Part shown: positions 1 through 64,000 of the stretch, one piece after another
How positions within the stretch are numbered: position 1 is the stretch's first letter
Layout of the letters: each line of letters begins with the position of its first letter
Source of the DNA: Parolsenella massiliensis
GTDB lineage: Bacteria; Actinomycetota; Coriobacteriia; Coriobacteriales; Atopobiaceae
Direction: 5' to 3'
Length of the DNA: 64,000 nt
Assembly (NCBI RefSeq): GCF_900143685.1
Contig: NZ_LT671675.1
Span: 1,419,985 to 1,483,984 of the forward strand
Made by a program: the position numbers and the translations under genes
Notes under the pieces: model-generated
The model's database searches: none
What the model saw: the letters and a program-made list of their open reading frames with translations, nothing else
Told to the model about the DNA's origin: nothing

Positions 1-508
1 CGGAGCTCACGAGGCGCACGACGAAGAACAGCACGAGCACGGGCACCGAGATCAGGCCGTAGCCCGAGCGGATGAAGCTCCACACGAAGCTGATGATGGT
101 GCAGAACAGCGAGGCGAGCAGCATGTCCTTCGTCTCGAAGCTCTTGTAGCGGCCCAGGGCGAAGGCGAGCTCTGCGCCGGCGCCCTGCACGAGGCCGGTC
201 ACGATGACCATCGGGCCGTACATGTTGCCGAGCAGCACCTCGATGAGCGCGGCGATGACCTCGGACACGAGGGCCACGCCCGGGCGACGGATGATGTAGG
301 CGGCAAGCGTGGAGACCATGAACCAGATGCCGAACACGATCTCGTTGCCCATGGGGCCGATGCCCATGGGCGTGAACGCGGCGACCATGGCCGCCGCGGC
401 GTACACCGCGACGAGGTACACCACGCCGAACACGATGCACAGCATCGCGACGAAGATGATCTCCTGGAACTTCCAGCCGCCCTTGGCGGAACCGTTCTCG
501 TTGGCCAT
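1..508 (-). CDS. ykoE: ECF transporter S component, YkoE family (partial)
   Basis: The membrane substrate-binding component of an energy-coupling-factor transporter for hydroxymethylpyrimidine or thiamine. It starts at an ATG at 508 with a strong GAGGAG ribosome binding site and stays open to the window edge (169 codons), so the C-terminus and probably the ATPase (YkoD) and T component (YkoC) lie to the left. The protein is strongly hydrophobic with about five membrane segments, and contains the family-like stretches FGIWFMVSTLAAYIIRRPG and EVLLGNMYGP followed by GAELAFALGRYK. It lies 57 bases downstream of ykoF and under the same TPP riboswitch, which supports thiamine-precursor uptake. The exact substrate is inferred from family and riboswitch. 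Confidence 0.88.
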   Translation of the reverse strand, partial: MANENGSAKGGWKFQEIIFVAMLCIVFGVVYLVAVYAAAAMVAAFTPMGIGPMGNEIVFGIWFMVSTLAAYIIRRPGVALVSEVIAALIEVLLGNMYGPMVIVTGLVQGAGAELAFALGRYKSFETKDMLLASLFCTIISFVWSFIRSGYGLISVPVLVLFFVVRLVSS

Positions 509-565
509 TCCTGTTTCTCCTCTCGAGGCGAAGGGCAGTTGCCCTCGCCATTGGCTATGGGTCCC

Positions 566-1204
566 CTACTCGACCGTGGGGCTGTTGACGTTGATCGTGA
601 AGTGCAGCACGTAGTGGTGGACGCTCTCGGTGTCCTCCATGAGCTGGCAGACGTCGGTGAGGTAGGTGAAGACGTCCTTGATGGAGCCCTCGATGCGCGT
701 GGCGTAGTGGATCGTGGTGGGGTTGAGACCGCGCTCCTCGGCCATGCGCCAGACCTTGGCGATGTCGTCGATGTAGTCGCCCACGCCCATGGGGTACAGC
801 GCCAGCTTGCACAGGCACGGCTGCGTGGCGGCCTCGACGATGGCGTGGTTGGGCGCCTCGCCCTCATAGGCGAGCATGGAGTCGCCAGAGACGTCGCCCG
901 GGCAGCCCTTGGAGACCTGGCCCTCGATGGCCATGTGGACGCCCTCGGTCCAGGCGCTCGCGAACAGCGCGGCCACGGCGTCCATCACGTAGGGCAGCTT
1001 GCCTCGGTAGACCGTCGACAGCGCGTCCGTCTCGCTCCAGACGGCAGACGTGTCAACGCGCCCAAGGCCGCCGAGAATGACGTCGATGAAGTTGTCGCAC
1101 ATGGGATAGAGCGTGAAGCGGCAGCCGGAAATCGGCAGGTCGGTGCCGCGGCCGGCCCAGGGAAGGTCGGGCCTGTTGCAGCCCTCGCAGCAAGTGTCGG
1201 ACAT
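566..1204 (-). CDS. ykoF: YkoF-family thiamine/HMP-binding protein
   Basis: A 212-residue soluble protein of the YkoF family, which binds thiamine or its hydroxymethylpyrimidine moiety and works with the YkoEDC transporter. The duplicated fold is visible as two similar halves, the first around FTLYPMCDNFIDVILGG and the second around LALYPMGVGDYIDDI. The N-terminus carries a small Cys-rich stretch (CCEGC). The ATG at 1204 is preceded by GAGAGGAAAC. It is the first gene after the TPP riboswitch and precedes ykoE, so it should be repressed when thiamine pyrophosphate is plentiful. Binding function is known for the Bacillus protein; here it is inferred from sequence and context. Confidence 0.9.
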   Translation of the reverse strand: MSDTCCEGCNRPDLPWAGRGTDLPISGCRFTLYPMCDNFIDVILGGLGRVDTSAVWSETDALSTVYRGKLPYVMDAVAALFASAWTEGVHMAIEGQVSKGCPGDVSGDSMLAYEGEAPNHAIVEAATQPCLCKLALYPMGVGDYIDDIAKVWRMAEERGLNPTTIHYATRIEGSIKDVFTYLTDVCQLMEDTESVHHYVLHFTINVNSPTVE

Positions 1205-1317
1205 GGTTTCCTCTCGTTCGTGCGCCCGGAGGAGCCGAGAGGAGACGAGCCTGACGAGAAGGGAGGAGGGCGACGAGCGGCACAGCTCTGCCCAAAACAG
1301 CCGCAGAAGAGCGGCAA

Positions 1318-1394
1318 GCTTCCCTACGCTGGTCCTAACCAGGTCAGGTTCAAGGGGTTGGAAATCCTCTCAGCTCTTTCGAGCACCCCCAGCT
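1318..1394 (-). promoter_or_regulatory. TPP (THI-box) riboswitch
   Basis: Read on the minus strand this leader has the conserved thiamine pyrophosphate riboswitch core: GGGGTGC near 1390-1380, then GCTGAGA, then the CCTTGAACCTGA segment, and the closing CCAGCGTAGGGAA near 1331-1319. It lies about 115 bases upstream of the ykoF start and points at the ykoF-ykoE operon. A GC-rich segment lies between the aptamer and the start codon, but I cannot tell whether control is at termination or translation. Confidence 0.96.
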
Positions 1395-1501
1395 AACGGT
1401 TTGGCATTATAGGCAGCCGGACGCGCGCGTCAAGCTCTTCTCGGCACAAGGCCGTGTCCAGCGCGGCGGCAGTTGTCCCGGCACCGTTGTCACCGCGCGT
1501 G

Positions 1502-1515
1502 CGCAAACGTTTACG
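1502..1515. promoter_or_regulatory. Possible LacI/CcpA-type operator before pfkA
   Basis: The sequence CGCAAACGTTTACG resembles the central-CG pseudopalindromes bound by LacI-family regulators and differs from the CcpA cre consensus at its two end positions. It sits about 80 bases upstream of the phosphofructokinase start, where a promoter is expected. No clear -10/-35 pair could be assigned, so this is a weak call. Confidence 0.3.
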
Positions 1516-1593
1516 TTTTGCCGGGCCGCGCTTGTGCAACACTAGGGGCATCGCAGGCGCACGGGGGCGTGCGCCCCAACAGGAGGGACAGAC

Positions 1594-2673
1594 ATGTTCA
1601 GATTCGGCCTGCTCACGAGCGGCGGCGACTGCCAGGCGCTCAACGCAACCATGCGCGGCATCGCCAAGACCATCTACCGCAATGCGCAAGACAAGGTCGA
1701 GGCATATGGCTTCGAGGACGGCTACCAGGGCCTCATCTACGGCCGCTACCGCAAGATGGAGTGGGGCAACTTCTCGGGCCTGCTCACGCTGGGCGGCACG
1801 ATCCTGGGCACGAGCCGCACGCCGTTCAAGCTGCTCGACACGCCCGAGGCAGACGGCGTGGACAAGGTCCCCGCCATGGTCAAGACCTACCGCAAGCTTA
1901 AGCTCGACTGCCTGTTCGTGCTGGGCGGCAACGGCTCCACCAAGACGGCGAACCGCCTGCGCGAGGAGGGCCTCAACGTCATCGCACTGCCCAAGACAAT
2001 CGACAACGACACGTGGGGCACCGACATGACGTTTGGCTTCCCGAGCGCCGTCGACATCGCCACGAAGTGCATCGACGACCTGCACACCACGGCCAACAGC
2101 CACCGCCGCGTCTTCGTGGTGGAGATCATGGGCCACAAGGTGGGCTGGATTCCGCTGTACGCGGGCATCGCCGGCGGGGCCGACGTCATCCTCATCCCCG
2201 AGATTCCCTATGACATGGACAAGGTCGTCGAGACGATCAAGCGCCGCGACGAGGCGGGCGGGCGCTTCTCGATCGTCGTGGTGGCAGAGGGCGCCATCTC
2301 CAAGGAGGAGGCGGCCATGAAGAAGAAGGACTACAAGAAGAAGGTGGCCGCGCGCGTGCAGCCCTCCGTGGCCTACGACATCGCCGGAGAGATCGCCAAG
2401 CGCATCGACCACGAGATTCGTGTGGCGGTGCCCGGCCACACGCAGCGCGGCGGCGAGCCGAGTGCGCAGGACCGCATCTTTGCCACCCAGTGCGGCGTCG
2501 AGGCCGCTCGCGGCGCGCTGGCCGGCGAGTTTGGCTACATGATCGCCCAGCGTGACGGCCACATGGCCCGCATCCCGCTCGAGCAGGTCGCCGGCAAGCT
2601 CAAGTACGTGGACCCCAACGGCGAGCTCGTCCAGGAGGCAAAGCTTCTGGGCATCTCCTTCGGCGACGAATAG
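1594..2673 (+). CDS. pfkA: 6-phosphofructokinase (PfkA family, group III type)
   Basis: Phosphorylates fructose 6-phosphate to fructose 1,6-bisphosphate, the committed step of glycolysis. The 359-residue protein has the N-terminal LLTSGGDCQALNA phosphoryl-donor loop, GGNGST at 111-116 and PKTIDND at 133-139 with the catalytic Asp. Gly114 is at the position that favours ATP in E. coli PfkA (Gly104), whereas Lys134 matches the Lys typical of pyrophosphate enzymes. This mixed signature is known from actinobacterial ATP-dependent PFKs. The ATG at 1594 follows AGGAGGGACAGAC. It is monocistronic and followed by a strong terminator. The phosphoryl donor (ATP or PPi) is not certain from sequence. Confidence 0.93.
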   Translation: MFRFGLLTSGGDCQALNATMRGIAKTIYRNAQDKVEAYGFEDGYQGLIYGRYRKMEWGNFSGLLTLGGTILGTSRTPFKLLDTPEADGVDKVPAMVKTYRKLKLDCLFVLGGNGSTKTANRLREEGLNVIALPKTIDNDTWGTDMTFGFPSAVDIATKCIDDLHTTANSHRRVFVVEIMGHKVGWIPLYAGIAGGADVILIPEIPYDMDKVVETIKRRDEAGGRFSIVVVAEGAISKEEAAMKKKDYKKKVAARVQPSVAYDIAGEIAKRIDHEIRVAVPGHTQRGGEPSAQDRIFATQCGVEAARGALAGEFGYMIAQRDGHMARIPLEQVAGKLKYVDPNGELVQEAKLLGISFGDE

Positions 2674-2731
2674 GCCGAGAAGGACGGCGAGTCCAGTCAG
2701 CCAGTTGATTGAGGCAAGTCCAACGCTTTTG

Positions 2732-2777
2732 ATAGCCCGCAATGACAGCACAGGCGCTGTCGTCGCGGGCTATTTTT
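2732..2777 (+). terminator. Rho-independent terminator after pfkA
   Basis: A long stem pairing ATAGCCCGC with GCGGGCTAT, extended by an inner GACAGC/GCTGTC pairing, is followed by TTTTTG. It lies about 60 bases after the pfkA stop codon. Confidence 0.92.
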
Positions 2778-2930
2778 GTTGGCAATCACCGTTCGCCGGT
2801 TCGCGTTTATCATTCGCCGGGATAGAACATAATTTAAGAGACTATTTACTATCCTTTAAATAGTTAAAAATTAGCGGATATGAAAGGAGGAATCGTCAGC
2901 TCTTCCGGCTTAGTTACAGAAAGGACAGAT

Positions 2931-3584
2931 ATGAAGCCCGCAATTCGCACGTTAGTAATCACGTGTCTCACAGCCGCCCTTCTCTGCCCAATTCAGGCTC
3001 TAGCTGTTGAGCTCAATCCCGCAAACCAAGTTTCAGCAGACGAATACATCGAAGCCGTTATGGAAGAGTATGGAAAGTACGGCATTACGATGCGAGTTAT
3101 CGACGACTCGAACAAACTAGATTCTCCCATCTTGAGAGAAACTCTTGAAACGGAGCTGTCAGAAATCAGAGCCCAGTGCGCTGCTCACGCAACGGAGTCT
3201 CGAAGCGAGCTTGTCCCTTCAAATGCATCGGCTTCCCCACTGGCGATGTATAGCGATAAGACTTTTACCGGGACAGTCCAGTCAACCGCCCTTCCAGGAG
3301 TCGCGACGGCAACAATCGTTTGCCAGGTTAAGGCAACACTCAACATCCAGGCAGGAACTCTAGTATCAATTAACAGTTCTTCGAGCTACTGCTCGCTTGG
3401 TACCAATTTATCTTCATGGCAGCAAACGTCCCTTACAACGAGCAGGACAAAGCTCGGGAGCAGGGACGCAATTAAAGCCCACCTCGTTGGGTACGCCCAC
3501 TTTAGTTACACTCACCCACAGACGGGGTTCAATGTCAGCTCAAGCGTACCCGTCGATAACTATTTCACCTGGGCGGCCATCTAA
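2931..3584 (+). CDS. Secreted protein of unknown function
   Basis: I do not recognise this family. The ATG at 2931 is preceded by GAAAGGACAGAT. An in-frame ATG at 2880 with AAAGGAGG downstream of it is less likely, because the chosen start gives a clean signal peptide: MKPAIRT, a hydrophobic core (LVITCLTAALLCPI) and a likely signal peptidase cleavage around QALAVE. The mature part is about 190 residues, Ser/Thr-rich, with three Cys (QCAAH, IVCQVK, SYCSLG) and beta-rich segments, suggesting an exported or surface protein. Codon use and base composition are clearly lower in GC than in neighbouring genes, and the 150 bases upstream are AT-rich, which suggests recent acquisition. No catalytic motif is visible. 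Confidence 0.75.
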   Translation: MKPAIRTLVITCLTAALLCPIQALAVELNPANQVSADEYIEAVMEEYGKYGITMRVIDDSNKLDSPILRETLETELSEIRAQCAAHATESRSELVPSNASASPLAMYSDKTFTGTVQSTALPGVATATIVCQVKATLNIQAGTLVSINSSSSYCSLGTNLSSWQQTSLTTSRTKLGSRDAIKAHLVGYAHFSYTHPQTGFNVSSSVPVDNYFTWAAI

Positions 3585-3619
3585 CGGATGAAATAACTGA
3601 ATGAAGCAGGGAGGCGACC

Positions 3620-3748
3620 ATGACCGAGACGACCGTGCAGTTCATTTGGTTCATCGTTATCACGCTGGCCGCAACGCTGCTGCAGATCGCTCTGTTCCTG
3701 GGTGTCGTTGCCCTGGTTGTCCTCATCGTCAAAAAGCTGTGGAAGTAG
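3620..3748 (+). CDS. Small single-pass membrane protein (42 aa)
   Basis: A short reading frame with ATG at 3620 preceded by GGGAGGCGACC. It encodes a hydrophilic N-terminus, one membrane span of roughly 27 residues (FIWFIVITLAATLLQIALFL and on) and a basic C-terminal tail ending KKLWK. It begins 35 bases after the secreted protein gene and may be co-transcribed with it. The good ribosome binding site and typical topology support a real small protein; no function is known. Confidence 0.55.
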   Translation: MTETTVQFIWFIVITLAATLLQIALFLGVVALVVLIVKKLWK

Positions 3749-3773
3749 CGGTGGCGTACAGGACCGCCCAACC

Positions 3774-3811
3774 AAAAGCGCCCTGCCTCGACCGTTGTCG
3801 AGGCGGGGCGC
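3774..3811. terminator. Bidirectional terminator hairpin
   Basis: A 15-base stem (GCGCCCTGCCTCGAC against GTCGAGGCGGGGCGC with one G-U pair) and a 4-base loop. On the minus strand it is followed by TTTTGG, so it ends the aminopeptidase transcript. It can also stop the plus-strand small-protein transcript. Confidence 0.85.
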
Positions 3812-3839
3812 TCGCATGTGACAGCGTCAAATGCCGGCG

Positions 3840-5195
3840 TTACGCCAGCATGGCGCCATCGGCACCGTCGATGCGAAGATCTGCGTTGTAGAAGGCCGTG
3901 AGCGCCGCGATGGCAAGCGCCACGTCACGCGTGCCGCCCGTCTCGAAGCTCGAGTGCATGGCAAGCTGCGGCAGGCCCACGTCAACGGCGTGCATGCTCA
4001 CCTGCGTGTTCGACAGGTTGCCCAGCGTGGAGCCGCCCGCCATGTCGCTGCGGTTGGCAAACGCCTGCACCGGCACGTCGGCGTCGGCGCACACGGCCTG
4101 GAACACGGCGCGGCTGAAGGCGTCCGTGCAGTACTTCTGGTTCGCGGCCTCCTTCACCACGAGGCCGCCGTTCAGGCGACAGCGGTTGGCGGAGTCGTAC
4201 TTGCCGGCCTGGTTGGGGTGCACGGCATGCGCGTTGTCGCAGCTCACGAGCATGGACTTGGCGATGGCCTGGTGCAGCTCGTCGGTGGTGTGGCCAAGGG
4301 CGGCGTTCAGGCGGCAGAGCGTGTCGGCGAGCACGGTGGACATGGCGCCCTGCTTGGTGTTCGAGCCAACCTCCTCGTTGTCGAAGCAGCAGTAGACGCT
4401 CACGTCGCGCTCGTTGTCGCTGGCGATGAACGCCTTGAGCGACGTGAACGCGCAGGCGAGGTCATCGAGCTTGGGTGAGGAGACGAACTCGCTGGCGGCG
4501 CCCCACACGCAGGCGCGCTGACGGTTCACGAGGAACAGGTCGCGGGCCACGATCTGCTCGGGCTCGATGCCGAGGTGCTCGGCCACGAGCGCGTCGACCG
4601 TGCCGGCCGTGCAGTCGCCGGCGGACATGATGGGGCACAGGTCGCTCGCACGGTTGGGCGAGAACTTCTCGTTCACCGAGCGGTCGAGGTGGATGGGCAG
4701 GCTCGGGATCATCGCGACGTCACGATCGAGTGACACGAGGCGGCTCTCGATGCGCGAGCCTTCGCGCACCAGAACGCGACCGGCGAGCGACAGGGGCTTG
4801 TCGAACCACGTGTAGTCGATCATGCCGCCGTAGGCCTCGGTGTCCAGGCGCAGGTAGGACTCGGGACCCTCCATCTCGGCGGCGTTCTTGAGCTTGAACG
4901 TGGGCGAGTCGGAGTGCGAGGCGGCGAGCTGGAAGTGGTAGCTCGAGTCCTCCTCGCCCAGACGCGCACCCACCTTCCAGGCGATGACGGTGGAGTTGTT
5001 GCGGCACGTGTAGTAGCTGCCGCCCGCGCGGACGTCCCACGCGCCCGTCTCGGGCAGATAGGTGAAGCCGGCCTCGTCCAGGTAGGAGCGGATGGCGGCG
5101 GCGGAGTGGAACATGCTCGGGCTCTTCTGGATGAAGCTCACGAGCTCCTCGGCGAGCGCGACGTCGCCGGCGGTGGTCTTGGCTGCGATGCCCAT
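3840..5195 (-). CDS. M18 family aminopeptidase
   Basis: A cytoplasmic zinc aminopeptidase that removes N-terminal residues (often acidic or hydrophobic) from peptides. The 451-residue product has the expected M18 motifs in order: AASHSDSPTFK (first metal ligand, near 95), CCFDNEEVGS (acid/base Glu and metal ligand, near 270), SCDNAHAVHPN, SDMAGGSTLG and a C-terminal MHSSFE. Length fits the family. The start at 5195 was chosen because AGAAGGGA precedes it; an upstream ATG at 5216 lacks a ribosome binding site. It is monocistronic and ends in a shared terminator. Confidence 0.95.
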   Translation of the reverse strand: MGIAAKTTAGDVALAEELVSFIQKSPSMFHSAAAIRSYLDEAGFTYLPETGAWDVRAGGSYYTCRNNSTVIAWKVGARLGEEDSSYHFQLAASHSDSPTFKLKNAAEMEGPESYLRLDTEAYGGMIDYTWFDKPLSLAGRVLVREGSRIESRLVSLDRDVAMIPSLPIHLDRSVNEKFSPNRASDLCPIMSAGDCTAGTVDALVAEHLGIEPEQIVARDLFLVNRQRACVWGAASEFVSSPKLDDLACAFTSLKAFIASDNERDVSVYCCFDNEEVGSNTKQGAMSTVLADTLCRLNAALGHTTDELHQAIAKSMLVSCDNAHAVHPNQAGKYDSANRCRLNGGLVVKEAANQKYCTDAFSRAVFQAVCADADVPVQAFANRSDMAGGSTLGNLSNTQVSMHAVDVGLPQLAMHSSFETGGTRDVALAIAALTAFYNADLRIDGADGAMLA

Positions 5196-5336
5196 GGGGT
5201 ATCCCTTCTGACGCATGGTTGCTCGACAAAGTCTAGCACCCGCCCGGCGCGAACAGGGGACGTAGCGACGTTCGCGCGCGACGCCCGCCCGCGCACGTAC
5301 AATACGGCCGAGAATAACGCCCGAGAGGAGAGTCGC

Positions 5337-6305
5337 ATGACCACAAGCAGCCCCAACGTCCTCGTCATCCTGCCCCTGAGCGACGCGCAGCGCGCCCGTC
5401 TCGAGGCCGGCGCGCCAAACGCCCACTACACGTATGTGGCGGCCAAGCCCGGCGCGATGCTGGGCGAGCCCTCGGCCGAGCAGGTAGCCGGCGCTGACGT
5501 CATCGTGGGCAACGTCGACCCCAAGCTGCTGGCTGGGGCCGGCGCGCTCAGGCTGCTGCAGCTCAACTCTGCCGGCTATGACAACTATCTCGCCGCCGGG
5601 ACCGTCCCCGCAAGCGCCGCGCTTGCCTGCGCCACCGGCGCGTACGGCCAGGCCGTCTCCGAGCACCTCTTTGCCATGCTGCTCGCGATGCTCAAGCGCC
5701 TACCCGGCTACCACGAGCTCCAGCGCTCCCACGAGTGGGGCGACCTTGGCCCGGTGTGCACGCTTGCCGGCGCCAACGTTCTCGTGCTGGGCACGGGCGA
5801 CATCGGCAGCCACTTCGCGCGCCTCTGCGCGGCAATGGGCGCCCGCGTGACGGGTGCCAACCGCCACGGCGGCGCGGCGCCCGAGGGCTTCGAGCGTGTG
5901 GTCACCATGGATGAGCTGCCGCAGGCCCTTGGCCAGGCAGACGTCGTGGCGTCGTTCGTGCCGAGCACGGCCGAGACCCGCGGCCTGGCAGACGCCCGCT
6001 TCTTCTCGGCCATGCGCGAGGGCTCGTACTTTGTGAACGGCGGGCGCGGCGACCTCGTCGTGGACCGCGACCTCGTGGCGGCGCTTGAGGGCGGACATCT
6101 CGCGGGCGCGGCGCTCGACGTCACGGCCCCCGAGCCGTTACCGACTGATCACCCCTACTGGGATGCCCCGAACCTGCTGCTCACGCCGCACGTTTCTGGC
6201 GGGTTCCACCTCCCGGTGGTGCTCGACAACATCGCGGGAATCGCCGCCGAGAACCTCGCGCACCTCACGGCCAGCGAGCCGATTCGCAACGAGGTCAGGC
6301 ACTAG
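5337..6305 (+). CDS. D-2-hydroxyacid dehydrogenase (NAD-dependent)
   Basis: Reversibly reduces a 2-oxoacid to the D-2-hydroxyacid with NAD(P)H; the substrate cannot be told from sequence. The 322-residue protein has the Rossmann motif VLGTGDIGSHFA (about 151-162), the conserved NGGRGDLVVD stretch with the substrate-binding Arg region, LDVTAPEPLPTDHPYW, and the catalytic TPHVSGG His near the C-terminus. Start ATG at 5337 follows GAGAGGAGAGTCGC. A TACAAT at 5299-5304 is a plausible -10 element. It diverges from the M18 gene and stands alone. Confidence 0.93.
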   Translation: MTTSSPNVLVILPLSDAQRARLEAGAPNAHYTYVAAKPGAMLGEPSAEQVAGADVIVGNVDPKLLAGAGALRLLQLNSAGYDNYLAAGTVPASAALACATGAYGQAVSEHLFAMLLAMLKRLPGYHELQRSHEWGDLGPVCTLAGANVLVLGTGDIGSHFARLCAAMGARVTGANRHGGAAPEGFERVVTMDELPQALGQADVVASFVPSTAETRGLADARFFSAMREGSYFVNGGRGDLVVDRDLVAALEGGHLAGAALDVTAPEPLPTDHPYWDAPNLLLTPHVSGGFHLPVVLDNIAGIAAENLAHLTASEPIRNEVRH

Positions 6306-6389
6306 GGCAGGCGTGAGGGCCGTCTGGCAAGCGACCTACGTGGCGCGAAACGATTTCCACCGTCCGAAACTCAAGAAGTGTATGGCATT

Positions 6390-6422
6390 GGCGGCTTTTA
6401 GCGGACATCGCTAAAAGCCGCC
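6390..6422. terminator. Terminator-like perfect hairpin
   Basis: A perfect 14-base inverted repeat (GGCGGCTTTTAGCG and its complement) around GACAT, followed by ATTTGCATAAT. It lies 85 bases after the hydroxyacid dehydrogenase. The rest of the 269-base gap to the next gene holds no evident gene. Confidence 0.75.
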
Positions 6423-6574
6423 ATTTGCATAATCCCAGGTAAACGAGCCGTCGCTAAAATTGACCCACCAAGCAAGTCGCGAATCCTCGCCCGAGGTCGT
6501 ACACTTCTCGACTTTCGGACGAGAAAAGAGATCGCCCTCCCGCTAGATCGCTTGCCGGGTTGCCGCGCAGCCCC

Positions 6575-7552
6575 CTACTTGCGACCAAACAGCTCGCGGG
6601 CGCGGTCGCGCAGGCCCGACCGCGTGATGGCGCCCTCGTAGCGCTCGATGCGCATGCGCGGGAACGCGTTGAAGAAGCGCAGGTCGCGCTTGCCCAGGCG
6701 CACAACGGCCGCCTCGGCGGCGCGCTCGAGCCACTCGGGCCGCGACGGCCTCCTCAGCCCGCGCGCCCGCGCCGCCGCGCTGCGCATCATGTCCGTGGCA
6801 GAGCCAAGGCCCGCGGCGGCCACGCGCGGGTCAAGCCTGCTCACGAGCTCGCTCGCGGCGTCGCGCGTGCGCTCGTAGGCCTCGGCGGCACCCTCAACCA
6901 CGGAGTCCGGAAGCCGCTCGAGCATGCGGTCGGACGCCTCGCCGAGCGACTCGTCGAGCCTGATCGAGATCTCGGTGCGCAGCGACTCGAGCTGCGCGGA
7001 CAGGCGCCGCCAGCTCGCCATCGCAAACACGAGGTCAAGCGCGAGGACCACGCCCAGAAGCATCGCCACCACCTCGAGCACAACTGCCGGCAGCGCCGAG
7101 AGCCCCGCGAGAAGCGCAGGCTGCGTCACGCGACACACGAGCGTGGCGCCCGCGCCAAACATGAGGAACCCGTACAGGCACACGCGCCCGTGGATGTTGA
7201 GAGGCTTGTCGTCGTAGTTCCAAAAGCGCGCGCCGCACGTCTTCTCGAGCGCCACGCCCACAACGTACTCGAGCACGCAGCATGCCAGCCCCGAGACGAG
7301 AAACTGCGCCACGGGGTTCTCGACCCCGCGCAGGAACAGCCAGCAGAACAGGCACCCCACGCCGTAGATGGGGCAGATCGGCCCCAGCAGAAAGCCGCTG
7401 TTGGAGAAGCGCCCCTGGTTCATCATCGAGCAGACGGTGGACTCCCACAGCCACCCGCCAAAGCCATAGACGAGAAACGACAGGAACAGCCCCGAGAGCG
7501 GGGCCTGCGGCACGGACGCGGCAACGAGCGCGGGCACGTCGGCGGGCATCAT
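6575..7552 (-). CDS. CmpB-like putative ABC-transporter type IV membrane protein
   Basis: A 325-residue membrane protein. The N-terminal 180 residues hold about five membrane helices and the family signature GFGGWLWESTVCSMMNQGRF followed by LLGPICPIYGVG (Pfam ABC_trans_CmpB). The C-terminal 140 residues are charged, helical and probably cytoplasmic. The true function of this family is not established despite the transporter name. Its start overlaps the stop of the HD-domain gene by four bases (ATGA), so the two genes are translationally coupled and may act together. Confidence 0.82.
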   Translation of the reverse strand: MMPADVPALVAASVPQAPLSGLFLSFLVYGFGGWLWESTVCSMMNQGRFSNSGFLLGPICPIYGVGCLFCWLFLRGVENPVAQFLVSGLACCVLEYVVGVALEKTCGARFWNYDDKPLNIHGRVCLYGFLMFGAGATLVCRVTQPALLAGLSALPAVVLEVVAMLLGVVLALDLVFAMASWRRLSAQLESLRTEISIRLDESLGEASDRMLERLPDSVVEGAAEAYERTRDAASELVSRLDPRVAAAGLGSATDMMRSAAARARGLRRPSRPEWLERAAEAAVVRLGKRDLRFFNAFPRMRIERYEGAITRSGLRDRARELFGRK

Positions 7553-8070
7553 CGGCTCCCCTCCCCCTTGCGGTCAGCCGCAGACGCGCGCCGACCAATC
7601 AGGCGAGACAGCGCTGCCACGCGCGGCTCGACGGTCTCGCGCAGGGCGCACACCTTGTCGGCGCAGCACACGATCCACGCCTCGCGGCACGCGGGAGGCA
7701 CGGGCACGAGCGGGAACATGTGCCTCACGATGACGTTCTTCTCGCGCGGGGTGAGCGCAAAGTCATGGCTCGCGTTCGCAAGCGCAAAGAACGGGTGACG
7801 AAAGCCGTGGAGGCGATGGCTTGGGTCGGGGTCATGCCAGTCGTAGAGGAAGTAGTCGTGCAGAAGGGCCCCGCGCACGAGCGAGGAACGGTCCACGCGC
7901 ACGCCCAGGCGCGCGAGGGCGTCTGCCATGCGGCAGCTCTGCCGCGCCACCGACACGACGTGGTCGTAGACGCTCACGTCACCGTGCTGGATGAAGGCCC
8001 GGCACTCGCCAAGCCTGCCGCCGCGCTCGAGCCGTGCGGCCTGTGCCGCGACCTCTTCCGTGACCCCCAT
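7549..8070 (-). CDS. HD-domain hydrolase
   Basis: A 173-residue HD-superfamily protein, predicted metal-dependent phosphohydrolase. Visible ligands are H in VYDHVVSVAR (about 36), the HD pair in GALLHDYFLYDWHD (about 71-72) and a later D in VCCADKVCAL. This resembles the small HD proteins common in Firmicutes and Coriobacteria. The substrate is unknown. It is the first gene of a two-gene unit with the CmpB-like protein. Confidence 0.85.
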   Translation of the reverse strand: MGVTEEVAAQAARLERGGRLGECRAFIQHGDVSVYDHVVSVARQSCRMADALARLGVRVDRSSLVRGALLHDYFLYDWHDPDPSHRLHGFRHPFFALANASHDFALTPREKNVIVRHMFPLVPVPPACREAWIVCCADKVCALRETVEPRVAALSRLIGRRASAADRKGEGSR

Positions 8071-8114
8071 GGTCCTCCCCTCGTCTTCTCGCCCCTAAGC
8101 CTACCAGCCCAGGC

Positions 8115-8146
8115 CCCGTCCCAATGGGGTCAGACCCCTTTGGGAC
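8115..8146. repeat. Diverged copy of the GGGACGGG interspersed repeat
   Basis: A short palindromic stretch (CCCAATGGGGTCAGACCCC followed by TTTGGGAC) in the gap upstream of the DXS-like gene. Its CATTGGGACGGGG core on the opposite strand matches copies at 51248, 56992 and 59488. Confidence 0.45.
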
Positions 8147-8293
8147 GCTCCGTTGGGACCGCACCGCTCGCCTCGCGCGTCCGTTAAACCGCCCGTCTCG
8201 CGCGCCGACACAGGCCGCTCACCACTTTTGTCCCCAAATGTGCAAAGCTATATGTTTGCAAACGCGAGATGCCAGGGCGAGCGAGGAGGGTGC

Positions 8294-10084
8294 ATGTATC
8301 TCGAGCACATCGAGTCACCTGCGGACGTGAGGGCGCTTCCCGCCTCCGCCATGCCGACGCTGTGCGCAGAGATCCGCGACGCCATCATCGCGAGTTCGGC
8401 CAAGGTGGGCGGCCACGTGGGCCCCAACCTGGGCATCGTCGAGCTCACGGTGGCGCTCCACCGCATGTTCAGCTCCCCCACCGACAAGCTCGTCTTCGAC
8501 GTCTCGCACCAGACGTACGCCCACAAGATGCTCACGGGCCGCGCCTGGAACTACCTGGACGAGAACCGCATGGGCACGCTCTCGGGCTTCGCGAGCCCCG
8601 TCGAGAGCGAGCACGACCACTTCTCCATGGGCCACACCTCAACCTCCGTGAGCCTCGCCTGCGGCCTGGCCCGTGCGCGCGACCTCGCGGGCGACACGTA
8701 TGACGTCGTGGCCGTGATCGGCGACGGGTCGCTGTCGGGCGGGCTGGCCTTCGAGGGCCTCGACGACGCCGCGCGCCTGGCCACGAACCTCATCATCGTC
8801 GTGAACGACAACGAGTGGTCCATATCCGAGAACCAGGGCGGGCTGTACGCCGCGCTCGCGCGCCTGCGCGAGACGGGCGGCACGGCGGCCGACAACCCGT
8901 TCCGCGCGCTGGGGCTGGGCTACGCCTACGTCGAGGACGGCAACGACGAGCAGGCCGTCGAGGCGGCGCTTGCGCGTCTACGTGGCTGCGCACGCCCGAC
9001 CGTTCTGCACGTCCACACGCACAAGGGGCTGGGCTTTGCCCCGGCCGAGGCAGACGAGGAGAGCTGGCACCACGTGGGGCCATTTGACCCCAACACGGGC
9101 GAGAAGCTCGGCGGCGGTCGTGCGAGCGGGGGCATTGTTGCCACCAAGCCTGAGACCTACGCGGACATCACGGGCGAGCACCTGTTGGCTCGCATGGCCT
9201 CTGACCAGCGACTTATTGCCATCTCGAGTGCCACGCCCTACATGATGGGCTTCACGGCTCCGCGCCGTGCGGCGGCCGGGCGCCAGTTCGTGGACGTCGG
9301 CATCGCCGAGGAGCACGCCGTGACGCTGGCCGCCGGCCTTGCCGTGGGCGGCGCGCACCCGGTCTACGGCGTGTACGGAACGTTTCTGCAGCGCGCCTAC
9401 GACCAGATCTGGCACGACGTGTGCCTGAACGCAGCACCCGCCACCATCCTCGTGTTCGGCTCGAGCGCGTTTGGCACAACCGATGCCACCCACCTGGGCT
9501 TTTATGACATCGCGATGCTCGGCGACATGCCGGGCCTCACTTACCTCGCGCCCACGTGCCGCGAGGAGTACCTCGCCATGCTCGACTGGGCGCGCAGCTA
9601 CGAGGGCGGCCCCGTGGCCATCCGCGTGCCCGGCGCGGGCGTCGTGTCTCGCCCGGGCGTCACGCTGCCGGCAGACGGCTTTGCGAGCGGGCTGCCCGAG
9701 GTCGTGCGCGAGGGAGCCGGCGAGGTGGCCATTCTCGCGCTAGGGGCCACGCTGCCACTGGGCCAGCGCGTCTGCGAGCGCTTGACCGAGAAGGGCGTGG
9801 ACGCCACACTTGTGAACCCGCGCTATGCCTGCGGTATCGACCGCGACTGGGTGCAGGGGCTCGCTGCGAGCTTCCGCATGGTCGTGACGCTCGAGGACGG
9901 CGTGCGCGACGGCGGCTTTGGCAGCCGCATCGCCTGCATCCTGGGCCCCACGGGCGTGCGTGTGCGCTGCTTTGGCCTCACCCACGGCTTCCCCGACCGC
10001 TACGAGCCGGCGGAGCTTCTCGAGGCCTGCGGCATGACCGAGGAAAACGTCACGGCCGAGACCCTCACGCTGCTCGAGCGCTAG
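8294..10084 (+). CDS. DXS-like thiamine-diphosphate enzyme (transketolase family)
   Basis: Related to 1-deoxy-D-xylulose-5-phosphate synthase, which condenses pyruvate with glyceraldehyde 3-phosphate. The 596 residues show the catalytic-site motif GGHVGPNLG (H near 38), the ThDP/Mg motif IGDGSLSGGLAFEGLD, the WHHVGPFD histidine, the glutamate motif VGIAEEHAV and the C-terminal transketolase domain. It is shorter than usual (about 620) because a segment after SISENQGG is reduced. The DRAG motif that carries a glyceraldehyde-phosphate-binding Arg in true DXS is replaced by GSSAFGTTD at 389-397, so a different acceptor is possible. Start ATG at 8294 follows GAGGAGGGTGC. Monocistronic, with a strong terminator. 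Confidence 0.8.
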   Translation: MYLEHIESPADVRALPASAMPTLCAEIRDAIIASSAKVGGHVGPNLGIVELTVALHRMFSSPTDKLVFDVSHQTYAHKMLTGRAWNYLDENRMGTLSGFASPVESEHDHFSMGHTSTSVSLACGLARARDLAGDTYDVVAVIGDGSLSGGLAFEGLDDAARLATNLIIVVNDNEWSISENQGGLYAALARLRETGGTAADNPFRALGLGYAYVEDGNDEQAVEAALARLRGCARPTVLHVHTHKGLGFAPAEADEESWHHVGPFDPNTGEKLGGGRASGGIVATKPETYADITGEHLLARMASDQRLIAISSATPYMMGFTAPRRAAAGRQFVDVGIAEEHAVTLAAGLAVGGAHPVYGVYGTFLQRAYDQIWHDVCLNAAPATILVFGSSAFGTTDATHLGFYDIAMLGDMPGLTYLAPTCREEYLAMLDWARSYEGGPVAIRVPGAGVVSRPGVTLPADGFASGLPEVVREGAGEVAILALGATLPLGQRVCERLTEKGVDATLVNPRYACGIDRDWVQGLAASFRMVVTLEDGVRDGGFGSRIACILGPTGVRVRCFGLTHGFPDRYEPAELLEACGMTEENVTAETLTLLER

Positions 10085-10154
10085 CGAGTCATCCCGGACA
10101 ACGCAGCCAGGCTCCGTTGTCCCACCCGCGCAGGACACCACCTGCACACAAATC

Positions 10155-10205
10155 GGGGTTATCGGACAGCAGCGAGCGCTTGCGACTCCGATAGCCCCGT
10201 TTTTC
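10155..10205 (+). terminator. Terminator after the DXS-like gene
   Basis: A 12-base stem (GGGGTTATCGGA against TCCGATAGCCCC, with a G-U pair) with a 20-base loop, followed by GTTTTTC. Confidence 0.85.
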
Positions 10206-10289
10206 GTGCAGTTTGGCCCGCCGAGAGGCCGTTTTTGGCCGATAAGGCCGAATTCCGTGCAGGTGCCGCGCAGGAGATGCGCCCGCCCC

Positions 10290-11183
10290 CTACGGCTCGA
10301 GCTTCACCGAGCCGCGGGCAACCATATCCTCGAGCGTCTGCGGCGCGCAGAACGTGTGCGGGTCGAGCGACACGGTGGCAGCGGGGTCGTCGAGCGCGCT
10401 GATGGCGTTCATCTCGGCCTCAGTCAACGCGAAGTCCATGACATCCATGTTCTGGCGCATGCGCTCGGGATGCGTGGACTTGGGCAGCACCACGTGCCCC
10501 TTCTGCACGTGCCAGCGAAGCACCACCTGCGCCGCACTCACGCCGTGGGCCGCCGCGGCCACCTCGACGGGCTCGCTCGAGATGTCCGAGCCGTGCCCCA
10601 GCGGCGAGTAGGCCTCCACCGCAATGCCGTGCGCGGCGCAATAACCTTCGAGCTCAGGCTGCCAGAACCTCGGGTGGCTCTCGATCTGGTTGACGTCAGG
10701 GACCACGCCGGTCTCGGCGATGATGCGCTCGAGATGCTCCGCGAGGAAGTTCGACACGCCAATCGCTCGCACATAGCCCTGCTCGCGCAGGTGAACGAAC
10801 GCACGCCATGTGTCCACGTAGTTGTCGAGCGTAGGCGTGGGCCAGTGGATGAGGAACAGGTCGATGGCGTCGAGGCCCAGCGCCTTCCTCGACTCATCGA
10901 ACGAGCGAAGCGTCTGCTCGTAGCCATGGTCGCCATTGCGCAACTTCGTGGTCACGAACGTCTCGTCGGCCTTGCCGGTAGCTGCGAGTGCGGCCCCCAC
11001 CTGGGCCTCGTTGAGGTAAGCCTGCGCCGTATCGACGTGACGGTAGCCAAGCGAGAGCGCGTCCTCGACGGCCTGCTGCGCCTCATAGGGCCAGATCTTG
11101 AACGTGCCAAAGCCCACGAGCGGAATCTCGACGTCATTACCGATGAGCCTGGTGGGGACATCCGCCCCAAAGTGCTTGTCCAT
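10290..11183 (-). CDS. Aldo/keto reductase (2,5-diketogluconate reductase-like)
   Basis: An NADPH-dependent reductase of aldehydes or keto sugars. The AKR tetrad is visible in GYRHVDTAQAYLNE (Asp, Tyr), VTTKLRN (Lys) and FLIHWP (His), and the NADP-binding region in LPKSTHPERMRQN. Length is about 297 residues. The ATG at 11183 is preferred because GGGGGAG lies seven bases ahead; an ATG at 11198 would add five residues. It is the last gene of the mannose-type PTS operon, right behind the HPr gene, which suggests action on the transported sugar or a product, but the substrate is unknown. Confidence 0.9.
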   Translation of the reverse strand: MDKHFGADVPTRLIGNDVEIPLVGFGTFKIWPYEAQQAVEDALSLGYRHVDTAQAYLNEAQVGAALAATGKADETFVTTKLRNGDHGYEQTLRSFDESRKALGLDAIDLFLIHWPTPTLDNYVDTWRAFVHLREQGYVRAIGVSNFLAEHLERIIAETGVVPDVNQIESHPRFWQPELEGYCAAHGIAVEAYSPLGHGSDISSEPVEVAAAAHGVSAAQVVLRWHVQKGHVVLPKSTHPERMRQNMDVMDFALTEAEMNAISALDDPAATVSLDPHTFCAPQTLEDMVARGSVKLEP

Positions 11184-11202
11184 CGCCGTCTCCCCCATCC
11201 GC

Positions 11203-11463
11203 TTAGTCGGGCAGGTTGCTCATGTACTCGGACAGCTCCGCGCTCGCGGCCTGCTCGTCCGGCCCCTCGACGCGCAGCAGGACCTCGGAGCCCGAGTAGA
11301 TGCCCGCACCCATGATGGCCAGGATGCTCTTGGCGTTCACGGCCTTGCCCTTGTACACGACCTCGACCTTGCTCTCGTACTTGCCCGCCAGCTCAACGAG
11401 CTTGGAGGCCGGCCGTGCGTGCAGCCCCTCCGCGTTGTTGACGACGAATTTCTCCTCATACAT
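11203..11463 (-). CDS. ptsH: HPr-family phosphocarrier protein of the PTS
   Basis: An 86-residue phosphocarrier that passes phosphate from Enzyme I to the EIIA domain. GLHARPA carries the active His, and NAKSILAIMGAG carries the regulatory Ser region found in Gram-positive HPr. Start follows GAAGGGAGCATCCC. It lies between EIID and the aldo/keto reductase in the PTS operon. This may be the general HPr placed here or a system-dedicated copy; no Enzyme I gene is in the window. Confidence 0.93.
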   Translation of the reverse strand: MYEEKFVVNNAEGLHARPASKLVELAGKYESKVEVVYKGKAVNAKSILAIMGAGIYSGSEVLLRVEGPDEQAASAELSEYMSNLPD

Positions 11464-11547
11464 GGGATGCTCCCTTCATTTGCTCTCGATAGCGGTGCGG
11501 GGCGACGCGCGGTAGGAGGCGCGCCGCCCCAAAATGGGCGTCAGTCC

Positions 11548-12381
11548 CTAGACGATGCCGAGCAGGGCCAGGACGATGGCGAGTCCCAGCACGCCGAACA
11601 TGATGACGTTCACGTTCACGCGCTTGAGCATGAGGCCCAGGCAGCCCGTCGTGACCAGAAGCGGCACGAGGCCCTTGAAGATGGAGTCAAGGTAGGTCTG
11701 GAGCAGGATCGGGTCCTGGCCCTCGATCACGAACTGCACGGCAGAGGTGAACGAGACCGTGGAGGCCGTCATGCCGCCCACCATGATGAGGCCGAGGATG
11801 GAGGCGCACTTGGTGATCGTCCTCATGAGGCCGCCCTCGTTCATCTTGGCGAGGAAGTCACTGCCAAGGGTGAAGCCGGCGTAGGTGAGGTAGTAGCGGC
11901 ACAGGATGGACGGGATGTTGTAGATGAGCAGGAACATGAGCGGGCCAAGCCAGGAGCCCTGGGCGGCGAGGCTGATGCCGACCGAGGCGGCGATGACTCG
12001 CAGGACGCCCCAGAAGATGGCGTCGCCGATGCCCGACATCGGGCCCATGAGCGCCGTCTTGATGGCCGTGATGGAGCGGTCGTCGAAGTCGGGGTCGGTG
12101 GCGTTCTCCCTCTCCATGGCGGCCACGAGGCCGATGCAGAAGGTGCCGACGTTCTGCGTGATGTTGTAGAACATCGTGTGGCGGACGAGCGCGTCGGTGA
12201 ACTCGGGCGTGCCCTCCTTGTAGTAGCGCCTCAGGGCCGGCATGATCGTCCAGATGAAGCCCACGGCGTGCATACGGACCTGACCACCGGTGCGGCCGGA
12301 GAAGATCGGGAAGGAGCGGAGGAAGATGCTGTTGAGCATCTTCTTGTCTTCAACAGAGAGGTTCTGGTTCAGCTTGCTCAT
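11548..12381 (-). CDS. PTS mannose/fructose/sorbose-family IID component
   Basis: One of two integral membrane subunits forming the sugar channel of a mannose-family PTS. The 277 residues show the IID features: a long N-terminal amphipathic region (FLRSFPIFSGRTGGQVRMHAVG divided by charges), the MGPMSGIGDAIFWGVLRV motif and C-terminal membrane helices. Its start overlaps the stop of IIC by four bases. The family covers mannose, fructose, sorbose, N-acetylgalactosamine and Amadori products, and sequence alone does not decide the substrate. Confidence 0.95.
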   Translation of the reverse strand: MSKLNQNLSVEDKKMLNSIFLRSFPIFSGRTGGQVRMHAVGFIWTIMPALRRYYKEGTPEFTDALVRHTMFYNITQNVGTFCIGLVAAMERENATDPDFDDRSITAIKTALMGPMSGIGDAIFWGVLRVIAASVGISLAAQGSWLGPLMFLLIYNIPSILCRYYLTYAGFTLGSDFLAKMNEGGLMRTITKCASILGLIMVGGMTASTVSFTSAVQFVIEGQDPILLQTYLDSIFKGLVPLLVTTGCLGLMLKRVNVNVIMFGVLGLAIVLALLGIV

Positions 12382-13184
12382 GACAGGAATCCCTCCACGT
12401 CGTCGGTGTCATTCTCCTGGGAAGCGTTGGCAACGCCGCTCTTCTGGAGGTTCTTGATCTCGATGTCGCGCATGGCGGTGATCACGATGATGATGGCGCC
12501 GAGGGCGGCAAGGGCAACGAGCGGGATGCCGAAGTAGATGACGAGCACGAAGCCGAGCAGGTAGTAGACCGCGAGCTCCTTGCTCCAGAGCATCTTCATC
12601 AGGATGGCGAGACCAACGGCGGGCATGAGGCCACCGGCGGCCTTGAGACCGCGCATGACGACGTCGGGGATGTTGTCCACGAACGCCTGGACAACGGAGG
12701 AACCGAGGTAGACGCCAAAGAACATGATGACGGCGAGGATGGAGAAGCGCAGGAACCACGTGAAGTAGTTGAGCGCGAACAGCTTCTTGGCCGAGCCCTC
12801 GGCGGCGAACTTGTCAATGAGCGGGACCCAGACGTTGAACGCCACGTTGTTGAGGAACATGAACACGAAGGCGGCGACGACGCCGATGGGGATGGCCAGC
12901 GCCACCGCTGCGTCCTGGCTGATGCCGCTCGTCACGGCAAAGGCGACGGCGAAGGCCGTGGCCGTGGCAGGCTCGGAGGAGATGGATCCGCCGATGTTCA
13001 CGGCGCCCATGTAGATCGCCTCGAGCGTGGCACCCAGCATGAGGCCAGTAACGGGATCGCCGAGGAACAGGCCAACAATGGGGCCAACGACGAGCGGGCG
13101 CTCAGTCATGCACTGGCCGAACATCCAGTTGCCGGCATAGCAGAGAAAGTACGCTACGGCGGTGAGAAGAGCCGCTTGCATCAT
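12378..13184 (-). CDS. PTS mannose/fructose/sorbose-family IIC component
   Basis: The second integral membrane subunit (268 residues, about eight membrane segments) of the same PTS. Conserved elements include MFGQCMTERPLVVGPIVG near the N-terminus and a GATLEAIYMGAVNIGG stretch. It sits 15 bases after IIB and overlaps IID, in the usual A-B-C-D order. Confidence 0.95.
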   Translation of the reverse strand: MMQAALLTAVAYFLCYAGNWMFGQCMTERPLVVGPIVGLFLGDPVTGLMLGATLEAIYMGAVNIGGSISSEPATATAFAVAFAVTSGISQDAAVALAIPIGVVAAFVFMFLNNVAFNVWVPLIDKFAAEGSAKKLFALNYFTWFLRFSILAVIMFFGVYLGSSVVQAFVDNIPDVVMRGLKAAGGLMPAVGLAILMKMLWSKELAVYYLLGFVLVIYFGIPLVALAALGAIIIVITAMRDIEIKNLQKSGVANASQENDTDDVEGFLS

Positions 13185-13199
13185 CTGGAAACGCCTCCC

Positions 13200-13706
13200 T
13201 TAGCTCTGGGCCACGGCGAGCATCTTGCTCGCGGGGGTCTTGGGATCGGTGGGAATGACCTGGCCGTACACGGACACGCCTTGCTGGTCGTTCAGCTCGC
13301 GAAGCGCCTCGAGCTCGTTGGGGTTCAGGATGCACTGAGGCGTCACCTGGACCATGAGCGACTTGTCGGTGTCATCGAAGCGGCCGGCGTTGGCGACGTT
13401 GACGCTCTCAACGAGACCGGGGCAGCTCTTGACGATCTTGAGGGCGTCGGCAACGTTGTTCGTGAGCACGAACATACGCATGTCCTTGGCGCGGGGATCG
13501 TTGAAGACCTTGATGCAGTCGTCAACGGACTTGATGAGGAGCTTGATGCCAGTGGGCGTGGCCATCTGGAGCGTCATCTTGGTGACGTCGTTGACTGCAG
13601 CGTCATCGTTGGCAACGACGATGCGCGGGCAGTTCAGCTCCTTGGACCACACTAGGGCGACCTGGCCGTGAATGAGTCGGTCGTCTACTCGGATGGATGG
13701 AATCAC
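13200..13706 (-). CDS. PTS mannose/fructose/sorbose-family IIB component
   Basis: The cytoplasmic IIB subunit that carries phosphate from IIA to the sugar. The phosphorylated His is in VDDRLIHGQVAL near the N-terminus. A GTG start at 13706 is preferred because GAAGGGAGAAAGAC precedes it and the N-terminus then begins close to VIPSIRVDDRL, as usual for the family (about 168 residues). The longer frame to 13763 would add 19 unlikely residues. Confidence 0.93.
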   Translation of the reverse strand: MIPSIRVDDRLIHGQVALVWSKELNCPRIVVANDDAAVNDVTKMTLQMATPTGIKLLIKSVDDCIKVFNDPRAKDMRMFVLTNNVADALKIVKSCPGLVESVNVANAGRFDDTDKSLMVQVTPQCILNPNELEALRELNDQQGVSVYGQVIPTDPKTPASKMLAVAQS

Positions 13707-13780
13707 GTCTTTCTCCCTTCGTCCCTTTTCCCTTACCTGCGTCCCGCGGGGCGCGTCATACACGCTCTCGAGCCATCTGC

Positions 13781-14215
13781 CTAGCTGAGGAAGTCGTCCT
13801 CGTTGGCCACCTCCTCGTCGCTGACGGGCTCAGGCTCGACGATCTGCACGCTGGACTGCTCGATGATCTCTTCCAGGACCTCCCGGGTGACGATGCGCGG
13901 ATCGAGCGCCACGCCCAGGACGACCATGAGGTTCGTCCCCGTCACCAGGGTGAGATTGGGGTTCGCAAACGGGTTGGCGCGCACGACTCGCTGGTTCACG
14001 CTGCCCGAGAGAATGTCAGTGAAGATGAAGCCCTGATCTTCCTCGCCCACCGACGCGATGAAGGCGTCGATCTTGGGCGAGTAGTCGCCCGGCTCGTCAT
14101 CGGTGTAGGCGTCGATGACGTCAATCTGGCACGGCTCGCCGGCCAGGATGCCGATGGCGCTCTTGATGCCACTCGCGAGGTGGCCATGGGTCGCGATGAG
14201 AATCTTCTTGGCCAT
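13781..14215 (-). CDS. PTS mannose-family IIA component
   Basis: The cytoplasmic IIA subunit, phosphorylated by HPr on the His in IATHGHLASG (residue 10). DILSGSVNQR is the family region that follows the second strand. 144 residues, with an acidic C-terminal tail. It begins nine bases after the stop of the LevR-like regulator, so regulator and transporter appear to be one operon. Confidence 0.93.
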   Translation of the reverse strand: MAKKILIATHGHLASGIKSAIGILAGEPCQIDVIDAYTDDEPGDYSPKIDAFIASVGEEDQGFIFTDILSGSVNQRVVRANPFANPNLTLVTGTNLMVVLGVALDPRIVTREVLEEIIEQSSVQIVEPEPVSDEEVANEDDFLS

Positions 14216-14224
14216 GATGGTCTC

Positions 14225-16984
14225 CTAGCCTTCCTGCCCGGCCGTCGTGTCGGCGGGGTCGTTGTCGAAGAAGTCGTCTTCCGTGCACTGGGTGGTCTTG
14301 CCGGTGTCCTCGAGCTCGATGAGGTCGTAGAGGTAGTTGATCTCGCCCACGGGCAGATCGACGCCGTAGGTGCGCGTGACGCCCGAGAAGCTCGAGCGTG
14401 CGCGGCGTACGAAGTCACCGTGCTCGGAGACGAAGGCGTCCGAGTCGCCGTAATCGAGCGCGACCTTGGTCACGAGGCGCTCCACGAGGTAGCTGATGTG
14501 GATGTAGAGGCGAAGCCTCGTGCCGTAGGAGAAGCGCTTGCCGAGGCTTGCCTGCAGCAGGTCGAGCGACTCGGACACGACGTCCATGAGGTGGTTGGGC
14601 TCGAGGATCGTGAGGTGATGCATGAGGTTCTCGAGCGAGAAGTTGCGGATGAGGTTGTTCTTGAGCTCGGAGATCTCGTCGGGGGCGAGGTAGTTCTCAA
14701 GGCCCAGGCCCAGGCCGTCGTCGCTCTTGAGCTCGGTGATGTCCTCGAGCGACATGAAGCTCGTGCCGGCGATGCCCGGGTCGGTGGCTCCGAAGACGAA
14801 CAGGACGTTGCGGCGCGTCACCTGCGAGATATCACCGCGGCTGCGCGCGAGCTCGAAGTAGTCGCACGGCACCATCTCGACGGGGATGGGGCGCGGAAGG
14901 CTCTTGATGAACAGGTCAGAGATCCTCGTGGCAGCCATCTCGCCGTTCTCGGAGACGAACAGGATGCAGTCGCTCGACTGCTCCACGGCGGACAGCGACC
15001 AGCTCGCACGCGAGACGTCGCACACGTGCTCGAGAATGGCCTTCATCTGCTCCTGCTGGACGATCATCTCGCCCGCCTCAAGGGCAAGCGCCGTGGACAC
15101 GTTGTTGATGACGCCCACCGATACGCCCAGGTAGGAGGAGAGCTGCTTGCCTATACGCTCGAGGCTTCCCATGTCGACCATCACGAGCACATCGGTGGAC
15201 AGCGGCGAGCGCGAGAGGTAGCGCTCGAGCTGGGTCACCACCTGGTCCGCCGAGACGTCGATGGGCATGTCGATGGCGTCAAAGACATGCTCGCCGATGA
15301 TGGTGTTCACGGAGTCGGCGATGGAGCTCGCCGTGGAGTGGCCGTGTGCCACCACAACTGCCTGGCAGGTGCGCATGGAGTGCTCGCGCAGGTACCAGTG
15401 CAGGTAGAACGAGAACAGCGAGAGGCTCTCGGTATCGACGCGCCAACCCAGGTAGTCACGCAGGTAGGAGCGTAGGTGAGAGACGACGTCGTACTCGGTT
15501 CCATACTTCTGGCGCACGAGCTGGGAGAACGCACGGATCGCCGAGGAGGACTCCGTGCGCCAGCGGCCCAGGGCCACCTGGTTGTTGCGGAAGAAGTGAA
15601 CGGTCGCCACGAGGTGGCGCGAGAAGTTCACCGGCTCGCGCAGGCCATAGCGATCGAACACCTGGCGCACGATGTCGCCCACGGCAGCCTCGCCGAGAAG
15701 GGCGTTGCGGTCGCGCTCGACGTAGTCGAAGAAGTTCGAGAGGGCGTTCTTGGCGAGCCCCTCCACGTCGTCTCCCTCTGAGGCGGAGTCGAGGGCGAAC
15801 AGCGAGATGAAGCGGTCGAGGATGTCGATGGCCTCGGCGCCGGTCTGCGAAGGATCGTACAAGTCGACGTCGATGAGGCCAGGCTCATCGGTGAGCTCGA
15901 GGTCATGGGCGATACCGACGCTGCCGGGAATGTGGTAGGAGAACACCTTGAGCTCGGCGGCGCCCTGGTTATCGGAGTCTGCCATGGCGCTTGCGCACGT
16001 GAGGCTCACGGCACGCTTGAGCCCGTCGATGTTGTCTGCGAAGCGCTGGGAGGAGAGCCTGCGGATGACCGAGCGACTCACCTTGATGGGACGGCCGATG
16101 TTGGCCTCCTCGCGCCTCAGGAGCTTGAAGATCCAGGACTCCTTCTCCTCCGTGCCGCGCTCGTCAAGAGCGGGCACGAAGCACAGCGCCGGAATCGAGG
16201 CGGCCCAAGGGCGACTCGTGACGTCGGCGGGATCGCCGTTGTACTCGAAGAACAGGCGAGACGTGCCACGGCGGGCGCGCTTGGGACCGCCATCGGACAG
16301 GCGCGTCTCGAAGCGGCCGAGCAGCTCGGCCATCTGGTCATCGGAGAGCAACTGGGCGTTCTTGACCCAGATGACGCGCGTCTCGCGAGAGGAGAGCAGG
16401 CCCTCGTGGCTCTCGTCACCAAGCAGGCCTCGAACAAGCTCACTCGCGCCACTGGCGGCGTCAAGCAGCCCCGCGTGTGCGCGGTCGGTGATGATGCCCT
16501 CGGAGACGCAGTAGCTCGTGATGGAGTTCTCGATCCCGCGACGGCCGCTGCCCATCGTGCCCACGAGCATGAGCGGCAGGCCGCAGGGCGGATAGGAAGC
16601 CGCGGCCTTCGCCTGCTCGACGACGCTGCGCAGCGACCCCGTGGCGCCGATGAGGTCCTCGAAGTCGTAGACGCTCCCGCGCGCGGTCTCGATGGCGCCC
16701 ACGAGCTCGTCGACGCTCACGAACGTGTCGGTCTCGGGACAGACGCCGAAGGCGGCCTCGATGGCACGGCGGCCATAGAAGAGGGCAGGGCGCGAGGCGA
16801 CCTTCACGAGCAGTCCCTCGCCCACGAGCTCGTTCATGTACTGGCTGGCCAGCGAGCGGCTAATGTGCAGCGTGTCGGCTATGTAGGAGGCCTGGAAGAA
16901 ATCGGCCTCGTGCACATCGTGGGTTCGCGTGCACGAATCCAGGATGTCATAGACGCGCTCTTTGCTGGTCTTTGGTGTCTGCAT
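14225..16984 (-). CDS. LevR-like PRD regulator with degenerate AAA+ domain
   Basis: A 919-residue transcriptional regulator resembling LevR. In order: a winged helix (about 1-75), an AAA+-like domain (about 105-330), a PTS regulation domain (about 370-480), an EIIA-mannose-like domain starting at CQAVVVAHGHSTASS with a candidate phospho-His, a possible IIB-like segment, and a second PRD near the C-terminus (FSYGTRLRLYIHISYL). The P-loop reads VGTMGSGRRGI at 141-151 without the essential Lys, the Walker B acidic residues are replaced in VIWVKNAQLL, and no GAFTGA loop for sigma-54 contact is present. It probably acts as a PTS-phosphorylation-controlled regulator of its own operon without sigma-54 activation; that mechanism is inferred. 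Confidence 0.88.
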   Translation of the reverse strand: MQTPKTSKERVYDILDSCTRTHDVHEADFFQASYIADTLHISRSLASQYMNELVGEGLLVKVASRPALFYGRRAIEAAFGVCPETDTFVSVDELVGAIETARGSVYDFEDLIGATGSLRSVVEQAKAAASYPPCGLPLMLVGTMGSGRRGIENSITSYCVSEGIITDRAHAGLLDAASGASELVRGLLGDESHEGLLSSRETRVIWVKNAQLLSDDQMAELLGRFETRLSDGGPKRARRGTSRLFFEYNGDPADVTSRPWAASIPALCFVPALDERGTEEKESWIFKLLRREEANIGRPIKVSRSVIRRLSSQRFADNIDGLKRAVSLTCASAMADSDNQGAAELKVFSYHIPGSVGIAHDLELTDEPGLIDVDLYDPSQTGAEAIDILDRFISLFALDSASEGDDVEGLAKNALSNFFDYVERDRNALLGEAAVGDIVRQVFDRYGLREPVNFSRHLVATVHFFRNNQVALGRWRTESSSAIRAFSQLVRQKYGTEYDVVSHLRSYLRDYLGWRVDTESLSLFSFYLHWYLREHSMRTCQAVVVAHGHSTASSIADSVNTIIGEHVFDAIDMPIDVSADQVVTQLERYLSRSPLSTDVLVMVDMGSLERIGKQLSSYLGVSVGVINNVSTALALEAGEMIVQQEQMKAILEHVCDVSRASWSLSAVEQSSDCILFVSENGEMAATRISDLFIKSLPRPIPVEMVPCDYFELARSRGDISQVTRRNVLFVFGATDPGIAGTSFMSLEDITELKSDDGLGLGLENYLAPDEISELKNNLIRNFSLENLMHHLTILEPNHLMDVVSESLDLLQASLGKRFSYGTRLRLYIHISYLVERLVTKVALDYGDSDAFVSEHGDFVRRARSSFSGVTRTYGVDLPVGEINYLYDLIELEDTGKTTQCTEDDFFDNDPADTTAGQEG

Positions 16985-17144
16985 GATCCCTCTCTCCTAA
17001 CTGGCTACCAGAATGCCGTGCGGGACGCGGGGCGTCCGTTCTGTTGAGCAACCTCGTCACAGGTCGTCACGTGCGTTGGCGGCTACGTCATTTGTCGAGC
17101 AGCCGCAAACGTTGTGTCGAGCGCATCTGCCACAGTGACGAAAC

Positions 17145-17189
17145 GAGGCGGAGGGGCGTGGCCCACGCGGGACGACGCACCTCCGCCTC
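17145..17189 (-). terminator. Terminator of the PFK/isomerase/aldolase operon
   Basis: Perfect GAGGCGGAGG/CCTCCGCCTC arms with an inner GGCGT/ACGC pairing. On the minus strand it is followed by GTTTCGTC. It lies about 60 bases beyond the PFK-like stop codon. The rest of the 265-base gap to the LevR start is regulator promoter DNA with no gene visible. Confidence 0.75.
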
Positions 17190-17249
17190 TTGGCAGATAG
17201 TTGAAAGTATATGTACGCCAAACGCTCGCCAGATGAGGACAGTAATTCG

Positions 17250-18416
17250 TCAACAGAACGTTACGTAGCGCGGCAGGGGCTCTCCCAGAAGCGGGCGCAG
17301 CCACGTGCGATACGCCTCTGTCACGCCGTTGCCCCGCTCGTTGATGAACTCGGGCGGCACGCGGCGTTCCTCGAGCATCACGCGCTCGATGGGAATGCGC
17401 ACGAGGCGTGCCTCGTAAGGCTCGGTCGAGACGCGCTCGATGCCCACCATCGTGCCCGAGTCTCCGTCAAGCGCGGCCCGCACCGCCTCGCGGCCGCAGG
17501 CGATGGCTTCCTCGCGGTCCACGGGGCTCTGCCACGCAATGGAGCAGCGGCCTATGAGCCCCGGCTTCTCGGAGCGTGCGCGACAACCGAGCTCGGAAAT
17601 GATGAGGCGAGCGAGATGGGCGGAGACATCGCCAAAGTAGGTGGCGCGCTCCGTGTGCAGAAGCGGCTCGGCAACCGGCTCGCCACCAGCCTTGTGCAGC
17701 CCTTCGCTCACCACGATCACGCCGGAACGCTTCTCGTCCACGAGGCGTTGGGCATCGTCGAGAAAGGCCCGCTCGTCGAAATCTCGCTCGGGCAAGAATA
17801 TGAGGTCAGGACCGCAGACGCCGGACTCGTCCGCAAGCGACGAGGCCGCGGCCACCCATCCCGCGTTTCTTCCAAGCGTCTCAACGACCGAGATGTGCGC
17901 GGGAAGCCCATGGACGTCCGCGCACATCGCCGATACACTCGCAGCCATGAAGCGCGCCGCGCTCGCAAAGCCGGGCGCGTGGTCCGTGACGGCAATGTCA
18001 TTGTCCATGGTCTTGGGAATGCCCACGACGTCGACCTCGACGCCCTGCTCGCGACATGCCCGCCAGATCTTGCCACACGTGTCCTGCGTACCGTTGCCGC
18101 CCGTGCAGAGCAGCCACCGGATGCCCTGGCGCTCAAGGGCACGAGCGATCTCGACGTAGTCATCCGGGCCGAGCGGCTTTCTGCTCGACCCGATGGCCGA
18201 GGAGGGAGAGCTCGGCAGCATCTCGAGGCGAGACGCCAGCACGCCCGCAAAATCGAGGAGGTTGCCCTCCGTGATGCCTCCCACGCCGCCGATGGCTCCG
18301 AGCACCCGTCCCACGGACGGGTTGGCTAGTGCCTCGGTCACGGCACCGTACAGCGACGCGTTGATGACGGCCGTGGGGCCGCCGCCGTGCATAACGAGAA
18401 GGCCGTCCGCTCCCAT
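17250..18416 (-). CDS. Phosphofructokinase-like sugar-phosphate kinase
   Basis: A 388-residue PfkA-superfamily enzyme that phosphorylates a ketose 6-phosphate at C1. Motifs: MHGGGPTAVINASLYG at the N-terminus, GGNGTQDT at 106-113, PKTMDNDI at 134-141 and ETLGRNAGW. GGNGT has the Gly of ATP enzymes while PKTMDND has the Lys common in PPi enzymes, so the donor is uncertain. It is the last gene of a unit with an RpiB/LacAB-type isomerase and class II aldolase, giving an isomerase-kinase-aldolase set like the tagatose 6-phosphate route. The natural substrate is therefore probably a ketohexose phosphate produced by that isomerase. Confidence 0.85.
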   Translation of the reverse strand: MGADGLLVMHGGGPTAVINASLYGAVTEALANPSVGRVLGAIGGVGGITEGNLLDFAGVLASRLEMLPSSPSSAIGSSRKPLGPDDYVEIARALERQGIRWLLCTGGNGTQDTCGKIWRACREQGVEVDVVGIPKTMDNDIAVTDHAPGFASAARFMAASVSAMCADVHGLPAHISVVETLGRNAGWVAAASSLADESGVCGPDLIFLPERDFDERAFLDDAQRLVDEKRSGVIVVSEGLHKAGGEPVAEPLLHTERATYFGDVSAHLARLIISELGCRARSEKPGLIGRCSIAWQSPVDREEAIACGREAVRAALDGDSGTMVGIERVSTEPYEARLVRIPIERVMLEERRVPPEFINERGNGVTEAYRTWLRPLLGEPLPRYVTFC

Positions 18417-18425
18417 GGCGCCCTC

Positions 18426-19094
18426 CTACTCCGCGTACTCATCCACGAGCGCCGCGAGCTCCTCGTCTTTGCAGCCCGCGCGGAACACCGCAAGGAAGTT
18501 GGGCGTAATGGCCTGGCGCACGATGGCCGGGTCGATGGCGCGGATGGCGGCCGGCAGGTCCTTGGCCACGGCGCGCTTGACGCCATCGAGGATGCCGGCG
18601 TTTCGGTTCTGCTGCTCGCGGCGCTCGGGCGGGTAGCCCTGGCCGATGGGCGCGGAGAACGCGGAGGTGAAGATATTTCTCAGGTTGATGTCCGCACCCC
18701 AGCCAAAGCCCTTGGCGTAGGGAATGGACAGGCAGTTGCCGGCGTTGATCTGAGCGAACAGGTAGGCGTCAGCCGGCTCCACGCAGTAGCCGCACACCAC
18801 GCCCGGGAACATGTTGCACGACAGAAGCGCCCCCTGGCCCGTGCCGCATCCCGTGACCACGAAGTCCACGGCGCCGGAGTTGAGCAGAAGCGAGGCCTGG
18901 ATGCCCGTCATGACGTAGGTGATGCAGGGGTTGTCCGCCGGGTAGTCGGCAGGATTGCCGCTCGAGACGTTTGTCTGCGACATGCCGGCGTTCACCACCG
19001 TGTGACCGAGTGGCTCGGCGACGTCCTTCAGGATGCCGAGGATGAGCGCGTTCTTGGGTGCCTGGGAGAACTCGTTGACGAGTGCGATCTTCAT
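18426..19094 (-). CDS. RpiB/LacA/LacB-family sugar-phosphate isomerase
   Basis: Interconverts aldose and ketose phosphates. The 222-residue protein has the family active-site region GCGTGQGALLSCN with the proton-transfer Cys. It is longer than classical RpiB or LacA/LacB (about 140-170), with a C-terminal extension after NRNAGIL. The start at 19094 follows AAAGGACCAGACC; an upstream extension to 19169 has no signal and would run through a repeat. The closest relative in this window is the gene at 38220, with long identical runs, so the two are paralogues serving two sugar systems. It lies ten bases before the PFK-like gene. Confidence 0.88.
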   Translation of the reverse strand: MKIALVNEFSQAPKNALILGILKDVAEPLGHTVVNAGMSQTNVSSGNPADYPADNPCITYVMTGIQASLLLNSGAVDFVVTGCGTGQGALLSCNMFPGVVCGYCVEPADAYLFAQINAGNCLSIPYAKGFGWGADINLRNIFTSAFSAPIGQGYPPERREQQNRNAGILDGVKRAVAKDLPAAIRAIDPAIVRQAITPNFLAVFRAGCKDEELAALVDEYAE

Positions 19095-19110
19095 GGTCTG
19101 GTCCTTTCTC

Positions 19111-19177
19111 GGTGACAGTTGGGGGCGGGTCGTTTTGTCACCGTGAGGTGGCAAAAATGCCGGGGTCAACTGTCACC
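19111..19177. repeat. GGTGACAGTT-ended inverted repeat element (67 bp)
   Basis: A 67-base intergenic element with perfect 10-base terminal inverted repeats (GGTGACAGTT and AACTGTCACC). An inner part resembles the copy at 56992-57054 in opposite orientation, sharing the TTTGACCCCG-like end and the GTTTTGTCAC segment. No coding capacity. Confidence 0.75.
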
Positions 19178-19186
19178 GCGCAAACG

Positions 19187-19224
19187 GAAAAGGGGCGCCC
19201 GTCCGCAGCGCGGGTGCCCCTTTG
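19187..19224 (-). terminator. Hairpin after the class II aldolase gene
   Basis: The stem AAAGGGGCACCCG/CGGGCGCCCCTTT (minus-strand sense, one mismatch) is followed by a run of T. It lies between aldolase and isomerase genes, so it may act as partial terminator or mRNA stabiliser. Its GGGGCGCCCGTCCGC stretch recurs in the hairpin at 29071. Confidence 0.65.
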
Positions 19225-19242
19225 GAAGGAGGTTCTGGACAG

Positions 19243-20124
19243 CTAGTCGAGCGCCTCGCCGGCGAACTCGAACCCGTAGCGGCCGCACGAGCCGATCATC
19301 TTCATGTAGTCCTTGATGTATTGCTTGGCGGCCTGCTCGCCCCATGCCATGAGGTCCATGTAGTCGATGTTGGGGTTCTCGTTGAGCTTGTCGTGCATGG
19401 CCTTGCGCTGGTGCTTGAAGAGGTCCGTGCAGACGTTGATCTTGTTGATGCCCAGCTCCACGACGCGGCGGATGTTCGCCTCGCCCGCGCCCGAACCGCC
19501 ATGCAGCACGAGCGGCATCTTGAGAGCCGCCTTGAGCTCGGCCAGGCGGTCGAAGTCAAGCGTGGGCACGAAGTCGTCCGGGTACTGGCCGTGCGCCGTG
19601 CCGATGGCCACGGCAAGGGCGTCACAGCCTGTGCGCCCCACGAACTCGCAGGCCATGTCGACCTTCGTGTACATGTCGTCCGTGCGGCCATCGCCCACCG
19701 CGGCCTGGCCCACGTGCCCCAGCTCAGCCTCGACGGAGGCGCCGTGGGCGCGTGCCATCGCAGCCACCATGCGCGTGCGGCGCACGTTCTCCTCGAAGTC
19801 GTAGCTCGAGGCGTCGATCATGACGCTGGAGAAGCCAGCACGAATGGCGCGACAGGCGTTCTCATAGGTGTCGCCATGGTCGAGGTTGAGCGCCACGGGA
19901 ACGTCGACGTCCTTCGCCATGGAGCGCACGAGCGGCGCCATGTACTCAGGCGTGGCGTGGGCGTTCATCTGGCGGGGTGAGATGTCGATGATGACGGGCG
20001 AGCCCTCCTCGGTGGCGGCGCCGATGATGGCGCGGGCCTGCTCGAAGTCCACGCAGTTGATGGCCATGACCGCGTAGTTGTGCTCGCTGGCGTGCTGCAG
20101 CATTTCCTTCATCGAGACGTACAT
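19243..20124 (-). CDS. Class II fructose/tagatose-bisphosphate aldolase
   Basis: Zinc-dependent aldolase that splits a ketose bisphosphate into dihydroxyacetone phosphate and an aldehyde. Motifs: ALNLDHGDTYE (zinc His and catalytic Asp), MIDASSYDFEEN, EAELGHVGQA, AIGTAHGQYP and LVLHGGSGAGE (zinc His residues), then INKINVCTDL. Length 293 residues fits GatY/KbaY/FbaA-like enzymes. ATG at 20124 is chosen since GGAGGT lies seven bases ahead; ATG at 20130 is too close. It pairs with the isomerase and PFK-like kinase in one unit. Substrate stereochemistry (fructose- or tagatose-type) cannot be read from sequence. Confidence 0.92.
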   Translation of the reverse strand: MYVSMKEMLQHASEHNYAVMAINCVDFEQARAIIGAATEEGSPVIIDISPRQMNAHATPEYMAPLVRSMAKDVDVPVALNLDHGDTYENACRAIRAGFSSVMIDASSYDFEENVRRTRMVAAMARAHGASVEAELGHVGQAAVGDGRTDDMYTKVDMACEFVGRTGCDALAVAIGTAHGQYPDDFVPTLDFDRLAELKAALKMPLVLHGGSGAGEANIRRVVELGINKINVCTDLFKHQRKAMHDKLNENPNIDYMDLMAWGEQAAKQYIKDYMKMIGSCGRYGFEFAGEALD

Positions 20125-20179
20125 GGGCATACCTCCGATATCTTGTGGATGTCTGTGACCATCCGTGCCAACAAGGGGA

Positions 20180-20220
20180 TGCCCCGCCCGCCACATTGGG
20201 GAGGAGGAGCGGGCGGGGCA
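20180..20220 (-). other. Intercistronic perfect GC hairpin
   Basis: TGCCCCGCCCGC pairs perfectly with GCGGGCGGGGCA over 12 bases, 11 bases after the aldo/keto reductase stop and before the aldolase start. There is no good T run, so it is a candidate attenuator or mRNA-stability element. Confidence 0.6.
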
Positions 20221-20231
20221 CAAGAGAGGGC

Positions 20232-21212
20232 TTAGTGGGGAACAGGCCCGAGGTTTCTGTCGATGGACTCGTCAAGGAAGGCCATCTCGTCGTCGGACAA
20301 CGTAAGCGAGAACGCCTGACAGTTCTCCTCGGCCTGCTCGACGTTGGCCACGCCCACGAGCGACGTGGTGACGAACTCCTTCTGTGCCGCCCAGACAAGC
20401 GCCACATGAGACAGTGGCCTTCCGTGGCGCTCGGCCACGACGTCCATGTCCTTGAGCAGCAGCTGGATCTGGGAGAACATCGGGTCCTTGAAGTAGGGGT
20501 AGAACGTGTAGCGAATGTCCTTCTCGTCAAAGTGGGGCAGTTCGCGGAAGGCGCCCGAGAGGATGCCCGCGCCCATGGAGCCGTAGGCCATCGTCATGAT
20601 GCCCTGCTCGTGACACCACTCGAGGTCTGCCTGGCGCTCGCGGTTCACCATGGAGAACGGCAGCTGCACGGCGTCGACGCGCGTGAGCGAGGCTGCCTCC
20701 TCGATCTGGGCGCGATTCACGTTCGAAAGTCCCACGTGGGAGATCTTGCCCGCCTCGAGTAGCTCGTTCAGGGCACGGGCCGTCTCTGCCATGGGCGTGT
20801 TCTCGTCAGGGTAGTGCATGATGTACAGGTCGATGTGGTCCGTGCGCAGGCGCTCGAGCGAGGCGTCGCACTCGGCAAGGACGTTCTCATAGGCGTTGTT
20901 GATGACGCGCTTGCCCGTAGCGGGGTCATTGCGGTTGCCAAACTTGGTCACGAGAAACACGCGATCGCGGTAGTCGCCCTGGGACAGCGCCGCGCCCACG
21001 ACCTTCTCGGACGCAAAGTCGCCGCCGTAGACGGGCGCCGTGTCCACGAGGTTCACGCCGCCGTCCACGAGCGCGTGAATCGCGGCGATGGACGTGTCAT
21101 CGGTGACGTCACCGTAGGACAGGCCATAGGCGTTCGTGCCGCCCATGGACCACGTACCCACACCGAGCGCCGATACCTTCGCTTCGCACCTCTCGCTGTA
21201 GCTGTAGAGCAT
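20232..21212 (-). CDS. Aldo/keto reductase
   Basis: A 326-residue NADP-dependent reductase of the AKR superfamily. The tetrad is visible in LVDTAPVYGG (Asp, Tyr), LVTKFGNR (Lys) and YIMHYPDE (His), and the cofactor region in TTSLVGVANVEQAEEN. Start ATG at 21212 follows GGAGGCAGCGA. It is the first gene of the reductase-aldolase-isomerase-kinase unit and diverges from the split transketolase genes, so it probably acts on the same sugar. This class resembles L-fucose or galactose-type dehydrogenases and sugar reductases, but the substrate is not assignable. Confidence 0.9.
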   Translation of the reverse strand: MLYSYSERCEAKVSALGVGTWSMGGTNAYGLSYGDVTDDTSIAAIHALVDGGVNLVDTAPVYGGDFASEKVVGAALSQGDYRDRVFLVTKFGNRNDPATGKRVINNAYENVLAECDASLERLRTDHIDLYIMHYPDENTPMAETARALNELLEAGKISHVGLSNVNRAQIEEAASLTRVDAVQLPFSMVNRERQADLEWCHEQGIMTMAYGSMGAGILSGAFRELPHFDEKDIRYTFYPYFKDPMFSQIQLLLKDMDVVAERHGRPLSHVALVWAAQKEFVTTSLVGVANVEQAEENCQAFSLTLSDDEMAFLDESIDRNLGPVPH

Positions 21213-21484
21213 TCGCTGCCTCCGTCATTTTGGTTTGCGCTTCGTTGCTGGCACGAGTATCCGGGGCGGGCGGCGACGCGTCAGAATCGTCGAGCGAGAT
21301 TTGACACTTTGGGGGTGCGGCACGGCACTTATCGACCCATGGCACAAAGGCGGCAGCCATTGTGTCGACGTATGTGCGCAAGTGTTTGACTTGCTCGACA
21401 AAACGGACGGCTTCGGACGCGCGGACCATGCTCGTTGGCGAAGGCGCCGTCACGGGGACGGCGCGTGACGGCAAGGAGACCGAC

Positions 21485-22363
21485 GTGACAACCAAGACGG
21501 GAGGCGCGCCCGATGACCTCGTCCGCGAGCTCGCGAGAGACGCGCTCGAGGTTCGCAAGGACCTCCTCAGGCTCTGCGCACAGACACAGATACACATTGG
21601 CGGAGACCTCTCCGTGACCGACGTCATGTGTGCCATCTGGCAGCACTTCATCGTCTATGACCCGGAGAACCCCCGCTGGGAGGGGCGCGATCGCTTCGTC
21701 CTGTCCAAGGGGCATGCCTCGGCCGTGACGTCGTTCAACCAAGCACAGCGGGGCTGCTTTGCCATCGAGGACATCTACCGCGAGTACGCCCACGACAACG
21801 GTCGCTTTGGCATGCACTCATGCAACCTCGTGAACCCCTACGTGGACGTGTCAACGGGAAGCCTGGGGCATGGTCTGCCCGTGGCCTGTGGGTTGGCGCA
21901 GGGGCTTCGCCTCAAGGGCAACATAACGAGCCGCGCGTGGGTCGTCATGGGAGACGGCGAGCTCGACGAGGGCTCCATCTGGGAGGCCGCGGCGTGCGCC
22001 GCCAAGTACGGTCTCGGCAACCTCGTGGGCGTGGTGGACAACAACCACCTGCAGCTCGACGGCCCCACGAGCGAGGTGCTCGACCTGGGCGGCACAGCAG
22101 CGCGCTTCTCGGCGTGCGGCTGGAGGGTCATCGAGGTCGAGGATGGCAACGACATGGCGCAGATCGTGGCGGCGCTGGAGAGGTTGCCGGATGCGGGCTC
22201 GGCCGTGCCCACCGTCGTGGTGTGCGAGACCACAAAGGGCCGCGGCGTACCATTCATGGAGGGCGACAAGCTGTGGCACTGCGCCCAGATAGACGCCGAA
22301 GCGTGCGAGGCGGCCATCGCCGACCTCGAGCGCGAGTTTGACAAGAAGTGGGGTGAGCGCTGA
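21485..22363 (+). CDS. Transketolase, N-terminal (ThDP-binding) subunit
   Basis: The N-terminal half of a two-subunit transketolase, which moves a two-carbon ketol group between sugar phosphates. The 292-residue chain has HIGGDLSV (first catalytic His), SKGHAS, TGSLGHGLP, and the ThDP/Mg motif VMGDGELDEGSIWEA ending in NN. A GTG start at 21485 preceded by AAGGAGACCGAC is preferred over the upstream ATG at 21428, which lacks a signal. Its stop overlaps the start of the C-terminal subunit. Such split enzymes are often dedicated to a catabolic route (for example apulose or sulfo-sugar pathways) rather than the pentose cycle. Confidence 0.92.
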   Translation: MTTKTGGAPDDLVRELARDALEVRKDLLRLCAQTQIHIGGDLSVTDVMCAIWQHFIVYDPENPRWEGRDRFVLSKGHASAVTSFNQAQRGCFAIEDIYREYAHDNGRFGMHSCNLVNPYVDVSTGSLGHGLPVACGLAQGLRLKGNITSRAWVVMGDGELDEGSIWEAAACAAKYGLGNLVGVVDNNHLQLDGPTSEVLDLGGTAARFSACGWRVIEVEDGNDMAQIVAALERLPDAGSAVPTVVVCETTKGRGVPFMEGDKLWHCAQIDAEACEAAIADLEREFDKKWGER

Positions 22364-23325
22364 TGGCGAAGATGAGTGGGCCGGGTGTGGCACGCGACGC
22401 GACGACCGCCAAGGAGGCCATCGGAGCAAAGATGCTCGAGCTGGCCGAGAAGGACGAGCGCGTCGTGGTGGTGAACGCCGACCTCACGCGCTCCTCGGCG
22501 CTCGACGCGTTTGCCGAGCGCTTTCCTGCGCGTTGCTTCAATGTGGGTATTGCCGAGCAGCAAATGGTGGGCTTCGCCGCGGGGCTGGCGGCCGAAGGCT
22601 TCATGCCGTTCTGCTTTACGTTCGGCCCGTTTCTCTCCATGCGTGCCATCGAGCAGATTCGCACGGACGTGTGCTACCCCAACCTGCCCGTGCGCTTCGT
22701 GGGCGCCAACGCCGGCTACAGCGCAGGCGTCATGGGCGCCACGCACTGCGCCTTGGAGGACGTGGGCATCCTGTGCTCCATCAGCGGCATGACACTCGCC
22801 GAGGGCGCGGACCCCTATGACGCCGCGACTATCCTCGAGGCGTCGCTTGCACTTGACGGTCCGCTTTACCTGCGCACGAATCGCGAGAAGCAGGGGCGCG
22901 TGCTGCCTGATAGCGCGCCGTTCGAGTTCGGGCGTGCACGCGTGCTGCGAGACGGCGACGACGGCGCGTTTCTCGTGAGCGGCCCGTGCGTCGAGGCGGC
23001 ACTTGCGGCAGCAGGGCGCCTGGCCGAGAAGCGCGGCGCGCGGGCGCGCATCGTGGACCTGGGGAGCATAAGGCCGCTCGACGAGGCGGCCGTGCTCGAT
23101 GCCGTGACCTGCGGGCACGTCGTGGTGGCGCAGGACGCCAACGTCCGCGGAGGGCTTGGCTACCAGGTGGCTGCCGTCATGGCGAGCGCGGGCGTCTCGT
23201 GCAAGTTCCGCATGCTGGGCTGCCCCGACAAGTACGTGCCCATCGCCACGCCGGGATACCTCTACCACGTCAACGGCTACGACGCCGAGGGCCTCGAGCG
23301 CGCCATGGGGGAGCTTCTCGACTAG
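22363..23325 (+). CDS. Transketolase, C-terminal subunit
   Basis: The Pyr and C-terminal domains of the split transketolase (320 residues). NVGIAEQQMVGFAAGLA carries the conserved glutamate that activates ThDP, followed by the substrate-contact region ANAGYSAGVMGATH. The ATG overlaps the TGA of the partner by one base (TGATG), indicating coupled translation and equal amounts of the two chains. It diverges from the reductase-aldolase-isomerase-kinase operon, so it likely handles the same sugar phosphates. Confidence 0.93.
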   Translation: MAKMSGPGVARDATTAKEAIGAKMLELAEKDERVVVVNADLTRSSALDAFAERFPARCFNVGIAEQQMVGFAAGLAAEGFMPFCFTFGPFLSMRAIEQIRTDVCYPNLPVRFVGANAGYSAGVMGATHCALEDVGILCSISGMTLAEGADPYDAATILEASLALDGPLYLRTNREKQGRVLPDSAPFEFGRARVLRDGDDGAFLVSGPCVEAALAAAGRLAEKRGARARIVDLGSIRPLDEAAVLDAVTCGHVVVAQDANVRGGLGYQVAAVMASAGVSCKFRMLGCPDKYVPIATPGYLYHVNGYDAEGLERAMGELLD

Positions 23326-23418
23326 TTCCGCATGAGACGCCCGGGAGACACGCGCCCGCCACCCACCCGCAAGCGGATGGGTGGCGGGCGTTTCCGTGTC
23401 GAGCCTCCCGAACCTCGC

Positions 23419-23491
23419 AATTCGCCGTCTGGTTTTGACGTAGTTCTCGGCCCCCGAAGCGCAAAAGTGCGTCAAAACCAGACGGCGAATT
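23419..23491. repeat. GCCGTCTGG hairpin repeat, copy 1
   Basis: A 73-base element with perfect 22-base inverted arms (23419-23440 and 23470-23491), core GCCGTCTGGTTTTGACG. It lies between the transketolase genes and the kdgK promoter and may end the transketolase transcript. Related copies are at 26208-26284 and 45091-45166. Confidence 0.85.
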
Positions 23492-23528
23492 CATCGGATA
23501 CCCCTCCTTCCCCGGTTATCGCCATTAC

Positions 23529-23562
23529 GTGAACGTTCACCCAATCAATAGTGAACGTTCAC
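23529..23562. promoter_or_regulatory. Tandem uronate-regulon operators before kdgK
   Basis: Two identical perfect palindromes GTGAACGTTCAC at 23529-23540 and 23551-23562, centres 22 bases apart (two helical turns). A TACACT at 23574-23579 is a plausible -10 element, which would put the second site over the -35 region and suggests repression. The same 12-mer occurs once more, before uxaC at 33591. The AACGTT centre is typical of LacI-family sites; the regulator is not identified. Confidence 0.8.
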
Positions 23563-23610
23563 CTCACGCGCGATACACTCCGTCTCGTATCAGCTACGAA
23601 CGGAGGACCC

Positions 23611-24648
23611 ATGCAAAACAACGGCACCGTCCTCGCCTTTGGCGAGATCATGATGAGGCTCTCGCCAAAGGACCACCTGCGCATCGAGCAGGCTGGCGAG
23701 TTTGACGTCCGCTACGGCGGCGCCGAGGCAAACACGGCCGTCTCGCTTGCCGTCCAGGGCGACGCGTCCGCCTTCGTCTCGGTGGTGCCGCCCAACCGCC
23801 TGGGAGACTGCGCGCTACGCTCCATCTCCCAGTGGGGCGTCGACACCTCCCGCGTCGTCCGTGAGGGCGACCGCCTGGGCAGCTACGTCTTTGAGCCCGG
23901 TGCCTCACAGCGCGGCAACGGCTGCGTCTACGACCGCAAGTACTCCGCCGTGAGCCTCGCTCCACGCGAGACCTACGACTGGGACGCCATCCTGAACGGC
24001 GTCGACGCGTTCTACTTCTCCGGCGTGACGCCCGCCGTCTCGCCCGAGCTCGCCGGCGCCTGCGCAGACGCCCTCGCCGCCTGCCGCGCCCGCGGCATCA
24101 CCACCATCTGCGACCTCAACTACCGAGGCAAGCTCTGGACCCCCGAGCAGGCCCAGAACACCATGCGCGGTCTGCTGCCCCTCGTTGACGTCTGCGTGGC
24201 AAACGACGAGGATGCGCCGGCCGCCCTTGGCATGACGTGCGTCTCGGGCTCGCTCTCCCACGGCATCGAGGAGCGCGACTCCTACGTCGAGATGGCACGC
24301 CAGATCTGCACCGAGTATGGCTGCAAGACCGTGGCCTCGGTGGTGCGCAACGTCCAGTGCGTCGAGCGTTCCCAGTGGATGGGCGCGCTGTACGACGCAG
24401 CCACGGATGCCCACTGGTTCTCCCCCGTCCACGACGTCCACGTGCTCGAGGGCGTCGGCGCGGGCGACGCGTTCAACGCGGGCCTCATCCACGCGCTTCG
24501 CCACGGCTTCGATCCCCAGCACGCCATCGACTACGCCATCGCCGCGAGCGTCCTCAAGCTCAGCGTCCGCGGCGACGCCAACCTCGTCACGCCGCAGGAG
24601 ATCGAGAAGGTCGCCGCATCGAGCGGCGGCGCGCGCGTCGAGCGTTAG
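23611..24648 (+). CDS. kdgK: 2-keto-3-deoxygluconate kinase
   Basis: Phosphorylates 2-keto-3-deoxy-D-gluconate (KDG) to KDPG with ATP. The 345-residue PfkB-family protein has the N-terminal AFGEIMMRLSP, the DVRYGGAEANTAVSLA substrate region, and the C-terminal GVGAGDAFNAGL with the catalytic Asp. Start ATG at 23611 follows CGGAGGACCC. First gene of kdgK-eda-SDR, where uronate breakdown converges. The palindromic operators upstream link it to the uxa/uxu operon. Confidence 0.93.
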   Translation: MQNNGTVLAFGEIMMRLSPKDHLRIEQAGEFDVRYGGAEANTAVSLAVQGDASAFVSVVPPNRLGDCALRSISQWGVDTSRVVREGDRLGSYVFEPGASQRGNGCVYDRKYSAVSLAPRETYDWDAILNGVDAFYFSGVTPAVSPELAGACADALAACRARGITTICDLNYRGKLWTPEQAQNTMRGLLPLVDVCVANDEDAPAALGMTCVSGSLSHGIEERDSYVEMARQICTEYGCKTVASVVRNVQCVERSQWMGALYDAATDAHWFSPVHDVHVLEGVGAGDAFNAGLIHALRHGFDPQHAIDYAIAASVLKLSVRGDANLVTPQEIEKVAASSGGARVER

Positions 24649-24684
24649 CCCACTCACAGACACAAAGCAAACGAAAGGAACGCC

Positions 24685-25326
24685 ATGTACGAGAAGTTCT
24701 ACGAGCGCCTCGAGAAGCTCGGAATCGTCCCCGTCGTCGTGCTCGAGAAGGTCGAGGACGCCGCCCCCATGGCCCACGCCCTCATGCGCGCTGGCATGGA
24801 GAGCGCCGAGGTGACGTTCCGCACCGCGTGTGCCGCCGAGTGCATCGCCGCCATGCGCGCCGCCGAGCCCGACATGTGCGTGGGCGCCGGGACCGTCCTC
24901 GACAACGACCAGGTAGATCGCGCCATCGCCGCTGGCGCCCAGTTCATCGTCTCCCCCGGCTACTCCGAGGACGTCGTGGCCCACTGCATCGAGCTCGGTG
25001 TCCCCGTGCTGCCTGGCTGCGTGACGCCCAGCGACATCACGGCCGCCATCGAGCATGGTCTGCACGTCACGAAGTTCTTCCCCGCAGCGCAGTACGGCGG
25101 CCTTTCCACCATCAAGGCCCTTGCCGCCCCGTTCGTGGGACACCGCTTCATGCCCACGGGCGGCGTCTCCACGGCCAACGTCGAGGAGTACCTGTCGTGC
25201 CCCTCGATCGCGGCGTGCGGCGGCACCTGGATGGTGAAGCCCGCCCTGTTCGCCGACGGCGACTTCTCGCGCGTCGAGGCGGCCGCCCGAGAGGCCATGG
25301 ACGTGGTCCGCAAGGTCCGCGGCTAG
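24685..25326 (+). CDS. eda: KDPG aldolase (bifunctional 4-hydroxy-2-oxoglutarate aldolase type)
   Basis: Splits 2-keto-3-deoxy-6-phosphogluconate into pyruvate and glyceraldehyde 3-phosphate. The class I aldolase motifs are seen: AEVTFRTACA with the catalytic Glu, GAGTVLDNDQ, GCVTPSDIT and HVTKFFPAAQYGG with the Schiff-base Lys. 213 residues, typical length. RBS GAAAGGAACGCC. It follows kdgK by 36 bases and completes the lower uronate pathway. Confidence 0.95.
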   Translation: MYEKFYERLEKLGIVPVVVLEKVEDAAPMAHALMRAGMESAEVTFRTACAAECIAAMRAAEPDMCVGAGTVLDNDQVDRAIAAGAQFIVSPGYSEDVVAHCIELGVPVLPGCVTPSDITAAIEHGLHVTKFFPAAQYGGLSTIKALAAPFVGHRFMPTGGVSTANVEEYLSCPSIAACGGTWMVKPALFADGDFSRVEAAAREAMDVVRKVRG

Positions 25327-25369
25327 CCCCGGGGCAGGCGCGACACACCCACCACCAAGGGAGGAAACA

Positions 25370-26176
25370 ATGGGAAACGTGCTCGACAGCTTTAGGCTCG
25401 ATGGGAAGGTGGCGCTCGTCACGGGCGCAACGTACGGCATCGGCATGGCCATCGCCGAGGCGTTCGGCCAGGCAGGCGCGCGCATCGCCTTCAACGCCCG
25501 CCACGCCGACAAGGTGGCCCAGGCAGAGGAGCACTACCGCTCGCTGGGCCTGGACGCCCACGGCTACGTGGCAGACGTCACGGACGAGGCGCAGGTCGCC
25601 GAGCTTGTCGCCAACATTAAGGCAGACTTTGGCACCGCGCCCGACATCCTCGTGAACAACGCGGGCATCATCAAGCGCGTCCCCATGCTCGAGACGAGCG
25701 TCGAGGAGTTCCGCGAGGTCATCGACATCGACCTGAACGCACCGTTCATCGTGTCGAAGGCCTGCATTCCGGCCATGATCGAGAAGGGCCACGGCAAGAT
25801 CATCAACATCTGCTCCATGATGAGCGAGCTCGGGCGCGAGACGGTCAGCGCCTACGCCTCTGCCAAGGGCGGCCTCAAGATGCTCACGAGAAACATCTGT
25901 TCGGAGTTTGGCGAGGCCAACATCCAGTGCAACGGCATCGGCCCGGGTTACATCGCCACGCCCCAGACCGCGCCGCTGCGCGAGAGGCAGGCAGACGGCA
26001 GCCGTCACCCGTTCGACCAGTTCATCATCTCCAAGACGCCGGCCGCTCGTTGGGGCACGCCCGAGGACCTTATGGGACCCGCGGTGTTCCTCGCCTCCAA
26101 CGCCTCAAACTTCGTCAACGGCCATATCCTCTACGTTGATGGCGGTATCCTCGCCTACATCGGCAAGCAGCCGTAA
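25370..26176 (+). CDS. SDR oxidoreductase, gluconate 5-dehydrogenase/KduD-like
   Basis: A 268-residue short-chain dehydrogenase. TGATYGIGMAIAEAF is the cofactor loop, NNAG follows, and the catalytic Tyr-Lys pair is in SAYASAKGG with the Ser in NICSMMSELG. Family members interconvert 5-keto-gluconate/gluconate or 2,5-diketo-3-deoxygluconate (DKI)/KDG. Standing after kdgK and eda, a KduD role (feeding unsaturated uronate products into KDG) is attractive, but no KduI is seen. The start follows AGGGAGGAAACA. Ends in a hairpin shared with the converging uxuA. Confidence 0.87.
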   Translation: MGNVLDSFRLDGKVALVTGATYGIGMAIAEAFGQAGARIAFNARHADKVAQAEEHYRSLGLDAHGYVADVTDEAQVAELVANIKADFGTAPDILVNNAGIIKRVPMLETSVEEFREVIDIDLNAPFIVSKACIPAMIEKGHGKIINICSMMSELGRETVSAYASAKGGLKMLTRNICSEFGEANIQCNGIGPGYIATPQTAPLRERQADGSRHPFDQFIISKTPAARWGTPEDLMGPAVFLASNASNFVNGHILYVDGGILAYIGKQP

Positions 26177-26207
26177 GGCCGCATCTCCAGCAACGAAGCT
26201 CGCACGC

Positions 26208-26284
26208 GATCGCCGCCTGGTTTCAACACGTCTCTCGCTCGGCAAAGCCAAGAGACGTACGCGAACCAGGCGGCAATTCGTTTT
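26208..26284. repeat. GCCGCCTGG hairpin repeat, copy 2 (convergent terminator)
   Basis: Diverged member of the GCCGTCTGG hairpin family. Outer arms GCCGCCTGGTT/AACCAGGCGGC enclose a second stem GTCTCT/AGAGAC, followed by AATTCGTTTTA. It lies exactly between the converging SDR and uxuA genes and probably terminates the plus-strand operon. Confidence 0.75.
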
Positions 26285-26350
26285 AATCGCCAGCGCGCCG
26301 GGACAGACGCGCTCAAGTCGGGGAACGATAGACGCCCTCGCATCGGCAAG

Positions 26351-27433
26351 CTAGGAGAGTTTCTCGAGCGTCTCCCAGACGCCGTTGATGTAGGCGCATC
26401 CCAGGGCGCGGTCATACAGGCCGTAGCCGGGACGACCCGTCTCGCCCCAGATCATGCGGCCGTGGTCGGGGCGGATGAAGCCATCAAAGCCGTTGTCGCG
26501 CAGGGCCTTCATCATCCTCACCATGTCCTTGGAACCATACTCGCTGGGGTGGGCGCACTCGTAGAAGTCCTTGTTGCCCGGATCATCGGGATGCAGGTAG
26601 CAGATGTTGCGCATGTGGACGAAGTGAATGCGTCCGCGGCGCGAGAACTCCGCGAGGATGGAGTAGACGTCGTTGGCCGGTTCCTCGGCAATGGAGCCAC
26701 AGCACAGCGTGATGCCGTTGTAGGGGGTGTCCACGGAGCGGCAGAGCCAGTCGAGGTCCTCACGATTCTTGATGATGCGGGGAAGGCCGAACATGCTGTA
26801 GGGCGGGTCGTCGGGATGGATGGCCATGCGCACGTCGCACTCCTCGCAGGTGGGCATGATGGCCTTCAGGAAGTAGACGAGGTTCTCGCGGAGCCTCTCC
26901 TCGTCGACGTCCCTGTAGATCTCGAAGAGGTGCTTGAGGTGAGCGAGGCGCTCGGGTTCCCAGCCTGGCAGCGTGAAGCCGTTCGTGCCCGAGGAGTACC
27001 TGTCGAGCAGCGCCTGCGGGTCGTCGGGAATCTCTCCGCGCTCGAAGACGAGCGTGTGCGAGCCGTCGGGCAGCTCGTAGTCCAGGCCGGACTTCACCCA
27101 GTCGAAGACGGGCATGAAGTTGTAGCAGATGCACTTGATGCCGTACTTGGCGAGGTTGCGGATGGTCTGCTTGTAGTTCTCGATGTAGCCGTCGCGGCTT
27201 GGCAGGCCCACCTTGATGTCATCGTGGATGTTGACCGACTCGATAACCTTGAGCGTGAGACCGGCGTCCTCGACCTGCTTGACGAGCGCGACGATGCGCT
27301 CCTCGGGCCACACCTCGCCCACTGGGATGTCCATGAGGCAGCCCACGACGCCCCTCACGCCCGGAATCTGGCGGATCTGGTCGAGGGTGATATTCTCCTG
27401 CCCCGAGCCATACCAGCGAAACGTCAGTTCCAT
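26351..27433 (-). CDS. uxuA: Mannonate dehydratase
   Basis: Removes water from D-mannonate to give KDG, the last specific step of glucuronate breakdown. The 360-residue TIM-barrel protein shows family stretches MELTFRWYGSGQENI, VIESVNIHDDIK, RMAIHPDDPP (metal and substrate ligands), TLCCGSIAE and RPDHGRMIWGE. Length slightly below E. coli UxuA (394), matching the shorter Gram-positive type. Its start overlaps the end of uxuB by ten bases, so it is the last gene of the uxaC-uxaB-uxaA-uxuB-uxuA operon. Confidence 0.95.
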   Translation of the reverse strand: MELTFRWYGSGQENITLDQIRQIPGVRGVVGCLMDIPVGEVWPEERIVALVKQVEDAGLTLKVIESVNIHDDIKVGLPSRDGYIENYKQTIRNLAKYGIKCICYNFMPVFDWVKSGLDYELPDGSHTLVFERGEIPDDPQALLDRYSSGTNGFTLPGWEPERLAHLKHLFEIYRDVDEERLRENLVYFLKAIMPTCEECDVRMAIHPDDPPYSMFGLPRIIKNREDLDWLCRSVDTPYNGITLCCGSIAEEPANDVYSILAEFSRRGRIHFVHMRNICYLHPDDPGNKDFYECAHPSEYGSKDMVRMMKALRDNGFDGFIRPDHGRMIWGETGRPGYGLYDRALGCAYINGVWETLEKLS

Positions 27434-29049
27434 GACCTTGTCACCCTCTCAAGCGTTGCGCGGACCGCACCGAGGCCCGTGAGCATCTCCGCCAGCAGCC
27501 TCTCCACGCGCTGGCCCAGGCTCGTCTCGTACAGGTTGCGCCCAAAGAGGCGCTCGTTGGAGAGAATCGGCGCTGCCGCCTCGTGGATTGCCGCCGCGTC
27601 AGCGCAGCCCAGGCCCACGGGCGCCATGGCGGCCGTCAGCTCATCGAGCATGGGATCGGAACTGAGTTCGAAGGGCTTGCCATCGTCATCGACCGCAACG
27701 AGATAGCGCAGCCAGGCCGCGATCACCAGAGGGACGGCTTCGAGCGTCTCGACGCTGAGCGTTGGGGAGTCGCAGTAGGCCGCAATGGTATGACCAAAGC
27801 GGATGGGCATCTTCTGCGAGGTGTCGCTTGCGATGCGCTGCGGGGCGTCGGGCAGCGCCCGGTTGGGAAGGCGCCGCTCGAGCAGCTCGTCAAGAAAGGT
27901 GTTTGGATCGATGACCTCGGGCGATATGACCACGGGCAGGTCCTCGCCATAGCCAAGGCGCCTGACGAGCGCCACGAGGTCCTCATCGGCCATCTCCTGC
28001 CAGATACGCGTATACCCAAGCAGGCAGCCAAAGACGGCGAGCGCCGTATGGAGCGGGTTCAGGCAGGCGGTCACCTTCATCGTGTCGGCGCGTTCGGCGT
28101 GCTCACGGTCCGTCATGATGACGCCCGCGCGCTCGAGCGGCGGGCACCCGTTGGGGAAGGAGTCCTCCAGCACGAGGTAGCGAGCCTCCTCCGTGTTGGC
28201 GAAGCTCGCAAGGTGCAGCCCCTCGCGGAGGCCCATCCCCCCAAGGCCACGCTCAGCAAGTGACAACGCAACCTCAAGGGACGGATTGGGAACGATGCGG
28301 TCGACCATCGACCAGGGGAAGCTCACGCGGCCCTCGTCGGCCACGTAGGCAACGAACCCCTCGTCCGCAAGGCCAGACGCCCTCCATGCCTCGGCAATGG
28401 ACAGCACGCTCTCGCGAAACCTCCTCCCGTTCTGGGAGAAGTTGTCCGTCGTCACGAGCGCGATGGGTGCGGCGCCCGCCTCAAAGCGAGCATGGAGCAG
28501 CGACGCCACGATTCCCATGGCGCTCCTGGGCGCTGCCGGCCCACCTGCCATGTCGCTCGCAACGGCCGGGAGGGGCAGCCCGTCTGCCCCGCACGTGGCG
28601 TAGCCCTTCTCGGTGATCGTGGCTGTCACAAGTCTGAGCTCGGGACTCTCAAAGTAGGAGCGCATACGGGCCCAGTTAGAGGGCCGAGCGGGGTTTGCAA
28701 AGAGCGCGTCCGCCACGCTGCCGATGACGCGAAGGCCCTGGGACCCGTCCGGGCGCATCGTGACCACGAGGACGTCGTTGCCATCCGGGGCCCAGACCTC
28801 GTCGACGCCCCGCGGATTGCGCAGGTCTGCTGCCACAACGCCACGGTCCATGAGGCCAGAGGCAAGCAGGTCATCTGCTATCTGAGCGTGGAAGGCGCGG
28901 AAGAGGTTGCCGGCGCCCAGGTGAATCCACTCGGGCTGACGTTGGCCCGCCTCCCTTGCCGCGCCAACGTCATAGCAAGGCAGCGTCACGCCGAGCTTCT
29001 CGAACTCGCCACGGTGACACTGCCATTCGGTCAAGGACAGCGGTGACAT
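27424..29049 (-). CDS. uxuB: Fructuronate reductase (mannitol dehydrogenase family)
   Basis: Reduces D-fructuronate to D-mannonate with NADH. The 541-residue chain has the dinucleotide motif IHLGAGNLFRAFHAQ near the N-terminus and the catalytic K-x4-N-x2-H motif in MKVTACLNPLHTALA. ATG at 29049 follows GGGAGGTTCGG; the longer open frame upstream runs through an intergenic hairpin. Placed between uxaA and uxuA, which decides fructuronate rather than mannitol as substrate. Confidence 0.93.
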   Translation of the reverse strand: MSPLSLTEWQCHRGEFEKLGVTLPCYDVGAAREAGQRQPEWIHLGAGNLFRAFHAQIADDLLASGLMDRGVVAADLRNPRGVDEVWAPDGNDVLVVTMRPDGSQGLRVIGSVADALFANPARPSNWARMRSYFESPELRLVTATITEKGYATCGADGLPLPAVASDMAGGPAAPRSAMGIVASLLHARFEAGAAPIALVTTDNFSQNGRRFRESVLSIAEAWRASGLADEGFVAYVADEGRVSFPWSMVDRIVPNPSLEVALSLAERGLGGMGLREGLHLASFANTEEARYLVLEDSFPNGCPPLERAGVIMTDREHAERADTMKVTACLNPLHTALAVFGCLLGYTRIWQEMADEDLVALVRRLGYGEDLPVVISPEVIDPNTFLDELLERRLPNRALPDAPQRIASDTSQKMPIRFGHTIAAYCDSPTLSVETLEAVPLVIAAWLRYLVAVDDDGKPFELSSDPMLDELTAAMAPVGLGCADAAAIHEAAAPILSNERLFGRNLYETSLGQRVERLLAEMLTGLGAVRATLERVTRSWN

Positions 29050-29070
29050 CCGAACCTCCCGATAACACGA

Positions 29071-29101
29071 GCGGGGCGCCCGTCCGCGATGGGCGCCCCG
29101 C
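29071..29101 (-). other. Intercistronic perfect GC hairpin
   Basis: GCGGGGCGCCC pairs perfectly with GGGCGCCCCGC over 11 bases, in the gap between uxaA and uxuB. It has no T run. The GGGGCGCCCGTCCGC stretch is identical to part of the hairpin at 19187. Possible attenuation or RNA-processing signal separating uxa from uxu expression. Confidence 0.6.
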
Positions 29102-29114
29102 AGCCACGGCGCCC

Positions 29115-30599
29115 CTACAGGCAGACGCCGTCCTTCCAGATGCTGATCTCGTGGCAGCCGCGGCGCTCGGCGCTCGTGCGCCTGCCCGACGCCACGTCGA
29201 GCACGAGACGCCACAGATCGTCGGCTGCCTCGTCAAGCGTGCGCTCGCCGGTTGCCACCACGCCGGCGTTGAAGTCCATCCAGCCCGGCTTGCGCTCGGC
29301 CAGCCTCGAGTTCGTGAACACCTTGAGCGTGGGCGCCGGCGCCCCAAAGGGCGTGCCGCGGCCCGTCGAGAACAGCACCATGTGGCAGCCAGCCGCCGTG
29401 AGCGCCGTCGTGGACACCATGTCGTTGCCGGGCGCGCACAGCATGTTGAGCCCACGCCTGCTCACGCGCCCCGCGTAGGGCAGCACGTCAACGATGGGGG
29501 CGGAGCCGCCCTTCTGCACGCAGCCGCAGCTCTTGTCCTCGAGCGTCGTGATGCCGCCGTCCTTGTTGCCGGGACTCGGGTTGTCGTAGACCACCTCGTG
29601 GTGGCTGATGAAGTACTCCTTGAAGCCGTTGAGCATGTCGGCGGCAGCGTGGAACACGCCCTCGTTCACGCAGCGATCAAGCAGCATGCTCTCGGCACCG
29701 AACATCTCGGGCACCTCCGTGAGCACGCTCGTGCCGCCGCGTGTCACGAGACCATCGCTCATGCGCCCGATGACGGGGTTGGCCGTGATGCCCGACAAGC
29801 CATCGGATCCGCCGCACTTGAGCCCAATGACGAGCTCGCTCGCGGGAATCGGCTCGCGTTCATAGCGCCGCGCGCGCTCGGCGAGCTGGGCGAGAATCGC
29901 GTGACCCGCCTCCTGCTCGTCCACCACATCCTGGCAGGTGAGGAAGCACACGCGCTCGGGGTCGAAGTCCCCAAGCTCATCGAGCACCTGCTCGTGCGTG
30001 CAGTTCTCGCACCCCAGCGACAGGAACAGCACGCCCGCCGCGTTCGGATGACGGGAAAGCGCCACGAGCAGCGCCCTCGTCTGCGCGTGGTCCGCCCCCG
30101 TCTGCGAGCAGCCGAACGGGTGGGGGAAGTAGTGCACGCCCTCGAGCGAGCCGCCCACGAGGTCCTGGGCGCCCTCGCACAGCGCGCGGGCCACCTCATT
30201 CACGCAGCCCACCGTGGGGATGAGCCACAGCTCGTTTCTCGTGGCCACCGAGCCGTCCTCGCGGCGGTATCCCATGAACGTCTCGGGAGCCACCGGCTCC
30301 ACCACGGGATGCGTGGGATGGTACTCGTAGGCGACCTCGCCGGAGAGGTTCGTGGCCACGTTGTGCGTGTGAAGCCACGTACCAGGTGCAACGTCGCAGG
30401 TCACGTGCCCAATCGGCAGACCGTACTTCACAACGTTGCCACCCGCGGCAATCGCGCGCGTGGCCATCTTGTGCCCCTGCGGCACGTCCTCGAGCGCCCA
30501 CACGGCGCCCACGCCCGGCACGTCCACGGCCTCGCCCGCCGCAAGCGGCCGCAGCGCCACGACGACGTTGTCTGTGGGGTTGATCTGGATCGCGTCCAT
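29115..30599 (-). CDS. uxaA: Altronate dehydratase (UxaA family, full length)
   Basis: Dehydrates D-altronate to KDG in galacturonate breakdown. The 494-residue protein joins an N-terminal SAF domain (about 1-90, LPIGHVTCDVAPGTWLHTHN) to the catalytic domain with Cys-containing iron-site motifs FGCSQTG, LGCENCTHEQ, LKCGGSDGLSGITANPVIG and the C-terminal STGRGTPFGAPAPT. It starts nine bases after the uxaB stop. Galactarate dehydratase (GarD) is a relative, but the neighbours indicate altronate. Confidence 0.94.
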   Translation of the reverse strand: MDAIQINPTDNVVVALRPLAAGEAVDVPGVGAVWALEDVPQGHKMATRAIAAGGNVVKYGLPIGHVTCDVAPGTWLHTHNVATNLSGEVAYEYHPTHPVVEPVAPETFMGYRREDGSVATRNELWLIPTVGCVNEVARALCEGAQDLVGGSLEGVHYFPHPFGCSQTGADHAQTRALLVALSRHPNAAGVLFLSLGCENCTHEQVLDELGDFDPERVCFLTCQDVVDEQEAGHAILAQLAERARRYEREPIPASELVIGLKCGGSDGLSGITANPVIGRMSDGLVTRGGTSVLTEVPEMFGAESMLLDRCVNEGVFHAAADMLNGFKEYFISHHEVVYDNPSPGNKDGGITTLEDKSCGCVQKGGSAPIVDVLPYAGRVSRRGLNMLCAPGNDMVSTTALTAAGCHMVLFSTGRGTPFGAPAPTLKVFTNSRLAERKPGWMDFNAGVVATGERTLDEAADDLWRLVLDVASGRRTSAERRGCHEISIWKDGVCL

Positions 30600-30608
30600 C
30601 TGGTACCC

Positions 30609-32126
30609 CTAGGCGATGGCCGCGGCAAAGGCCGCCTTGGCGCCCTGCTCGCGCACGATGGCGAGTGCGTCGGCCACGAACTGCTCGAGACCCGCGATTC
30701 TCGTGAGGTCCTCGCCCCACATCTGCTCGCACGTCAGGACGTCGTGGACGAGCGTGGCGTCATCGACACCCGAGCGCTCAGCATAGAAGTCGAGCACAAA
30801 CGCGTCATCGGCTGCCACGTACTCGGTGCCGTCAATGGTGCGGCGCAGATGCAGGCCGTCCGTCTCGTACCCCACGAGCTCCTGCGTGTAGAACGAGATG
30901 AGCGTGGCGAGGCTGGTCGCCAGGCAGCGCGGCAGCTCACCTTTTGCCGCCACGTAGTCCTTGAGCGTGGGAAGGTCGCGGGCACGCCACTTGGCCGTGG
31001 AGTTCAGGCAGATGGAGAGCAGCTGGTGGTCGATGAACGGGTTGTCGAAGCGGTTGCCCACGGCCGCGGCGAACGCCTTGCAGTCCTCGACGTCGAGGTC
31101 GGCCGCCAGCGTGGGGATAACCTCGGTCTGCAGCATCCGGTCCATGAAGCCGCGAATCGTCTCGTCGTGCATGCAGTCGCGCACGATGCCAAAGCCCGCC
31201 ACCCACGAGCCGGGCACGAACCCCGTGTGCGCGCCGTTGAGGATGCGGACCTTGCGCTTCTTGTAGGGCGTCACGTCCGGCGTCACGAACACGCCGGGAA
31301 GTCCTGCGGCCACGAACGGCAGCCTCTCGGCCAGAGACTCGTCGCCCTGGATACCCCACATCTGGAACGGCTCGCGCACCGTGAGGAACGGGTCCTCGTA
31401 GCCCAGGCGCTCGGCCACCGCTGCGGCTTCCTTGGGATCGCGGATGCGGCCGGGAACGATGGTGTCCACCAGCGTGGTGCAGACGGTGCAGTCATGCTCC
31501 AGCCAGTCAACAAAGGCCTGATCCCAGCCCCAGTCGGCCACGTACTGCTTCATGATGCGCAGCAGTTCCTCGCCGTTGTGGTCGATGAGCTCACAGGCAA
31601 GCACGATGACGCCGGGCTTGCCAGCCGCCCAGCGGGTGTGCAGCACCTGCGCGAGCTTTGCCGGGAAGCTCGCGGGCGGCTCGTCGTCCGCCTTGCAGGC
31701 AGGGTCATAGGCGATGCCCGCCTCGGTGGTGTTAGAGACGATGATCTCCAGGTCGTCGGAGGTGGCGACCTCCATCATGGCCTTGTAGTCATCGGGCCTG
31801 TACGGGTTGAGACAGCGGCTGCACGAGGAGACCACGCGCGCCTCGTCGACGGTCTGGCCGTCCTGCTTACCGCGCACGAGCACGGTGTAGAGGCAGTCCT
31901 GCGCGTTGATGCCGTCCGCGAAGCCATATGCGCCGTCGATGGGCTGCACCATGACGACCTTGCCGCGCCAGCCCGTGAGCTCGGCACCCATGTCAAAGTA
32001 GCGGTCAACGAACGCACGCAGGAAGTTGCCCTCGCCAAACTGGAGGACCTTCTCAGGCGCGTCCTTGGGCTGCAGGAATCCCTCGTAGCCAACCTTCTCG
32101 AGCGTCTCGTAGCTGATGGTATCCAT
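30609..32126 (-). CDS. uxaB: Tagaturonate reductase
   Basis: Reduces D-tagaturonate to D-altronate with NADH. A 505-residue member of the mannitol dehydrogenase family, with the dinucleotide-binding LQFGEGNFLRAFVDRYFD and the catalytic K-x4-N-x2-H motif in RKVRILNGAHTGFVPGSW. It is distinct from uxuB by sequence and sits between uxaC (two-base gap) and uxaA. Typical UxaB length is about 485-500. Confidence 0.95.
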   Translation of the reverse strand: MDTISYETLEKVGYEGFLQPKDAPEKVLQFGEGNFLRAFVDRYFDMGAELTGWRGKVVMVQPIDGAYGFADGINAQDCLYTVLVRGKQDGQTVDEARVVSSCSRCLNPYRPDDYKAMMEVATSDDLEIIVSNTTEAGIAYDPACKADDEPPASFPAKLAQVLHTRWAAGKPGVIVLACELIDHNGEELLRIMKQYVADWGWDQAFVDWLEHDCTVCTTLVDTIVPGRIRDPKEAAAVAERLGYEDPFLTVREPFQMWGIQGDESLAERLPFVAAGLPGVFVTPDVTPYKKRKVRILNGAHTGFVPGSWVAGFGIVRDCMHDETIRGFMDRMLQTEVIPTLAADLDVEDCKAFAAAVGNRFDNPFIDHQLLSICLNSTAKWRARDLPTLKDYVAAKGELPRCLATSLATLISFYTQELVGYETDGLHLRRTIDGTEYVAADDAFVLDFYAERSGVDDATLVHDVLTCEQMWGEDLTRIAGLEQFVADALAIVREQGAKAAFAAAIA

Positions 32127-32128
32127 GT

Positions 32129-33550
32129 CTACTCCTCTTCCAGGTCAAAGCCAAAGTAGCGAACCGCGTTGTTGTAGCTGATGTCGCGCACGAGCTGGCC
32201 AAGCATAGCCTCGTCGTCCGGGTACTTGCCCTGCTCGACCCACTCGCCCAGAAGGCCGCACAGCACGCGGCGGAAGTACTCGTGACGCGGGTAGGAAAGG
32301 AAGCTGCGGGAGTCCGTGAGCATGCCCACGAAGTTGCCGAGCACGCCCTGGTTCGCGAGCGTCGTGAGCTGGTCTCGCATGCCAAGCTCGGAGTCATTGA
32401 ACCACCAGGCACTGCCGTTCTGGAGCTTGCCGGCCACGGGCGCCTCCTGGAAGCACCCCATCACCGTGTCGATGACGATGTTATCGGCCGGGTTCAGGCT
32501 GTACAGGATCGTCTTGGGAAGCCCGCTCGTGCGCTGGATGGAGTCGAGGAAACCGGCGAGCTGGTCTGCGGGCGAGAAGTTCGAGACGCAGTCGTAGCCC
32601 GTGTCGGGGCCGAGCTTCTCGAACATGCGGCGGTTGTTGTCGCGCCTGCAGCCAAAGTGCAGCTGCATGGCCCAGCCAAGCCGCACGTACTCGCCGGCGA
32701 CGAACTGCATGAACGCCGTCTTGTACTGCATGACCTCGCGCTCGGTGAGCGACTCGCCGGCGCGGCCGCGGCGGAAGATGTCCTCGATCTGATCTGCCGT
32801 GGCCGGCTCGTACATCACGTAGTCAAGCGCGTGGTCAGAGGCTCGGCACCCCAGCTCGGCCGCAACGTCGTAGCGACGGGCGATGGCGCGCTTCAGGTCC
32901 TCGAACGTGGCGACGGGCGTCTCGGCAACGCGAGCGAGCTTGTCCACATAGGCGCCGAACTCGCCCGTGCGCTCGATGCGAAGCGCCGCATCGGGCCTCA
33001 TGGCCGGCACCACGGCCACGTCAAACGCGGGATCGGCCGCAATCTTCTTGTGCCACTCGAACGAGTCCGCCGGGTCGTCCGTCGTGCAGATGACGCGCAC
33101 GTTGGAGCGGCGCACGAGCTCGCGACACGAGAAGTCCGGACGCGCGAGCGCCTCGCTCGTGAGGTCCCACACCTCTTGGGCCGTCTGGGCATTCAGCACG
33201 CCGTCATAGCCAAAGAAGCGCTTGAGCTCGAGGTGGCTCCACTCGAACACGGGGTTGCCGACGCAGCGGCCAAGCGTCTCGGCCCACTTCTGGAACTTCT
33301 CGCGGTCGGGGGCGTCACCGGTGATGTAGCGCTCGTCCACGCCGTTCGCGCGCATGAGGCGCCACTTGTAGTGGTCACCGCCCAGCCACACCTCCGTGAT
33401 GTTCTTGAAGCGGCGATCCTCGAAGATCTCTCGCGGCGAGATGTGGCAGTGGTAGTCGACGATGGGCATGCCCTCCGCATAGCCGTGGAAGAGCCGCTCA
33501 CCGGTCTCGTTTCTCAGCAGGTAGTCCTTGTCGTCCATGAACTTGCTCAT
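32129..33550 (-). CDS. uxaC: Uronate isomerase
   Basis: Interconverts glucuronate with fructuronate and galacturonate with tagaturonate, the entry step for both branches. The 473-residue amidohydrolase-family protein has the HxH motif in PIVDYHCHISP, the VICTTDDPADSFEWH region and the C-terminal GMLTDSRSFLSYPRHEYFRR with the catalytic Asp-Arg environment. ATG at 33550 follows AGGAGGACGCT; the frame extends to 33583 without a signal. First gene of the minus-strand uronate operon, 40 bases behind the palindromic operator at 33591. Confidence 0.97.
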   Translation of the reverse strand: MSKFMDDKDYLLRNETGERLFHGYAEGMPIVDYHCHISPREIFEDRRFKNITEVWLGGDHYKWRLMRANGVDERYITGDAPDREKFQKWAETLGRCVGNPVFEWSHLELKRFFGYDGVLNAQTAQEVWDLTSEALARPDFSCRELVRRSNVRVICTTDDPADSFEWHKKIAADPAFDVAVVPAMRPDAALRIERTGEFGAYVDKLARVAETPVATFEDLKRAIARRYDVAAELGCRASDHALDYVMYEPATADQIEDIFRRGRAGESLTEREVMQYKTAFMQFVAGEYVRLGWAMQLHFGCRRDNNRRMFEKLGPDTGYDCVSNFSPADQLAGFLDSIQRTSGLPKTILYSLNPADNIVIDTVMGCFQEAPVAGKLQNGSAWWFNDSELGMRDQLTTLANQGVLGNFVGMLTDSRSFLSYPRHEYFRRVLCGLLGEWVEQGKYPDDEAMLGQLVRDISYNNAVRYFGFDLEEE

Positions 33551-33590
33551 AGCGTCCTCCTGGTTGTGGCACGCGCTGCACATGGGGTAG

Positions 33591-33602
33591 GTGAACGTTC
33601 AC
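33591..33602. promoter_or_regulatory. Uronate-regulon operator before uxaC
   Basis: GTGAACGTTCAC, identical to the two sites before kdgK ten kilobases away. On the minus strand it lies just after TAGTATGG, a possible -10 region, consistent with a repressor site. Confidence 0.8.
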
Positions 33603-33720
33603 CATACTACCGTCTCGAACGACGCCGGACACGGGATTCGAGTCTCTTGTGAGCGCAGGTGGTAGCTATCTGGCGGCAAGCGGAGGTTGGGGCACCCCTC
33701 CTCCGTTTTCACGTCAACGC

Positions 33721-33740
33721 TTTCGAAACCTTTCGGTTAT
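33721..33740. promoter_or_regulatory. TTTCG direct repeats, possible DeoR autoregulatory site
   Basis: Two TTTCG units exactly ten bases apart (TTTCGAAACC, TTTCGGTTAT) upstream of the deoR start. The reverse complement AACCGAAA matches the repeat before the fructose-family PTS operon at 34807-34830. DeoR/GlpR-family regulators commonly bind such spaced TTTCG repeats. Confidence 0.5.
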
Positions 33741-33791
33741 CGTGAGCAAAAACGACGCGAACCAACTTTCGCTTGAGAAAGCAGGACAGCC

Positions 33792-34691
33792 ATGTGGGAG
33801 AAGTCGCGGGAGGACCGCAAGATCGGCGTCGACGAGCGACGCGCCATGATCGTCGACGAGGTGAACCGCCGCACGTCGCTTCAAGTGTCAGACGTCTGCG
33901 AGCACTTCGGAGTCTCGGAAGTCACGGCCAGAAACGACCTCGACAAGCTCGAGAAGTCCGGCAAGCTCCGCCGTACGCACGGCGGCGCGGTCTCCATCAC
34001 CAGGACAATCACCGTGTCCTTCCCAGACCAGCGCCTCAACCTCAACGTAGAGGCAAAGCGCGCCGTGACGAAGCGCGCCGCCGAGTTCGTCCACAACGGC
34101 GACACCCTGTTCGTGGACACGGGGACGACAGCCTTCGAGTTCGTGCACTTCCTCTACGACAAGCGTGACATCACGATCGTGACGGCAGACCTGTCCATCG
34201 CGAGCTTCGCGGACTCGAGCATGCCCCACGCCCACGTTCTCGTGCTTGGCGGCACGCTGCGCAAAAACCATCGCTACATAACGGGGCCGATAACTACCGA
34301 GATCATGGCCAAGCTCCGCGTTGACAAGGCGTTTCTCGCGGCAGACTCGTTCACGCCCGGCTTTGGCTTCTCCACGCAGTTCACAGGTGTGGCCGAGGTG
34401 AAGGAGATGATGCTTCGACAGTCACGCGAGCACTACATGATGATGGACGCCAGCAAGGTGAGAGACCCTTGCTTCATACGCTTTGCCACGCTGTCAGACT
34501 TTGACGCCCTCGTCATGGACTTTGACCCAAACGGCGAGGTCGCCCGTGCGATACGGACAGATGCCCGCGACACGGAGCTCATCCTCACGAACGGCAAGGA
34601 GCCTCACGACCTGCCGCTCGAGGTCCGAAACGAAGAGGGGCACATCGGCAGAGAGGCCGCTGCCTGTATCATCAACGACGAGGAGATCTAG
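33792..34691 (+). CDS. DeoR/GlpR-family transcriptional regulator
   Basis: A 299-residue sugar-phosphate-responsive repressor. An N-terminal helix-turn-helix (about 13-70, VSDVCEHFGVSEVTARNDLDKLEKSG, then RRTHGGAV) precedes a ribose-phosphate-isomerase-like effector domain with DTGTTAFEF and a late MMDASKV. It lies between the uxa operon and the fructose-family PTS operon. Matching TTTCG/CGAAA direct repeats before its own gene and before the PTS genes suggest it controls itself and that PTS. The start is an ATG at 33792, preceded by AGGACAGCC. Confidence 0.92.
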   Translation: MWEKSREDRKIGVDERRAMIVDEVNRRTSLQVSDVCEHFGVSEVTARNDLDKLEKSGKLRRTHGGAVSITRTITVSFPDQRLNLNVEAKRAVTKRAAEFVHNGDTLFVDTGTTAFEFVHFLYDKRDITIVTADLSIASFADSSMPHAHVLVLGGTLRKNHRYITGPITTEIMAKLRVDKAFLAADSFTPGFGFSTQFTGVAEVKEMMLRQSREHYMMMDASKVRDPCFIRFATLSDFDALVMDFDPNGEVARAIRTDARDTELILTNGKEPHDLPLEVRNEEGHIGREAAACIINDEEI

Positions 34692-34724
34692 CGACGCTCC
34701 CAGTCCCGTGACGTCCGCGAGCAA

Positions 34725-34757
34725 GCGCCCATCCGTCCCAGACGGGTGGGCGCTTTT
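34725..34757 (+). terminator. Terminator after deoR
   Basis: Stem GCGCCCATCCGTC/GACGGGTGGGCGC with a 3-base loop, then TTTTCC. Confidence 0.9.
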
Positions 34758-34806
34758 CCGTGCGTGGGCACACGGACACCTGACGAGGTGTTATCCCCGG
34801 CTAACC

Positions 34807-34830
34807 AAACCGAAATAAACCGAAATAAAC
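34807..34830. promoter_or_regulatory. Tandem AAACCGAAAT repeats, candidate DeoR operator
   Basis: Two perfect 10-base direct repeats AAACCGAAAT at 34807-34816 and 34817-34826, followed by AAAC. Ten-base spacing places both on one helix face. They resemble the repeats before the deoR gene and lie at the upstream end of the PTS leader. Confidence 0.55.
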
Positions 34831-35139
34831 ATGTCAGACTTAGCTGCTTCTACCCGACTATTTACGCTAAAACGAAAGCTAATTGACAGCCAATTTGTTA
34901 TCAAACTACCTCTTGGCTATGTATTAATTAGCCTATCTACCTGCGGTTTTCTAACAAGTCCAAACAAATTGTGAGATTGCAAACAACATTTGGCTACCGC
35001 TTACGTTCGAAATTATTACGTTTACCGACAGTGACTATTTGCTTTTTCAAAAGTGCCTTATTACATGGTGGTGAGAAGCGGAGCCCAGCGCAGGGGCGCG
35101 CAGGGCCGCGTAGGACACGAAGACGAAGGGCCACACGCC
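34831..35139 (+). other. AT-rich promoter/leader of the fructose-family PTS operon
   Basis: About 230 bases of sharply AT-rich DNA (to about 35060) followed by GC-rich leader. It holds no convincing gene. A TTGACA at 34883-34888 could be a -35 box, but no good -10 was found at 16-18 bases. An imperfect inverted repeat pairs AGCTAATT and AGCCAA (34877-34893) with TTGGCT and TAATTAGC (34913-34932). Several CGAAA motifs recur. Confidence 0.5.
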
Positions 35140-35595
35140 ATGGAACTGAACGAAGTTCTTTCCGAGGACATCATCGACCTGAACCTCAAGGGCACCACGA
35201 AGGACGAGATTCTCCGCGAGCTTTCCCAGCACCTGTACGACAACGGCTACATCTCCGACGTCAATCAGTTCGTCAAGGACATCTACGTCCGCGAGTCGCT
35301 CGGCATCACCGGGGCCGGCAACCACATCGCCATCCCCCACGGCAAGTCGAGCGTCGTGAAGAAGATCACGATCGCCATCGGCCGCTCCGACCACTACGTC
35401 GAGTGGGAGAGCTACGACGACCAGCCCGTGAACCTGTTCTTCCTGTTCTGCGTCTCCGACGACGAGGGCTTCGCGCAGAACCACATGCGCCTGCTCGCCA
35501 AGCTCGCCGGAAAGATCGGCAACGACGACCTGTGCGAGGAGCTCCAGAACGCCAAGACGCCCGCCGAGGTCATCGAGATCCTCACGCGCGACTAG
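35140..35595 (+). CDS. PTS fructose-family IIA component
   Basis: A 151-residue IIA (PTS_EIIA_2) subunit that takes phosphate from HPr on the His in AGNHIAIPHGKS. Start ATG at 35140 follows GAAGGGCCACACGCC. First gene of a separate-subunit fructose-type PTS with IIB and IIC downstream. The product of this family usually enters as sugar 1- or 6-phosphate. Confidence 0.93.
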   Translation: MELNEVLSEDIIDLNLKGTTKDEILRELSQHLYDNGYISDVNQFVKDIYVRESLGITGAGNHIAIPHGKSSVVKKITIAIGRSDHYVEWESYDDQPVNLFFLFCVSDDEGFAQNHMRLLAKLAGKIGNDDLCEELQNAKTPAEVIEILTRD

Positions 35596-35656
35596 CAAGG
35601 CACCTGCCGGGCCACGCGCCCGAAACAAGAGAAACGCCAAAGGGAGAGGAACCACC

Positions 35657-35965
35657 ATGAAGATCGTTGGAGTCACCGCCTGCACCGCCGGTATCGCCCA
35701 CACCTACATCGTCGCCGAGAAGATCCAGAAGGCCGCAGAGGCCGCCGGTCACGAGTGCAAGATCGAGACCCAGGGCACCATCGGCGCCGACAACGTCCTC
35801 ACCGAGCAGGAGATCGCCGACGCAGACGTCGTCATCGTCGCCCACGATATCGCCGTGAACCTCGACCGCTTCAAGGACAAGCGCGTCGTGGACATCCCCA
35901 TCTCCACGGCCATGAAGAACCCCAAGAGCCTCATCGCCACGATCGAGAAGAAGCTCGGCAAGTAG
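35657..35965 (+). CDS. PTS fructose-family IIB component
   Basis: A 102-residue IIB subunit. The phospho-Cys is in GVTACTAGIAHTY near the N-terminus, the standard fructose-family motif. RBS AGGGAGAGGAACCACC. It passes phosphate from IIA to the sugar in IIC. Confidence 0.96.
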   Translation: MKIVGVTACTAGIAHTYIVAEKIQKAAEAAGHECKIETQGTIGADNVLTEQEIADADVVIVAHDIAVNLDRFKDKRVVDIPISTAMKNPKSLIATIEKKLGK

Positions 35966-36072
35966 GTTCGCGGGACTCGTCCCATTTCATTCGGTGTACG
36001 TAGGCCGCAAGGCCTATCAAGGCAATTCGGGTTGGAAGGCCCGGAAGAAAAGTAAGGAAAGGAAGGAGTGCA

Positions 36073-37188
36073 ATGTCTAAGATCAAGAAAGTCGGAGTCA
36101 TGAAGACGATCATGACCGGAATCTCGTACATGATTCCTATGGTCGTTGCCGGCGGCATCTTGGGCGCTCTGGCCAAGGGCTTCGGCGGGTGGCAGATCGG
36201 TAGCTACTACTCCGACGTCGCGAGCACGTGGGCCACGCCCTTCACCGGCATGGAGCCCTTCACCTGGGGTGGCTTCTGGTGGGGCGTCAACATGCTCAGC
36301 AGCTACGCCATGAACTTCGCCGTGGCGATCCTGTGCGCCTACATGGCCTACGCCATCGCCGAGCGCCCGGGCATCGTCCCTGGCTTCATCATCGGCTACG
36401 TCTGCGTCATGTCCAAGGCTGGCTTCCTCGGCGGCCTGCTCATGGGCTTCGTCATTGGCTACTTCATCCTCTGGATGAAGACCTGGAAGGTCCCGAAGTG
36501 GATGAGCGGCCTCATGCCCGTGCTCATCATTCCGGTGCTCACCACGTTCGTGTGCGGCATGCTGTTCCTGTGCGTGTTCTGCCAGCCCCTCGCCTTCATC
36601 ATGGATGCGTTCCAGAACTGGATCAAGTCCCTCAATGGTGGCTCCAAAGCTGTCATCGGCGCTGTCATCGGTGCCTGCATGGGCTTTGACATGGGCGGCC
36701 CCGTCAACAAGACCGCTTCCATGGCCGCTAACGGCCTCGGTGCCGACGGCATCTACGGTCCTATGTCCGCCAAGATCATCGGTGGCATGACCCCGCCCTG
36801 CGGCGTGTTCATCGCCTCCCTCATCGCCAAGGACAAGTTCACCCAGACCGAGCGCGACACGGCCATCACCGCCTTCCCCATGGGCCTGTGCTTCATCACC
36901 GAGGGCGTCCTTCCGTTCGCCGCAGGCGACCCGCTGCACTTCATCCCGGCGTCCATGATCGGCTCTGCCGTCGCTGGCGCCATCGCAGTTGGCATGGGCG
37001 TCGAGTCCATGGCCGGCCACGGCGGAATCTTCGTCTTCCCTGCCATGGCCAACCCGCTGTGGGCCGTTGTCGCCCTCATCGTGGGCTCCGTGGTGACGGG
37101 CGTCATCTACGCCATCATCAAGAAGAAGCCCGAAGAGGCCGAGAACGTCGAAGAGGAGGTCACGGACGACCTCGACATCGACTTCTAG
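36073..37188 (+). CDS. PTS fructose-family IIC permease
   Basis: A 371-residue membrane permease of about nine to ten helices. Family features include GISYMIPMVVAGGILGALA near the N-terminus, GFDMGGPVNKTAS, GGMTPPCGVFIASL and the late FITEGVLPFAAGDP. The C-terminus is acidic. RBS AAAGGAAGGAGTGCA. Substrate is not determined; the aldolase and isomerase downstream suggest a hexose or polyol entering as a phosphate. Confidence 0.95.
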   Translation: MSKIKKVGVMKTIMTGISYMIPMVVAGGILGALAKGFGGWQIGSYYSDVASTWATPFTGMEPFTWGGFWWGVNMLSSYAMNFAVAILCAYMAYAIAERPGIVPGFIIGYVCVMSKAGFLGGLLMGFVIGYFILWMKTWKVPKWMSGLMPVLIIPVLTTFVCGMLFLCVFCQPLAFIMDAFQNWIKSLNGGSKAVIGAVIGACMGFDMGGPVNKTASMAANGLGADGIYGPMSAKIIGGMTPPCGVFIASLIAKDKFTQTERDTAITAFPMGLCFITEGVLPFAAGDPLHFIPASMIGSAVAGAIAVGMGVESMAGHGGIFVFPAMANPLWAVVALIVGSVVTGVIYAIIKKKPEEAENVEEEVTDDLDIDF

Positions 37189-37202
37189 TCAATCGCCCCA
37201 CC

Positions 37203-37229
37203 GTGGGGCCGGCCAAGTGTCGGCCCCAC
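37203..37229 (+). other. Intercistronic hairpin after IIC
   Basis: Perfect 9-base stem GTGGGGCCG/CGGCCCCAC between the IIC and aldolase genes, followed by AATT rather than a T run. Probably a partial terminator or RNA stabiliser lowering expression ratios. Confidence 0.55.
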
Positions 37230-37288
37230 CAATTAGAAACAGGCTTTCCAACCCGTATTCACACGCTTCAAAGAAATCGAGGTACGCA

Positions 37289-38173
37289 ATGCTAGTCTCC
37301 ATGAAGTCCATCCTCGATGACGCCAACAAGAACTACTACGGCGTCATGTCGATGAACAGCATCAACATCGAGATGGTCCGCGGCGGCATCGAGGCTGCCT
37401 CTGAGGAGCACTCCCCCATCATTATCCAGATGGGCCCCGGCCAGATCGCCAAGCACGCCCACCTGCCCGAGATCGTGCCGGTCGTGAAGGAGCTCGCCGC
37501 CAAGGCCCCCGTGCCCGTGGCCCTCAACCTCGACCACGGCTCCAAGCTCGACGACGAGATCGCCGCCATCCAGGCTGGCTTCACCAACGTCATGATCGAC
37601 GCTTCCTCGCTTCCCTACGAGGAGAACGTCCAGAAGACCAAGACCATCGTCTCGCTCGCCCACCCCATGGGCGTCTCCGTCGAGGCCGAGCTCGGCCACG
37701 TTGGCCAGGCCGCTGACGGCGACGGCATCACCGACGACCTGTACACCAACGTCGAGCAGGCCAAGGACTTCGTGGCCCAGACTGGCTGCGACGCGCTGGC
37801 CGTTGCCATCGGCACCGCCCACGGCAACTATCCCAAGGGCTTCGTCCCCAAGCTTGACTTCGAGCGCCTGGCCGAGCTCAAGGAGGCCCTCCAGATGCCG
37901 CTCGTGCTCCACGGCGGCTCCGGTTCGGGCGAGGAGAACCTCAAGCGCGCGGTTGCCGGCGGTATCAACAAGATCAACGTCTGCACCGACGCCTTCGCGG
38001 CCGCCAAGGCCGGCATGCTCGAGCTTCTCGAGGAGAACCCCAACGCCGACTTCCTGGCCCTGCAGATGAAGGCCGAGGCCTCCGTCAAGGCGTTCGTCAA
38101 GGACTACATCCACATCATCGGTTCGAACGACCGCTACGTCTTCACCGACTTCGAGAGCGGCTCACAGGAGTAG
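37289..38173 (+). CDS. Class II fructose/tagatose-bisphosphate aldolase (second copy)
   Basis: Zinc aldolase, 294 residues, paralogous to the gene at 19243. Motifs VALNLDHGSKLDDE (zinc His/catalytic Asp), EAELGHVGQA, AIGTAHGNYP, LVLHGGSGSGEEN and INKINVCTDA. The ATG at 37289 is preceded by CGAGGTACGCA; a second ATG at 37301 is possible. It lies behind the PTS IIC gene and ahead of an RpiB-like isomerase, repeating the cassette seen at 18.4-20.1 kb. Confidence 0.92.
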   Translation: MLVSMKSILDDANKNYYGVMSMNSINIEMVRGGIEAASEEHSPIIIQMGPGQIAKHAHLPEIVPVVKELAAKAPVPVALNLDHGSKLDDEIAAIQAGFTNVMIDASSLPYEENVQKTKTIVSLAHPMGVSVEAELGHVGQAADGDGITDDLYTNVEQAKDFVAQTGCDALAVAIGTAHGNYPKGFVPKLDFERLAELKEALQMPLVLHGGSGSGEENLKRAVAGGINKINVCTDAFAAAKAGMLELLEENPNADFLALQMKAEASVKAFVKDYIHIIGSNDRYVFTDFESGSQE

Positions 38174-38219
38174 CCACGCCCCGAGCCCGCACACACAAAG
38201 TCACGCGAAAGGAACGCAC

Positions 38220-38888
38220 ATGAAGATCGCACTCATCCAGGAGTTCTCGCAGGCCGGCAAGAACGACATCATCCTCGGCACGCTCAAGAAGGTCGTCGAG
38301 CCCATGGGCCACACGGTCTACAACACGCTCATGAAGCAGATCGACAACCCCAAGGACCTCCCCGAGCTCTACCCGGCCGACAACCCCCGCCGCACCTACC
38401 TGCACATCGGCATCCAGGCTGCGCTTCTGCTCAACTCCGGCGCCGTCGACTTCGTGGTCACGGGCTGCGGCACCGGCCAGGGCGCCCTCATGAGCTGCAA
38501 CATGTACCCAGGTGTCGTCTGCGGCTACTGCATCGAGCCCACGGACGCCTACCTGTTCCTGCAGATCAACAACGGCAACTGCCTGTCCATCCCCTACGCC
38601 AAGGGCTTTGGCTGGGGCGCCGAGCTCAACCTCGAGAACATCTTCACCCGCGCGTTCGGCTCCCCGAAGGGCCAGGGCTACCCCACGGCCAACAAGGCCT
38701 CCCAGAACCGCAACGCCGGTCTTCTGAGCGACTTCAAGCAGCGCGTCGCCAAGCCGCTGCCCGAGATCATCCGCTCGCTCGACCAGCAGTTCGTCAAGGA
38801 GGCCATCACGCCCGAGTTCCTCGCCTGCTTCGACGAGGGCTGCCAGGATGACGAGCTGCGCGAGCTCGTCCACTCCTACGTCGACTAG
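38220..38888 (+). CDS. RpiB/LacA/LacB-family sugar-phosphate isomerase (second copy)
   Basis: A 222-residue isomerase nearly collinear with the protein at 18426, sharing NSGAVDFVVTGCGTGQGAL and NCLSIPYAKGFGWGA. The catalytic Cys lies in GCGTGQG. RBS CGAAAGGAACGCAC. Its place after a PTS and an aldolase suggests aldose-to-ketose phosphate conversion ahead of aldol cleavage, but no phosphofructokinase-like kinase adjoins this copy; the PfkB-family kinase at 39393 may fill that step. Confidence 0.88.
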   Translation: MKIALIQEFSQAGKNDIILGTLKKVVEPMGHTVYNTLMKQIDNPKDLPELYPADNPRRTYLHIGIQAALLLNSGAVDFVVTGCGTGQGALMSCNMYPGVVCGYCIEPTDAYLFLQINNGNCLSIPYAKGFGWGAELNLENIFTRAFGSPKGQGYPTANKASQNRNAGLLSDFKQRVAKPLPEIIRSLDQQFVKEAITPEFLACFDEGCQDDELRELVHSYVD

Positions 38889-38922
38889 CTAGCCCCCTCT
38901 CACGGCGCCCCGGCGCCGTACC

Positions 38923-38961
38923 GGGCGGGAGGAGCGCGCTCCCCTCGCACTCCTCCCGCCC
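38923..38961 (+). terminator. GC-rich hairpin after the isomerase gene
   Basis: Perfect 12-base stem GGGCGGGAGGAG/CTCCTCCCGCCC, 34 bases after the isomerase stop, without a T run. Possible terminator or stability element. Confidence 0.5.
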
Positions 38962-39040
38962 ATCCCCTCGCTTTCCCTCGCGGCGCATCGACACGCCCGC
39001 TGCATCGCGAAAGGAAGCAAGCCAAGCCAGAGGAGCAGCC

Positions 39041-39238
39041 ATGCAACCCTCCGAATACCTGCAGATAGCGCTCGTCATCGTGGGTCTCGGGCTCATCACC
39101 TGGGTCAAGATGTCCTACATGAGGCGCGCCCAGACAGACCCTACGGTCAACGCCTTCTCGCCCCGCGAGACGCACATGCGCCAGGTGGCGTTCGTACTCA
39201 TCGGCATCGCCATCGTCTTCGTCTTCTTCCCCTTCTGA
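39041..39238 (+). CDS. Small membrane protein (65 aa)
   Basis: Two hydrophobic segments (LQIALVIVGLGLITWV and VAFVLIGIAIVFVFFPF) flank a short basic and polar loop, giving a two-pass small membrane protein. ATG at 39041 follows AGAGGAGCAGCC. It lies between the isomerase and the PfkB-family kinase. No known family recognised; may associate with the PTS permease. Confidence 0.65.
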   Translation: MQPSEYLQIALVIVGLGLITWVKMSYMRRAQTDPTVNAFSPRETHMRQVAFVLIGIAIVFVFFPF

Positions 39239-39312
39239 CGGGCGGCGCGCCTCGACACTGCTGCGGGTGCCGGGCGCCCTAGCCAACGCAATCCCGCCCG
39301 TCTCGGCACATC

Positions 39313-39355
39313 GGCGCCGCGCTCGACACATCTGACGGGCGCGGCGCCGCTTTCT
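39313..39355 (+). terminator. Terminator-like hairpin
   Basis: GGCGCCGCGC pairs perfectly with GCGCGGCGCC across a 16-base loop, followed by GCTTTCTAT, just upstream of the kinase gene. It may separate the PTS-aldolase-isomerase transcript from the kinase-ADH transcript. Confidence 0.55.
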
Positions 39356-39392
39356 ATCATCAGCCAAGACCCCCCAACGAAGGGAGCACGCC

Positions 39393-40427
39393 ATGTCCTA
39401 CATCGACCTCGACGAGACCCGCCCGCTCGACATCGTCCTGCTCGGCCGCATCGCCATCGACTTCAACCCCGCCTACTCAGACTCCGTGAAGGAGGAGTTC
39501 AAGCCGCTCAAGGACGTCCACTACTTCGAGAAGTACGTGGGCGGCTCGCCGGCCAACATCGCCGTGGGCGTCACGCACCACGGCCTCAAGGCGGGATTCA
39601 TCGGCAAGGTGTCAGACGACCAGTTCGGCGACTTCGTCACCGAGTACTTTGACGCCCAGGGCATCGACACGAGCCACGTCACGCGCTGCACGAACGGCGA
39701 GAAGATCGGCCTCACGTTCACCGAGATGCTCTCCCCCTCCGAGAGCCACATCCTGATGTATCGCAACTGCATCGCAGACCTGCAACTCTCCGTCGACGAC
39801 ATCGACCCCGACTACATCGCGAGCGCCAAGCTTCTGCTCATCTCCGGCACCGCCCTTGCCGAGAGCCCCAGCCGCGAGGCGGCCATCAAGGCCGTGCTCG
39901 TTGCCCGCCAGGTGGGCACGCCCGTCGTGTTCGACATCGACTACCGCGCCTACAACTGGAAGAACGCCGACGAGATCTCCATCTACTACTCCTACGTGGC
40001 ACGCCTGTCCGACATCATCATGGGCAGCCGCGAGGAGTTCGACCTCACCGAGGCGCTCATCTGCCCCGGCATGGCCGACGAGCAGAGCGCCGTCTACTGG
40101 CAGAAGCGAAACGCCAAGATCGTGGTCATCAAGCACGGCATGGAGGGCTCCACCGCCTACTGCAACGACGGCGAGAAGTTCTCCATCAAGCCCTTCCCCG
40201 TCACGGCACGGAAGGGCTTCGGCGGCGGCGACGGCTATGGCTCGGGCTTCCTCTACGGCCTGTTCCAGGGCTGGGACATCCAGGACTGCCTGGAGTTTGG
40301 CTCGGCCGAGGCGTCCATGATGGTGCGCGCCAACAACTGCTCCGACGCCCTGCCCGGCCCCGACGAGGTGCGCGCGTTCATCGCCGAGGAGAAGGCCCAG
40401 TACGGAGAGATGGTGGCCCGCGCATGA
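39393..40427 (+). CDS. PfkB-family carbohydrate kinase, IolC-like
   Basis: A 344-residue PfkB-superfamily kinase most like 5-dehydro-2-deoxygluconokinase (IolC): DIVLLGRIAIDFNP, YVGGSPANIAVGVTHHGLKAGFIG and VFDIDYRAYNWKN are IolC-type stretches. The usual GAGDAF catalytic motif reads GFGGGDGYGSGF, keeping the Asp. No other inositol genes are in the window, so the substrate may be another deoxy- or keto-sugar linked to the aldolase upstream. The ATG at 39393 follows AAGGGAGCACGCC. Confidence 0.85.
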   Translation: MSYIDLDETRPLDIVLLGRIAIDFNPAYSDSVKEEFKPLKDVHYFEKYVGGSPANIAVGVTHHGLKAGFIGKVSDDQFGDFVTEYFDAQGIDTSHVTRCTNGEKIGLTFTEMLSPSESHILMYRNCIADLQLSVDDIDPDYIASAKLLLISGTALAESPSREAAIKAVLVARQVGTPVVFDIDYRAYNWKNADEISIYYSYVARLSDIIMGSREEFDLTEALICPGMADEQSAVYWQKRNAKIVVIKHGMEGSTAYCNDGEKFSIKPFPVTARKGFGGGDGYGSGFLYGLFQGWDIQDCLEFGSAEASMMVRANNCSDALPGPDEVRAFIAEEKAQYGEMVARA

Positions 40428-40549
40428 CGGAGCTTCTCGTTGCCCTGTGCGCGGTGTTCCTCGTGGTCATGGGCGTCAGGCCCGCATCGCCTGACAAGGG
40501 GGCAGTCCCCTTGTCACCTTTTATGGGCGGCAAGGCCGGCATCGCTTGA
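40424..40549 (+). CDS. Possible small peptide overlapping the kinase stop (41 aa)
   Basis: An ATGA overlap with the kinase stop starts a frame with a hydrophobic N-terminus (TELLVALCAVFLVVMGV) that then runs into the palindromic repeat and ends. The coupling and membrane-like start are suggestive, but much of the frame is repeat sequence, so it may be a decayed small membrane protein. Confidence 0.25.
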   Translation: MTELLVALCAVFLVVMGVRPASPDKGAVPLSPFMGGKAGIA

Positions 40550-40573
40550 CAAGGGGACAGTCCCTTTGTCACC
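40492..40573. repeat. Tandem GGGGACAGTCCC palindromes
   Basis: Two near-identical hairpins, TGACAAGGGGGCAGTCCCC plus TTGTCA at 40492-40516 and TTGACAAGGGGACAGTCCC plus TTTGTCA from 40546, each preceded by a GCATCGC stretch, 54 bases apart. They share TGACA/TGTCA ends with the other interspersed repeats here. They lie between the kinase and ADH genes. Confidence 0.75.
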
Positions 40574-40591
40574 TCTTCTGAAGGGAATCAC

Positions 40592-41749
40592 ATGAGTACG
40601 GCTCACTCGTTCGTCACACCGCATCACATCGTCTACGGGCAGGGCGCGCTCGCAAGCGCCGCGGGGCGCCTCGCGCGCATGGGCACGCGCGCGCTCATCG
40701 TCACGGACTCCGTCATGGTCAAGCTTGGCAACCTCGGCCGCGTCACCGACGTGCTCGACGCGGCCGGCATCACCTACCACGTCTACGACGAGGTCAACTC
40801 CGAGCCCATCGACCGCATGGTGGAGAAGGGCGTTGCCCTCTATGCCGAGCAGGGCTGCGACTTCATGATCGCCCTGGGCGGAGGAAGCCCCATTGACACA
40901 ATGAAGGCCATCGCCATGTGCGCCGCCTCGGGCGCGCCGATCGCCTCGTTCATGGGCAAGCCCTACACCGGCCCCGTCTGTCCCATGGTCGCCATCCCCA
41001 CCACGGCGGGCACGGGCTCGGAGGCCACGCAGTTCACGATCATCACCGACACCACCCACGACGTGAAGATGCTCATCGCGGGCACGCCGCTCATCCCCGA
41101 GCTCGCCATCGTGGACCCCGCGTTCACGATGACCGCCCCCGCGAGCGTCACGGCCGCCACGGGCGTCGACGCGCTGTGCCACGCCATCGAGTCGTTCACC
41201 TCGCGCAAGGCCCAGCCGCTCTCGCGCACGTTCTCGCTGTCTGCCGCCAAGCGCATCTTCGCCAACCTCGCCACCTGCGTGGCCGAGCCCGGCAACGTCG
41301 AGGCCCGCACGCAGATGTCGATCGCCGCAACCGAGGCGGGCATCGCGTTCAACAACTCGTCCGTCACGATCATCCACGGCATGAGCCGCCCCATCGGCGC
41401 GCTGTTCCACGTGCCGCACGGCCTGTCAAACGCCATGCTCATGGAGGCGTGCTTCGACTTCGCGCTCGACGGCGCCTACCCCGAGTTCGCCGAGGTCGCG
41501 CGCTACTGCGGGCTCACGAGCGCCGAGGATGACGAGCAGGCCGCACGCGACCTCATGACCGCCATCCACGAGCTTCTCGGCGCCGTGGGCATCCCCACAC
41601 TCGCGGAGTTCGGCGTGGGACGCGACCAGTTCCACGCGGCCATCGACAAGATGGCGGCAGACGCCGAGGCAAGCGGCAGCCCCGCCAACACCATCAAGCC
41701 CGTGACGCAGGCCGACATGAAGGTCATCTACCAGCGAGTCTACTCGTAA
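40592..41749 (+). CDS. Iron-containing alcohol dehydrogenase
   Basis: A 385-residue group III metal-dependent dehydrogenase acting on alcohols, aldehydes or polyols. NAD motif GGGSPIDTMKA, then PTTAGTGSEAT and the metal-binding region with GVDALCHAIESF and MSRPIGALFHVPHGLSNA (His ligands). RBS GAAGGGAATCAC. Follows the kinase gene with a repeat between. Related enzymes include 1,3-propanediol, lactaldehyde and butanol dehydrogenases; substrate undetermined, possibly reducing an aldehyde from the aldolase step. Confidence 0.93.
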   Translation: MSTAHSFVTPHHIVYGQGALASAAGRLARMGTRALIVTDSVMVKLGNLGRVTDVLDAAGITYHVYDEVNSEPIDRMVEKGVALYAEQGCDFMIALGGGSPIDTMKAIAMCAASGAPIASFMGKPYTGPVCPMVAIPTTAGTGSEATQFTIITDTTHDVKMLIAGTPLIPELAIVDPAFTMTAPASVTAATGVDALCHAIESFTSRKAQPLSRTFSLSAAKRIFANLATCVAEPGNVEARTQMSIAATEAGIAFNNSSVTIIHGMSRPIGALFHVPHGLSNAMLMEACFDFALDGAYPEFAEVARYCGLTSAEDDEQAARDLMTAIHELLGAVGIPTLAEFGVGRDQFHAAIDKMAADAEASGSPANTIKPVTQADMKVIYQRVYS

Positions 41750-41795
41750 GTGGCGCCGCCCCGTGAGTCCCGCACGGAACAGCGCCACCTCGTCC

Positions 41796-42917
41796 CTACT
41801 GCGCCGCCGCCCGCGTATCCTCCACGCCGGCGGCGGCGCAGTACTGCTCGAGGTTGCTGCGAAACACCAGCTGCACGGGCCCCATCTGGACGTCCTCGGC
41901 GGGGCGCTTGCCCCACAGCAGGCAGTCGCCGAGCGTCCTCGCGGCGCGATACGCCATGCCCACGGGGTCCTTGTACACAAGGTTCGTGAGCAGCCCCGCC
42001 CGCAGCGCTTCCACGCTCTCGGGGAACAGGTCGTTGCCGATGGCACGCACGGCAGGCGCGTCCTCGTGCCCGAGCACCTCGATGACGGCCTCCGTGCCCA
42101 CGGCGGACACACTGCACACGAGCTGCGCACCCTCGCAGCCCAGGGCCGTCTCGAGCGCGATCTCCAGCTCGACGGTCCTCGCGTGGGCACCGGGCAGGTC
42201 CACGATGCGAACACCCGGCGTCTCGACGGCGAGCGCCTCGGTGAACGCCTGGGCCACGAGGCGGTGCGAGTCCGTGCTTGCGTCGCCCGAGAGCAGGATG
42301 ACGCAGGGGTCCGCAACGTTTGCGAGCAGGTTCGCGGCCTGCTCGGCCATGAGCGCGCCGGCCGCGCGGTAGTCGGTGATGACGGCGCCGATGCGCCCCA
42401 CGGAGGCACAGTCACCGTCGAGCAGAAGCACGCTCACGCCCGCCTCGGCATTTTTCCCGAGGAGCGCGCGCTCCTCGTCCGTCGTGGGCGCAAACGCGAG
42501 AAGCCCGCCGATCTCCTCGCCCACCTCGAGCCGCGCCACGAGCGAGCGCAGCGCGTCCGCGTAGCCGCCCAGGGCAAACTCCACCGGCTCGAACGCGATG
42601 CCGGCATCGCGAGACTCCGCGGCGAAGCGCTGGCAGCCCTCCCACAGGTAGGCGTAGAAGTAGCTGCCCTCACGCTGGGACGACGGCAGACAGGCGACGA
42701 GCCGGACGTCCTTGCGGCTCAGGTTGGACGCGCCCTCGTTTCTGCGGTACCCCATGTCCGTGGCCGTGGCGATGATCTTGGCGCGCATGGCGTCGCTGAG
42801 CCCGGGCTTACCCGCGATGGCCTTGTGAACCGTGTTGATGGACACGCCCAGCCTGCCCGCGATGTCCTTCATCGTCACGCGGCCCGACGTGGGGGCGCTG
42901 TTGGTGCTCGTCGTCAT
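41796..42917 (-). CDS. LacI-family transcriptional regulator
   Basis: A 373-residue repressor. Helix-turn-helix and hinge lie in TMKDIAGRLGVSINTVHKAIAG, followed by a periplasmic-binding-protein-like ligand domain (about 70-360). ATG at 42917 is chosen, but its ribosome binding site (GAAACGGACGAGC) is weak and a TTG at 42950 is an alternative. It diverges from the AEC transporter gene, its likely target. It is also the only LacI-type regulator in the window and so a formal candidate for the GTGAACGTTCAC sites; that is speculative. Confidence 0.9.
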   Translation of the reverse strand: MTTSTNSAPTSGRVTMKDIAGRLGVSINTVHKAIAGKPGLSDAMRAKIIATATDMGYRRNEGASNLSRKDVRLVACLPSSQREGSYFYAYLWEGCQRFAAESRDAGIAFEPVEFALGGYADALRSLVARLEVGEEIGGLLAFAPTTDEERALLGKNAEAGVSVLLLDGDCASVGRIGAVITDYRAAGALMAEQAANLLANVADPCVILLSGDASTDSHRLVAQAFTEALAVETPGVRIVDLPGAHARTVELEIALETALGCEGAQLVCSVSAVGTEAVIEVLGHEDAPAVRAIGNDLFPESVEALRAGLLTNLVYKDPVGMAYRAARTLGDCLLWGKRPAEDVQMGPVQLVFRSNLEQYCAAAGVEDTRAAAQ

Positions 42918-43011
42918 GCTCGTCCGTTTCTCTGTATTGTTTGGTAGCAATTATGGCATCGGGCGTCGCGGCTGTCCGCGGCGCGCCGCGATGCGAGAAA
43001 GGAAGCCCGGC

Positions 43012-43935
43012 GTGGTAGACGTACTCATCAAGGTGGCGGCGTTCGTGAGCATCATCGTGGCCGGCTACTATGCCGGCCGCTCCGGCAAGCTGGGGCGTGG
43101 CACGGGCGGCGTGCTGTCCAAGATCGTGTTCAACCTCACGCTGCCCTGCGCCGTCATCCACGCGTTTGGCGCCGCGGAGTTCACGCTCGACTTGCTGTGG
43201 CTGTTCGTCGTGGCGGCGGCGTTCAACTTCGCGGCCTACTTCGCGATGTTCGCGGCCACGCGGCACAGCGAGCGCGCCGCGCGCGTCTACTACCTGTGCA
43301 ACATCTGCGGCTACAACATCGGCTGCTTTGCGCTGCCGTTCGTGCAGGCGTTCTTCCCGCCGGCGCAGGCCGTGGCGATTTGTTTGTTCGACGCCGGCAA
43401 CTCCATCATGATGAGCGGCGGCACCTACGCGCTCACGAGCGTGCTCGCCAGCGAGAAGCCCGTCGAGCACCCGGTGCGCCTTGCGGCCAAGCGGCTGTTC
43501 TCCTCGGTCACGGTGGACGCCTACCTCGTGCTCGTGACCATGGCGCTGCTGCGCATCCCCGTACCGCAGGCGATCGTGCAGTTCACCGAGCCCATGGCCA
43601 ACGCCAACGCGTTTCTCGCGATGTTCATGCTGGGGCTCGTGACGAACCTGCACGTAGACGCGCAGAAGGTGGGCAGGCTCGTGCGCCTGCTTGGCGCAAG
43701 GCTTGCGGCAAACGTGCTGTTCACGGCCATCGTCTTGCTGGCGCTGCCGTTTGCGCCGGGCGTCAAGGTCATCGTGTGCATGGGCGTGTGGGCGCCCATC
43801 GGCGCCATGGGTCCCGTGTTCACGATGTGGTGCCACGGCGACCACGGCCTGGCCGGCCTCGCGAACGCCGTGAGTGTGGTCGTGGCGGTGATCGCGATGA
43901 CGGGCATCGTGCTCGCCACAGGCGCCATGGGCTAG
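43012..43935 (+). CDS. AEC-family transporter
   Basis: An integral membrane carrier (307 residues, about ten helices) of the auxin-efflux-carrier/malate-permease family, which moves small organic acids or amino acids. Family-like segments are LSKIVFNLTLPCAVIHAF and NICGYNIGCFALPF. A GTG start at 43012 follows GAAAGGAAGCCCGGC; the open frame upstream overlaps the LacI gene and is not coding. It diverges from LacI and precedes a hydroxyacyl-CoA-type dehydrogenase, suggesting uptake of a hydroxy- or keto-acid. Confidence 0.85.
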   Translation: MVDVLIKVAAFVSIIVAGYYAGRSGKLGRGTGGVLSKIVFNLTLPCAVIHAFGAAEFTLDLLWLFVVAAAFNFAAYFAMFAATRHSERAARVYYLCNICGYNIGCFALPFVQAFFPPAQAVAICLFDAGNSIMMSGGTYALTSVLASEKPVEHPVRLAAKRLFSSVTVDAYLVLVTMALLRIPVPQAIVQFTEPMANANAFLAMFMLGLVTNLHVDAQKVGRLVRLLGARLAANVLFTAIVLLALPFAPGVKVIVCMGVWAPIGAMGPVFTMWCHGDHGLAGLANAVSVVVAVIAMTGIVLATGAMG

Positions 43936-44071
43936 CGACGACTGCGATCCGCCCGAACGGCGCCCCAGAGGCATCGCCGACGCCACTCGCGGATTCGAGC
44001 AATGCGCCGCAGCTCGGCGGCGCTATAACAACCAGCGGGGCTATCAAACATCCAACAAGAGAGGGGTCCCA

Positions 44072-45046
44072 ATGGACATCAAGGACGTCAAGAGGGTCAC
44101 CATCGCGGGCTGCGGCACCGAGGGCAGCCAGATCGCGTCGATGGTTGCGTACAAGGGCTTCGAGACCACCGTCTGGCTGAGGAGCGAGGGCTCCGTCGAG
44201 CGCGCCCAGCCGCGCCTCGCAAGCGTCAAGAAGCAGATCGTGGACGTGCTCAACGCCTGGAAGACCGATCCTGCCGCCTACTGCCGCGGCCTGTCCGATG
44301 ACCGCGACCTCACGCCCGAGCAGATCGACGAGCTCATCGCCCAAGCCGAGGAGCGCCTGCCGCGCATCCACCTCACCACGAGCCTCGAGGAGGCGTTTGG
44401 GAACGCGGACGTCGTCATCGAGTGCATCAACGAGGACCCCGCGCAGAAGACCGACCTCTACGAGAAGATCGCGCCCGTGATGCCCGAGCACACGGTGCTG
44501 CTCACGGACTCCTCGACGTTCCTCCCCAGCACGTTCGCCGATGCCACGGGGCGCCCGGACCGCTACCTCACGCTTCACTTCGCCAACCAGATCTGGCGCA
44601 ACAACCTCACCGAGCTCATGCGCCACGACCGCACGAGCGACGAGAGTTTCACGCTGGCCGAGCAGTTCTCCTACGCCATCGGCATGATTCCGCTCAAGCT
44701 CAACAAGGAGCAGCCGGGCTACATCCTGAACACCCTGCTCATCCCCTGGTTCCGCGCCGCGCTGCAGCTCGTGGCCACCGGCGTGAGCGATCCGGCGACC
44801 GTTGACCTGTGCTGGGAGCTCGACACGGGCGCCACGAAGGACCAGACGCCGTTCCGCAAGCTCGACAAGGTGGGCCTGCCGCTCGCGATGCACATCATGG
44901 GCATGCAGCCCGGCGCCGACGACCCCACGACCGTCAACGGCCAGATCGTGGCGCTGCTGCGCGGTTACGTCGAGGCGGGCAAGACCGGCATCGCCGTGGG
45001 CGAGGGCTTCTACCGCTATGACGAGAACGGCAACGTGATCGAGTAG
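44072..45046 (+). CDS. 3-hydroxyacyl-CoA dehydrogenase-family protein
   Basis: A 324-residue NAD-dependent dehydrogenase. Rossmann loop VTIAGCGTEGSQIASMVAY, conserved ECINEDPAQKTDLYEKI, and LTLHFANQIW in place of the usual HFFNP active-site His motif. The C-terminal helical domain holds GYILNTLL. Relatives include 3-hydroxybutyryl-CoA dehydrogenase and L-gulonate/carnitine dehydrogenases. RBS AGAGAGGGGTCCC. Because no thiolase or CoA transferase is nearby and the active-site motif is changed, a free hydroxyacid may be the substrate. Confidence 0.85.
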   Translation: MDIKDVKRVTIAGCGTEGSQIASMVAYKGFETTVWLRSEGSVERAQPRLASVKKQIVDVLNAWKTDPAAYCRGLSDDRDLTPEQIDELIAQAEERLPRIHLTTSLEEAFGNADVVIECINEDPAQKTDLYEKIAPVMPEHTVLLTDSSTFLPSTFADATGRPDRYLTLHFANQIWRNNLTELMRHDRTSDESFTLAEQFSYAIGMIPLKLNKEQPGYILNTLLIPWFRAALQLVATGVSDPATVDLCWELDTGATKDQTPFRKLDKVGLPLAMHIMGMQPGADDPTTVNGQIVALLRGYVEAGKTGIAVGEGFYRYDENGNVIE

Positions 45047-45090
45047 CTCGATGGGCCGCTCGGGCTCGGGCTCGCGCGTCACGCGTTAAC

Positions 45091-45166
45091 GCGATTCGCC
45101 GTCTGGTTTCTGCGCATTCTCGCGCCCTTGGGGCCGAGAACTACGTCAAAGCCAGACGACGATTGC
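45091..45166. repeat. GCCGTCTGG hairpin repeat, copy 3
   Basis: An imperfect inverted repeat with arms GATTCGCCGTCTGGTTT and CAAAGCCAGACGACGATT. Its interior GGGGCCGAGAACTACGTC is the reverse complement of the interior of copy 1. It lies between the converging dehydrogenase and GntR genes and may terminate the dehydrogenase transcript. Confidence 0.8.
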
Positions 45167-45210
45167 GTTGCCGCGATGGCAGCGGGCCTTTTGCGGGTCC
45201 ATGGCGCCCG

Positions 45211-45930
45211 CTACACGTCAAACGCGTAGTGGCTCCCCACGTAGTACTGCCGGCCAATCGCAATCGGACGCCCGTCCTTGTCCACGAAGAACGCGTTCAT
45301 GTACAGCAGCGGCGCCTTCGCCGGCACCTGCAGCAGCGATGCCTGCTCCTGAGAGGCAGAGACGGCCTCAAGCGTCAGATGGCTGTTGGCAACCGGACGT
45401 CTGCCACCCTCGCGCTCAATCGCATCGAATATCGACACGTCATCGAGCGCGGCACTCATGACCCCGCGGAACTCGTCGTAGGGCAAAAAGATGTTCTCCT
45501 CGTAAATGGGCACGTCGTCCGCCGTGCGCACGCGGCGCACGTAGAGCAGCAGCGCCTCGGCTCCCAGGCCAAAGAAACGCCGCTCGTCGCCACGGATGGG
45601 CACGATCTGCCTGTCAACCAGCCTGGCACCCGGCTCAAGCCCCTGCTCGCGGCACAGCTGCGTGAACGAGACGAGCCCGTTGCCCGTGCGCCTCAGCTGG
45701 CGCGAGAAGCGCGTCTTGCTCACGAAGGTGCCAACCCCCTGGTGCTTGATGAGAAACCCGTTGTTGCACAGCTCCTCGATGGCCCTGCGCACCGTGATGC
45801 GGCTCGCACCGAACTCCGCGCACAGCTCCTGCTCCGAGGGGATCTTGTCGCCGGGCTTGTACGTCCCCATCTCGATGGAGGCGCGAACGTCCTCGTAAAT
45901 CTTCTGGTACAGCAGGGATGACTTTGCCAT
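45211..45930 (-). CDS. GntR-family regulator (HutC/UTRA type)
   Basis: A 239-residue regulator with a winged helix (about 5-75: GDKIPSEQELCAEFGASRITVRRAIEEL split by family spacing) and a C-terminal UTRA ligand domain ending GRQYYVGSHYAFDV. The ATG at 45930 is preceded by CGGAGTTGAGTG; a GTG three bases earlier is possible. It is encoded just beyond the end of the second mannose-type PTS/SIS operon on the same strand, and its promoter shares an operator-like sequence with that operon. This family often senses amino-sugar phosphates or Amadori products. Confidence 0.92.
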   Translation of the reverse strand: MAKSSLLYQKIYEDVRASIEMGTYKPGDKIPSEQELCAEFGASRITVRRAIEELCNNGFLIKHQGVGTFVSKTRFSRQLRRTGNGLVSFTQLCREQGLEPGARLVDRQIVPIRGDERRFFGLGAEALLLYVRRVRTADDVPIYEENIFLPYDEFRGVMSAALDDVSIFDAIEREGGRRPVANSHLTLEAVSASQEQASLLQVPAKAPLLYMNAFFVDKDGRPIAIGRQYYVGSHYAFDV

Positions 45931-45954
45931 CACTCAACTCCGAGCCTGTCTCTA

Positions 45955-45971
45955 ACACGTATATGACATCT
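45955..45971. promoter_or_regulatory. Candidate GntR operator (autoregulatory)
   Basis: ACACGTATATGACATCT; on the minus strand AGATGTCATATACGTGT, which matches the site AGACGTTATATACGTCT upstream of the PTS operon at 14 of 17 positions. Located just upstream of the GntR gene start. Confidence 0.55.
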
Positions 45972-46071
45972 TATTCATCGTAACCGATGCCGCCTCTCCC
46001 CATGACACAAATCGGCGACCGCCCGGCTCGAGAGCCAAGCGGCCGCCAACTGAAGGGAGGGCAAATCTGAG

Positions 46072-47187
46072 CTACTTCTCGGTGCTGTAGTTGTCACGCA
46101 CGCCATCGAGCTTCTTGCTGCCGATGCGCTTGTGGAACAGCGGGTCCTTGGGGATGGACGGGTCCACGCCGTGGTCCTGCGCCGCAAAGCACGAGACGAC
46201 CTGCATCGGGATGATGTACTCCCAGCACGAGAACAGCGGGTCCTCGGTGAACGGGACGATGCAGTCAAAGTCCGTGGGGGCATCGACGCCCTGTGGGGAG
46301 GCGATGAGGTAGTTGTGGCTCGTCCACTCGCTCAGGATCTCGATGAGCTTGAGCGTCCTGGGCTTGTAGTCGCCCTCGGAGGCCAGGTAGAACAGGTAGC
46401 TGTCCTCGCTGATCGAGTTGTAGATGCCGTGGAAGAACTCCTCGATGTCATAGCCGGTGACGCCCACGCGCACGGTCTCGAGCGTCTTGAGCGCACCCTC
46501 GAGCACGTCGCCGTACATGCCGTCGTAGCCCACGACGATGATGCGCTTGGCGTCGAACAGGTCCTTGGAGATGCGCTGGTACCAGGCAACGGCGGCGTCG
46601 GTGACGGCCGGGAGGTTGGCGGTGACCTTCTTCATGCGCGCCACGTAGCCCTCGACGGTCTGGGCGTCCACGATGCCCTTGGCCTGCGCGAGCTCGGTGA
46701 GCATGACCATGAGCGTGGCGATCGAGCCGGCGTAGCCCTTGGTCTTGGCGCCGCACAGCTCGTTGCCGAGAACCTCGAGCAGCGTCTTGGTCTGGGCGTG
46801 CTCGAACACGAGCGCCGTGGGGTTCTCGCTCACCGCGGCGGTCAGCAGGCCGCGCTCGGCGGCCGCGTCGAGGCCCTCGACCGTCGAGAGGCTCTGGCCG
46901 CCCTGGGAGATGCCGATGACCAGCGACTTCTTGTCATAGACCTTCTCGTCGCGGGCAAAGCGGGTGGGGTACATCGGGATGATCTTCCAGCCCGTGAGCT
47001 CCTCGAGGTAGAGCTTGGCGGAGACGCCCGAGTGGTAGCTCGTGCCCGAGCCGATGATGTAGACCGTCTCGATGTCTGCGTCCTTGAACTGCTCGACGAA
47101 CTCGGCGCAGATGCGGGCGCGCTCGTCGATGATGTGGTTGAGGACGTCGGGGGTCTCGCGGATGTAGTCGTACATGATGCTAGCCAT
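46072..47187 (-). CDS. SIS-domain sugar-phosphate deglycase/isomerase (FrlB/GfrF/AgaS-like)
   Basis: A 371-residue protein with two SIS domains like the isomerase half of GlmS. Phosphosugar-binding loops: IIGSGTSYHSGVSAK (about 44-58) and IGISQGGQSLSTVEG, with a second domain from DAKRIIVVGYDGMYGD. In known operons such proteins split fructoselysine or glucoselysine 6-phosphate, or deaminate galactosamine 6-phosphate. Its ATG overlaps the stop of the PTS IID gene (TAATG), so it acts on the sugar brought in by that PTS. The Amadori-product role is inferred from the union with a mannose-family PTS and a GntR regulator. Confidence 0.88.
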   Translation of the reverse strand: MASIMYDYIRETPDVLNHIIDERARICAEFVEQFKDADIETVYIIGSGTSYHSGVSAKLYLEELTGWKIIPMYPTRFARDEKVYDKKSLVIGISQGGQSLSTVEGLDAAAERGLLTAAVSENPTALVFEHAQTKTLLEVLGNELCGAKTKGYAGSIATLMVMLTELAQAKGIVDAQTVEGYVARMKKVTANLPAVTDAAVAWYQRISKDLFDAKRIIVVGYDGMYGDVLEGALKTLETVRVGVTGYDIEEFFHGIYNSISEDSYLFYLASEGDYKPRTLKLIEILSEWTSHNYLIASPQGVDAPTDFDCIVPFTEDPLFSCWEYIIPMQVVSCFAAQDHGVDPSIPKDPLFHKRIGSKKLDGVRDNYSTEK

Positions 47188-48029
47188 TAGAGCACTCCAA
47201 TGATTGCGCCGAGGATGCCGAGGATGATGAGGCCGTACATGATGTTGGTGGTCTTGACGCCCTTCTTGAGGAAGGCAAAGCAGCCAAACGTCAGGCCCAG
47301 GGGAAGGATAGAGGGCAGGATCTGGTCAAAGATGCTCTGCAGCTCCACCGTGCTCTCGCCCACCGTGATCGTGAGCGGCGTGGTGAAGGTGACCATCGAG
47401 GCGATCATCGCGCCCACCACGCACAGGCCCAGGATCTTGGCGCAGTTCGTGAGCAGCTCGATCGTGCCCGACTTCTGCATGGAGTCGATGAACCCAACAC
47501 CGCTCTTGTAACCGATCTTGAGGCCGTAGTAGCGCACGAGCAGAGCCGGGACGTTGAAGATGAGCAGGAACAGCAGCGCGCCGAGAATGGAGCCCTGCTG
47601 GGCCAGGCCGCAGCCCACGCCAGCGGCGATGACGCGGAACGTGCCCCAGAAGAACGAGTCGCCGATGCCCGCGACGGGGCCCATGAGGGCGGTCTTGAGC
47701 GAGGTAATCGACTCGGTGTCGAACTCGCGACCCTCGAGCTCGGCCTTGCGGTTCTCCTCCTCCATGGCCACGCAGGCGCCCGTGATGAAGGTCACGACCT
47801 GCGGCGTGGTGTTGAAGAACGACAGGTGGCGCGCCATGGCCTGCGCGCGCTGCTCGTCATCGGGGTACAGGCGCTTGAGCACCGGGACCATCGAGTAGCA
47901 GAAGCCCACGTTCTGCATGCGCTCGTAGTTGAACGCGGCCTGCAGCGGGAAGGAGCGCCAGAAGACCTTGCGCATGTCCCCCTTGGTGACGAGGCCGCCT
48001 TCCTTGAGGGGCTCTTCGAGGTTAGCCAT
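47187..48029 (-). CDS. PTS mannose-family IID component (second system)
   Basis: A 280-residue IID membrane subunit. The MGPVAGIGDSFFWGTFRVIA motif and N-terminal FWRSFPLQAAFNYERMQNVG are family-typical. It overlaps IIC upstream and the SIS gene downstream by one base each (TAATG), indicating tight translational coupling. Confidence 0.95.
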   Translation of the reverse strand: MANLEEPLKEGGLVTKGDMRKVFWRSFPLQAAFNYERMQNVGFCYSMVPVLKRLYPDDEQRAQAMARHLSFFNTTPQVVTFITGACVAMEEENRKAELEGREFDTESITSLKTALMGPVAGIGDSFFWGTFRVIAAGVGCGLAQQGSILGALLFLLIFNVPALLVRYYGLKIGYKSGVGFIDSMQKSGTIELLTNCAKILGLCVVGAMIASMVTFTTPLTITVGESTVELQSIFDQILPSILPLGLTFGCFAFLKKGVKTTNIMYGLIILGILGAIIGVL

Positions 48030-48826
48030 TACAGTTCACCATCCAGGTCATCGGAGTCGGCAGCTTGGGCGGCAACGGTGAGGCCGGCAAGCTCTTCGCG
48101 GCGCTTCACGGCGGTCTGGTAGACCACGTAGGCGATGATCGCGCCCACGATGGCCACGCCCGTGGTGCTCATGCCGAGCAGCGCGGTAAGGACGAAGCCC
48201 ACGAACAGGTAGGCGGCGTTGGCCTTGTCGAAGATGAGGTTCATCAGGATCGCGATGCCCAGCGCCGGAAGCATGCCGCTCGCGACCTCGAAGCCGTGGA
48301 GCAGCTGGTCAGGCAGCCAGTCAACGAAGTCGCTGATGACCTGCGAGCCCAGCAGCACGCCGAGGAACACCACGAGGAAGGACGTGAGCCAGAACAGTGC
48401 GGCGCCGCCCCACAGAGCACGCGAGATGCCCTTGTCGTCGCCCTTCTCGGCCGCCTTATCCGCCATGCGGCAGAAGCCGAGGTTGAGCGTACGGTCGAGG
48501 ATGCCCAGCAGCTGGCCAAGCGTGGCGATGGGCAGGGAGAGGGCCACCGCGGTGCCGGTGTCGAGGCCGGAGAGGATGGCGAACGCCGTGGAGAGGATGC
48601 CGCCGCAGACGACCTCGGGCGGAACCGCCGCGCCGATGCCCACGGCGCCCATCATGACGAGCTCCACCGCCGCGCCCATGGTGATGCCCGTCTGGACGTC
48701 GCCAAGGATCAGGCCAACGATCGGTCCCAGGACCAGCGGGCGCTCGAACATGGTCTGGCCGGCAACGCGGCCGTCCCACATCCCGAAGCCCGCGAGGGCG
48801 CCCAGGAGCAGGGCTTGAACTACCAT
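48029..48826 (-). CDS. PTS mannose-family IIC component (second system)
   Basis: A 265-residue IIC membrane subunit with about eight helices; GQTMFERPLVLGPIVGLILGD and GAAVELVMMGAVGIG are conserved. RBS TAGGAGGTAGCA. A 163-base gap separates it from IIB, longer than elsewhere in the operon and without an evident gene. Confidence 0.95.
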   Translation of the reverse strand: MVVQALLLGALAGFGMWDGRVAGQTMFERPLVLGPIVGLILGDVQTGITMGAAVELVMMGAVGIGAAVPPEVVCGGILSTAFAILSGLDTGTAVALSLPIATLGQLLGILDRTLNLGFCRMADKAAEKGDDKGISRALWGGAALFWLTSFLVVFLGVLLGSQVISDFVDWLPDQLLHGFEVASGMLPALGIAILMNLIFDKANAAYLFVGFVLTALLGMSTTGVAIVGAIIAYVVYQTAVKRREELAGLTVAAQAADSDDLDGEL

Positions 48827-48989
48827 TGCTACCTCCTACGTCAGAACGAACTTGATTGCTTGCCGCCGGTGTTTTTCGCACCAGCTCATCAACGGGTGGC
48901 GCCTGGTCCATCCGTGAAGTGCCACGCTTGGGTTTGGCTGGGTCCGTGGGCGCCGCTCGATTGGCACGCCTACGCCCCCCGCGGCGCCG

Positions 48990-49475
48990 CTAGTTGGCGA
49001 ACGCCCTCTTGATCGCCGCGAGGTCCATGGGGCTCTGGTCGGGAACGGACTGCAGCGTCACCTTGCAGCCGTGGGCCTCGATGTCGTCCAGGGCCGCGAC
49101 CTCCTCCTGGTCCAGGTAGACCTGCGGGGCGATCTGCTTGCGCTCGCCCGCCTGGCGAACGCCGCCCAGGCAGACGTGCTTGACCTCGGGGCACTCCGCC
49201 ACGATGCAGGCGGCATCCTTGGGGCTCGCGCAGACGACGAAGATCTTGCGCGAAGCGTGCTTGGGGTTGTTGATCACGAGGATGGCGCCGGCCACGGACT
49301 TGATGGAGAGCACCACCTGGGGCGGCTTGGCCAGCTTGAAGGCAGACTGCATCAGGGTGTCCTTGGCGGCCTTGTCGTTGGCGACGACGATGGTGTCGGC
49401 CCCGAGGTGGGAGGTCCAGGTCACCGCGACCTGCCCGTGGATGAGCCTGTCGTCAACGCGGAGAAGCTCGATCAT
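48990..49475 (-). CDS. PTS mannose-family IIB component (second system)
   Basis: A 161-residue IIB subunit; the phospho-His is in RVDDRLIHGQVAVTW. The ATG at 49475 is preceded by GAAAGGACGTGCGTACA; the frame extends three codons to a GTG that would sit too close to that signal. It follows IIA by 36 bases. Confidence 0.94.
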   Translation of the reverse strand: MIELLRVDDRLIHGQVAVTWTSHLGADTIVVANDKAAKDTLMQSAFKLAKPPQVVLSIKSVAGAILVINNPKHASRKIFVVCASPKDAACIVAECPEVKHVCLGGVRQAGERKQIAPQVYLDQEEVAALDDIEAHGCKVTLQSVPDQSPMDLAAIKRAFAN

Positions 49476-49511
49476 TGTACGCACGTCCTTTCCGTTGTGG
49501 ATCTCGTTTTC

Positions 49512-49964
49512 CTAGAGCTCGTCTGACTCGCTGTCGACGTCGCCATCGTCGGCGGGAACGAGGTCTGCGAGCAGGCCAATCCCCTCCTTGGAGGCGTTCA
49601 CGGCCTGGCGTACGAGCGCCTCGTTGCCTTCCGTGTCGCCGGGCACGAGTGGCAGCAGCGCAGTCTCGAGCAGAAGGCCCATGTTGAGGCCGGTCACGAA
49701 GACGACGTCGGGGTGGTTGGCGCGAACGCGAAGCGCCGCCTGCGTCGTGCTGCCGCCTGGAATGTCGGTGATGACCACGGTGGGCTGCGACTGGTCAAAG
49801 GAGGCCAGAGCGTCCTCGATGCGCTCGGCGATCGCGGGGATGGTCTCGGACGTCGTAACGGAGATGTACGCCGTGGGGCAGATGTCTCCCATAACGAGCT
49901 CGAGCGAGCTCAGGATGCCCTTCGCAAACTGCGCGTGGGTGACGAGAAGGATGCTGTTTGCCAT
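49512..49964 (-). CDS. PTS mannose-family IIA component (second system)
   Basis: A 150-residue IIA subunit; the phospho-His is in LLVTHAQFAKG (residue 9), with the family TDIPGGSTTQAAL region. It has an acidic C-terminal tail. RBS CAGGAGGCCGCT. First gene of the IIA-IIB-IIC-IID-SIS operon; the promoter region carries a candidate GntR operator at 50009. Confidence 0.93.
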   Translation of the reverse strand: MANSILLVTHAQFAKGILSSLELVMGDICPTAYISVTTSETIPAIAERIEDALASFDQSQPTVVITDIPGGSTTQAALRVRANHPDVVFVTGLNMGLLLETALLPLVPGDTEGNEALVRQAVNASKEGIGLLADLVPADDGDVDSESDEL

Positions 49965-50008
49965 AGCGGCCTCCTGTTGCGCTCGGTGCTCCTGCTTGAT
50001 TTCGATAT

Positions 50009-50025
50009 AGACGTTATATACGTCT
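50009..50025. promoter_or_regulatory. Candidate GntR operator before the second mannose-type PTS
   Basis: AGACGTTATATACGTCT, with perfect AGACGT/ACGTCT arms, 45 bases ahead of the IIA start in an AT-rich promoter region. A related site lies before the GntR gene. Further AGACGT and ACGTCT half-sites lie at 50144-50149 and 50164-50169, ahead of the diverging YitT-like gene. Confidence 0.65.
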
Positions 50026-50182
50026 TCTATTTCTTGAACAATAGATTTATGTTTCGATTGGTTTTCGAGTCTGCAAGCGGTAGTGCATGAACCGTTTACC
50101 GGGAATGATTCGGTCTTGCTTGTAATCTTGCTTTACTTGTTATAGACGTATTGTTTTTAGATAACGTCTTAGGGAGGGTACC

Positions 50183-51241
50183 GTGCCAAGGCAGAGAAGC
50201 AAGGAACGCCGCACGATTCGCACGAGGCAGAGGCGAGGCGAGCTGCGGGCCGTCTCGGAGGAGACGCTTCGCGATGCCGAGGTGACACCCCACGAGGCAG
50301 AGCCCGCCTACGAGGGCGCCTCGCTCATCCAGGCCGAGAAGCTCCTCTCCCCCGAGGAATACGAGAGGAGCGAGAGCGTCATCGACCGGCGCGACAACAC
50401 CGGTGCCCTCAAGACGGCCGTGATGCTCAACCTCGCCGTCATGATGGCCGCGCTCTCCTACGTTCTCTTCACCGCGCCCAACCACCTGGCGCTCGGCGGC
50501 GCCTCCGGTCTCTCGATCGTGGTCGCGGGTCTCGTCCCGGGGCTACCGAACACCGTTGCCCTGTGGGCCATTAACCTCATATGCATCGTGGTGGGGCTTG
50601 CTCTGGTTGGGAGAAAGACGGTTGCGTGGAGCGTGGCGGCCTCGCTTGCACTGTCCACGTACGTCTCGGCGTTCTCCAAGCTCATGCCGGTCTCCCAATC
50701 GATCACCGGCGACCTGTGGATCGACCTCATGTGCGCCGTCGTGCTCACCGCCACGAGCGCGGCCATGGCCTACAGCGTGGGCGCGTCAACCGGCGGCACG
50801 GACATCATCATCGTCGCGCTGTCCAAGCTCACGAGCCTGACCACAGGAAACGCCACCCTCATCGTGAACTCGTTCTCCGTGGTGGGAAGCCTTTTGCTCT
50901 TTGACGTGCGCACGGGCATCTACTGCGTGATCGGGTTGCTCGTCATGACCGTCGTAGTGAACGGCGTGCTGGACGGTCTGAAGCAGCACAAGGTGGTGAC
51001 CGTCATCTGCAAGCAGCCCGCCCGCGCGGAGGAGTTCATCTGCCGCGAGCTGTGCCGCACCGCAACGGTGAGCCAGGCGTGGGGCGCCTACTCCGGCAAC
51101 GCCGTGACGCAGATCATGACGGTACTCACGCCCAAGGAGACGCTGCGGCTTGAGCTGTTCGTGCGCGAGCTGGACTCCAGCGCCTTCATCACCTACGTGA
51201 ACACCTCGCAGATCACCGGCCGCGGCTTTCGCTGGGTGTAG
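50183..51241 (+). CDS. YitT-family membrane protein
   Basis: A 352-residue protein: a charged N-terminal region of about 70 residues (RSKERRTIRTRQRRG), five to six membrane helices (about 75-260) with the motif ASTGGTDIIIVALSKL, and a C-terminal DUF2179 domain ending SAFITYVNTSQITGRGF. Family members are abundant in Gram-positives but function is not established. The start is GTG at 50183 after AGGGAGGGTACC. It diverges from the PTS operon. The long basic N-terminal extension is unusual for the family. Confidence 0.87.
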   Translation: MPRQRSKERRTIRTRQRRGELRAVSEETLRDAEVTPHEAEPAYEGASLIQAEKLLSPEEYERSESVIDRRDNTGALKTAVMLNLAVMMAALSYVLFTAPNHLALGGASGLSIVVAGLVPGLPNTVALWAINLICIVVGLALVGRKTVAWSVAASLALSTYVSAFSKLMPVSQSITGDLWIDLMCAVVLTATSAAMAYSVGASTGGTDIIIVALSKLTSLTTGNATLIVNSFSVVGSLLLFDVRTGIYCVIGLLVMTVVVNGVLDGLKQHKVVTVICKQPARAEEFICRELCRTATVSQAWGAYSGNAVTQIMTVLTPKETLRLELFVRELDSSAFITYVNTSQITGRGFRWV

Positions 51242-51247
51242 CGAGAC

Positions 51248-51271
51248 ATTGGGACGGGTTCGTTTGTCCCA
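51248..51271. repeat. ATTGGGACGGGTTCG repeat copy
   Basis: ATTGGGACGGGTTCGTTTG then TCCCA, just after the YitT stop codon. It shares GACGGGTTCGTTTGTC with the element at 56992 and, in reverse, with that at 59488. Confidence 0.6.
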
Positions 51272-51284
51272 CTCGCACGCATAG

Positions 51285-51318
51285 CAAAAGAGGTCGGAAG
51301 CACCGGGCTTCCGACCTC
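51285..51318 (-). terminator. Terminator of the initiator tRNA gene
   Basis: Perfect 11-base stem GAGGTCGGAAG/CTTCCGACCTC; on the minus strand it is followed by TTTTGC. It may also stop the converging YitT transcript. Confidence 0.88.
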
Positions 51319-51326
51319 GTAACATT

Positions 51327-51403
<77 letters not shown>

Positions 51404-51506
51404 ATATGTGAATGCGCGTTTGCGCAAAAAGAGAATATACGCGGCTTCCTTGCGCTCGTCAATGATGTGGAGACATCTCCACAATTCGCTGTAAGAGCCG
51501 CATCCC

Positions 51507-52517
51507 CTACTTGTTCTCGATGCTGCCGATGTTCTTGAGCTCGATCGAGATGAGGCCGTTCTCCTCGGTCGAGAACTGGATGAACTCCGGGTCGTCGCCG
51601 TACTCGGCCGGGAACGACACCTCGATACCCGTGTCCGTCACGATCCTGTGGCAGCGCACGCGCTTCTGCGCCACGGCCCTGCGGTCCACGGCCACGCGCT
51701 CGGGCAGGTGCCTCACCTCGGCGGCTGTCTCGAACGCCTTGCGCGCGGGCTCGGAGTCCTCGAAGACCTTCTCGGCCAAGCCATCGCGCGAGAAGGAGTC
51801 CTGCTCGTCGACCTGCTCGGCCACGTAGGCCTTCGCCTTCGACAGCGCCAGCGCCGCGTTGGCGCCGTGCTCCTCGGCCACCTGCTCCACGATCTCGGTC
51901 ACGCAGTCGATCGTCTCACGCGCGCTGGCCTCGGAGCTGCACTGCAGCAACCCCTCCGGCAGCACGAGCACGTCCTGCCCGTCGATGGAGCGCGGCTTGT
52001 CCACGTAGGAGATCTCCAGGTTGTCCGCGCGGACGATCGCCCAGCTCGCGAGCTTCTGGGTGGCCGCCGGCAGCACGCCGTAGCGACGCACGATGTCGCA
52101 GCTCACCATGGAGCCGGCCTGGCTCACGTCGTGCACGAAGGCCTTCTTGCCCTCGAGCAGGAAAAGCCCCAGGTAGCGAGTGTCGTCTCCGTCCATGAAG
52201 TCCGCGACGAGCATGTCGGTGCTCTTGCCGCCGTCCGCGCGCTGGATCTCGCCGAAGACGAAGCTGGCCATCTCGGCCGTGAGGGGCACGAACTCGTCGG
52301 CCCCGTGGAGGTAGCGGCTCACCTTCGTGGCCAGCGCGTTGTCCGTGCCAAAGTTGCCGTGGCGGCAGTCCGTGGAGCCCAGGACCTTGCGACAGATGCT
52401 CTGCACGTAGGACTTGACGGGCTTCTCCTCGAGGTCGAGCTCGGCCTTCGACAGCACGCTCACGGCGGAGTCGAGGTCAAGAACGTGCAGGACGGCCTTG
52501 TTAAGGCGGACGATCAT
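51507..52517 (-). CDS. Nucleoid-associated protein (NdpA/YejK-like family)
   Basis: A 336-residue soluble protein resembling the 37-kDa nucleoid-associated protein family: MIVRLNKAVLHVLD at the N-terminus, then SYVQSICRKVLGSTDCRHGNF and LGLFLLEGKKAFVHDV. Family members are DNA-binding; their exact role is poorly known. The ATG at 52517 follows GGAGGCACGC; an extension to 52589 lacks a signal. It stands alone between the tRNA and a large repeat region. Confidence 0.82.
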   Translation of the reverse strand: MIVRLNKAVLHVLDLDSAVSVLSKAELDLEEKPVKSYVQSICRKVLGSTDCRHGNFGTDNALATKVSRYLHGADEFVPLTAEMASFVFGEIQRADGGKSTDMLVADFMDGDDTRYLGLFLLEGKKAFVHDVSQAGSMVSCDIVRRYGVLPAATQKLASWAIVRADNLEISYVDKPRSIDGQDVLVLPEGLLQCSSEASARETIDCVTEIVEQVAEEHGANAALALSKAKAYVAEQVDEQDSFSRDGLAEKVFEDSEPARKAFETAAEVRHLPERVAVDRRAVAQKRVRCHRIVTDTGIEVSFPAEYGDDPEFIQFSTEENGLISIELKNIGSIENK

Positions 52518-52649
52518 GCGTGCCTCCATGGTCTGGTTTGGGTGCGTTTGCCCGGCGCGCCGCGCGGCGGCCGGAAGGCGGGCATTCACTATAGCGCGTT
52601 GGGAGAGAACCGCGCGGGCATCGTGCTCGCGAGCTCCGAAAGGCGTTTC

Positions 52650-53075
52650 TGCAAAAAAGAGGGGAGGTTTGTGCGACGCGCCGTGCCTTCGCGCCAGCTA
52701 TATGGGTTATTTTCCGAACGTTTCTTACATTTTGTTCGGAAACTCAAGTCTTCGAGCGAGTGCAGACGGCGGAGGATGACGCAATGCCGCCAAATGGAGC
52801 CCCCACACCGCACAAACCTCACTCGTTTCTTGCACGAATGGGAAAATGAACGCGGACGCACGACTTGCACAAGGACTCTTTGGCAGTTTTGGGCCTCGAG
52901 TGTGCGGATGCGGGGCGTCACGATGTCACAAAACCAATCGAGAGCGCGGTTGTGGGAGCCACGCGGGACCGATCGACGTCCCGCACGGTCCAGCTCCCGA
53001 ACGATTTCACCAAATCGTTCGGGAGCTCACCTCGCAGCGACGGCACCACCGCACTCTCGGAGCCAAAAACTGCCA
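52650..53075. repeat. Composite inverted-repeat element, copy A
   Basis: A non-coding region made of two modules. Module 1 (52650-52834): arms related to TGCAAAAAAG...GGTTTGTGCG and its complement, enclosing a hairpin TTTCCGAAC/GTTCGGAAA at 52711-52742. Module 2 (52881-53075): arms TGGCAGTTTTGGGCCTCGAG and the complementary CTCGGAGCCAAAAACTGCCA, enclosing a perfect 16-base hairpin AGCTCCCGAACGATTT/AAATCGTTCGGGAGCT at 52992-53027. All parts recur at 62952-63188. No transposase or convincing gene. The whole gap 52518-53194 (677 bases) has no other feature. Confidence 0.8.
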
Positions 53076-53194
53076 CGCATCGCACACCCAACGCCTTTTG
53101 TGACATCAAGCCAGCCGCCAACCCGACCCGCCCGTCTCCCCGGCGGCTAAAACGGGAATACCAGCCCCTAACGACCACGACTTGGAGGCTCACC

Positions 53195-53695
53195 ATGGCT
53201 CGCACCCTCATCCTCGTTCGTCACGGCAAGGCAGAGAAGCCCCGCCTCGGCCTCGCAGACGCGGACCGCGCTCTCGTCCCAGGCGCCGACGACGCGCTCG
53301 AGGCCACCTACAAGACAACGTTCTCCCTGCTCAGGAGCACAAACTCCGCGGAGCTGTGGATGAGCCCGGCGCTTCGCGCCCGTCAGACGGCAGCCCAGGT
53401 GTCGCGCGCGCTCGTGCGCAGCGGCGTCAAGCTCGAGGCCACCCGCGAGCTCCCCTGCCTGCTCGAACAGGACGAGGAAGCGTTCCAGACCCTTCTCGAG
53501 CAGACGCCGGAGAACGCCTGCATCGTCGCCGTGGGCCACATCCCGCTCATGGAAGACGAGCTCACCGAGCTCACGGGCACCGACCTCTCGTTCTCGCCGG
53601 GATCGGTCGCCGCCGTGCGCCTCACCGACTCGCCGCGCCACGCGGCCTCGTCCGGCGAGCTGCTCTGGTTCGTCCGCGGCCCCAAGGTGGAGTAG
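53195..53695 (+). CDS. sixA: Phosphohistidine phosphatase SixA family (histidine phosphatase)
   Basis: A 166-residue member of the histidine phosphatase superfamily. LVRHGKAEKPR carries the phospho-accepting His near the N-terminus, MSPALRARQTAAQ a substrate Arg, and VAVGHIPLMED the second His. Known SixA removes phosphate from His of phosphotransfer proteins, including a PTS component in E. coli; here the target is unknown. ATG at 53195 follows GGAGGCTCACC. Confidence 0.9.
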   Translation: MARTLILVRHGKAEKPRLGLADADRALVPGADDALEATYKTTFSLLRSTNSAELWMSPALRARQTAAQVSRALVRSGVKLEATRELPCLLEQDEEAFQTLLEQTPENACIVAVGHIPLMEDELTELTGTDLSFSPGSVAAVRLTDSPRHAASSGELLWFVRGPKVE

Positions 53696-53727
53696 GCGCG
53701 CGGGGTCGGCAACCCCGACCGCGCGCC
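53695..53727 (+). terminator. Hairpin after sixA
   Basis: GGCGCGC/GCGCGCC outer stem and GGTCGG/CCGACC inner stem starting within the sixA stop codon; no clear T run, so termination is only likely. Confidence 0.5.
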
Positions 53728-53843
53728 GGCCCGCGCGGCCGCCGCACACTTCACACCAGCGCAACACATGCCCGCCCGCAGGTGCGCTAAAGTTGATAGC
53801 CACGTTTTGAGCGCACCCACGAGCGGAAGGCATCCCACTCACC

Positions 53844-56009
53844 ATGAGCGACACCAACAAAGTGCAGCTAGACACCGGAGTCGACACCGCAGACGTCATC
53901 GATGCGCAAGACGCCGTCCTCGTCGAGGAGCAGGCGCACCTCACCCAGATCTACGCCAAGCTCTCCGCCATGCGAGACGAGCTCGCCGCCGAGCTCGAGC
54001 ACGGCCACGAGGGCGCCGCCGCGGACCTGCGCGCGCTGTCCGACGAGATCCGCCCTGACTTCGGCGGCGCCGCCGACGAGGTCATGGAGACGCTCGCCGC
54101 CATCGAGACGCTCAACTCCGTCATCGACGCCTACAACCAGTACCACGACTTCTCCGTTGACAAGCTCCGCCGCCTGCTGCTGCTCCTGCGCCAGCCCTAC
54201 TTCGCCAAGGTCCGCCTCAAGATGGCGCCTGGCCGCCCTGCGCGCGACGTCTACATCGGCGCCGCCGGCATGACCGACGAGCGCAGCCGCCCGCTCATCG
54301 TGGACTGGCGTAACCCCGTCGCCGAGACGTACTACAACCAGGAGAACGGCCAGACCAGCTACACCGTCAACGGCCGCACGCGCACCGTCGAGCTCGAGCT
54401 TCGCCGCCAGTTCGACATCACACGCGACCACCTCAACACCTACTTCGACACCACCGTCGCCATCGAAGACTCGCTTTTGCTCGGCGCCCTTCGCCGTCAC
54501 CACTCCGAGAAGCTCAAGGACATCACGGCCACAATCCAGCGCGAGCAGAACGAGGTCGTGCGCCACGAGGACGTCCCGGCGCTGCTCGTGAACGGCATCG
54601 CCGGCTCGGGCAAGACGTCGGTCATGCTGCAGCGCATCGCCTTCCTTCTCTACCGCGAGCGCGAGACGCTCTCCCCCAGCCAGGTGCACCTCTTCGGCCC
54701 CAACGCCGTGTTCGAGCACTACATCGACAACGTCCTGCCCTCCATGGGCGAGGCGAACCCCCAGGTCTACACCTGGCGCGACTTCTGCGAGGCGCAGGGC
54801 GCCGGCGGCCGCGACCTGGGCGTGGACACCGATCCGGCCTCCCTCGAGCAGCTCGAGGCGGGCATGGGCTCGCTCACCATCACCGTCTCCGACCTGCGCG
54901 AGATTCGCTGCGGAGACACGGTGCTGCTCAAGGCCAACCAGGTCGAGGGCGCCGTGGACAAGTTCACGCGCTTCGGCGTGGGTCCGCGCTTCTGTGCGCT
55001 GGTCACCGACGACCTGCACGACCGCGTGAGCCGCCGCATCGCGAGCATGGCCCGCGACGAGGAGCTGCAGGAAGAGATGCTCGGCCTGGACGTGGACGAC
55101 CAGGTGCGCTTCTTTGGCGAGACGGTCAGCCCCGAGAACGAGCAGGAGACCGTGGCCCTCACGCGCCGCTGGCTCGAGCAGCGCTACGCCGCCGCCCACG
55201 ACGAGGTCGACCGCCTGGCATGGCTGCGCCTCGACCGCATCGCCATGCGCATGCTGGGCAAGCCCAGCGTGAGCGCCAGCGAATGGCTCTACCTGCGCCT
55301 TCTTGTGACCGGTCGCGGCGACACCGACGCGCGCTACGTCATGATCGACGAGGTCCAGGACTACACGGCCGCCCAGCTCATGGTGCTCGCCCGCCACTTC
55401 AGCCGCGCGCACTTCCTCATGCTCGGCGACGAGCACCAGGCCATCCGCGAGGGCACGGCGAGCTTTGCCCAGATCCGCGAGCTGTTCGGCCGCACGCACG
55501 GGCAGGTCGACGAGTGCCGCCTGCTCACGAGCTACCGCTCGAGCCCAGAGATCACGGCGCTGTTCAGCGGCCTCGTTGAGCACGACGAGCCCGTGAAGCT
55601 CGCGAGCGTCCACCGCTCCGGCGTGGCGCCGCGCATCGAGGCGCTCTCAGACCGCGACGCCTTCCTCGATGGCCTGCGCGCCGAGGTCGCGGCGGCCCAC
55701 GACGCCGAGGGACTCACGGCCGTCGTGGCCGCGGACGACGGCGCCGTGAGCTGGCTCGCCAAGCAGCTCGGGGACGCCGTTGACGTCATCAAGAACGACC
55801 GCGAGCTGCCGGCCGCTGGCGTCGTGCTCATGTCGCTGCGCCTGGCGAAGGGCCTCGAGTTCGACCACGTCATCATCCCCGACGCCAGCGCCGAGACCTA
55901 CCCCGACACCCCGCTCTCCCGCCGCCGCCTCTACACGGCCGTCTCGCGCGCGATGCACGAGGTCACGCTGCTGGCGCAGGGCGAGCTCACCCCGCTTGTC
56001 TCGGCATAG
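53844..56009 (+). CDS. HelD-like superfamily 1 helicase/RNA polymerase recycling ATPase
   Basis: A 721-residue UvrD/Rep-like ATPase of the HelD type, which frees stalled RNA polymerase. The N-terminal 100 residues are a charged antiparallel coiled coil. Then the HelD-specific IVDWRNPVAETYYNQ, Walker A GIAGSGKTSVMLQR (about 252-265), Walker B YVMIDEVQDYTAAQ, motif IV-type LLTSYRSSPEI, motif V LAKGLEFDHVIIPDA and motif VI RRRLYTAVSRAMHEV. Start ATG at 53844 follows GAGCGGAAGGCATCCCACTCACC, a modest signal. It heads a run with a GNAT and a thioesterase gene. Confidence 0.92.
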   Translation: MSDTNKVQLDTGVDTADVIDAQDAVLVEEQAHLTQIYAKLSAMRDELAAELEHGHEGAAADLRALSDEIRPDFGGAADEVMETLAAIETLNSVIDAYNQYHDFSVDKLRRLLLLLRQPYFAKVRLKMAPGRPARDVYIGAAGMTDERSRPLIVDWRNPVAETYYNQENGQTSYTVNGRTRTVELELRRQFDITRDHLNTYFDTTVAIEDSLLLGALRRHHSEKLKDITATIQREQNEVVRHEDVPALLVNGIAGSGKTSVMLQRIAFLLYRERETLSPSQVHLFGPNAVFEHYIDNVLPSMGEANPQVYTWRDFCEAQGAGGRDLGVDTDPASLEQLEAGMGSLTITVSDLREIRCGDTVLLKANQVEGAVDKFTRFGVGPRFCALVTDDLHDRVSRRIASMARDEELQEEMLGLDVDDQVRFFGETVSPENEQETVALTRRWLEQRYAAAHDEVDRLAWLRLDRIAMRMLGKPSVSASEWLYLRLLVTGRGDTDARYVMIDEVQDYTAAQLMVLARHFSRAHFLMLGDEHQAIREGTASFAQIRELFGRTHGQVDECRLLTSYRSSPEITALFSGLVEHDEPVKLASVHRSGVAPRIEALSDRDAFLDGLRAEVAAAHDAEGLTAVVAADDGAVSWLAKQLGDAVDVIKNDRELPAAGVVLMSLRLAKGLEFDHVIIPDASAETYPDTPLSRRRLYTAVSRAMHEVTLLAQGELTPLVSA

Positions 56010-56024
56010 CTCAGGAGGCAATCC

Positions 56025-56528
56025 TTGAAGATCCGCAACGCAAGGCCCGGCGACCTCGATGCCCTTCTCGGCATCTACGCCGCCGCGCGCCGCTACATGG
56101 CCGAGAACGGCAACCCCACCCAGTGGGCCGACGGCCGCCCCTACCCCGACGAGCTCACGCATGCCATCGAGCAGGGGTCGTGCCTCGTGGGCGTGGACGA
56201 GAACGACGCCCCGCACTTCGCCTTCATGTTGTTCGCCGAGCCCGACCCCACGTACGAGGCCATCTACGAGGGCTCCTGGCCCAACGACGCCCGCTACGTC
56301 ACTATCCACCGCGTCGCGAGCGACGGCACGGGGCACGGCGTGTTTGCCAGCATCGTGGCCCATGCGCGCGAGCACGCCCAGGCACTGGGGCTGCACGACA
56401 TCCGCGTCGACACGCACGAGGATAACAAGACCATGCAGCACCTCATCGCCAAGGCGGGGTTCTCCTACTGCGGCATCATCCACCTGGCCGACGGCGACCC
56501 CCGCCTGGCCTACCAGCTCTCGTTCTAG
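56025..56528 (+). CDS. GNAT-family N-acetyltransferase
   Basis: A 167-residue acetyltransferase. The acetyl-CoA-binding region is ASDGTGHGVFASIVAHAREHAQ and the C-terminal part has VDTHEDNKTMQHLIAKAGF, typical of small GNAT enzymes. It uses a TTG start at 56025 with AGGAGGCAATCC ahead, 15 bases after the HelD stop, so it is in the same transcript. Acceptor substrate unknown. Confidence 0.9.
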   Translation: MKIRNARPGDLDALLGIYAAARRYMAENGNPTQWADGRPYPDELTHAIEQGSCLVGVDENDAPHFAFMLFAEPDPTYEAIYEGSWPNDARYVTIHRVASDGTGHGVFASIVAHAREHAQALGLHDIRVDTHEDNKTMQHLIAKAGFSYCGIIHLADGDPRLAYQLSF

Positions 56529-56544
56529 AAAGGTCCGCGCACGC

Positions 56545-56982
56545 ATGACTGACGGCAACACGACGACCCAGCAGGCACTCGACGAGCAGAGGAGGCTTCT
56601 CGAGCAGCGCCTCCCCATCGACTTTCGCGAGGTACGCTGCCTTGGAGACATGGAGCTCCTGAGCGTGGAGCCGCGCAGAATCCGCCTGCGCACGCACGTT
56701 GCCGATGACGCCCTCAACCCGCGCGGCTTTGCCCACGGCGGCTGGCTGTTCACGCTGTGCGACGCCTCGAGCGGCGCGCTCGTGTTCTCGCACGGGCTGG
56801 ACTGCGTGACGCAGAACGCCTCCATCAACTACCTGCACGGCGGCTGGCCGGGCGACACGGTGGACATCGACGTGCGCGCGCTGCACTGGGGCCGCACGAC
56901 CATCGTGAACGAGGTCACGCTCACCAACCAGGATGGCCGCCCGCTGGCCGTGGCCACGATGACGATGTACGTGATGCACTAG
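56545..56982 (+). CDS. Hotdog-fold thioesterase (PaaI-like)
   Basis: A 145-residue acyl-CoA thioesterase-like protein. NPRGFAHGGWLFTLCDASSG holds the hotdog HGG motif with the usual central-helix Asp, followed by ASINYLHGGWPGDTV. ATG at 56545 has only AAAGGTCC about ten bases ahead. Likely co-transcribed with the GNAT gene. CoA-ester substrate not known. Confidence 0.88.
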   Translation: MTDGNTTTQQALDEQRRLLEQRLPIDFREVRCLGDMELLSVEPRRIRLRTHVADDALNPRGFAHGGWLFTLCDASSGALVFSHGLDCVTQNASINYLHGGWPGDTVDIDVRALHWGRTTIVNEVTLTNQDGRPLAVATMTMYVMH

Positions 56983-56991
56983 ACCGCTCAC

Positions 56992-57054
56992 GGTGACAGT
57001 TTGACCCCGCCCCCTGCCATTGGGGACGGGTTCGTTTGTCACGCCGCTGTCACC
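56992..57054. repeat. GGTGACAG-ended inverted repeat element (63 bp)
   Basis: Ends GGTGACAG and CTGTCACC are perfect 8-base inverted repeats. The interior has TTGACCCCG, CCATTGGGGACGGGTTCG and TTTGTCAC. It matches the element at 19111-19177 in inverted orientation and lies between converging genes. Confidence 0.75.
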
Positions 57055-57064
57055 GACCGGCCCG

Positions 57065-57892
57065 CTAGCCCCGCGGCCCCGCGTACGCCGGATTTGCCGC
57101 GCGGACGTCGCCCGGATGGGCCGCACGCAGCAGCTCCCAGGCATGCTCCACCTCGTCGGGCACGTCCACGTGGGCGATGAACCCGGCGCCACGCGAGCCG
57201 TAGCCCTCCTCGTCGTCTCGCAGACGCGGCACCTCGCCCATGAGCAGGGCCCGATAGCGGTCAACGTCCCACATGCCCGCGGGCTCCTCGGCATATGCGA
57301 GGCGTCCGTCTCGCGCGACGACGCGCACGCGGTACGCAGCGTAGTTGAGGACCCTCACGCCCGGCTCGCGCAGGCGCGCGATGGCGCCAAGCCTTCGCTG
57401 CATCGTGGCGTCCTGGATGAGCACGGCGCTCGCGGGCTCGATGCCATGGGCGCGTAGCAGCTCAAACAGCATCGTCACGTTGTTGCCGGAGTTCGTCGAG
57501 TGCGGCTCGAGAAGGTCCGCCGAAAGGCCGTGCTGCTCGAGAAGATAGGCCGAGAAGACGTCTGCCTCGGGGGCGTCGTCGGCAAAGCGCGCGCCGGGGC
57601 ACAGCTCGCGCATGCGCTCGCGCAGCGTGGCCGTCGTGTGGCCCGCCCCTCCCACGATCACGTACGTACGGGCCACGCCCGCGCGCATGGCCTCGGCAAA
57701 CGTGTTGCCACCGGCCACGATCGAGCCGCCAAACAGCACGGCCACGTCTGCCACGCCGCCGCTCACGTCCGCCTCGGCAAGCGCCGCGCGCGTGAGCGCG
57801 GGCACGTCTCGGCGTGCCACGTAGTCGCCAATCACGTTGAGGCGGCGCGCCTCCTCGGCGGCCGTCAGCCCGCCCTTCCCTGCACGTCCCAT
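57065..57892 (-). CDS. YdcF-family (DUF218) protein
   Basis: A 275-residue DUF218 protein resembling E. coli YdcF, an S-adenosylmethionine-binding protein of unclear function. [30 protein letters not shown] and the acidic/Asn-rich [15 protein letters not shown] are family regions. ATG at 57892 has GCAGGA suitably placed; a GTG at 57901 overlapping the previous stop is an alternative. It is translationally linked to the small helical protein gene upstream. Confidence 0.82.
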
Positions 57893-57897
57893 GAGCG

Positions 57898-58314
57898 TCA
57901 CATCCTGCAGAGTTGGTCTCGCACGCGCCTGACCTCGCGGATCGCCTCGTCAACGCGACGCTGCGAATCCTTGATCCGGCGCTGGGCGAACAGGTCGTTG
58001 ATCACGTTGTCGCAGAACAGGTCGAAGAACTGCAGCACCCCGCCAAGCTCGACGTTTAGGCCCACGCCCTCGATGCCGTCAATCTGCCCCACGAAGAACT
58101 GCAGCGCGCGCTTGGCGGCGTCCACCTCGTCCTGGGCGTCGTCGATCTTGCGGTGCTTGAGCAGCGTCGTGGCAAAGCTGCCGCCCAGCATGTCCACGAC
58201 GCCCCAGCGGCTCGCGTCGTCGAGAAGGTCCGCCGCGCGCTCGAGATGCGCGAGGGCGTCGTTGGCCGCCCGTATGGCTGCGCCGATCCTTGCCTGGCTT
58301 GCGTTGCCTTGCAT
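57898..58314 (-). CDS. Helical protein of unknown function (138 aa)
   Basis: Not recognised. A 138-residue soluble, mostly helical protein: [20 protein letters not shown] at the start, a [18 protein letters not shown] segment in the middle and a long charged helix [20 protein letters not shown] at the end, suggesting a coiled-coil bundle. ATG at 58314 follows GAGGAGAACGG, a strong signal, and its end overlaps or abuts the YdcF start, so the two genes form one unit. Confidence 0.75.
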
Positions 58315-58411
58315 CCGTTCTCCTCGTCCACTCCCTGCCGTTTGCATGAAGAGTACCCAAATGGTGGCATAGTTGGTGCCCCAACAGAACGGCGGGTGCA
58401 AGGGAGGCACG

Positions 58412-59422
58412 ATGAGAACAGTCGCATGGATGCTGGCCGCGGCCACGGCCCTTGGCGTATGCTGCCAGCTGCTTCCCGCCAGCCTCTCTGACCTGCCGTT
58501 TCTCCCATGGCTTGCCTCGGTGACGCCCCTGTACGCCGTCACGGCCGCGCTTGCGCTCACGTTCACGTTCGCGCCACGCGCCTGGCGGCATCGCCGCGTG
58601 AGTCGCCGGATCATCCGCATGGTCGCCGTCGCCGCGCTTGCGCTCGAGGCCACGTGGCTGGCGCCGCTCGCCTCGCCCTCGGCGCGCGTGAGCCAGGCAC
58701 TCGAGACCTCGGGCGCCACGCAGATTCGCGTCATGACCTGCAACGTCTACAAGGGAGCCGCCAGCGCCGAGAGCATCGTGGACGCCGTGCGCGAGCAGCA
58801 CGTGCAGGTGCTCGCCCTGCAGGAGACGACGGCCGACTTCGTCGAGGAGCTCGAGGCGGCCGGCATCGACGAGCTGCTCCCCCACTCCGAGCGCTCCTCG
58901 TCCGACGGCGTCTACGGCAACGGTGTGTGGAGCGCCTACCCGCTGGCAGACGTTGCGACCGACGACATCGGCTCGTCCGCCTCGGCCATGCCGGCGGGCA
59001 CGATCGAGGTCGAGCGCGAGGACGGCTCCGTGGCGCGCGTGCGGCTCGTCTCGGTCCACACGTGCTCGCCGGGCCCGGGCTACTGGGGCCTGTGGCGGCG
59101 CAGCATCGAGGAGATCGGCGTCGTTCGCGGGCGCACGGCCGCGGGCGACAGGCTTGGCTACGTCCTTCTCGGTGACTTCAACGCGACGTATGACCACGCG
59201 CCCTTCCGCGAGGTGTTAGGCGAGGGCGCAGGCGCGCTCCACGACGCCGCGCACGAGGCGGGCCAGGGCATTGTCGCCACGTGGCCCTCGGGCGCCGCCG
59301 TGCCCCCGCTCTGCGGCATCGACCACGTCGTGACGAGCGGCGGCATCGCCGCGACGGACCTCGAGGCGCTCCCCATCCCCGGCTCCGACCACACCGCGCT
59401 TCTCGCCACGCTCACGCTGTAG
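58412..59422 (+). CDS. Membrane-anchored endonuclease/exonuclease/phosphatase-family protein
   Basis: A 336-residue protein. Three N-terminal hydrophobic segments (about 1-95) anchor it, followed by an extracytoplasmic EEP domain with MTCNVYKG (Asn), LALQETTAD (metal Glu), SVHTCSP, LLGDFNATYDH (Asp-Asn pair), GIDHVV and GSDHTALL (catalytic Asp-His). These metal-dependent enzymes cut phosphodiesters of DNA, lipids or nucleotides; substrate unknown. ATG at 58412 after AGGGAGGCACG. Divergent from the YdcF unit. Confidence 0.9.
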   Translation: MRTVAWMLAAATALGVCCQLLPASLSDLPFLPWLASVTPLYAVTAALALTFTFAPRAWRHRRVSRRIIRMVAVAALALEATWLAPLASPSARVSQALETSGATQIRVMTCNVYKGAASAESIVDAVREQHVQVLALQETTADFVEELEAAGIDELLPHSERSSSDGVYGNGVWSAYPLADVATDDIGSSASAMPAGTIEVEREDGSVARVRLVSVHTCSPGPGYWGLWRRSIEEIGVVRGRTAAGDRLGYVLLGDFNATYDHAPFREVLGEGAGALHDAAHEAGQGIVATWPSGAAVPPLCGIDHVVTSGGIAATDLEALPIPGSDHTALLATLTL

Positions 59423-59484
59423 GTGGGCGCGGCCACCTACACCACAAAAAGGGCGCCGCCGGCCAACTCACCGACGGCGCCAAA
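59421..59484. terminator. Pair of terminator hairpins between converging genes
   Basis: AGGTGG/CCACCT lies at the end of the EEP gene (59421-59438). A larger stem GGCGCCGCCGG/CCGACGGCGCC (59452-59481, one mismatch) is followed on the minus strand by CTTTTTGTGG and ends the ABC transporter transcript. Confidence 0.8.
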
Positions 59485-59487
59485 GCA

Positions 59488-59514
59488 TGACAAAGGAACC
59501 CGTCCCCAATGGCA
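59488..59514. repeat. GGAACCCGTCCCCAATGG repeat copy
   Basis: TGACAAAGGAACCCGTCCCC then AATGGCA, the reverse complement of the core of the 56992 element (CCATTGGGGACGGGTTC), directly abutting the stop codon of the ABC transporter gene. Confidence 0.6.
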
Positions 59515-59516
59515 CG

Positions 59517-62500
59517 CTACTCGCTGCGTAGGGCCTCCACGGGGTCGCGACGCGATGCCGAGAACGACGGGATGAGTCCCGCAACCACCGTGAGCAGCAC
59601 CGATATCGCAATGAGCCCCAGCGCGGCCGCAGGCGGCAGGCTCATGATGTTGCTCACGTTGTGCGTAGCCTCGACCCAGGCGTTCACCGGGAACGAAACG
59701 GCGACCACCACGGCGATGGCGAACACGCCGGCGATGAGGCCCTCGATGAACGTCTCGGCGTTGAAGACGTTGGCGACGTTGCCCTTCGAGGCGCCCATGG
59801 CGCGCAGGATGCCAATCTCCTTCTTGCGCTCGAGCACGCTGATGTAGGTGATGATGCCGATCATGATGGAGCTCACCACGAGCGAGATGCTCACGAACGC
59901 GATGAGCACGAGCGAGATCATGTTCACGATGTCGGTGACGCTGCCCATGATGACGCCCATGTAGTCGGTGTAGGAGATGGCGCGGTCGTCCTCGCCGGCG
60001 GCCTTGGCCTCGTCGTTATAGGCGTCGATGTGGTCGAGCACGCGCTCCTTGGCGTCGAAGTCCACGGGGTAGATCTTGATGGACACCGGGTCGTTCTCGT
60101 CGGCATAGCCCAGCGTGGAGAGGTTGTTGTCGTAGGTGAGCCTGCTCGCGTTGGCGTAGCTCGTCATGAGCGAGGTGAGGTCCTCGGCCGTCATGTTGAA
60201 GTGGATGGCATTCGCGAACGCGTTCGCGTCCACGGTAAAGGCGTTCTGCATCCCGCTCGCGAGCTGGGAGCCCATGCTCGAGGCAAACTGTCCCATCGCC
60301 TGCGTGAGCCCCGCCTGCAGCTGGCTCGAGACGCTCTGGGCGATGCGCTCGCTCACCTGCGTCGTGAGCCGCTTGACCACGCCCTGCAGATACGGCGCCA
60401 GGCTGTTCTTGACGTAGTCGGCGAGCACCTGCTGAAGCCTCTCGGAGATGACGTCACCAAGGGCGGCCTTCAGCTGCGCCACGATCTGCTGGGCGTCCGC
60501 GTCCGTGGCCACGTAGGCGCCGAACGCGTCGGCGAGCTTCTGCGCGTCAAGGCCGGCCGAGGGGTTCTTGAGGTACTCGTCCATCACGCCCTTGAACTGC
60601 TCGGACTTGAGGAACCCGTCCAGCAGCTGCGTGGCGGCCGCGCTCAGCTGCTGGAGCTGCTCGGGCGTAAGCGAGCCGTCGATGGCGCCCGAGAGGTCCG
60701 GCGTGGGCGCGCCGGCCATGATCTGGTCCACGTCGATGCCGTCCGCCACGCCCGACAGGTCTATCTGGACGCTGCCCATGTCCAGGCCCGAGACGTCGAA
60801 GCCCTGAAGGCTCAACGCCGAGGAGTCGAACGAGAACGCGTTCTTGAGCGCGGCCTCGTCAACCGAGAAGACGCTCGACAGATCCATGCCCTTCTTGCCC
60901 TCATCGGCCAGCTCGTCGAACGTCTTGCCCGTGAACACGTCCACGTCGGGGTTCGCAAGCTGCTGCTTTACGATGTCGGAGCTCGCGGCGCGCGCCATGA
61001 GCTCCTCGGTGAGGCCGTGCGTGTAGTTGACGCCCGACTGCAGGGCGTTCGCGTCGGAGCTGCCGTTGGGGCGCACGACGCCCACGATCTTGAGGTCGAG
61101 GCCATCCGCCACCTGCGAGGCCATGAAGTCGGCGTCGTTGGACATGTCGGTCCAGCCGCCCGTCTCGTCGTTTCGCTTGTAGGTGTCGGACGGGCTCAGC
61201 ACCTTGAAGTTCGTGTTGAGCGCGTCGTCGTAGGTGAAGTTGACGTCGGTGTCGGGCGTTGTGACGTCGCCGTCCGCCGACATGGCGCTCGAGACAAGGT
61301 CGTTCATCTCGCTGACGTCGAGCACGCCAATGCTGTAGAGCGTGTAGTCGCTGATCTTTCCCGAGCTAGACAGCACGAGAACCGCCTCGTCGGGCGCACT
61401 CGCCCAGCGGCCCGCCACGACGTCGTACTGCGAGTCGAGCAGCGACTGGTCGTCGAGCATCTCGCTGAAGGCGCTCGCGCTGGACGACATCATCGTGCCG
61501 GCCATGGCCGCGCTCGAGGCGCCGCCGCCGTAGACCTGCGTCATGCTGTTGGGTACGAGCTTGGTGGGGTCGGAGCCGTCGCCGTTCTCGCGGTAGACGA
61601 TCGGGGTGATGCCGTAGTCGTACTGGATGGCGTTCACGTCGTCGGATATGCCGTCGCCGCCGGCGTCGAGCCAGCTCTTGAAGCTCGTCATGTCGTTGGA
61701 CTTCACGCTCGCGAACATGTCGCGCAGAATCGTGGCCTCCGGGATGGGTTGCGAGGGGTCGACGGTGCTCGCATCCGTGTTGTCGCCGGCAGTCTGGGCG
61801 CTCGCGTCGTCGCCGGTGAGCATGCCCGACATGTCGTAGCTCTGCTTGGCGATGGACAGCGGGTAGCTCGACAGCGTGTCCTGCTCAACGCGCGCGATGT
61901 ACTCGTTCACGCCGTTCGAGAGCGCGAGGATCGCCGCGATGCCGATGATGCCAATCGAGCCGGCGAACGCCGTCATGGCGGTGCGGCCCTTCTTCGTCAT
62001 GAGGTTGTTGGCAGAGAGCGCCAGCGCCGTGAGGAAGCTCATGGACGAGCGGTGTCGGGGCTGCTCGGAGCCCTTCTCGGCGGCGCGCTGGGCGGCGAGC
62101 TCGGCCGGCTCGATGGGGCGCGAGTCGCCCACGACGCGGCCGTCCTTGATGCGCACGATGCGCGTGGCGTAGTCCTCGGCGAGCTGCGGGTTGTGCGTCA
62201 CCATGATGACGAGGCGGTCGCGGGCCACCTCGGCCAGCAGGTCCATGACCTGGATGCCCGTCTCGGTGTCCAGGGCGCCCGTGGGCTCGTCTGCCAGCAC
62301 GATCTCTGGGTCGTTCACGAGAGCGCGAGCGATGGCGACGCGCTGCATCTGGCCGCCGGAGAGCTGGGCCGGACGCTTGTTGACGTGCTGGCCCAGGCCC
62401 ACGCGCTCGAGCGCCGCACGCGCACGCTCGCGGCGCTCCGCGCGGCCCACACCGGCGAGCGTGAGCGCAAGCTCGACGTTCTGCAGGATCGTCTGGTGGG

Positions 62501-62786
62501 GAATGAGGTTGTAGCTCTGGAACACGAAGCCGATGCGGTGGTTGCGGTACGTGTCCCAGTCCGCGTCCGTGTAGTCCTTGGTGGAGACGCCGTTCACGAC
62601 GATGTCGCCGGAGTCTGCGTGGTCGAAGCCGCCAAGGATGTTGAGGAACGTCGTCTTGCCCGAGCCCGAGGGGCCAAGCACGGCCACAAACTCGCTCTCG
62701 CGAAACGTGATGGAGACGCCGTCTAGCGCCCGTTGCACGAAGTCGCCCGTCTTGTAGGACTTGGTGATGTCCTTGATCTCGATCAT
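59517..62786 (-). CDS. MacB-like ABC transporter, ATPase and FtsX permease fused
   Basis: A 1089-residue fusion. ATPase domain at about 1-240: Walker A GPSGSGKT at 38-45, signature LSGGQMQR, Walker [13 protein letters not shown] and H-loop VTHNPQ. A first membrane helix follows near 275-300 ([18 protein letters not shown]), then about 600 residues of extracytoplasmic domain rich in Ser, Asp and Ala with repeated helical segments, and three C-terminal helices of the FtsX type with [16 protein letters not shown]. Such proteins act as mechanotransmitters exporting peptides, antibiotics or lipoproteins. ATG at 62786 has a weak GGACCCC signal. A palindromic operator lies 56 bases upstream. Confidence 0.9.
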
Positions 62787-62841
62787 GCGGTGGGGTCCGT
62801 TTCTGCGCCGCGGCGCAGGGGCCGCGGCGTCTGGAGCCAGA

Positions 62842-62860
62842 TACCTAATAACGTTAGGTA
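62842..62860. promoter_or_regulatory. Palindromic operator before the MacB-like gene
   Basis: TACCTAATAACGTTAGGTA, perfect 7-base arms around TAACG, in the promoter region of the ABC transporter. The form is typical of TetR- or PadR-family sites that control exporters. No such regulator is in the window. Confidence 0.6.
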
Positions 62861-62951
62861 CTGTATTCCCATTCCGGACGCGCGCATGCGGCAATTCGAA
62901 GGCATGGAGACTTGTCACATCTTTGGTCTGGCAGGTTCGATTCGAAGCCGA

Positions 62952-63188
62952 TGGCAGAAAAGGCCTTCGAGAGTGCGGTCGTGACCTCGAGATTGCAAAA
63001 AACACTCTAGGTTTGTGCGGTAGCCGTCAGTCAACGCCTTGCGTTTCCGAACGAATTCGTCAATTCGTTCGGAAACTAAGCCACCAGACATCCGTTCACA
63101 GGCAGGAGACGGGCCCTCATCGCACTCTCGAGGCCAATTACTGCCATCGGCTCGATTTTCACCGCACAAACCTCGCCCCGTTTTTGCA
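62952..63188. repeat. Composite inverted-repeat element, copy B
   Basis: Same boxes as at 52650-53075 in a different order. Box 2 arms lie at 62952-62978 and 63121-63146, box 1 arms at 62994-63020 and 63162-63188, and a perfect 14-base hairpin TTTCCGAACGAATT/AATTCGTTCGGAAA at 63044-63075. The two arm pairs interleave, so both cannot pair at once without a knot. It fills most of the 468-base gap 62787-63254, which has no other gene. Confidence 0.8.
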
Positions 63189-63254
63189 CATTCGGCAAAA
63201 CGAACGGGCGGCGAGGCCCGCAAAGACCCCGCCGCCCGAGAACCATGCCACTCG

Positions 63255-63776
63255 TTAGCGATACAGCGGCAGCTGGCCCGTGACGGGAGCGATCGTCTCC
63301 ACGTCCATGGGGGCAAATCCCACGCAGGTCCAGCGGCTACCACTCGCGTCGGGCGTGAGCTCGGTGCGACAGGCGTCGCGGATGCAGAAGAAGTCCATCC
63401 CCTCCATGAGGCCGCGGCTCTCCGCGCGGTTCACGAGCGACGCCAGCGCGCGCTCGCCGTCCACCGCCAGCACGATCTTGGGCTCGCCCTGGCGCACCCA
63501 CGCCGCAAGCACGTCGGCATCGACCGAGGTGCGCGCGAGGCTTCCGCTCCACTCCAGGCCGATGGGCGCCGCACCTGCGTCTCCCTGCTCCACGTAGCGC
63601 TGCGTACCAGCAAGAAGCGCCGCCACGCTCGCGTGCGCCACCTGCGCCGCAAGCTTTCCCGCGCTCATGCCCAGCGAGCGGTCAACGACCACGTACTGCC
63701 TCACGACGGGGCCGCCCACCTCGTCGTTCTCGCTCGCGCGCTTCGTCTCGCGGGGAGCCATCGTCGCCGCACCCAT
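63255..63776 (-). CDS. Peptidyl-tRNA hydrolase, Pth2 family
   Basis: A 173-residue protein that would free tRNA from peptidyl-tRNA released by stalled ribosomes. VRQYVVVDRSLGMSAGKLAAQVAHASVAA matches the archaeal/eukaryotic-type Pth2 fold start (shown here in two parts: VRQYVVVDRSLGMS, then AGKLAAQVAHAS), with later KIVLAVDGERAL and IRDACRTEL regions. Start follows GGGGGACGAG. It begins nine bases after the HAD gene stop, so both share a transcript. Whether it is the cell's only Pth is not visible here. Confidence 0.85.
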   Translation of the reverse strand: MGAATMAPRETKRASENDEVGGPVVRQYVVVDRSLGMSAGKLAAQVAHASVAALLAGTQRYVEQGDAGAAPIGLEWSGSLARTSVDADVLAAWVRQGEPKIVLAVDGERALASLVNRAESRGLMEGMDFFCIRDACRTELTPDASGSRWTCVGFAPMDVETIAPVTGQLPLYR

Positions 63777-63785
63777 CTCGTCCCC

Positions 63786-64000
63786 CTAACCGCGCATGCC
63801 CTCGAGCACGCGCCTCATCTCGGCCTGAACGGCCTGCTCGGTGTTGCTGCCGATCACGCGCTCGGCAATCTGCTTGGCGGCGTAGCGCCCGTTGCCCATC
63901 GCAACGGGATGCCCCACCAGGCGCAGGATCTCGTAGTCGTTCATTGCGTCGCCAAACGCCATGACCTCGCTGGCCTCGATGCCCAGGTGGTGCATGATCT
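63786..64000 (-). CDS. HAD-superfamily Cof-type phosphatase (partial, C-terminal end)
   Basis: Only the last 71 or so residues are inside the window. EVMAFGDAMNDYEILRLVGHPVAM is divided as FGDAMNDYEIL (metal-binding HAD motif IV) and GHPVAMGNG, both typical of Cof-type sugar-phosphate or cofactor phosphatases. It continues beyond 64000 and lies upstream of pth2 in the same operon. Confidence 0.88.
   Translation of the reverse strand, partial: IMHHLGIEASEVMAFGDAMNDYEILRLVGHPVAMGNGRYAAKQIAERVIGSNTEQAVQAEMRRVLEGMRG

Follow-up and report, generated by a model that had tools for sequence, protein, structure and literature searches.

A putative mobile PTS module for sugar-amine conjugates, built around a GlmS/GfrE-like SIS enzyme, in Parolsenella massiliensis

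Introduction

Which compound is imported by a mannose-type phosphotransferase system (PTS) whose operon encodes a single SIS-domain phosphosugar enzyme and adjoins a GntR-family regulator? The layout readily invites the label 'gfr', for fructoselysine and glucoselysine utilization. One such operon lies in a 64,000-nucleotide stretch of Parolsenella massiliensis contig NZ_LT671675.1 (hereafter the window), and an initial annotation had read it as a likely Amadori-product or amino-sugar utilization operon with a FrlB/GfrF/AgaS-like SIS protein. The branch of SIS enzymes concerned is represented among C. difficile, Salmonella, and Klebsiella proteins, and crystal structures exist for two of its members, CD3275 and 3knz. 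In the portions covered, the open-access literature on STM0571-0577, CD3275, and Heyns products, and among the matches listed for YitT and for Collinsella with fructoselysine, assigns this branch no function or substrate (PMC12136445, PMC8241443, PMC3844500, PMC4219756, PMC6232153).

The explanation we prefer, and to which we give about an even chance, is that the locus is a mobile, GntR-controlled catabolic module that imports a sugar-amine conjugate and splits its 6-phosphate. The PTS would take up the conjugate and phosphorylate it at C6. In the SIS enzyme, a histidine would open the ring and a glutamate would shift a proton between C1 and C2, setting the amine free; a 2-amino-2-deoxy-aldose 6-phosphate (Heyns-type, e.g. 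from a glucosyl-amino acid, of which glucoselysine is an example) would yield the amine and fructose-6-phosphate, which would enter glycolysis. GntR would act through a palindrome on both the PTS operon and a divergent YitT gene. In the weakest step of the proposal, YitT would most likely be the membrane transporter of the freed amine or amino acid. If true, the proposal offers a testable substrate class and gives a functional setting to the YitT family, which to our knowledge is annotated only as uncharacterised.

Materials and methods

Three loci entered the sample in duplicate (L044 = G036, L045 = G115, L046 = G140). The L044 row was dropped from the first SIS tree as a duplicate locus, and the 25-row clade in that tree counts the window twice. 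Two later trees used subsets of 78 and 50 rows; both omitted AgaS, which had a very long branch in the first tree. Picking of open reading frames (ORFs) overlooked IID in four loci (L044, L046, L051, and L054), where tblastn then located it, and GntR in two (L044 and L046), where it was added later. In high-GC loci it took antisense shadows, of which cluster F116 looks like one, and other genes may have been missed.

Results and discussion

Gene organization

On the minus strand the genes run IIA-IIB-IIC-IID-SIS, followed by a UTRA-type GntR gene, and a YitT gene diverges from the PTS operon (Table 1). Every gene named in the initial annotation was found on that strand with its Pfam match. All four mannose-family EII subunits, with Pfam scores over the cut-offs, lie in one operon, headed by the EIIA gene as in related loci; in a tree of IIC and IID the PTS is of type A. 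EIIB starts at either GTG 49484 or ATG 49475. Translational coupling, claimed between the PTS and the SIS protein, holds for IIC-IID-SIS, where stop and start overlap as TAATG at IIC/IID and IID/SIS; IIB and IIC are 163 nt apart. The reported lack of a second SIS gene is borne out within the window, where the SIS gene was the sole match to PF01380 (E 1e-3); elsewhere in the genome that search found one GlmS-sized gene and three further loci.

Table 1. Features of the module and its flanking sites, in window coordinates.
Feature	Position	Strand	Evidence
GntR-family regulator with UTRA domain	45211..45933	-	PF00392, 73 bits; PF07702, 91 bits
Stable stem-loop, SIS stop to GntR start	45934..46075	-	-65.2 kcal/mol; z -4.28, 200 shuffles
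Weaker operator-like site, upstream of GntR gene	45954..45972	+	4 mismatches
Two-SIS phosphosugar enzyme, GlmS/GfrE-type, 371 aa	46072..47187	-	PF01380, 56 bits
PTS EIID	47187..48029	-	PF03613, 359 bits
PTS EIIC	48029..48826	-	PF03609, 243 bits
PTS EIIB	48990..49484	-	PF03830, 156 bits; motif RVDDRLIHGQV
PTS EIIA, mannose/fructose/sorbose family	49512..49964	-	PF03610, 56 bits; THAQFAKG contains His
Operator-like palindrome AAGACGTATATAACGTCTA, upstream of IIA	50008..50026	-	0 mismatches
Weaker operator-like site, near YitT start	50134..50152	-	4 mismatches; same block in alignment
YitT-family membrane protein with DUF2179	50183..51241	+	PF02588, 120 bits; PF10035, 44.5 bits

The unit first described left the GntR gene outside its range, did not include the YitT gene, and ended at position 50025, inside the operator-like palindrome. 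From the gene and site arrangement, the functional unit appears larger, as the divergent YitT gene likely shares an operator with the PTS operon. A PfkB-family kinase gene (39393-40427, opposite strand) lies outside the module, and no relative was found in the viral collection.

The SIS enzyme

Among curated family models, the SIS protein matched GlmS best (131 bits) and NagB-II (NF046059) second best (65.6 bits), with cut-offs of 381 and 430, respectively. It is not itself a GlmS, as it falls below the subfamily cut-off, is 371 aa long, and has SIS as its only Pfam domain, without a glutaminase. AgaS membership was rejected at 19.6 bits against a cut-off of 529 (TIGR02815), and the FrlB model (NF008481) gave no match at E 1e-3 in the same search that scored E. 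coli FrlB at 812 bits. In alignment columns the GlmS positions K485, E488, H504, E481, S347, and Q348 are kept, whereas the K485 position and the C-tail are absent from all five FrlB-type rows. The pocket differs from that of GlmS by S349 to Gly, T352 to Ser, V399 to Gly, and S401 to Lys, the last in 17/17 aligned rows of the SIS group; K603 aligns with Gly, and Ser-Lys comes next. An AlphaFold model (pLDDT 91.5) was most similar in predicted fold to 3g68 (Z 47.7), Lmo0035 (46.2), and 3knz (41.4), then to GlmS/GFAT (about 38-43), AgaS-like proteins (about 36), GlcN6P deaminases (about 30-36), and the GfrF/FrlB/FraB types (about 27-32; FraB, absent from the SIS trees, about 27).

The SIS enzyme is GlmS/GfrE-like, with the GlmS Lys-Glu-His catalytic positions. 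Since Lys485-Glu488-His504 is kept and the FrlB types lack the lysine, the substrate appears more likely to be a C2-amino-aldose-6-phosphate, whether a Heyns product or an amino sugar, than a classical Amadori product.

In the 50-row tree the window SIS enzyme falls in an uncharacterised 26-row clade with C. difficile CD3275 (3g68) and the Salmonella protein 3knz (support 99/98). This clade, one further branch, and the GfrE group make up a 36-row set (100/99), and FrlB/GfrF are not inside it. AU tests, carried out with the trees already known, reject joining with FrlB/GfrF (p 4.7e-6) and with GfrE (p 3.8e-10), and we rejected membership in either. In the family-level and class-level samples around two hosts, only the centre genomes matched (1/397 and 1/391, E 1e-100). 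The suggested FrlB/GfrF/AgaS-like identity is therefore not upheld by models or trees; what stays plausible of the utilization reading is the pairing of a phosphosugar SIS enzyme with a mannose-family PTS, and a single step.

By the initial annotation's own rule, that grouping with GlmS-like enzymes speaks against its idea, the idea would fail, the enzyme being GlmS-like and outside FrlB/GfrF and GfrE. That rule does not discriminate, however, because the Salmonella GfrE-position protein (L142) also matches GlmS best, at 121 bits. A deglycase of the GfrE/GlmS kind is therefore still possible for the window enzyme, and this kind favours 2-amino-2-deoxy-aldoses (Heyns products or amino sugars) over Amadori ketoses. 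Because the enzyme lies outside the GfrE clade, GfrE chemistry is inferred for it without shared membership.

Two narrower readings can be weighed here. Fructoselysine or another classical Amadori product, as first annotated, strikes us as improbable. The layout is gfr-like, and five relatives carry FrlB-type cassettes beside the same YitT subtype and a GntR 50-53% identical to that of the window, so related inducers are possible. A gfrF mutant, moreover, keeps residual growth on fructoselysine, for which the portion of PMC12675984 covered suggests relaxed GfrE specificity or another deglycase; the GlmS-like type is thus no strict exclusion of Amadori substrates. The missing FrlB match, the AU result, the retained Lys485 position and C-tail, and the lower predicted structural similarity to FrlB, FraB, and GfrF all point the other way.

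Glucoselysine itself, with the SIS enzyme as a diverged GfrE, seems equally hard to credit: the GlmS-like type is common to the window and the GfrE-position proteins of Salmonella and E. faecium, all PTS-linked, but identity is 24%, the clade is separate with the AU test against joining, and the loop reads GAKTKGY (with an IPKDP...SK tail, as in the 3g68/3knz group) rather than the GfrE-type GFVTKGY or GFVTRGF. Salmonella has both types in separate operons, which suggests different jobs.

Comparison with known systems

The putative PTS operon STM0577-0572 of Salmonella likewise has a mannose PTS followed by a SIS gene of the window's group (3knz, NP_459565.1, 33% identical); unlike the window, it encodes an additional SIS protein of FrlB type, together with a LevR-type sigma54 activator. 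From the 97.7% identity of 3knz to the SIS protein of locus L112 and from gene order, we infer that 3knz is STM0573. STM0571 is named as uncharacterised in the part of PMC4987338 covered. In C. difficile, CD3279-CD3275 also joins a mannose PTS to a single SIS enzyme (3g68, 36% identical, Z 47.7 to the model), but is under LevR/SigL control according to the available part of PMC7438776, as against GntR/UTRA in the window. That C. difficile locus (L093, 17 kb) has no YitT among its picked ORFs, and its PTS belongs to another clade. Salmonella gfrABCDEF, for fructoselysine and glucoselysine, shares the mannose PTS, the SIS deglycase, and an equally GlmS-like GfrE-position protein; it differs in having two SIS deglycases and the LevR-type GfrR, and the window SIS enzyme belongs to neither the GfrE nor the GfrF clade. 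In the window the adjacent regulator is GntR/UTRA, and the ORFs picked at 38-56 kb include no LevR-like gene of cluster F5.

Neighbouring genes and the amino-sugar alternative

L-asparaginase-cluster genes follow SIS on the same strand in 6/20 orthologous Firmicutes loci (0.07 expected). Save for one pair, these asparaginases are only 27-50% identical to each other, and the gene was apparently recruited repeatedly into such operons. An amino acid permease follows in two of the 20 loci (L052, by Pfam, and L065, same cluster) and a gamma-glutamyltranspeptidase in one (L062). The asparaginase linkage hints at glycated amino acids, and for some of these related operons the foremost candidate is glycated asparagine. 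Split by PTS subtype, asparaginase occurs in 0/12 loci of the window's subtype against 6/12 of the other (Fisher p 0.014). The asparagine hint may therefore not extend to the window, for which glycated asparagine is only a possibility. Salmonella fra, for fructose-asparagine, likewise combines a SIS deglycase pathway with an asparaginase; the window has none linked. The genome's one PF00710 gene lies at 171 kb of the contig and the module at 1.466 Mb, and asparaginase was rejected as part of the module. In the portion of PMC12755824 covered, FraE is placed in the periplasm, FraA takes up the substrate, and the kinase FraD phosphorylates it, where the window has a PTS instead.

A free amino sugar is a rather unlikely alternative: the PTS would deliver the 6-phosphate of glucosamine, galactosamine, or mannosamine to a SIS enzyme acting as a NagB-II/GlmD-like deaminase, with ammonia and fructose-6-phosphate (or tagatose-6-phosphate) as products. 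Mannose-family PTSs can carry amino sugars. The fold is common to the window enzyme, the GlmS isomerase domain, and NagB-II, and the Lys-Glu-His positions are those of GlmS; NagB-II is the second-best curated family, but its 66 bits are far under the cut-off, and the lysine at the Ser401 position also counts against a free amino sugar. The amino-acid genes beside some Firmicutes operons also weigh against this alternative, although in the window's own PTS subtype the two permeases are the only such neighbours left. The ORFs picked in the 23 loci included no member of cluster F30, which resembles E. coli agaA, and those picked at 38-56 kb of the window included neither agaA-like (F30) nor kbaZ/kbaY-like (F67, F51) cluster genes. 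Were this alternative true, the locus would be an ordinary operon for glucosamine whose layout misleads.

YitT, GntR, and cassette exchange

Returning to the conjugate-splitting module, the window's YitT subtype adjoins a mannose-PTS/SIS cassette in 13/13 family genomes carrying it (140 searched); these are not 13 independent events, because 11 of the genomes belong to one genus, and we set the figure aside as a strong independent count. The cassettes are of three kinds, one of them FrlB-type. GntR and YitT mark the ends of the block that the window has in common with 12 related loci. Of the remaining window ORFs at 36-64 kb, none matched those loci; YitT thus seems to have moved with the operon. 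The window GntR is 66% identical in type-1 relatives and 50-53% in type-3.

That YitT is merely a frequent neighbour, the functional unit being PTS-SIS-GntR, is a possibility we consider doubtful. Besides the dominance of one genus, YitT genes are multicopy, with 1-8 matches per genome across 15 genomes, and at three Firmicutes loci they share only about 22-23% identity with the window gene. On the other side stand the block ending at YitT, its presence beside three unlike cassettes, the palindromes in the shared gap, the single strand on which GntR and YitT lie in type-2 loci, and the other YitT subtypes that adjoin SIS/PTS operons in L049, L050, L053, and L092.

More speculatively, and with similarly limited confidence, a chassis of YitT and a HAD phosphatase, joined in two of the three cassette kinds by a related GntR and operator, may swap PTS-deglycase cartridges for C1- and C2-linked glycation products. 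YitT would export the freed amino acid, and the window cartridge would have a new deglycase specificity in which K148 binds an alpha-carboxylate. K148 is a lysine of the pocket loop, and the proposed ligand is an alpha-N-linked glycated amino acid, e.g. asparagine. No HAD phosphatase was found beside the window module. If true, bacteria would gain the use of glycation products by cartridge exchange.

Operator-like sites

The 17-base core of the palindrome upstream of IIA has one site genome-wide at up to 2 mismatches. Copies in type-1 relatives are exact or carry one mismatch, a variant is common to FrlB-type cassettes, and these palindromes sit in the shared YitT-IIA gap; in the four type-2 loci, a search allowing up to 5 mismatches to the operator found no palindrome. 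A promoter scan gave two sigma-70-like sites, none just upstream of IIA or YitT, and a terminator scan called no site at the stem-loop preceding GntR. The same scan gave 5 terminator-like sites against 3.5 expected, and the palindrome (50009-50025) is also terminator-like on the plus strand.

Gene content of the module

The components proposed in the initial annotation, a IIA-IIB-IIC-IID PTS, a two-SIS protein and a GntR/UTRA gene, were all recovered on the minus strand of the 2.0 Mb, single-contig genome, each with a Pfam score above the cut-off. The coupling of the PTS to the SIS gene also held, with TAATG overlaps at both IIC/IID and IID/SIS; a strong stem-loop (z -4.28) lies between the SIS and GntR genes. 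A second catabolic-looking cluster (39393-45046) lies beside the module.

Features of the module and its surroundings, in window positions
Feature	Position	Strand	Remark
PfkB kinase	39393-40427		cluster beside module
Fe-ADH	40592-41749		cluster beside module
LacI regulator	41796-42950		cluster beside module
Mem_trans transporter	42832-43935		cluster beside module
3-hydroxyacyl-CoA dehydrogenase-like gene	44072-45046		cluster beside module
GntR/UTRA gene	45211-45933	minus	Pfam above cut-off; 138 bases beyond SIS gene
Weaker operator-like site	45954		before gntR
Two-SIS protein	46072-47187	minus	Pfam above cut-off
IID	47187-48029	minus	Pfam above cut-off
IIC	48029-48826	minus	Pfam above cut-off
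IIB	48990-49484	minus	Pfam above cut-off
IIA	49512-49964	minus	Pfam above cut-off
Operator-like palindrome AAGACGTATATAACGTCTA	50008-50026		gap between IIA and YitT
Weaker operator-like site	50134		near YitT
YitT/DUF2179 gene	50183-51241		divergent from IIA

Affiliation of the SIS enzyme

The SIS protein had been described as FrlB/GfrF/AgaS-like, a description that its scores against the NCBIfam models contradict: GlmS was best (131 bits), followed by NagB-II (66), AgaS reached 20 bits against a cut-off of 529, and FrlB gave no match. Reference SIS proteins fell by model score into two types. The GfrE-position protein of the Salmonella gfr locus (L142; 121 bits), the first SIS protein of E. 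faecium (147) and that of the Salmonella STM0577-0572 locus (L112; 96) scored with GlmS, and none of them exceeded 22 bits with FrlB; FrlB was the best model for the GfrF-position protein (98 bits), the second L112 protein (110) and E. coli FrlB (812). The two gfr positions were assigned from the L142 gene order, LevR-IIA-IIB-IIC-IID-SIS-SIS, together with a passage of PMC4987338 in which STM4535-40 is printed as gfrABCDEF; PDB titles give 2a3n as stm4540.s and 3fkj as stm_0572.

In a bootstrapped tree of 50 sequences, the window protein fell in an 11-row clade (100/100) nested within a 26-row group (99/98) that includes C. difficile CD3275 (3g68) and the Salmonella protein 3knz. The 13 FrlB/GfrF rows grouped together (100/98), and the 6 GfrE rows apart from them (100/97); 36 rows (100/99) united the window group, the GfrE group and one further branch, with FrlB/GfrF outside. 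Larger quick trees (128 and 78 rows) were concordant. AU tests, done after the tree had been seen, rejected joining the window clade with FrlB/GfrF (p 4.7e-6) or with GfrE (p 3.8e-10). FrlB or GfrF identity was rejected on model scores, trees and AU tests, AgaS identity on its model score, and GfrE membership on the separate clade and its AU result. Glucoselysine, whose 6-phosphate the text of PMC12675984 assigns to GfrE, as it does fructoselysine-6-phosphate to GfrF (one figure legend there is reversed), is an improbable substrate. A classical Amadori substrate also seems improbable; it was kept among the readings because, in the same paper, a gfrF mutant showed residual growth on fructoselysine, for which its authors suggest relaxed specificity of GfrE or another deglycase.

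The AlphaFold model of the window protein (pLDDT 91.5) matched 3g68 with Z 47.7 and rmsd 1.8 over 347 residues, followed by Lmo0035 (Z 46.2), 3knz (41.4), GlmS/GFAT (about 38-43), AgaS-like entries (about 36), GlcN6P deaminases (about 30-36), and GfrF, FrlB and FraB types (about 27-32). Aligned with E. coli GlmS, whose residue roles are general knowledge, the protein retains K485, E488, H504, E481, S347 and Q348, and has Gly for S349, Ser for T352, Gly for V399, Lys for S401 and Gly for K603, the last with Ser-Lys just after. Five FrlB-type rows retain E488 and H504 and lack K485 and a comparable tail. The Ser401 position is Lys (window K148) in 17/17 window, 3g68 and 3knz rows and Val in GfrE rows; our guess is that K148 meets a carboxylate. 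Use of a free amino sugar, set beside this GlmS-type site and fold, is a possible though unlikely reading.

Distribution in relatives

The genome-collection scan returned 354 pattern matches and 196 relatives, of which the best 80 were used. Among these 80, 23 were 62-87% identical to the window protein and the next was 42% identical; three of the 23 carry Olsenella or Atopobium titles, and 20 are titled Clostridia, Lachnospiraceae or other Firmicutes. The gene was present in 4/140 family genomes (2/35 genera) and absent from G001, the other genome of the window organism's genus. In two samples, each centred on one host and comprising 397 and 391 genomes, it occurred in the hosts themselves only. 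So rare and patchy a distribution fits horizontal transfer. The order IIA-IIB-IIC-IID-SIS was found in 22 of the 23 loci, with IID recovered in some by additional search; the exception (L066) is cut by a contig end. A divergent upstream GntR gene was present in 17/20 Firmicutes loci, whose regulators are just 23-32% identical to the window GntR.

Several related loci were observed in passing. The sister operons L069 and L070 have two SIS genes, and in L070 a gene with 42% identity to E. coli KbaZ hints at tagatose-phosphate products in that branch. A Lactobacillus amylovorus plasmid (L040:6729-8062) carries a short IID and a 3g68-group SIS between transposase genes, adjoining tet(W). L043, a 900-kb record under the label Collinsella aerofaciens 'plasmid 6', holds a PTS with three SIS and two GntR genes; its size, and the presence of galE and murB, suggest that it is part of a chromosome.

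Association with YitT and proposed exchange of cassettes

YitT of the window subtype (E 1e-100) occurs in 13/140 family genomes, and a mannose-PTS/SIS cassette adjoins it in all 13. The cassette is of the window kind in four, has another GlmS-type SIS (26-28% identical to the window protein) in four (G017, G120, G126, G141) and has a FrlB-type SIS in five (G114, G118, G130, G131, G134), paired in 4/5. Since 11 of the 13 genomes belong to one genus, these represent a handful of independent arrangements rather than thirteen. In a comparison of the window ORFs between 36 and 64 kb with 12 of these YitT loci (8.5-19 kb each), the GntR-to-YitT block was the sole match, and YitT therefore appears, from sequence comparison, to belong to the mobile unit. 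A HAD phosphatase common to 11/13 loci was not found in the window or the G017 stretch.

The palindrome between IIA and YitT had no second site in the whole genome (17-base core, ≤2 mismatches), and its 19-base form arose in 0/100 window shuffles at ≤3 mismatches. Exact copies occur twice in each of two relatives with the window kind of cassette, L044 (as L145) and L046 (as L168); a third, L045 (as L167), has one exact copy and one with a single mismatch. A 2-mismatch version occupies the same gap in 4/5 FrlB-type loci, whose GntR is 50-53% identical to that of the window; in the FrlB-type locus L185, the version in the gap has 4 mismatches, and a 2-mismatch copy lies elsewhere.

YitT of another subtype, sharing about 22-23% identity with the window YitT, follows SIS in L049, L050 and L053 and comes first in the L092 PTS/SIS operon. 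In another genus of the family (L183, L184, L186, L187), a FrlB-type SIS pair, a deglycase-like pair of a different make-up, lies in one PTS operon beside YitT. A tRNA-Met gene (51327-51403) just past the window YitT may mark an edge of the transferred block.

Amino-acid genes beside related operons

An L-asparaginase-cluster gene (ASPARAGINASE) follows SIS on the same strand in 6/20 Firmicutes loci (L048, L049, L053, L054, L056, L057), its identity Pfam-checked in three (L048, L049, L056). The 20 host genomes hold 21 asparaginase genes in all, which puts the number expected in those stretches at 0.07, a Poisson figure that overstates independence because the loci are related. The six asparaginases are mutually 27-50% identical, bar one 70% pair, whereas the SIS proteins of these loci share 65-68% identity with that of the window, a contrast that suggests repeated recruitment. 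There is precedent for the link, as PMC12755824 describes fructose-asparagine in Salmonella fra being acted on by an asparaginase. On the 3g68 side, two Bacillus-type loci (L083, L084) have an upstream asparaginase. Among the Firmicutes loci, L062 has a gamma-glutamyltranspeptidase and L052 an amino acid permease, to whose cluster a gene of L065 also belongs.

The IIC+IID tree separated type A (12 loci including the window; support 93) from type B (12; support 100). All six linked asparaginases are in type B loci (Fisher p 0.014) and the window genome's own is not linked to the module; asparagine is therefore not named as the window substrate. The Firmicutes locus L054 (9073-12890) comes close to a self-contained PTS: its SIS gene is followed by HAD, by HPr and EI of the locus's own, and by the asparaginase-cluster gene.

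Proposed function

In the best-supported reading, the PTS would import the substrate with phosphorylation at C6, GlmS/GfrE-type cleavage would yield fructose-6-phosphate and an amine, GntR would control the module and YitT would handle a product; the class of chemistry is fairly well supported. PTS-linked SIS deglycases are already known, and what is new is that this operon is assigned to an uncharacterised SIS branch, that it is partnered with YitT, and that cassettes are exchanged. The open-access literature searched yielded no function for the SIS branch or for YitT in such a context: STM0571, activator of the Salmonella operon whose SIS protein is of this type, is termed uncharacterised in PMC4987338, and PMC7438776 lists CD3279-CD3275 just as a mannose-type PTS and sugar-phosphate isomerase.

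C. difficile (L093, genome G062) has a CD3275-like protein, and a search of G062 with E. faecium SIS1 found no GfrE-clade protein. The C. difficile mannose-PTS/SIS cluster labelled gfr in a portion of PMC8241443 may be the CD3275 operon. Part of PMC6232153 reports CD3277 and CD3276 up 4- and 6.6-fold, respectively, in faecal water.
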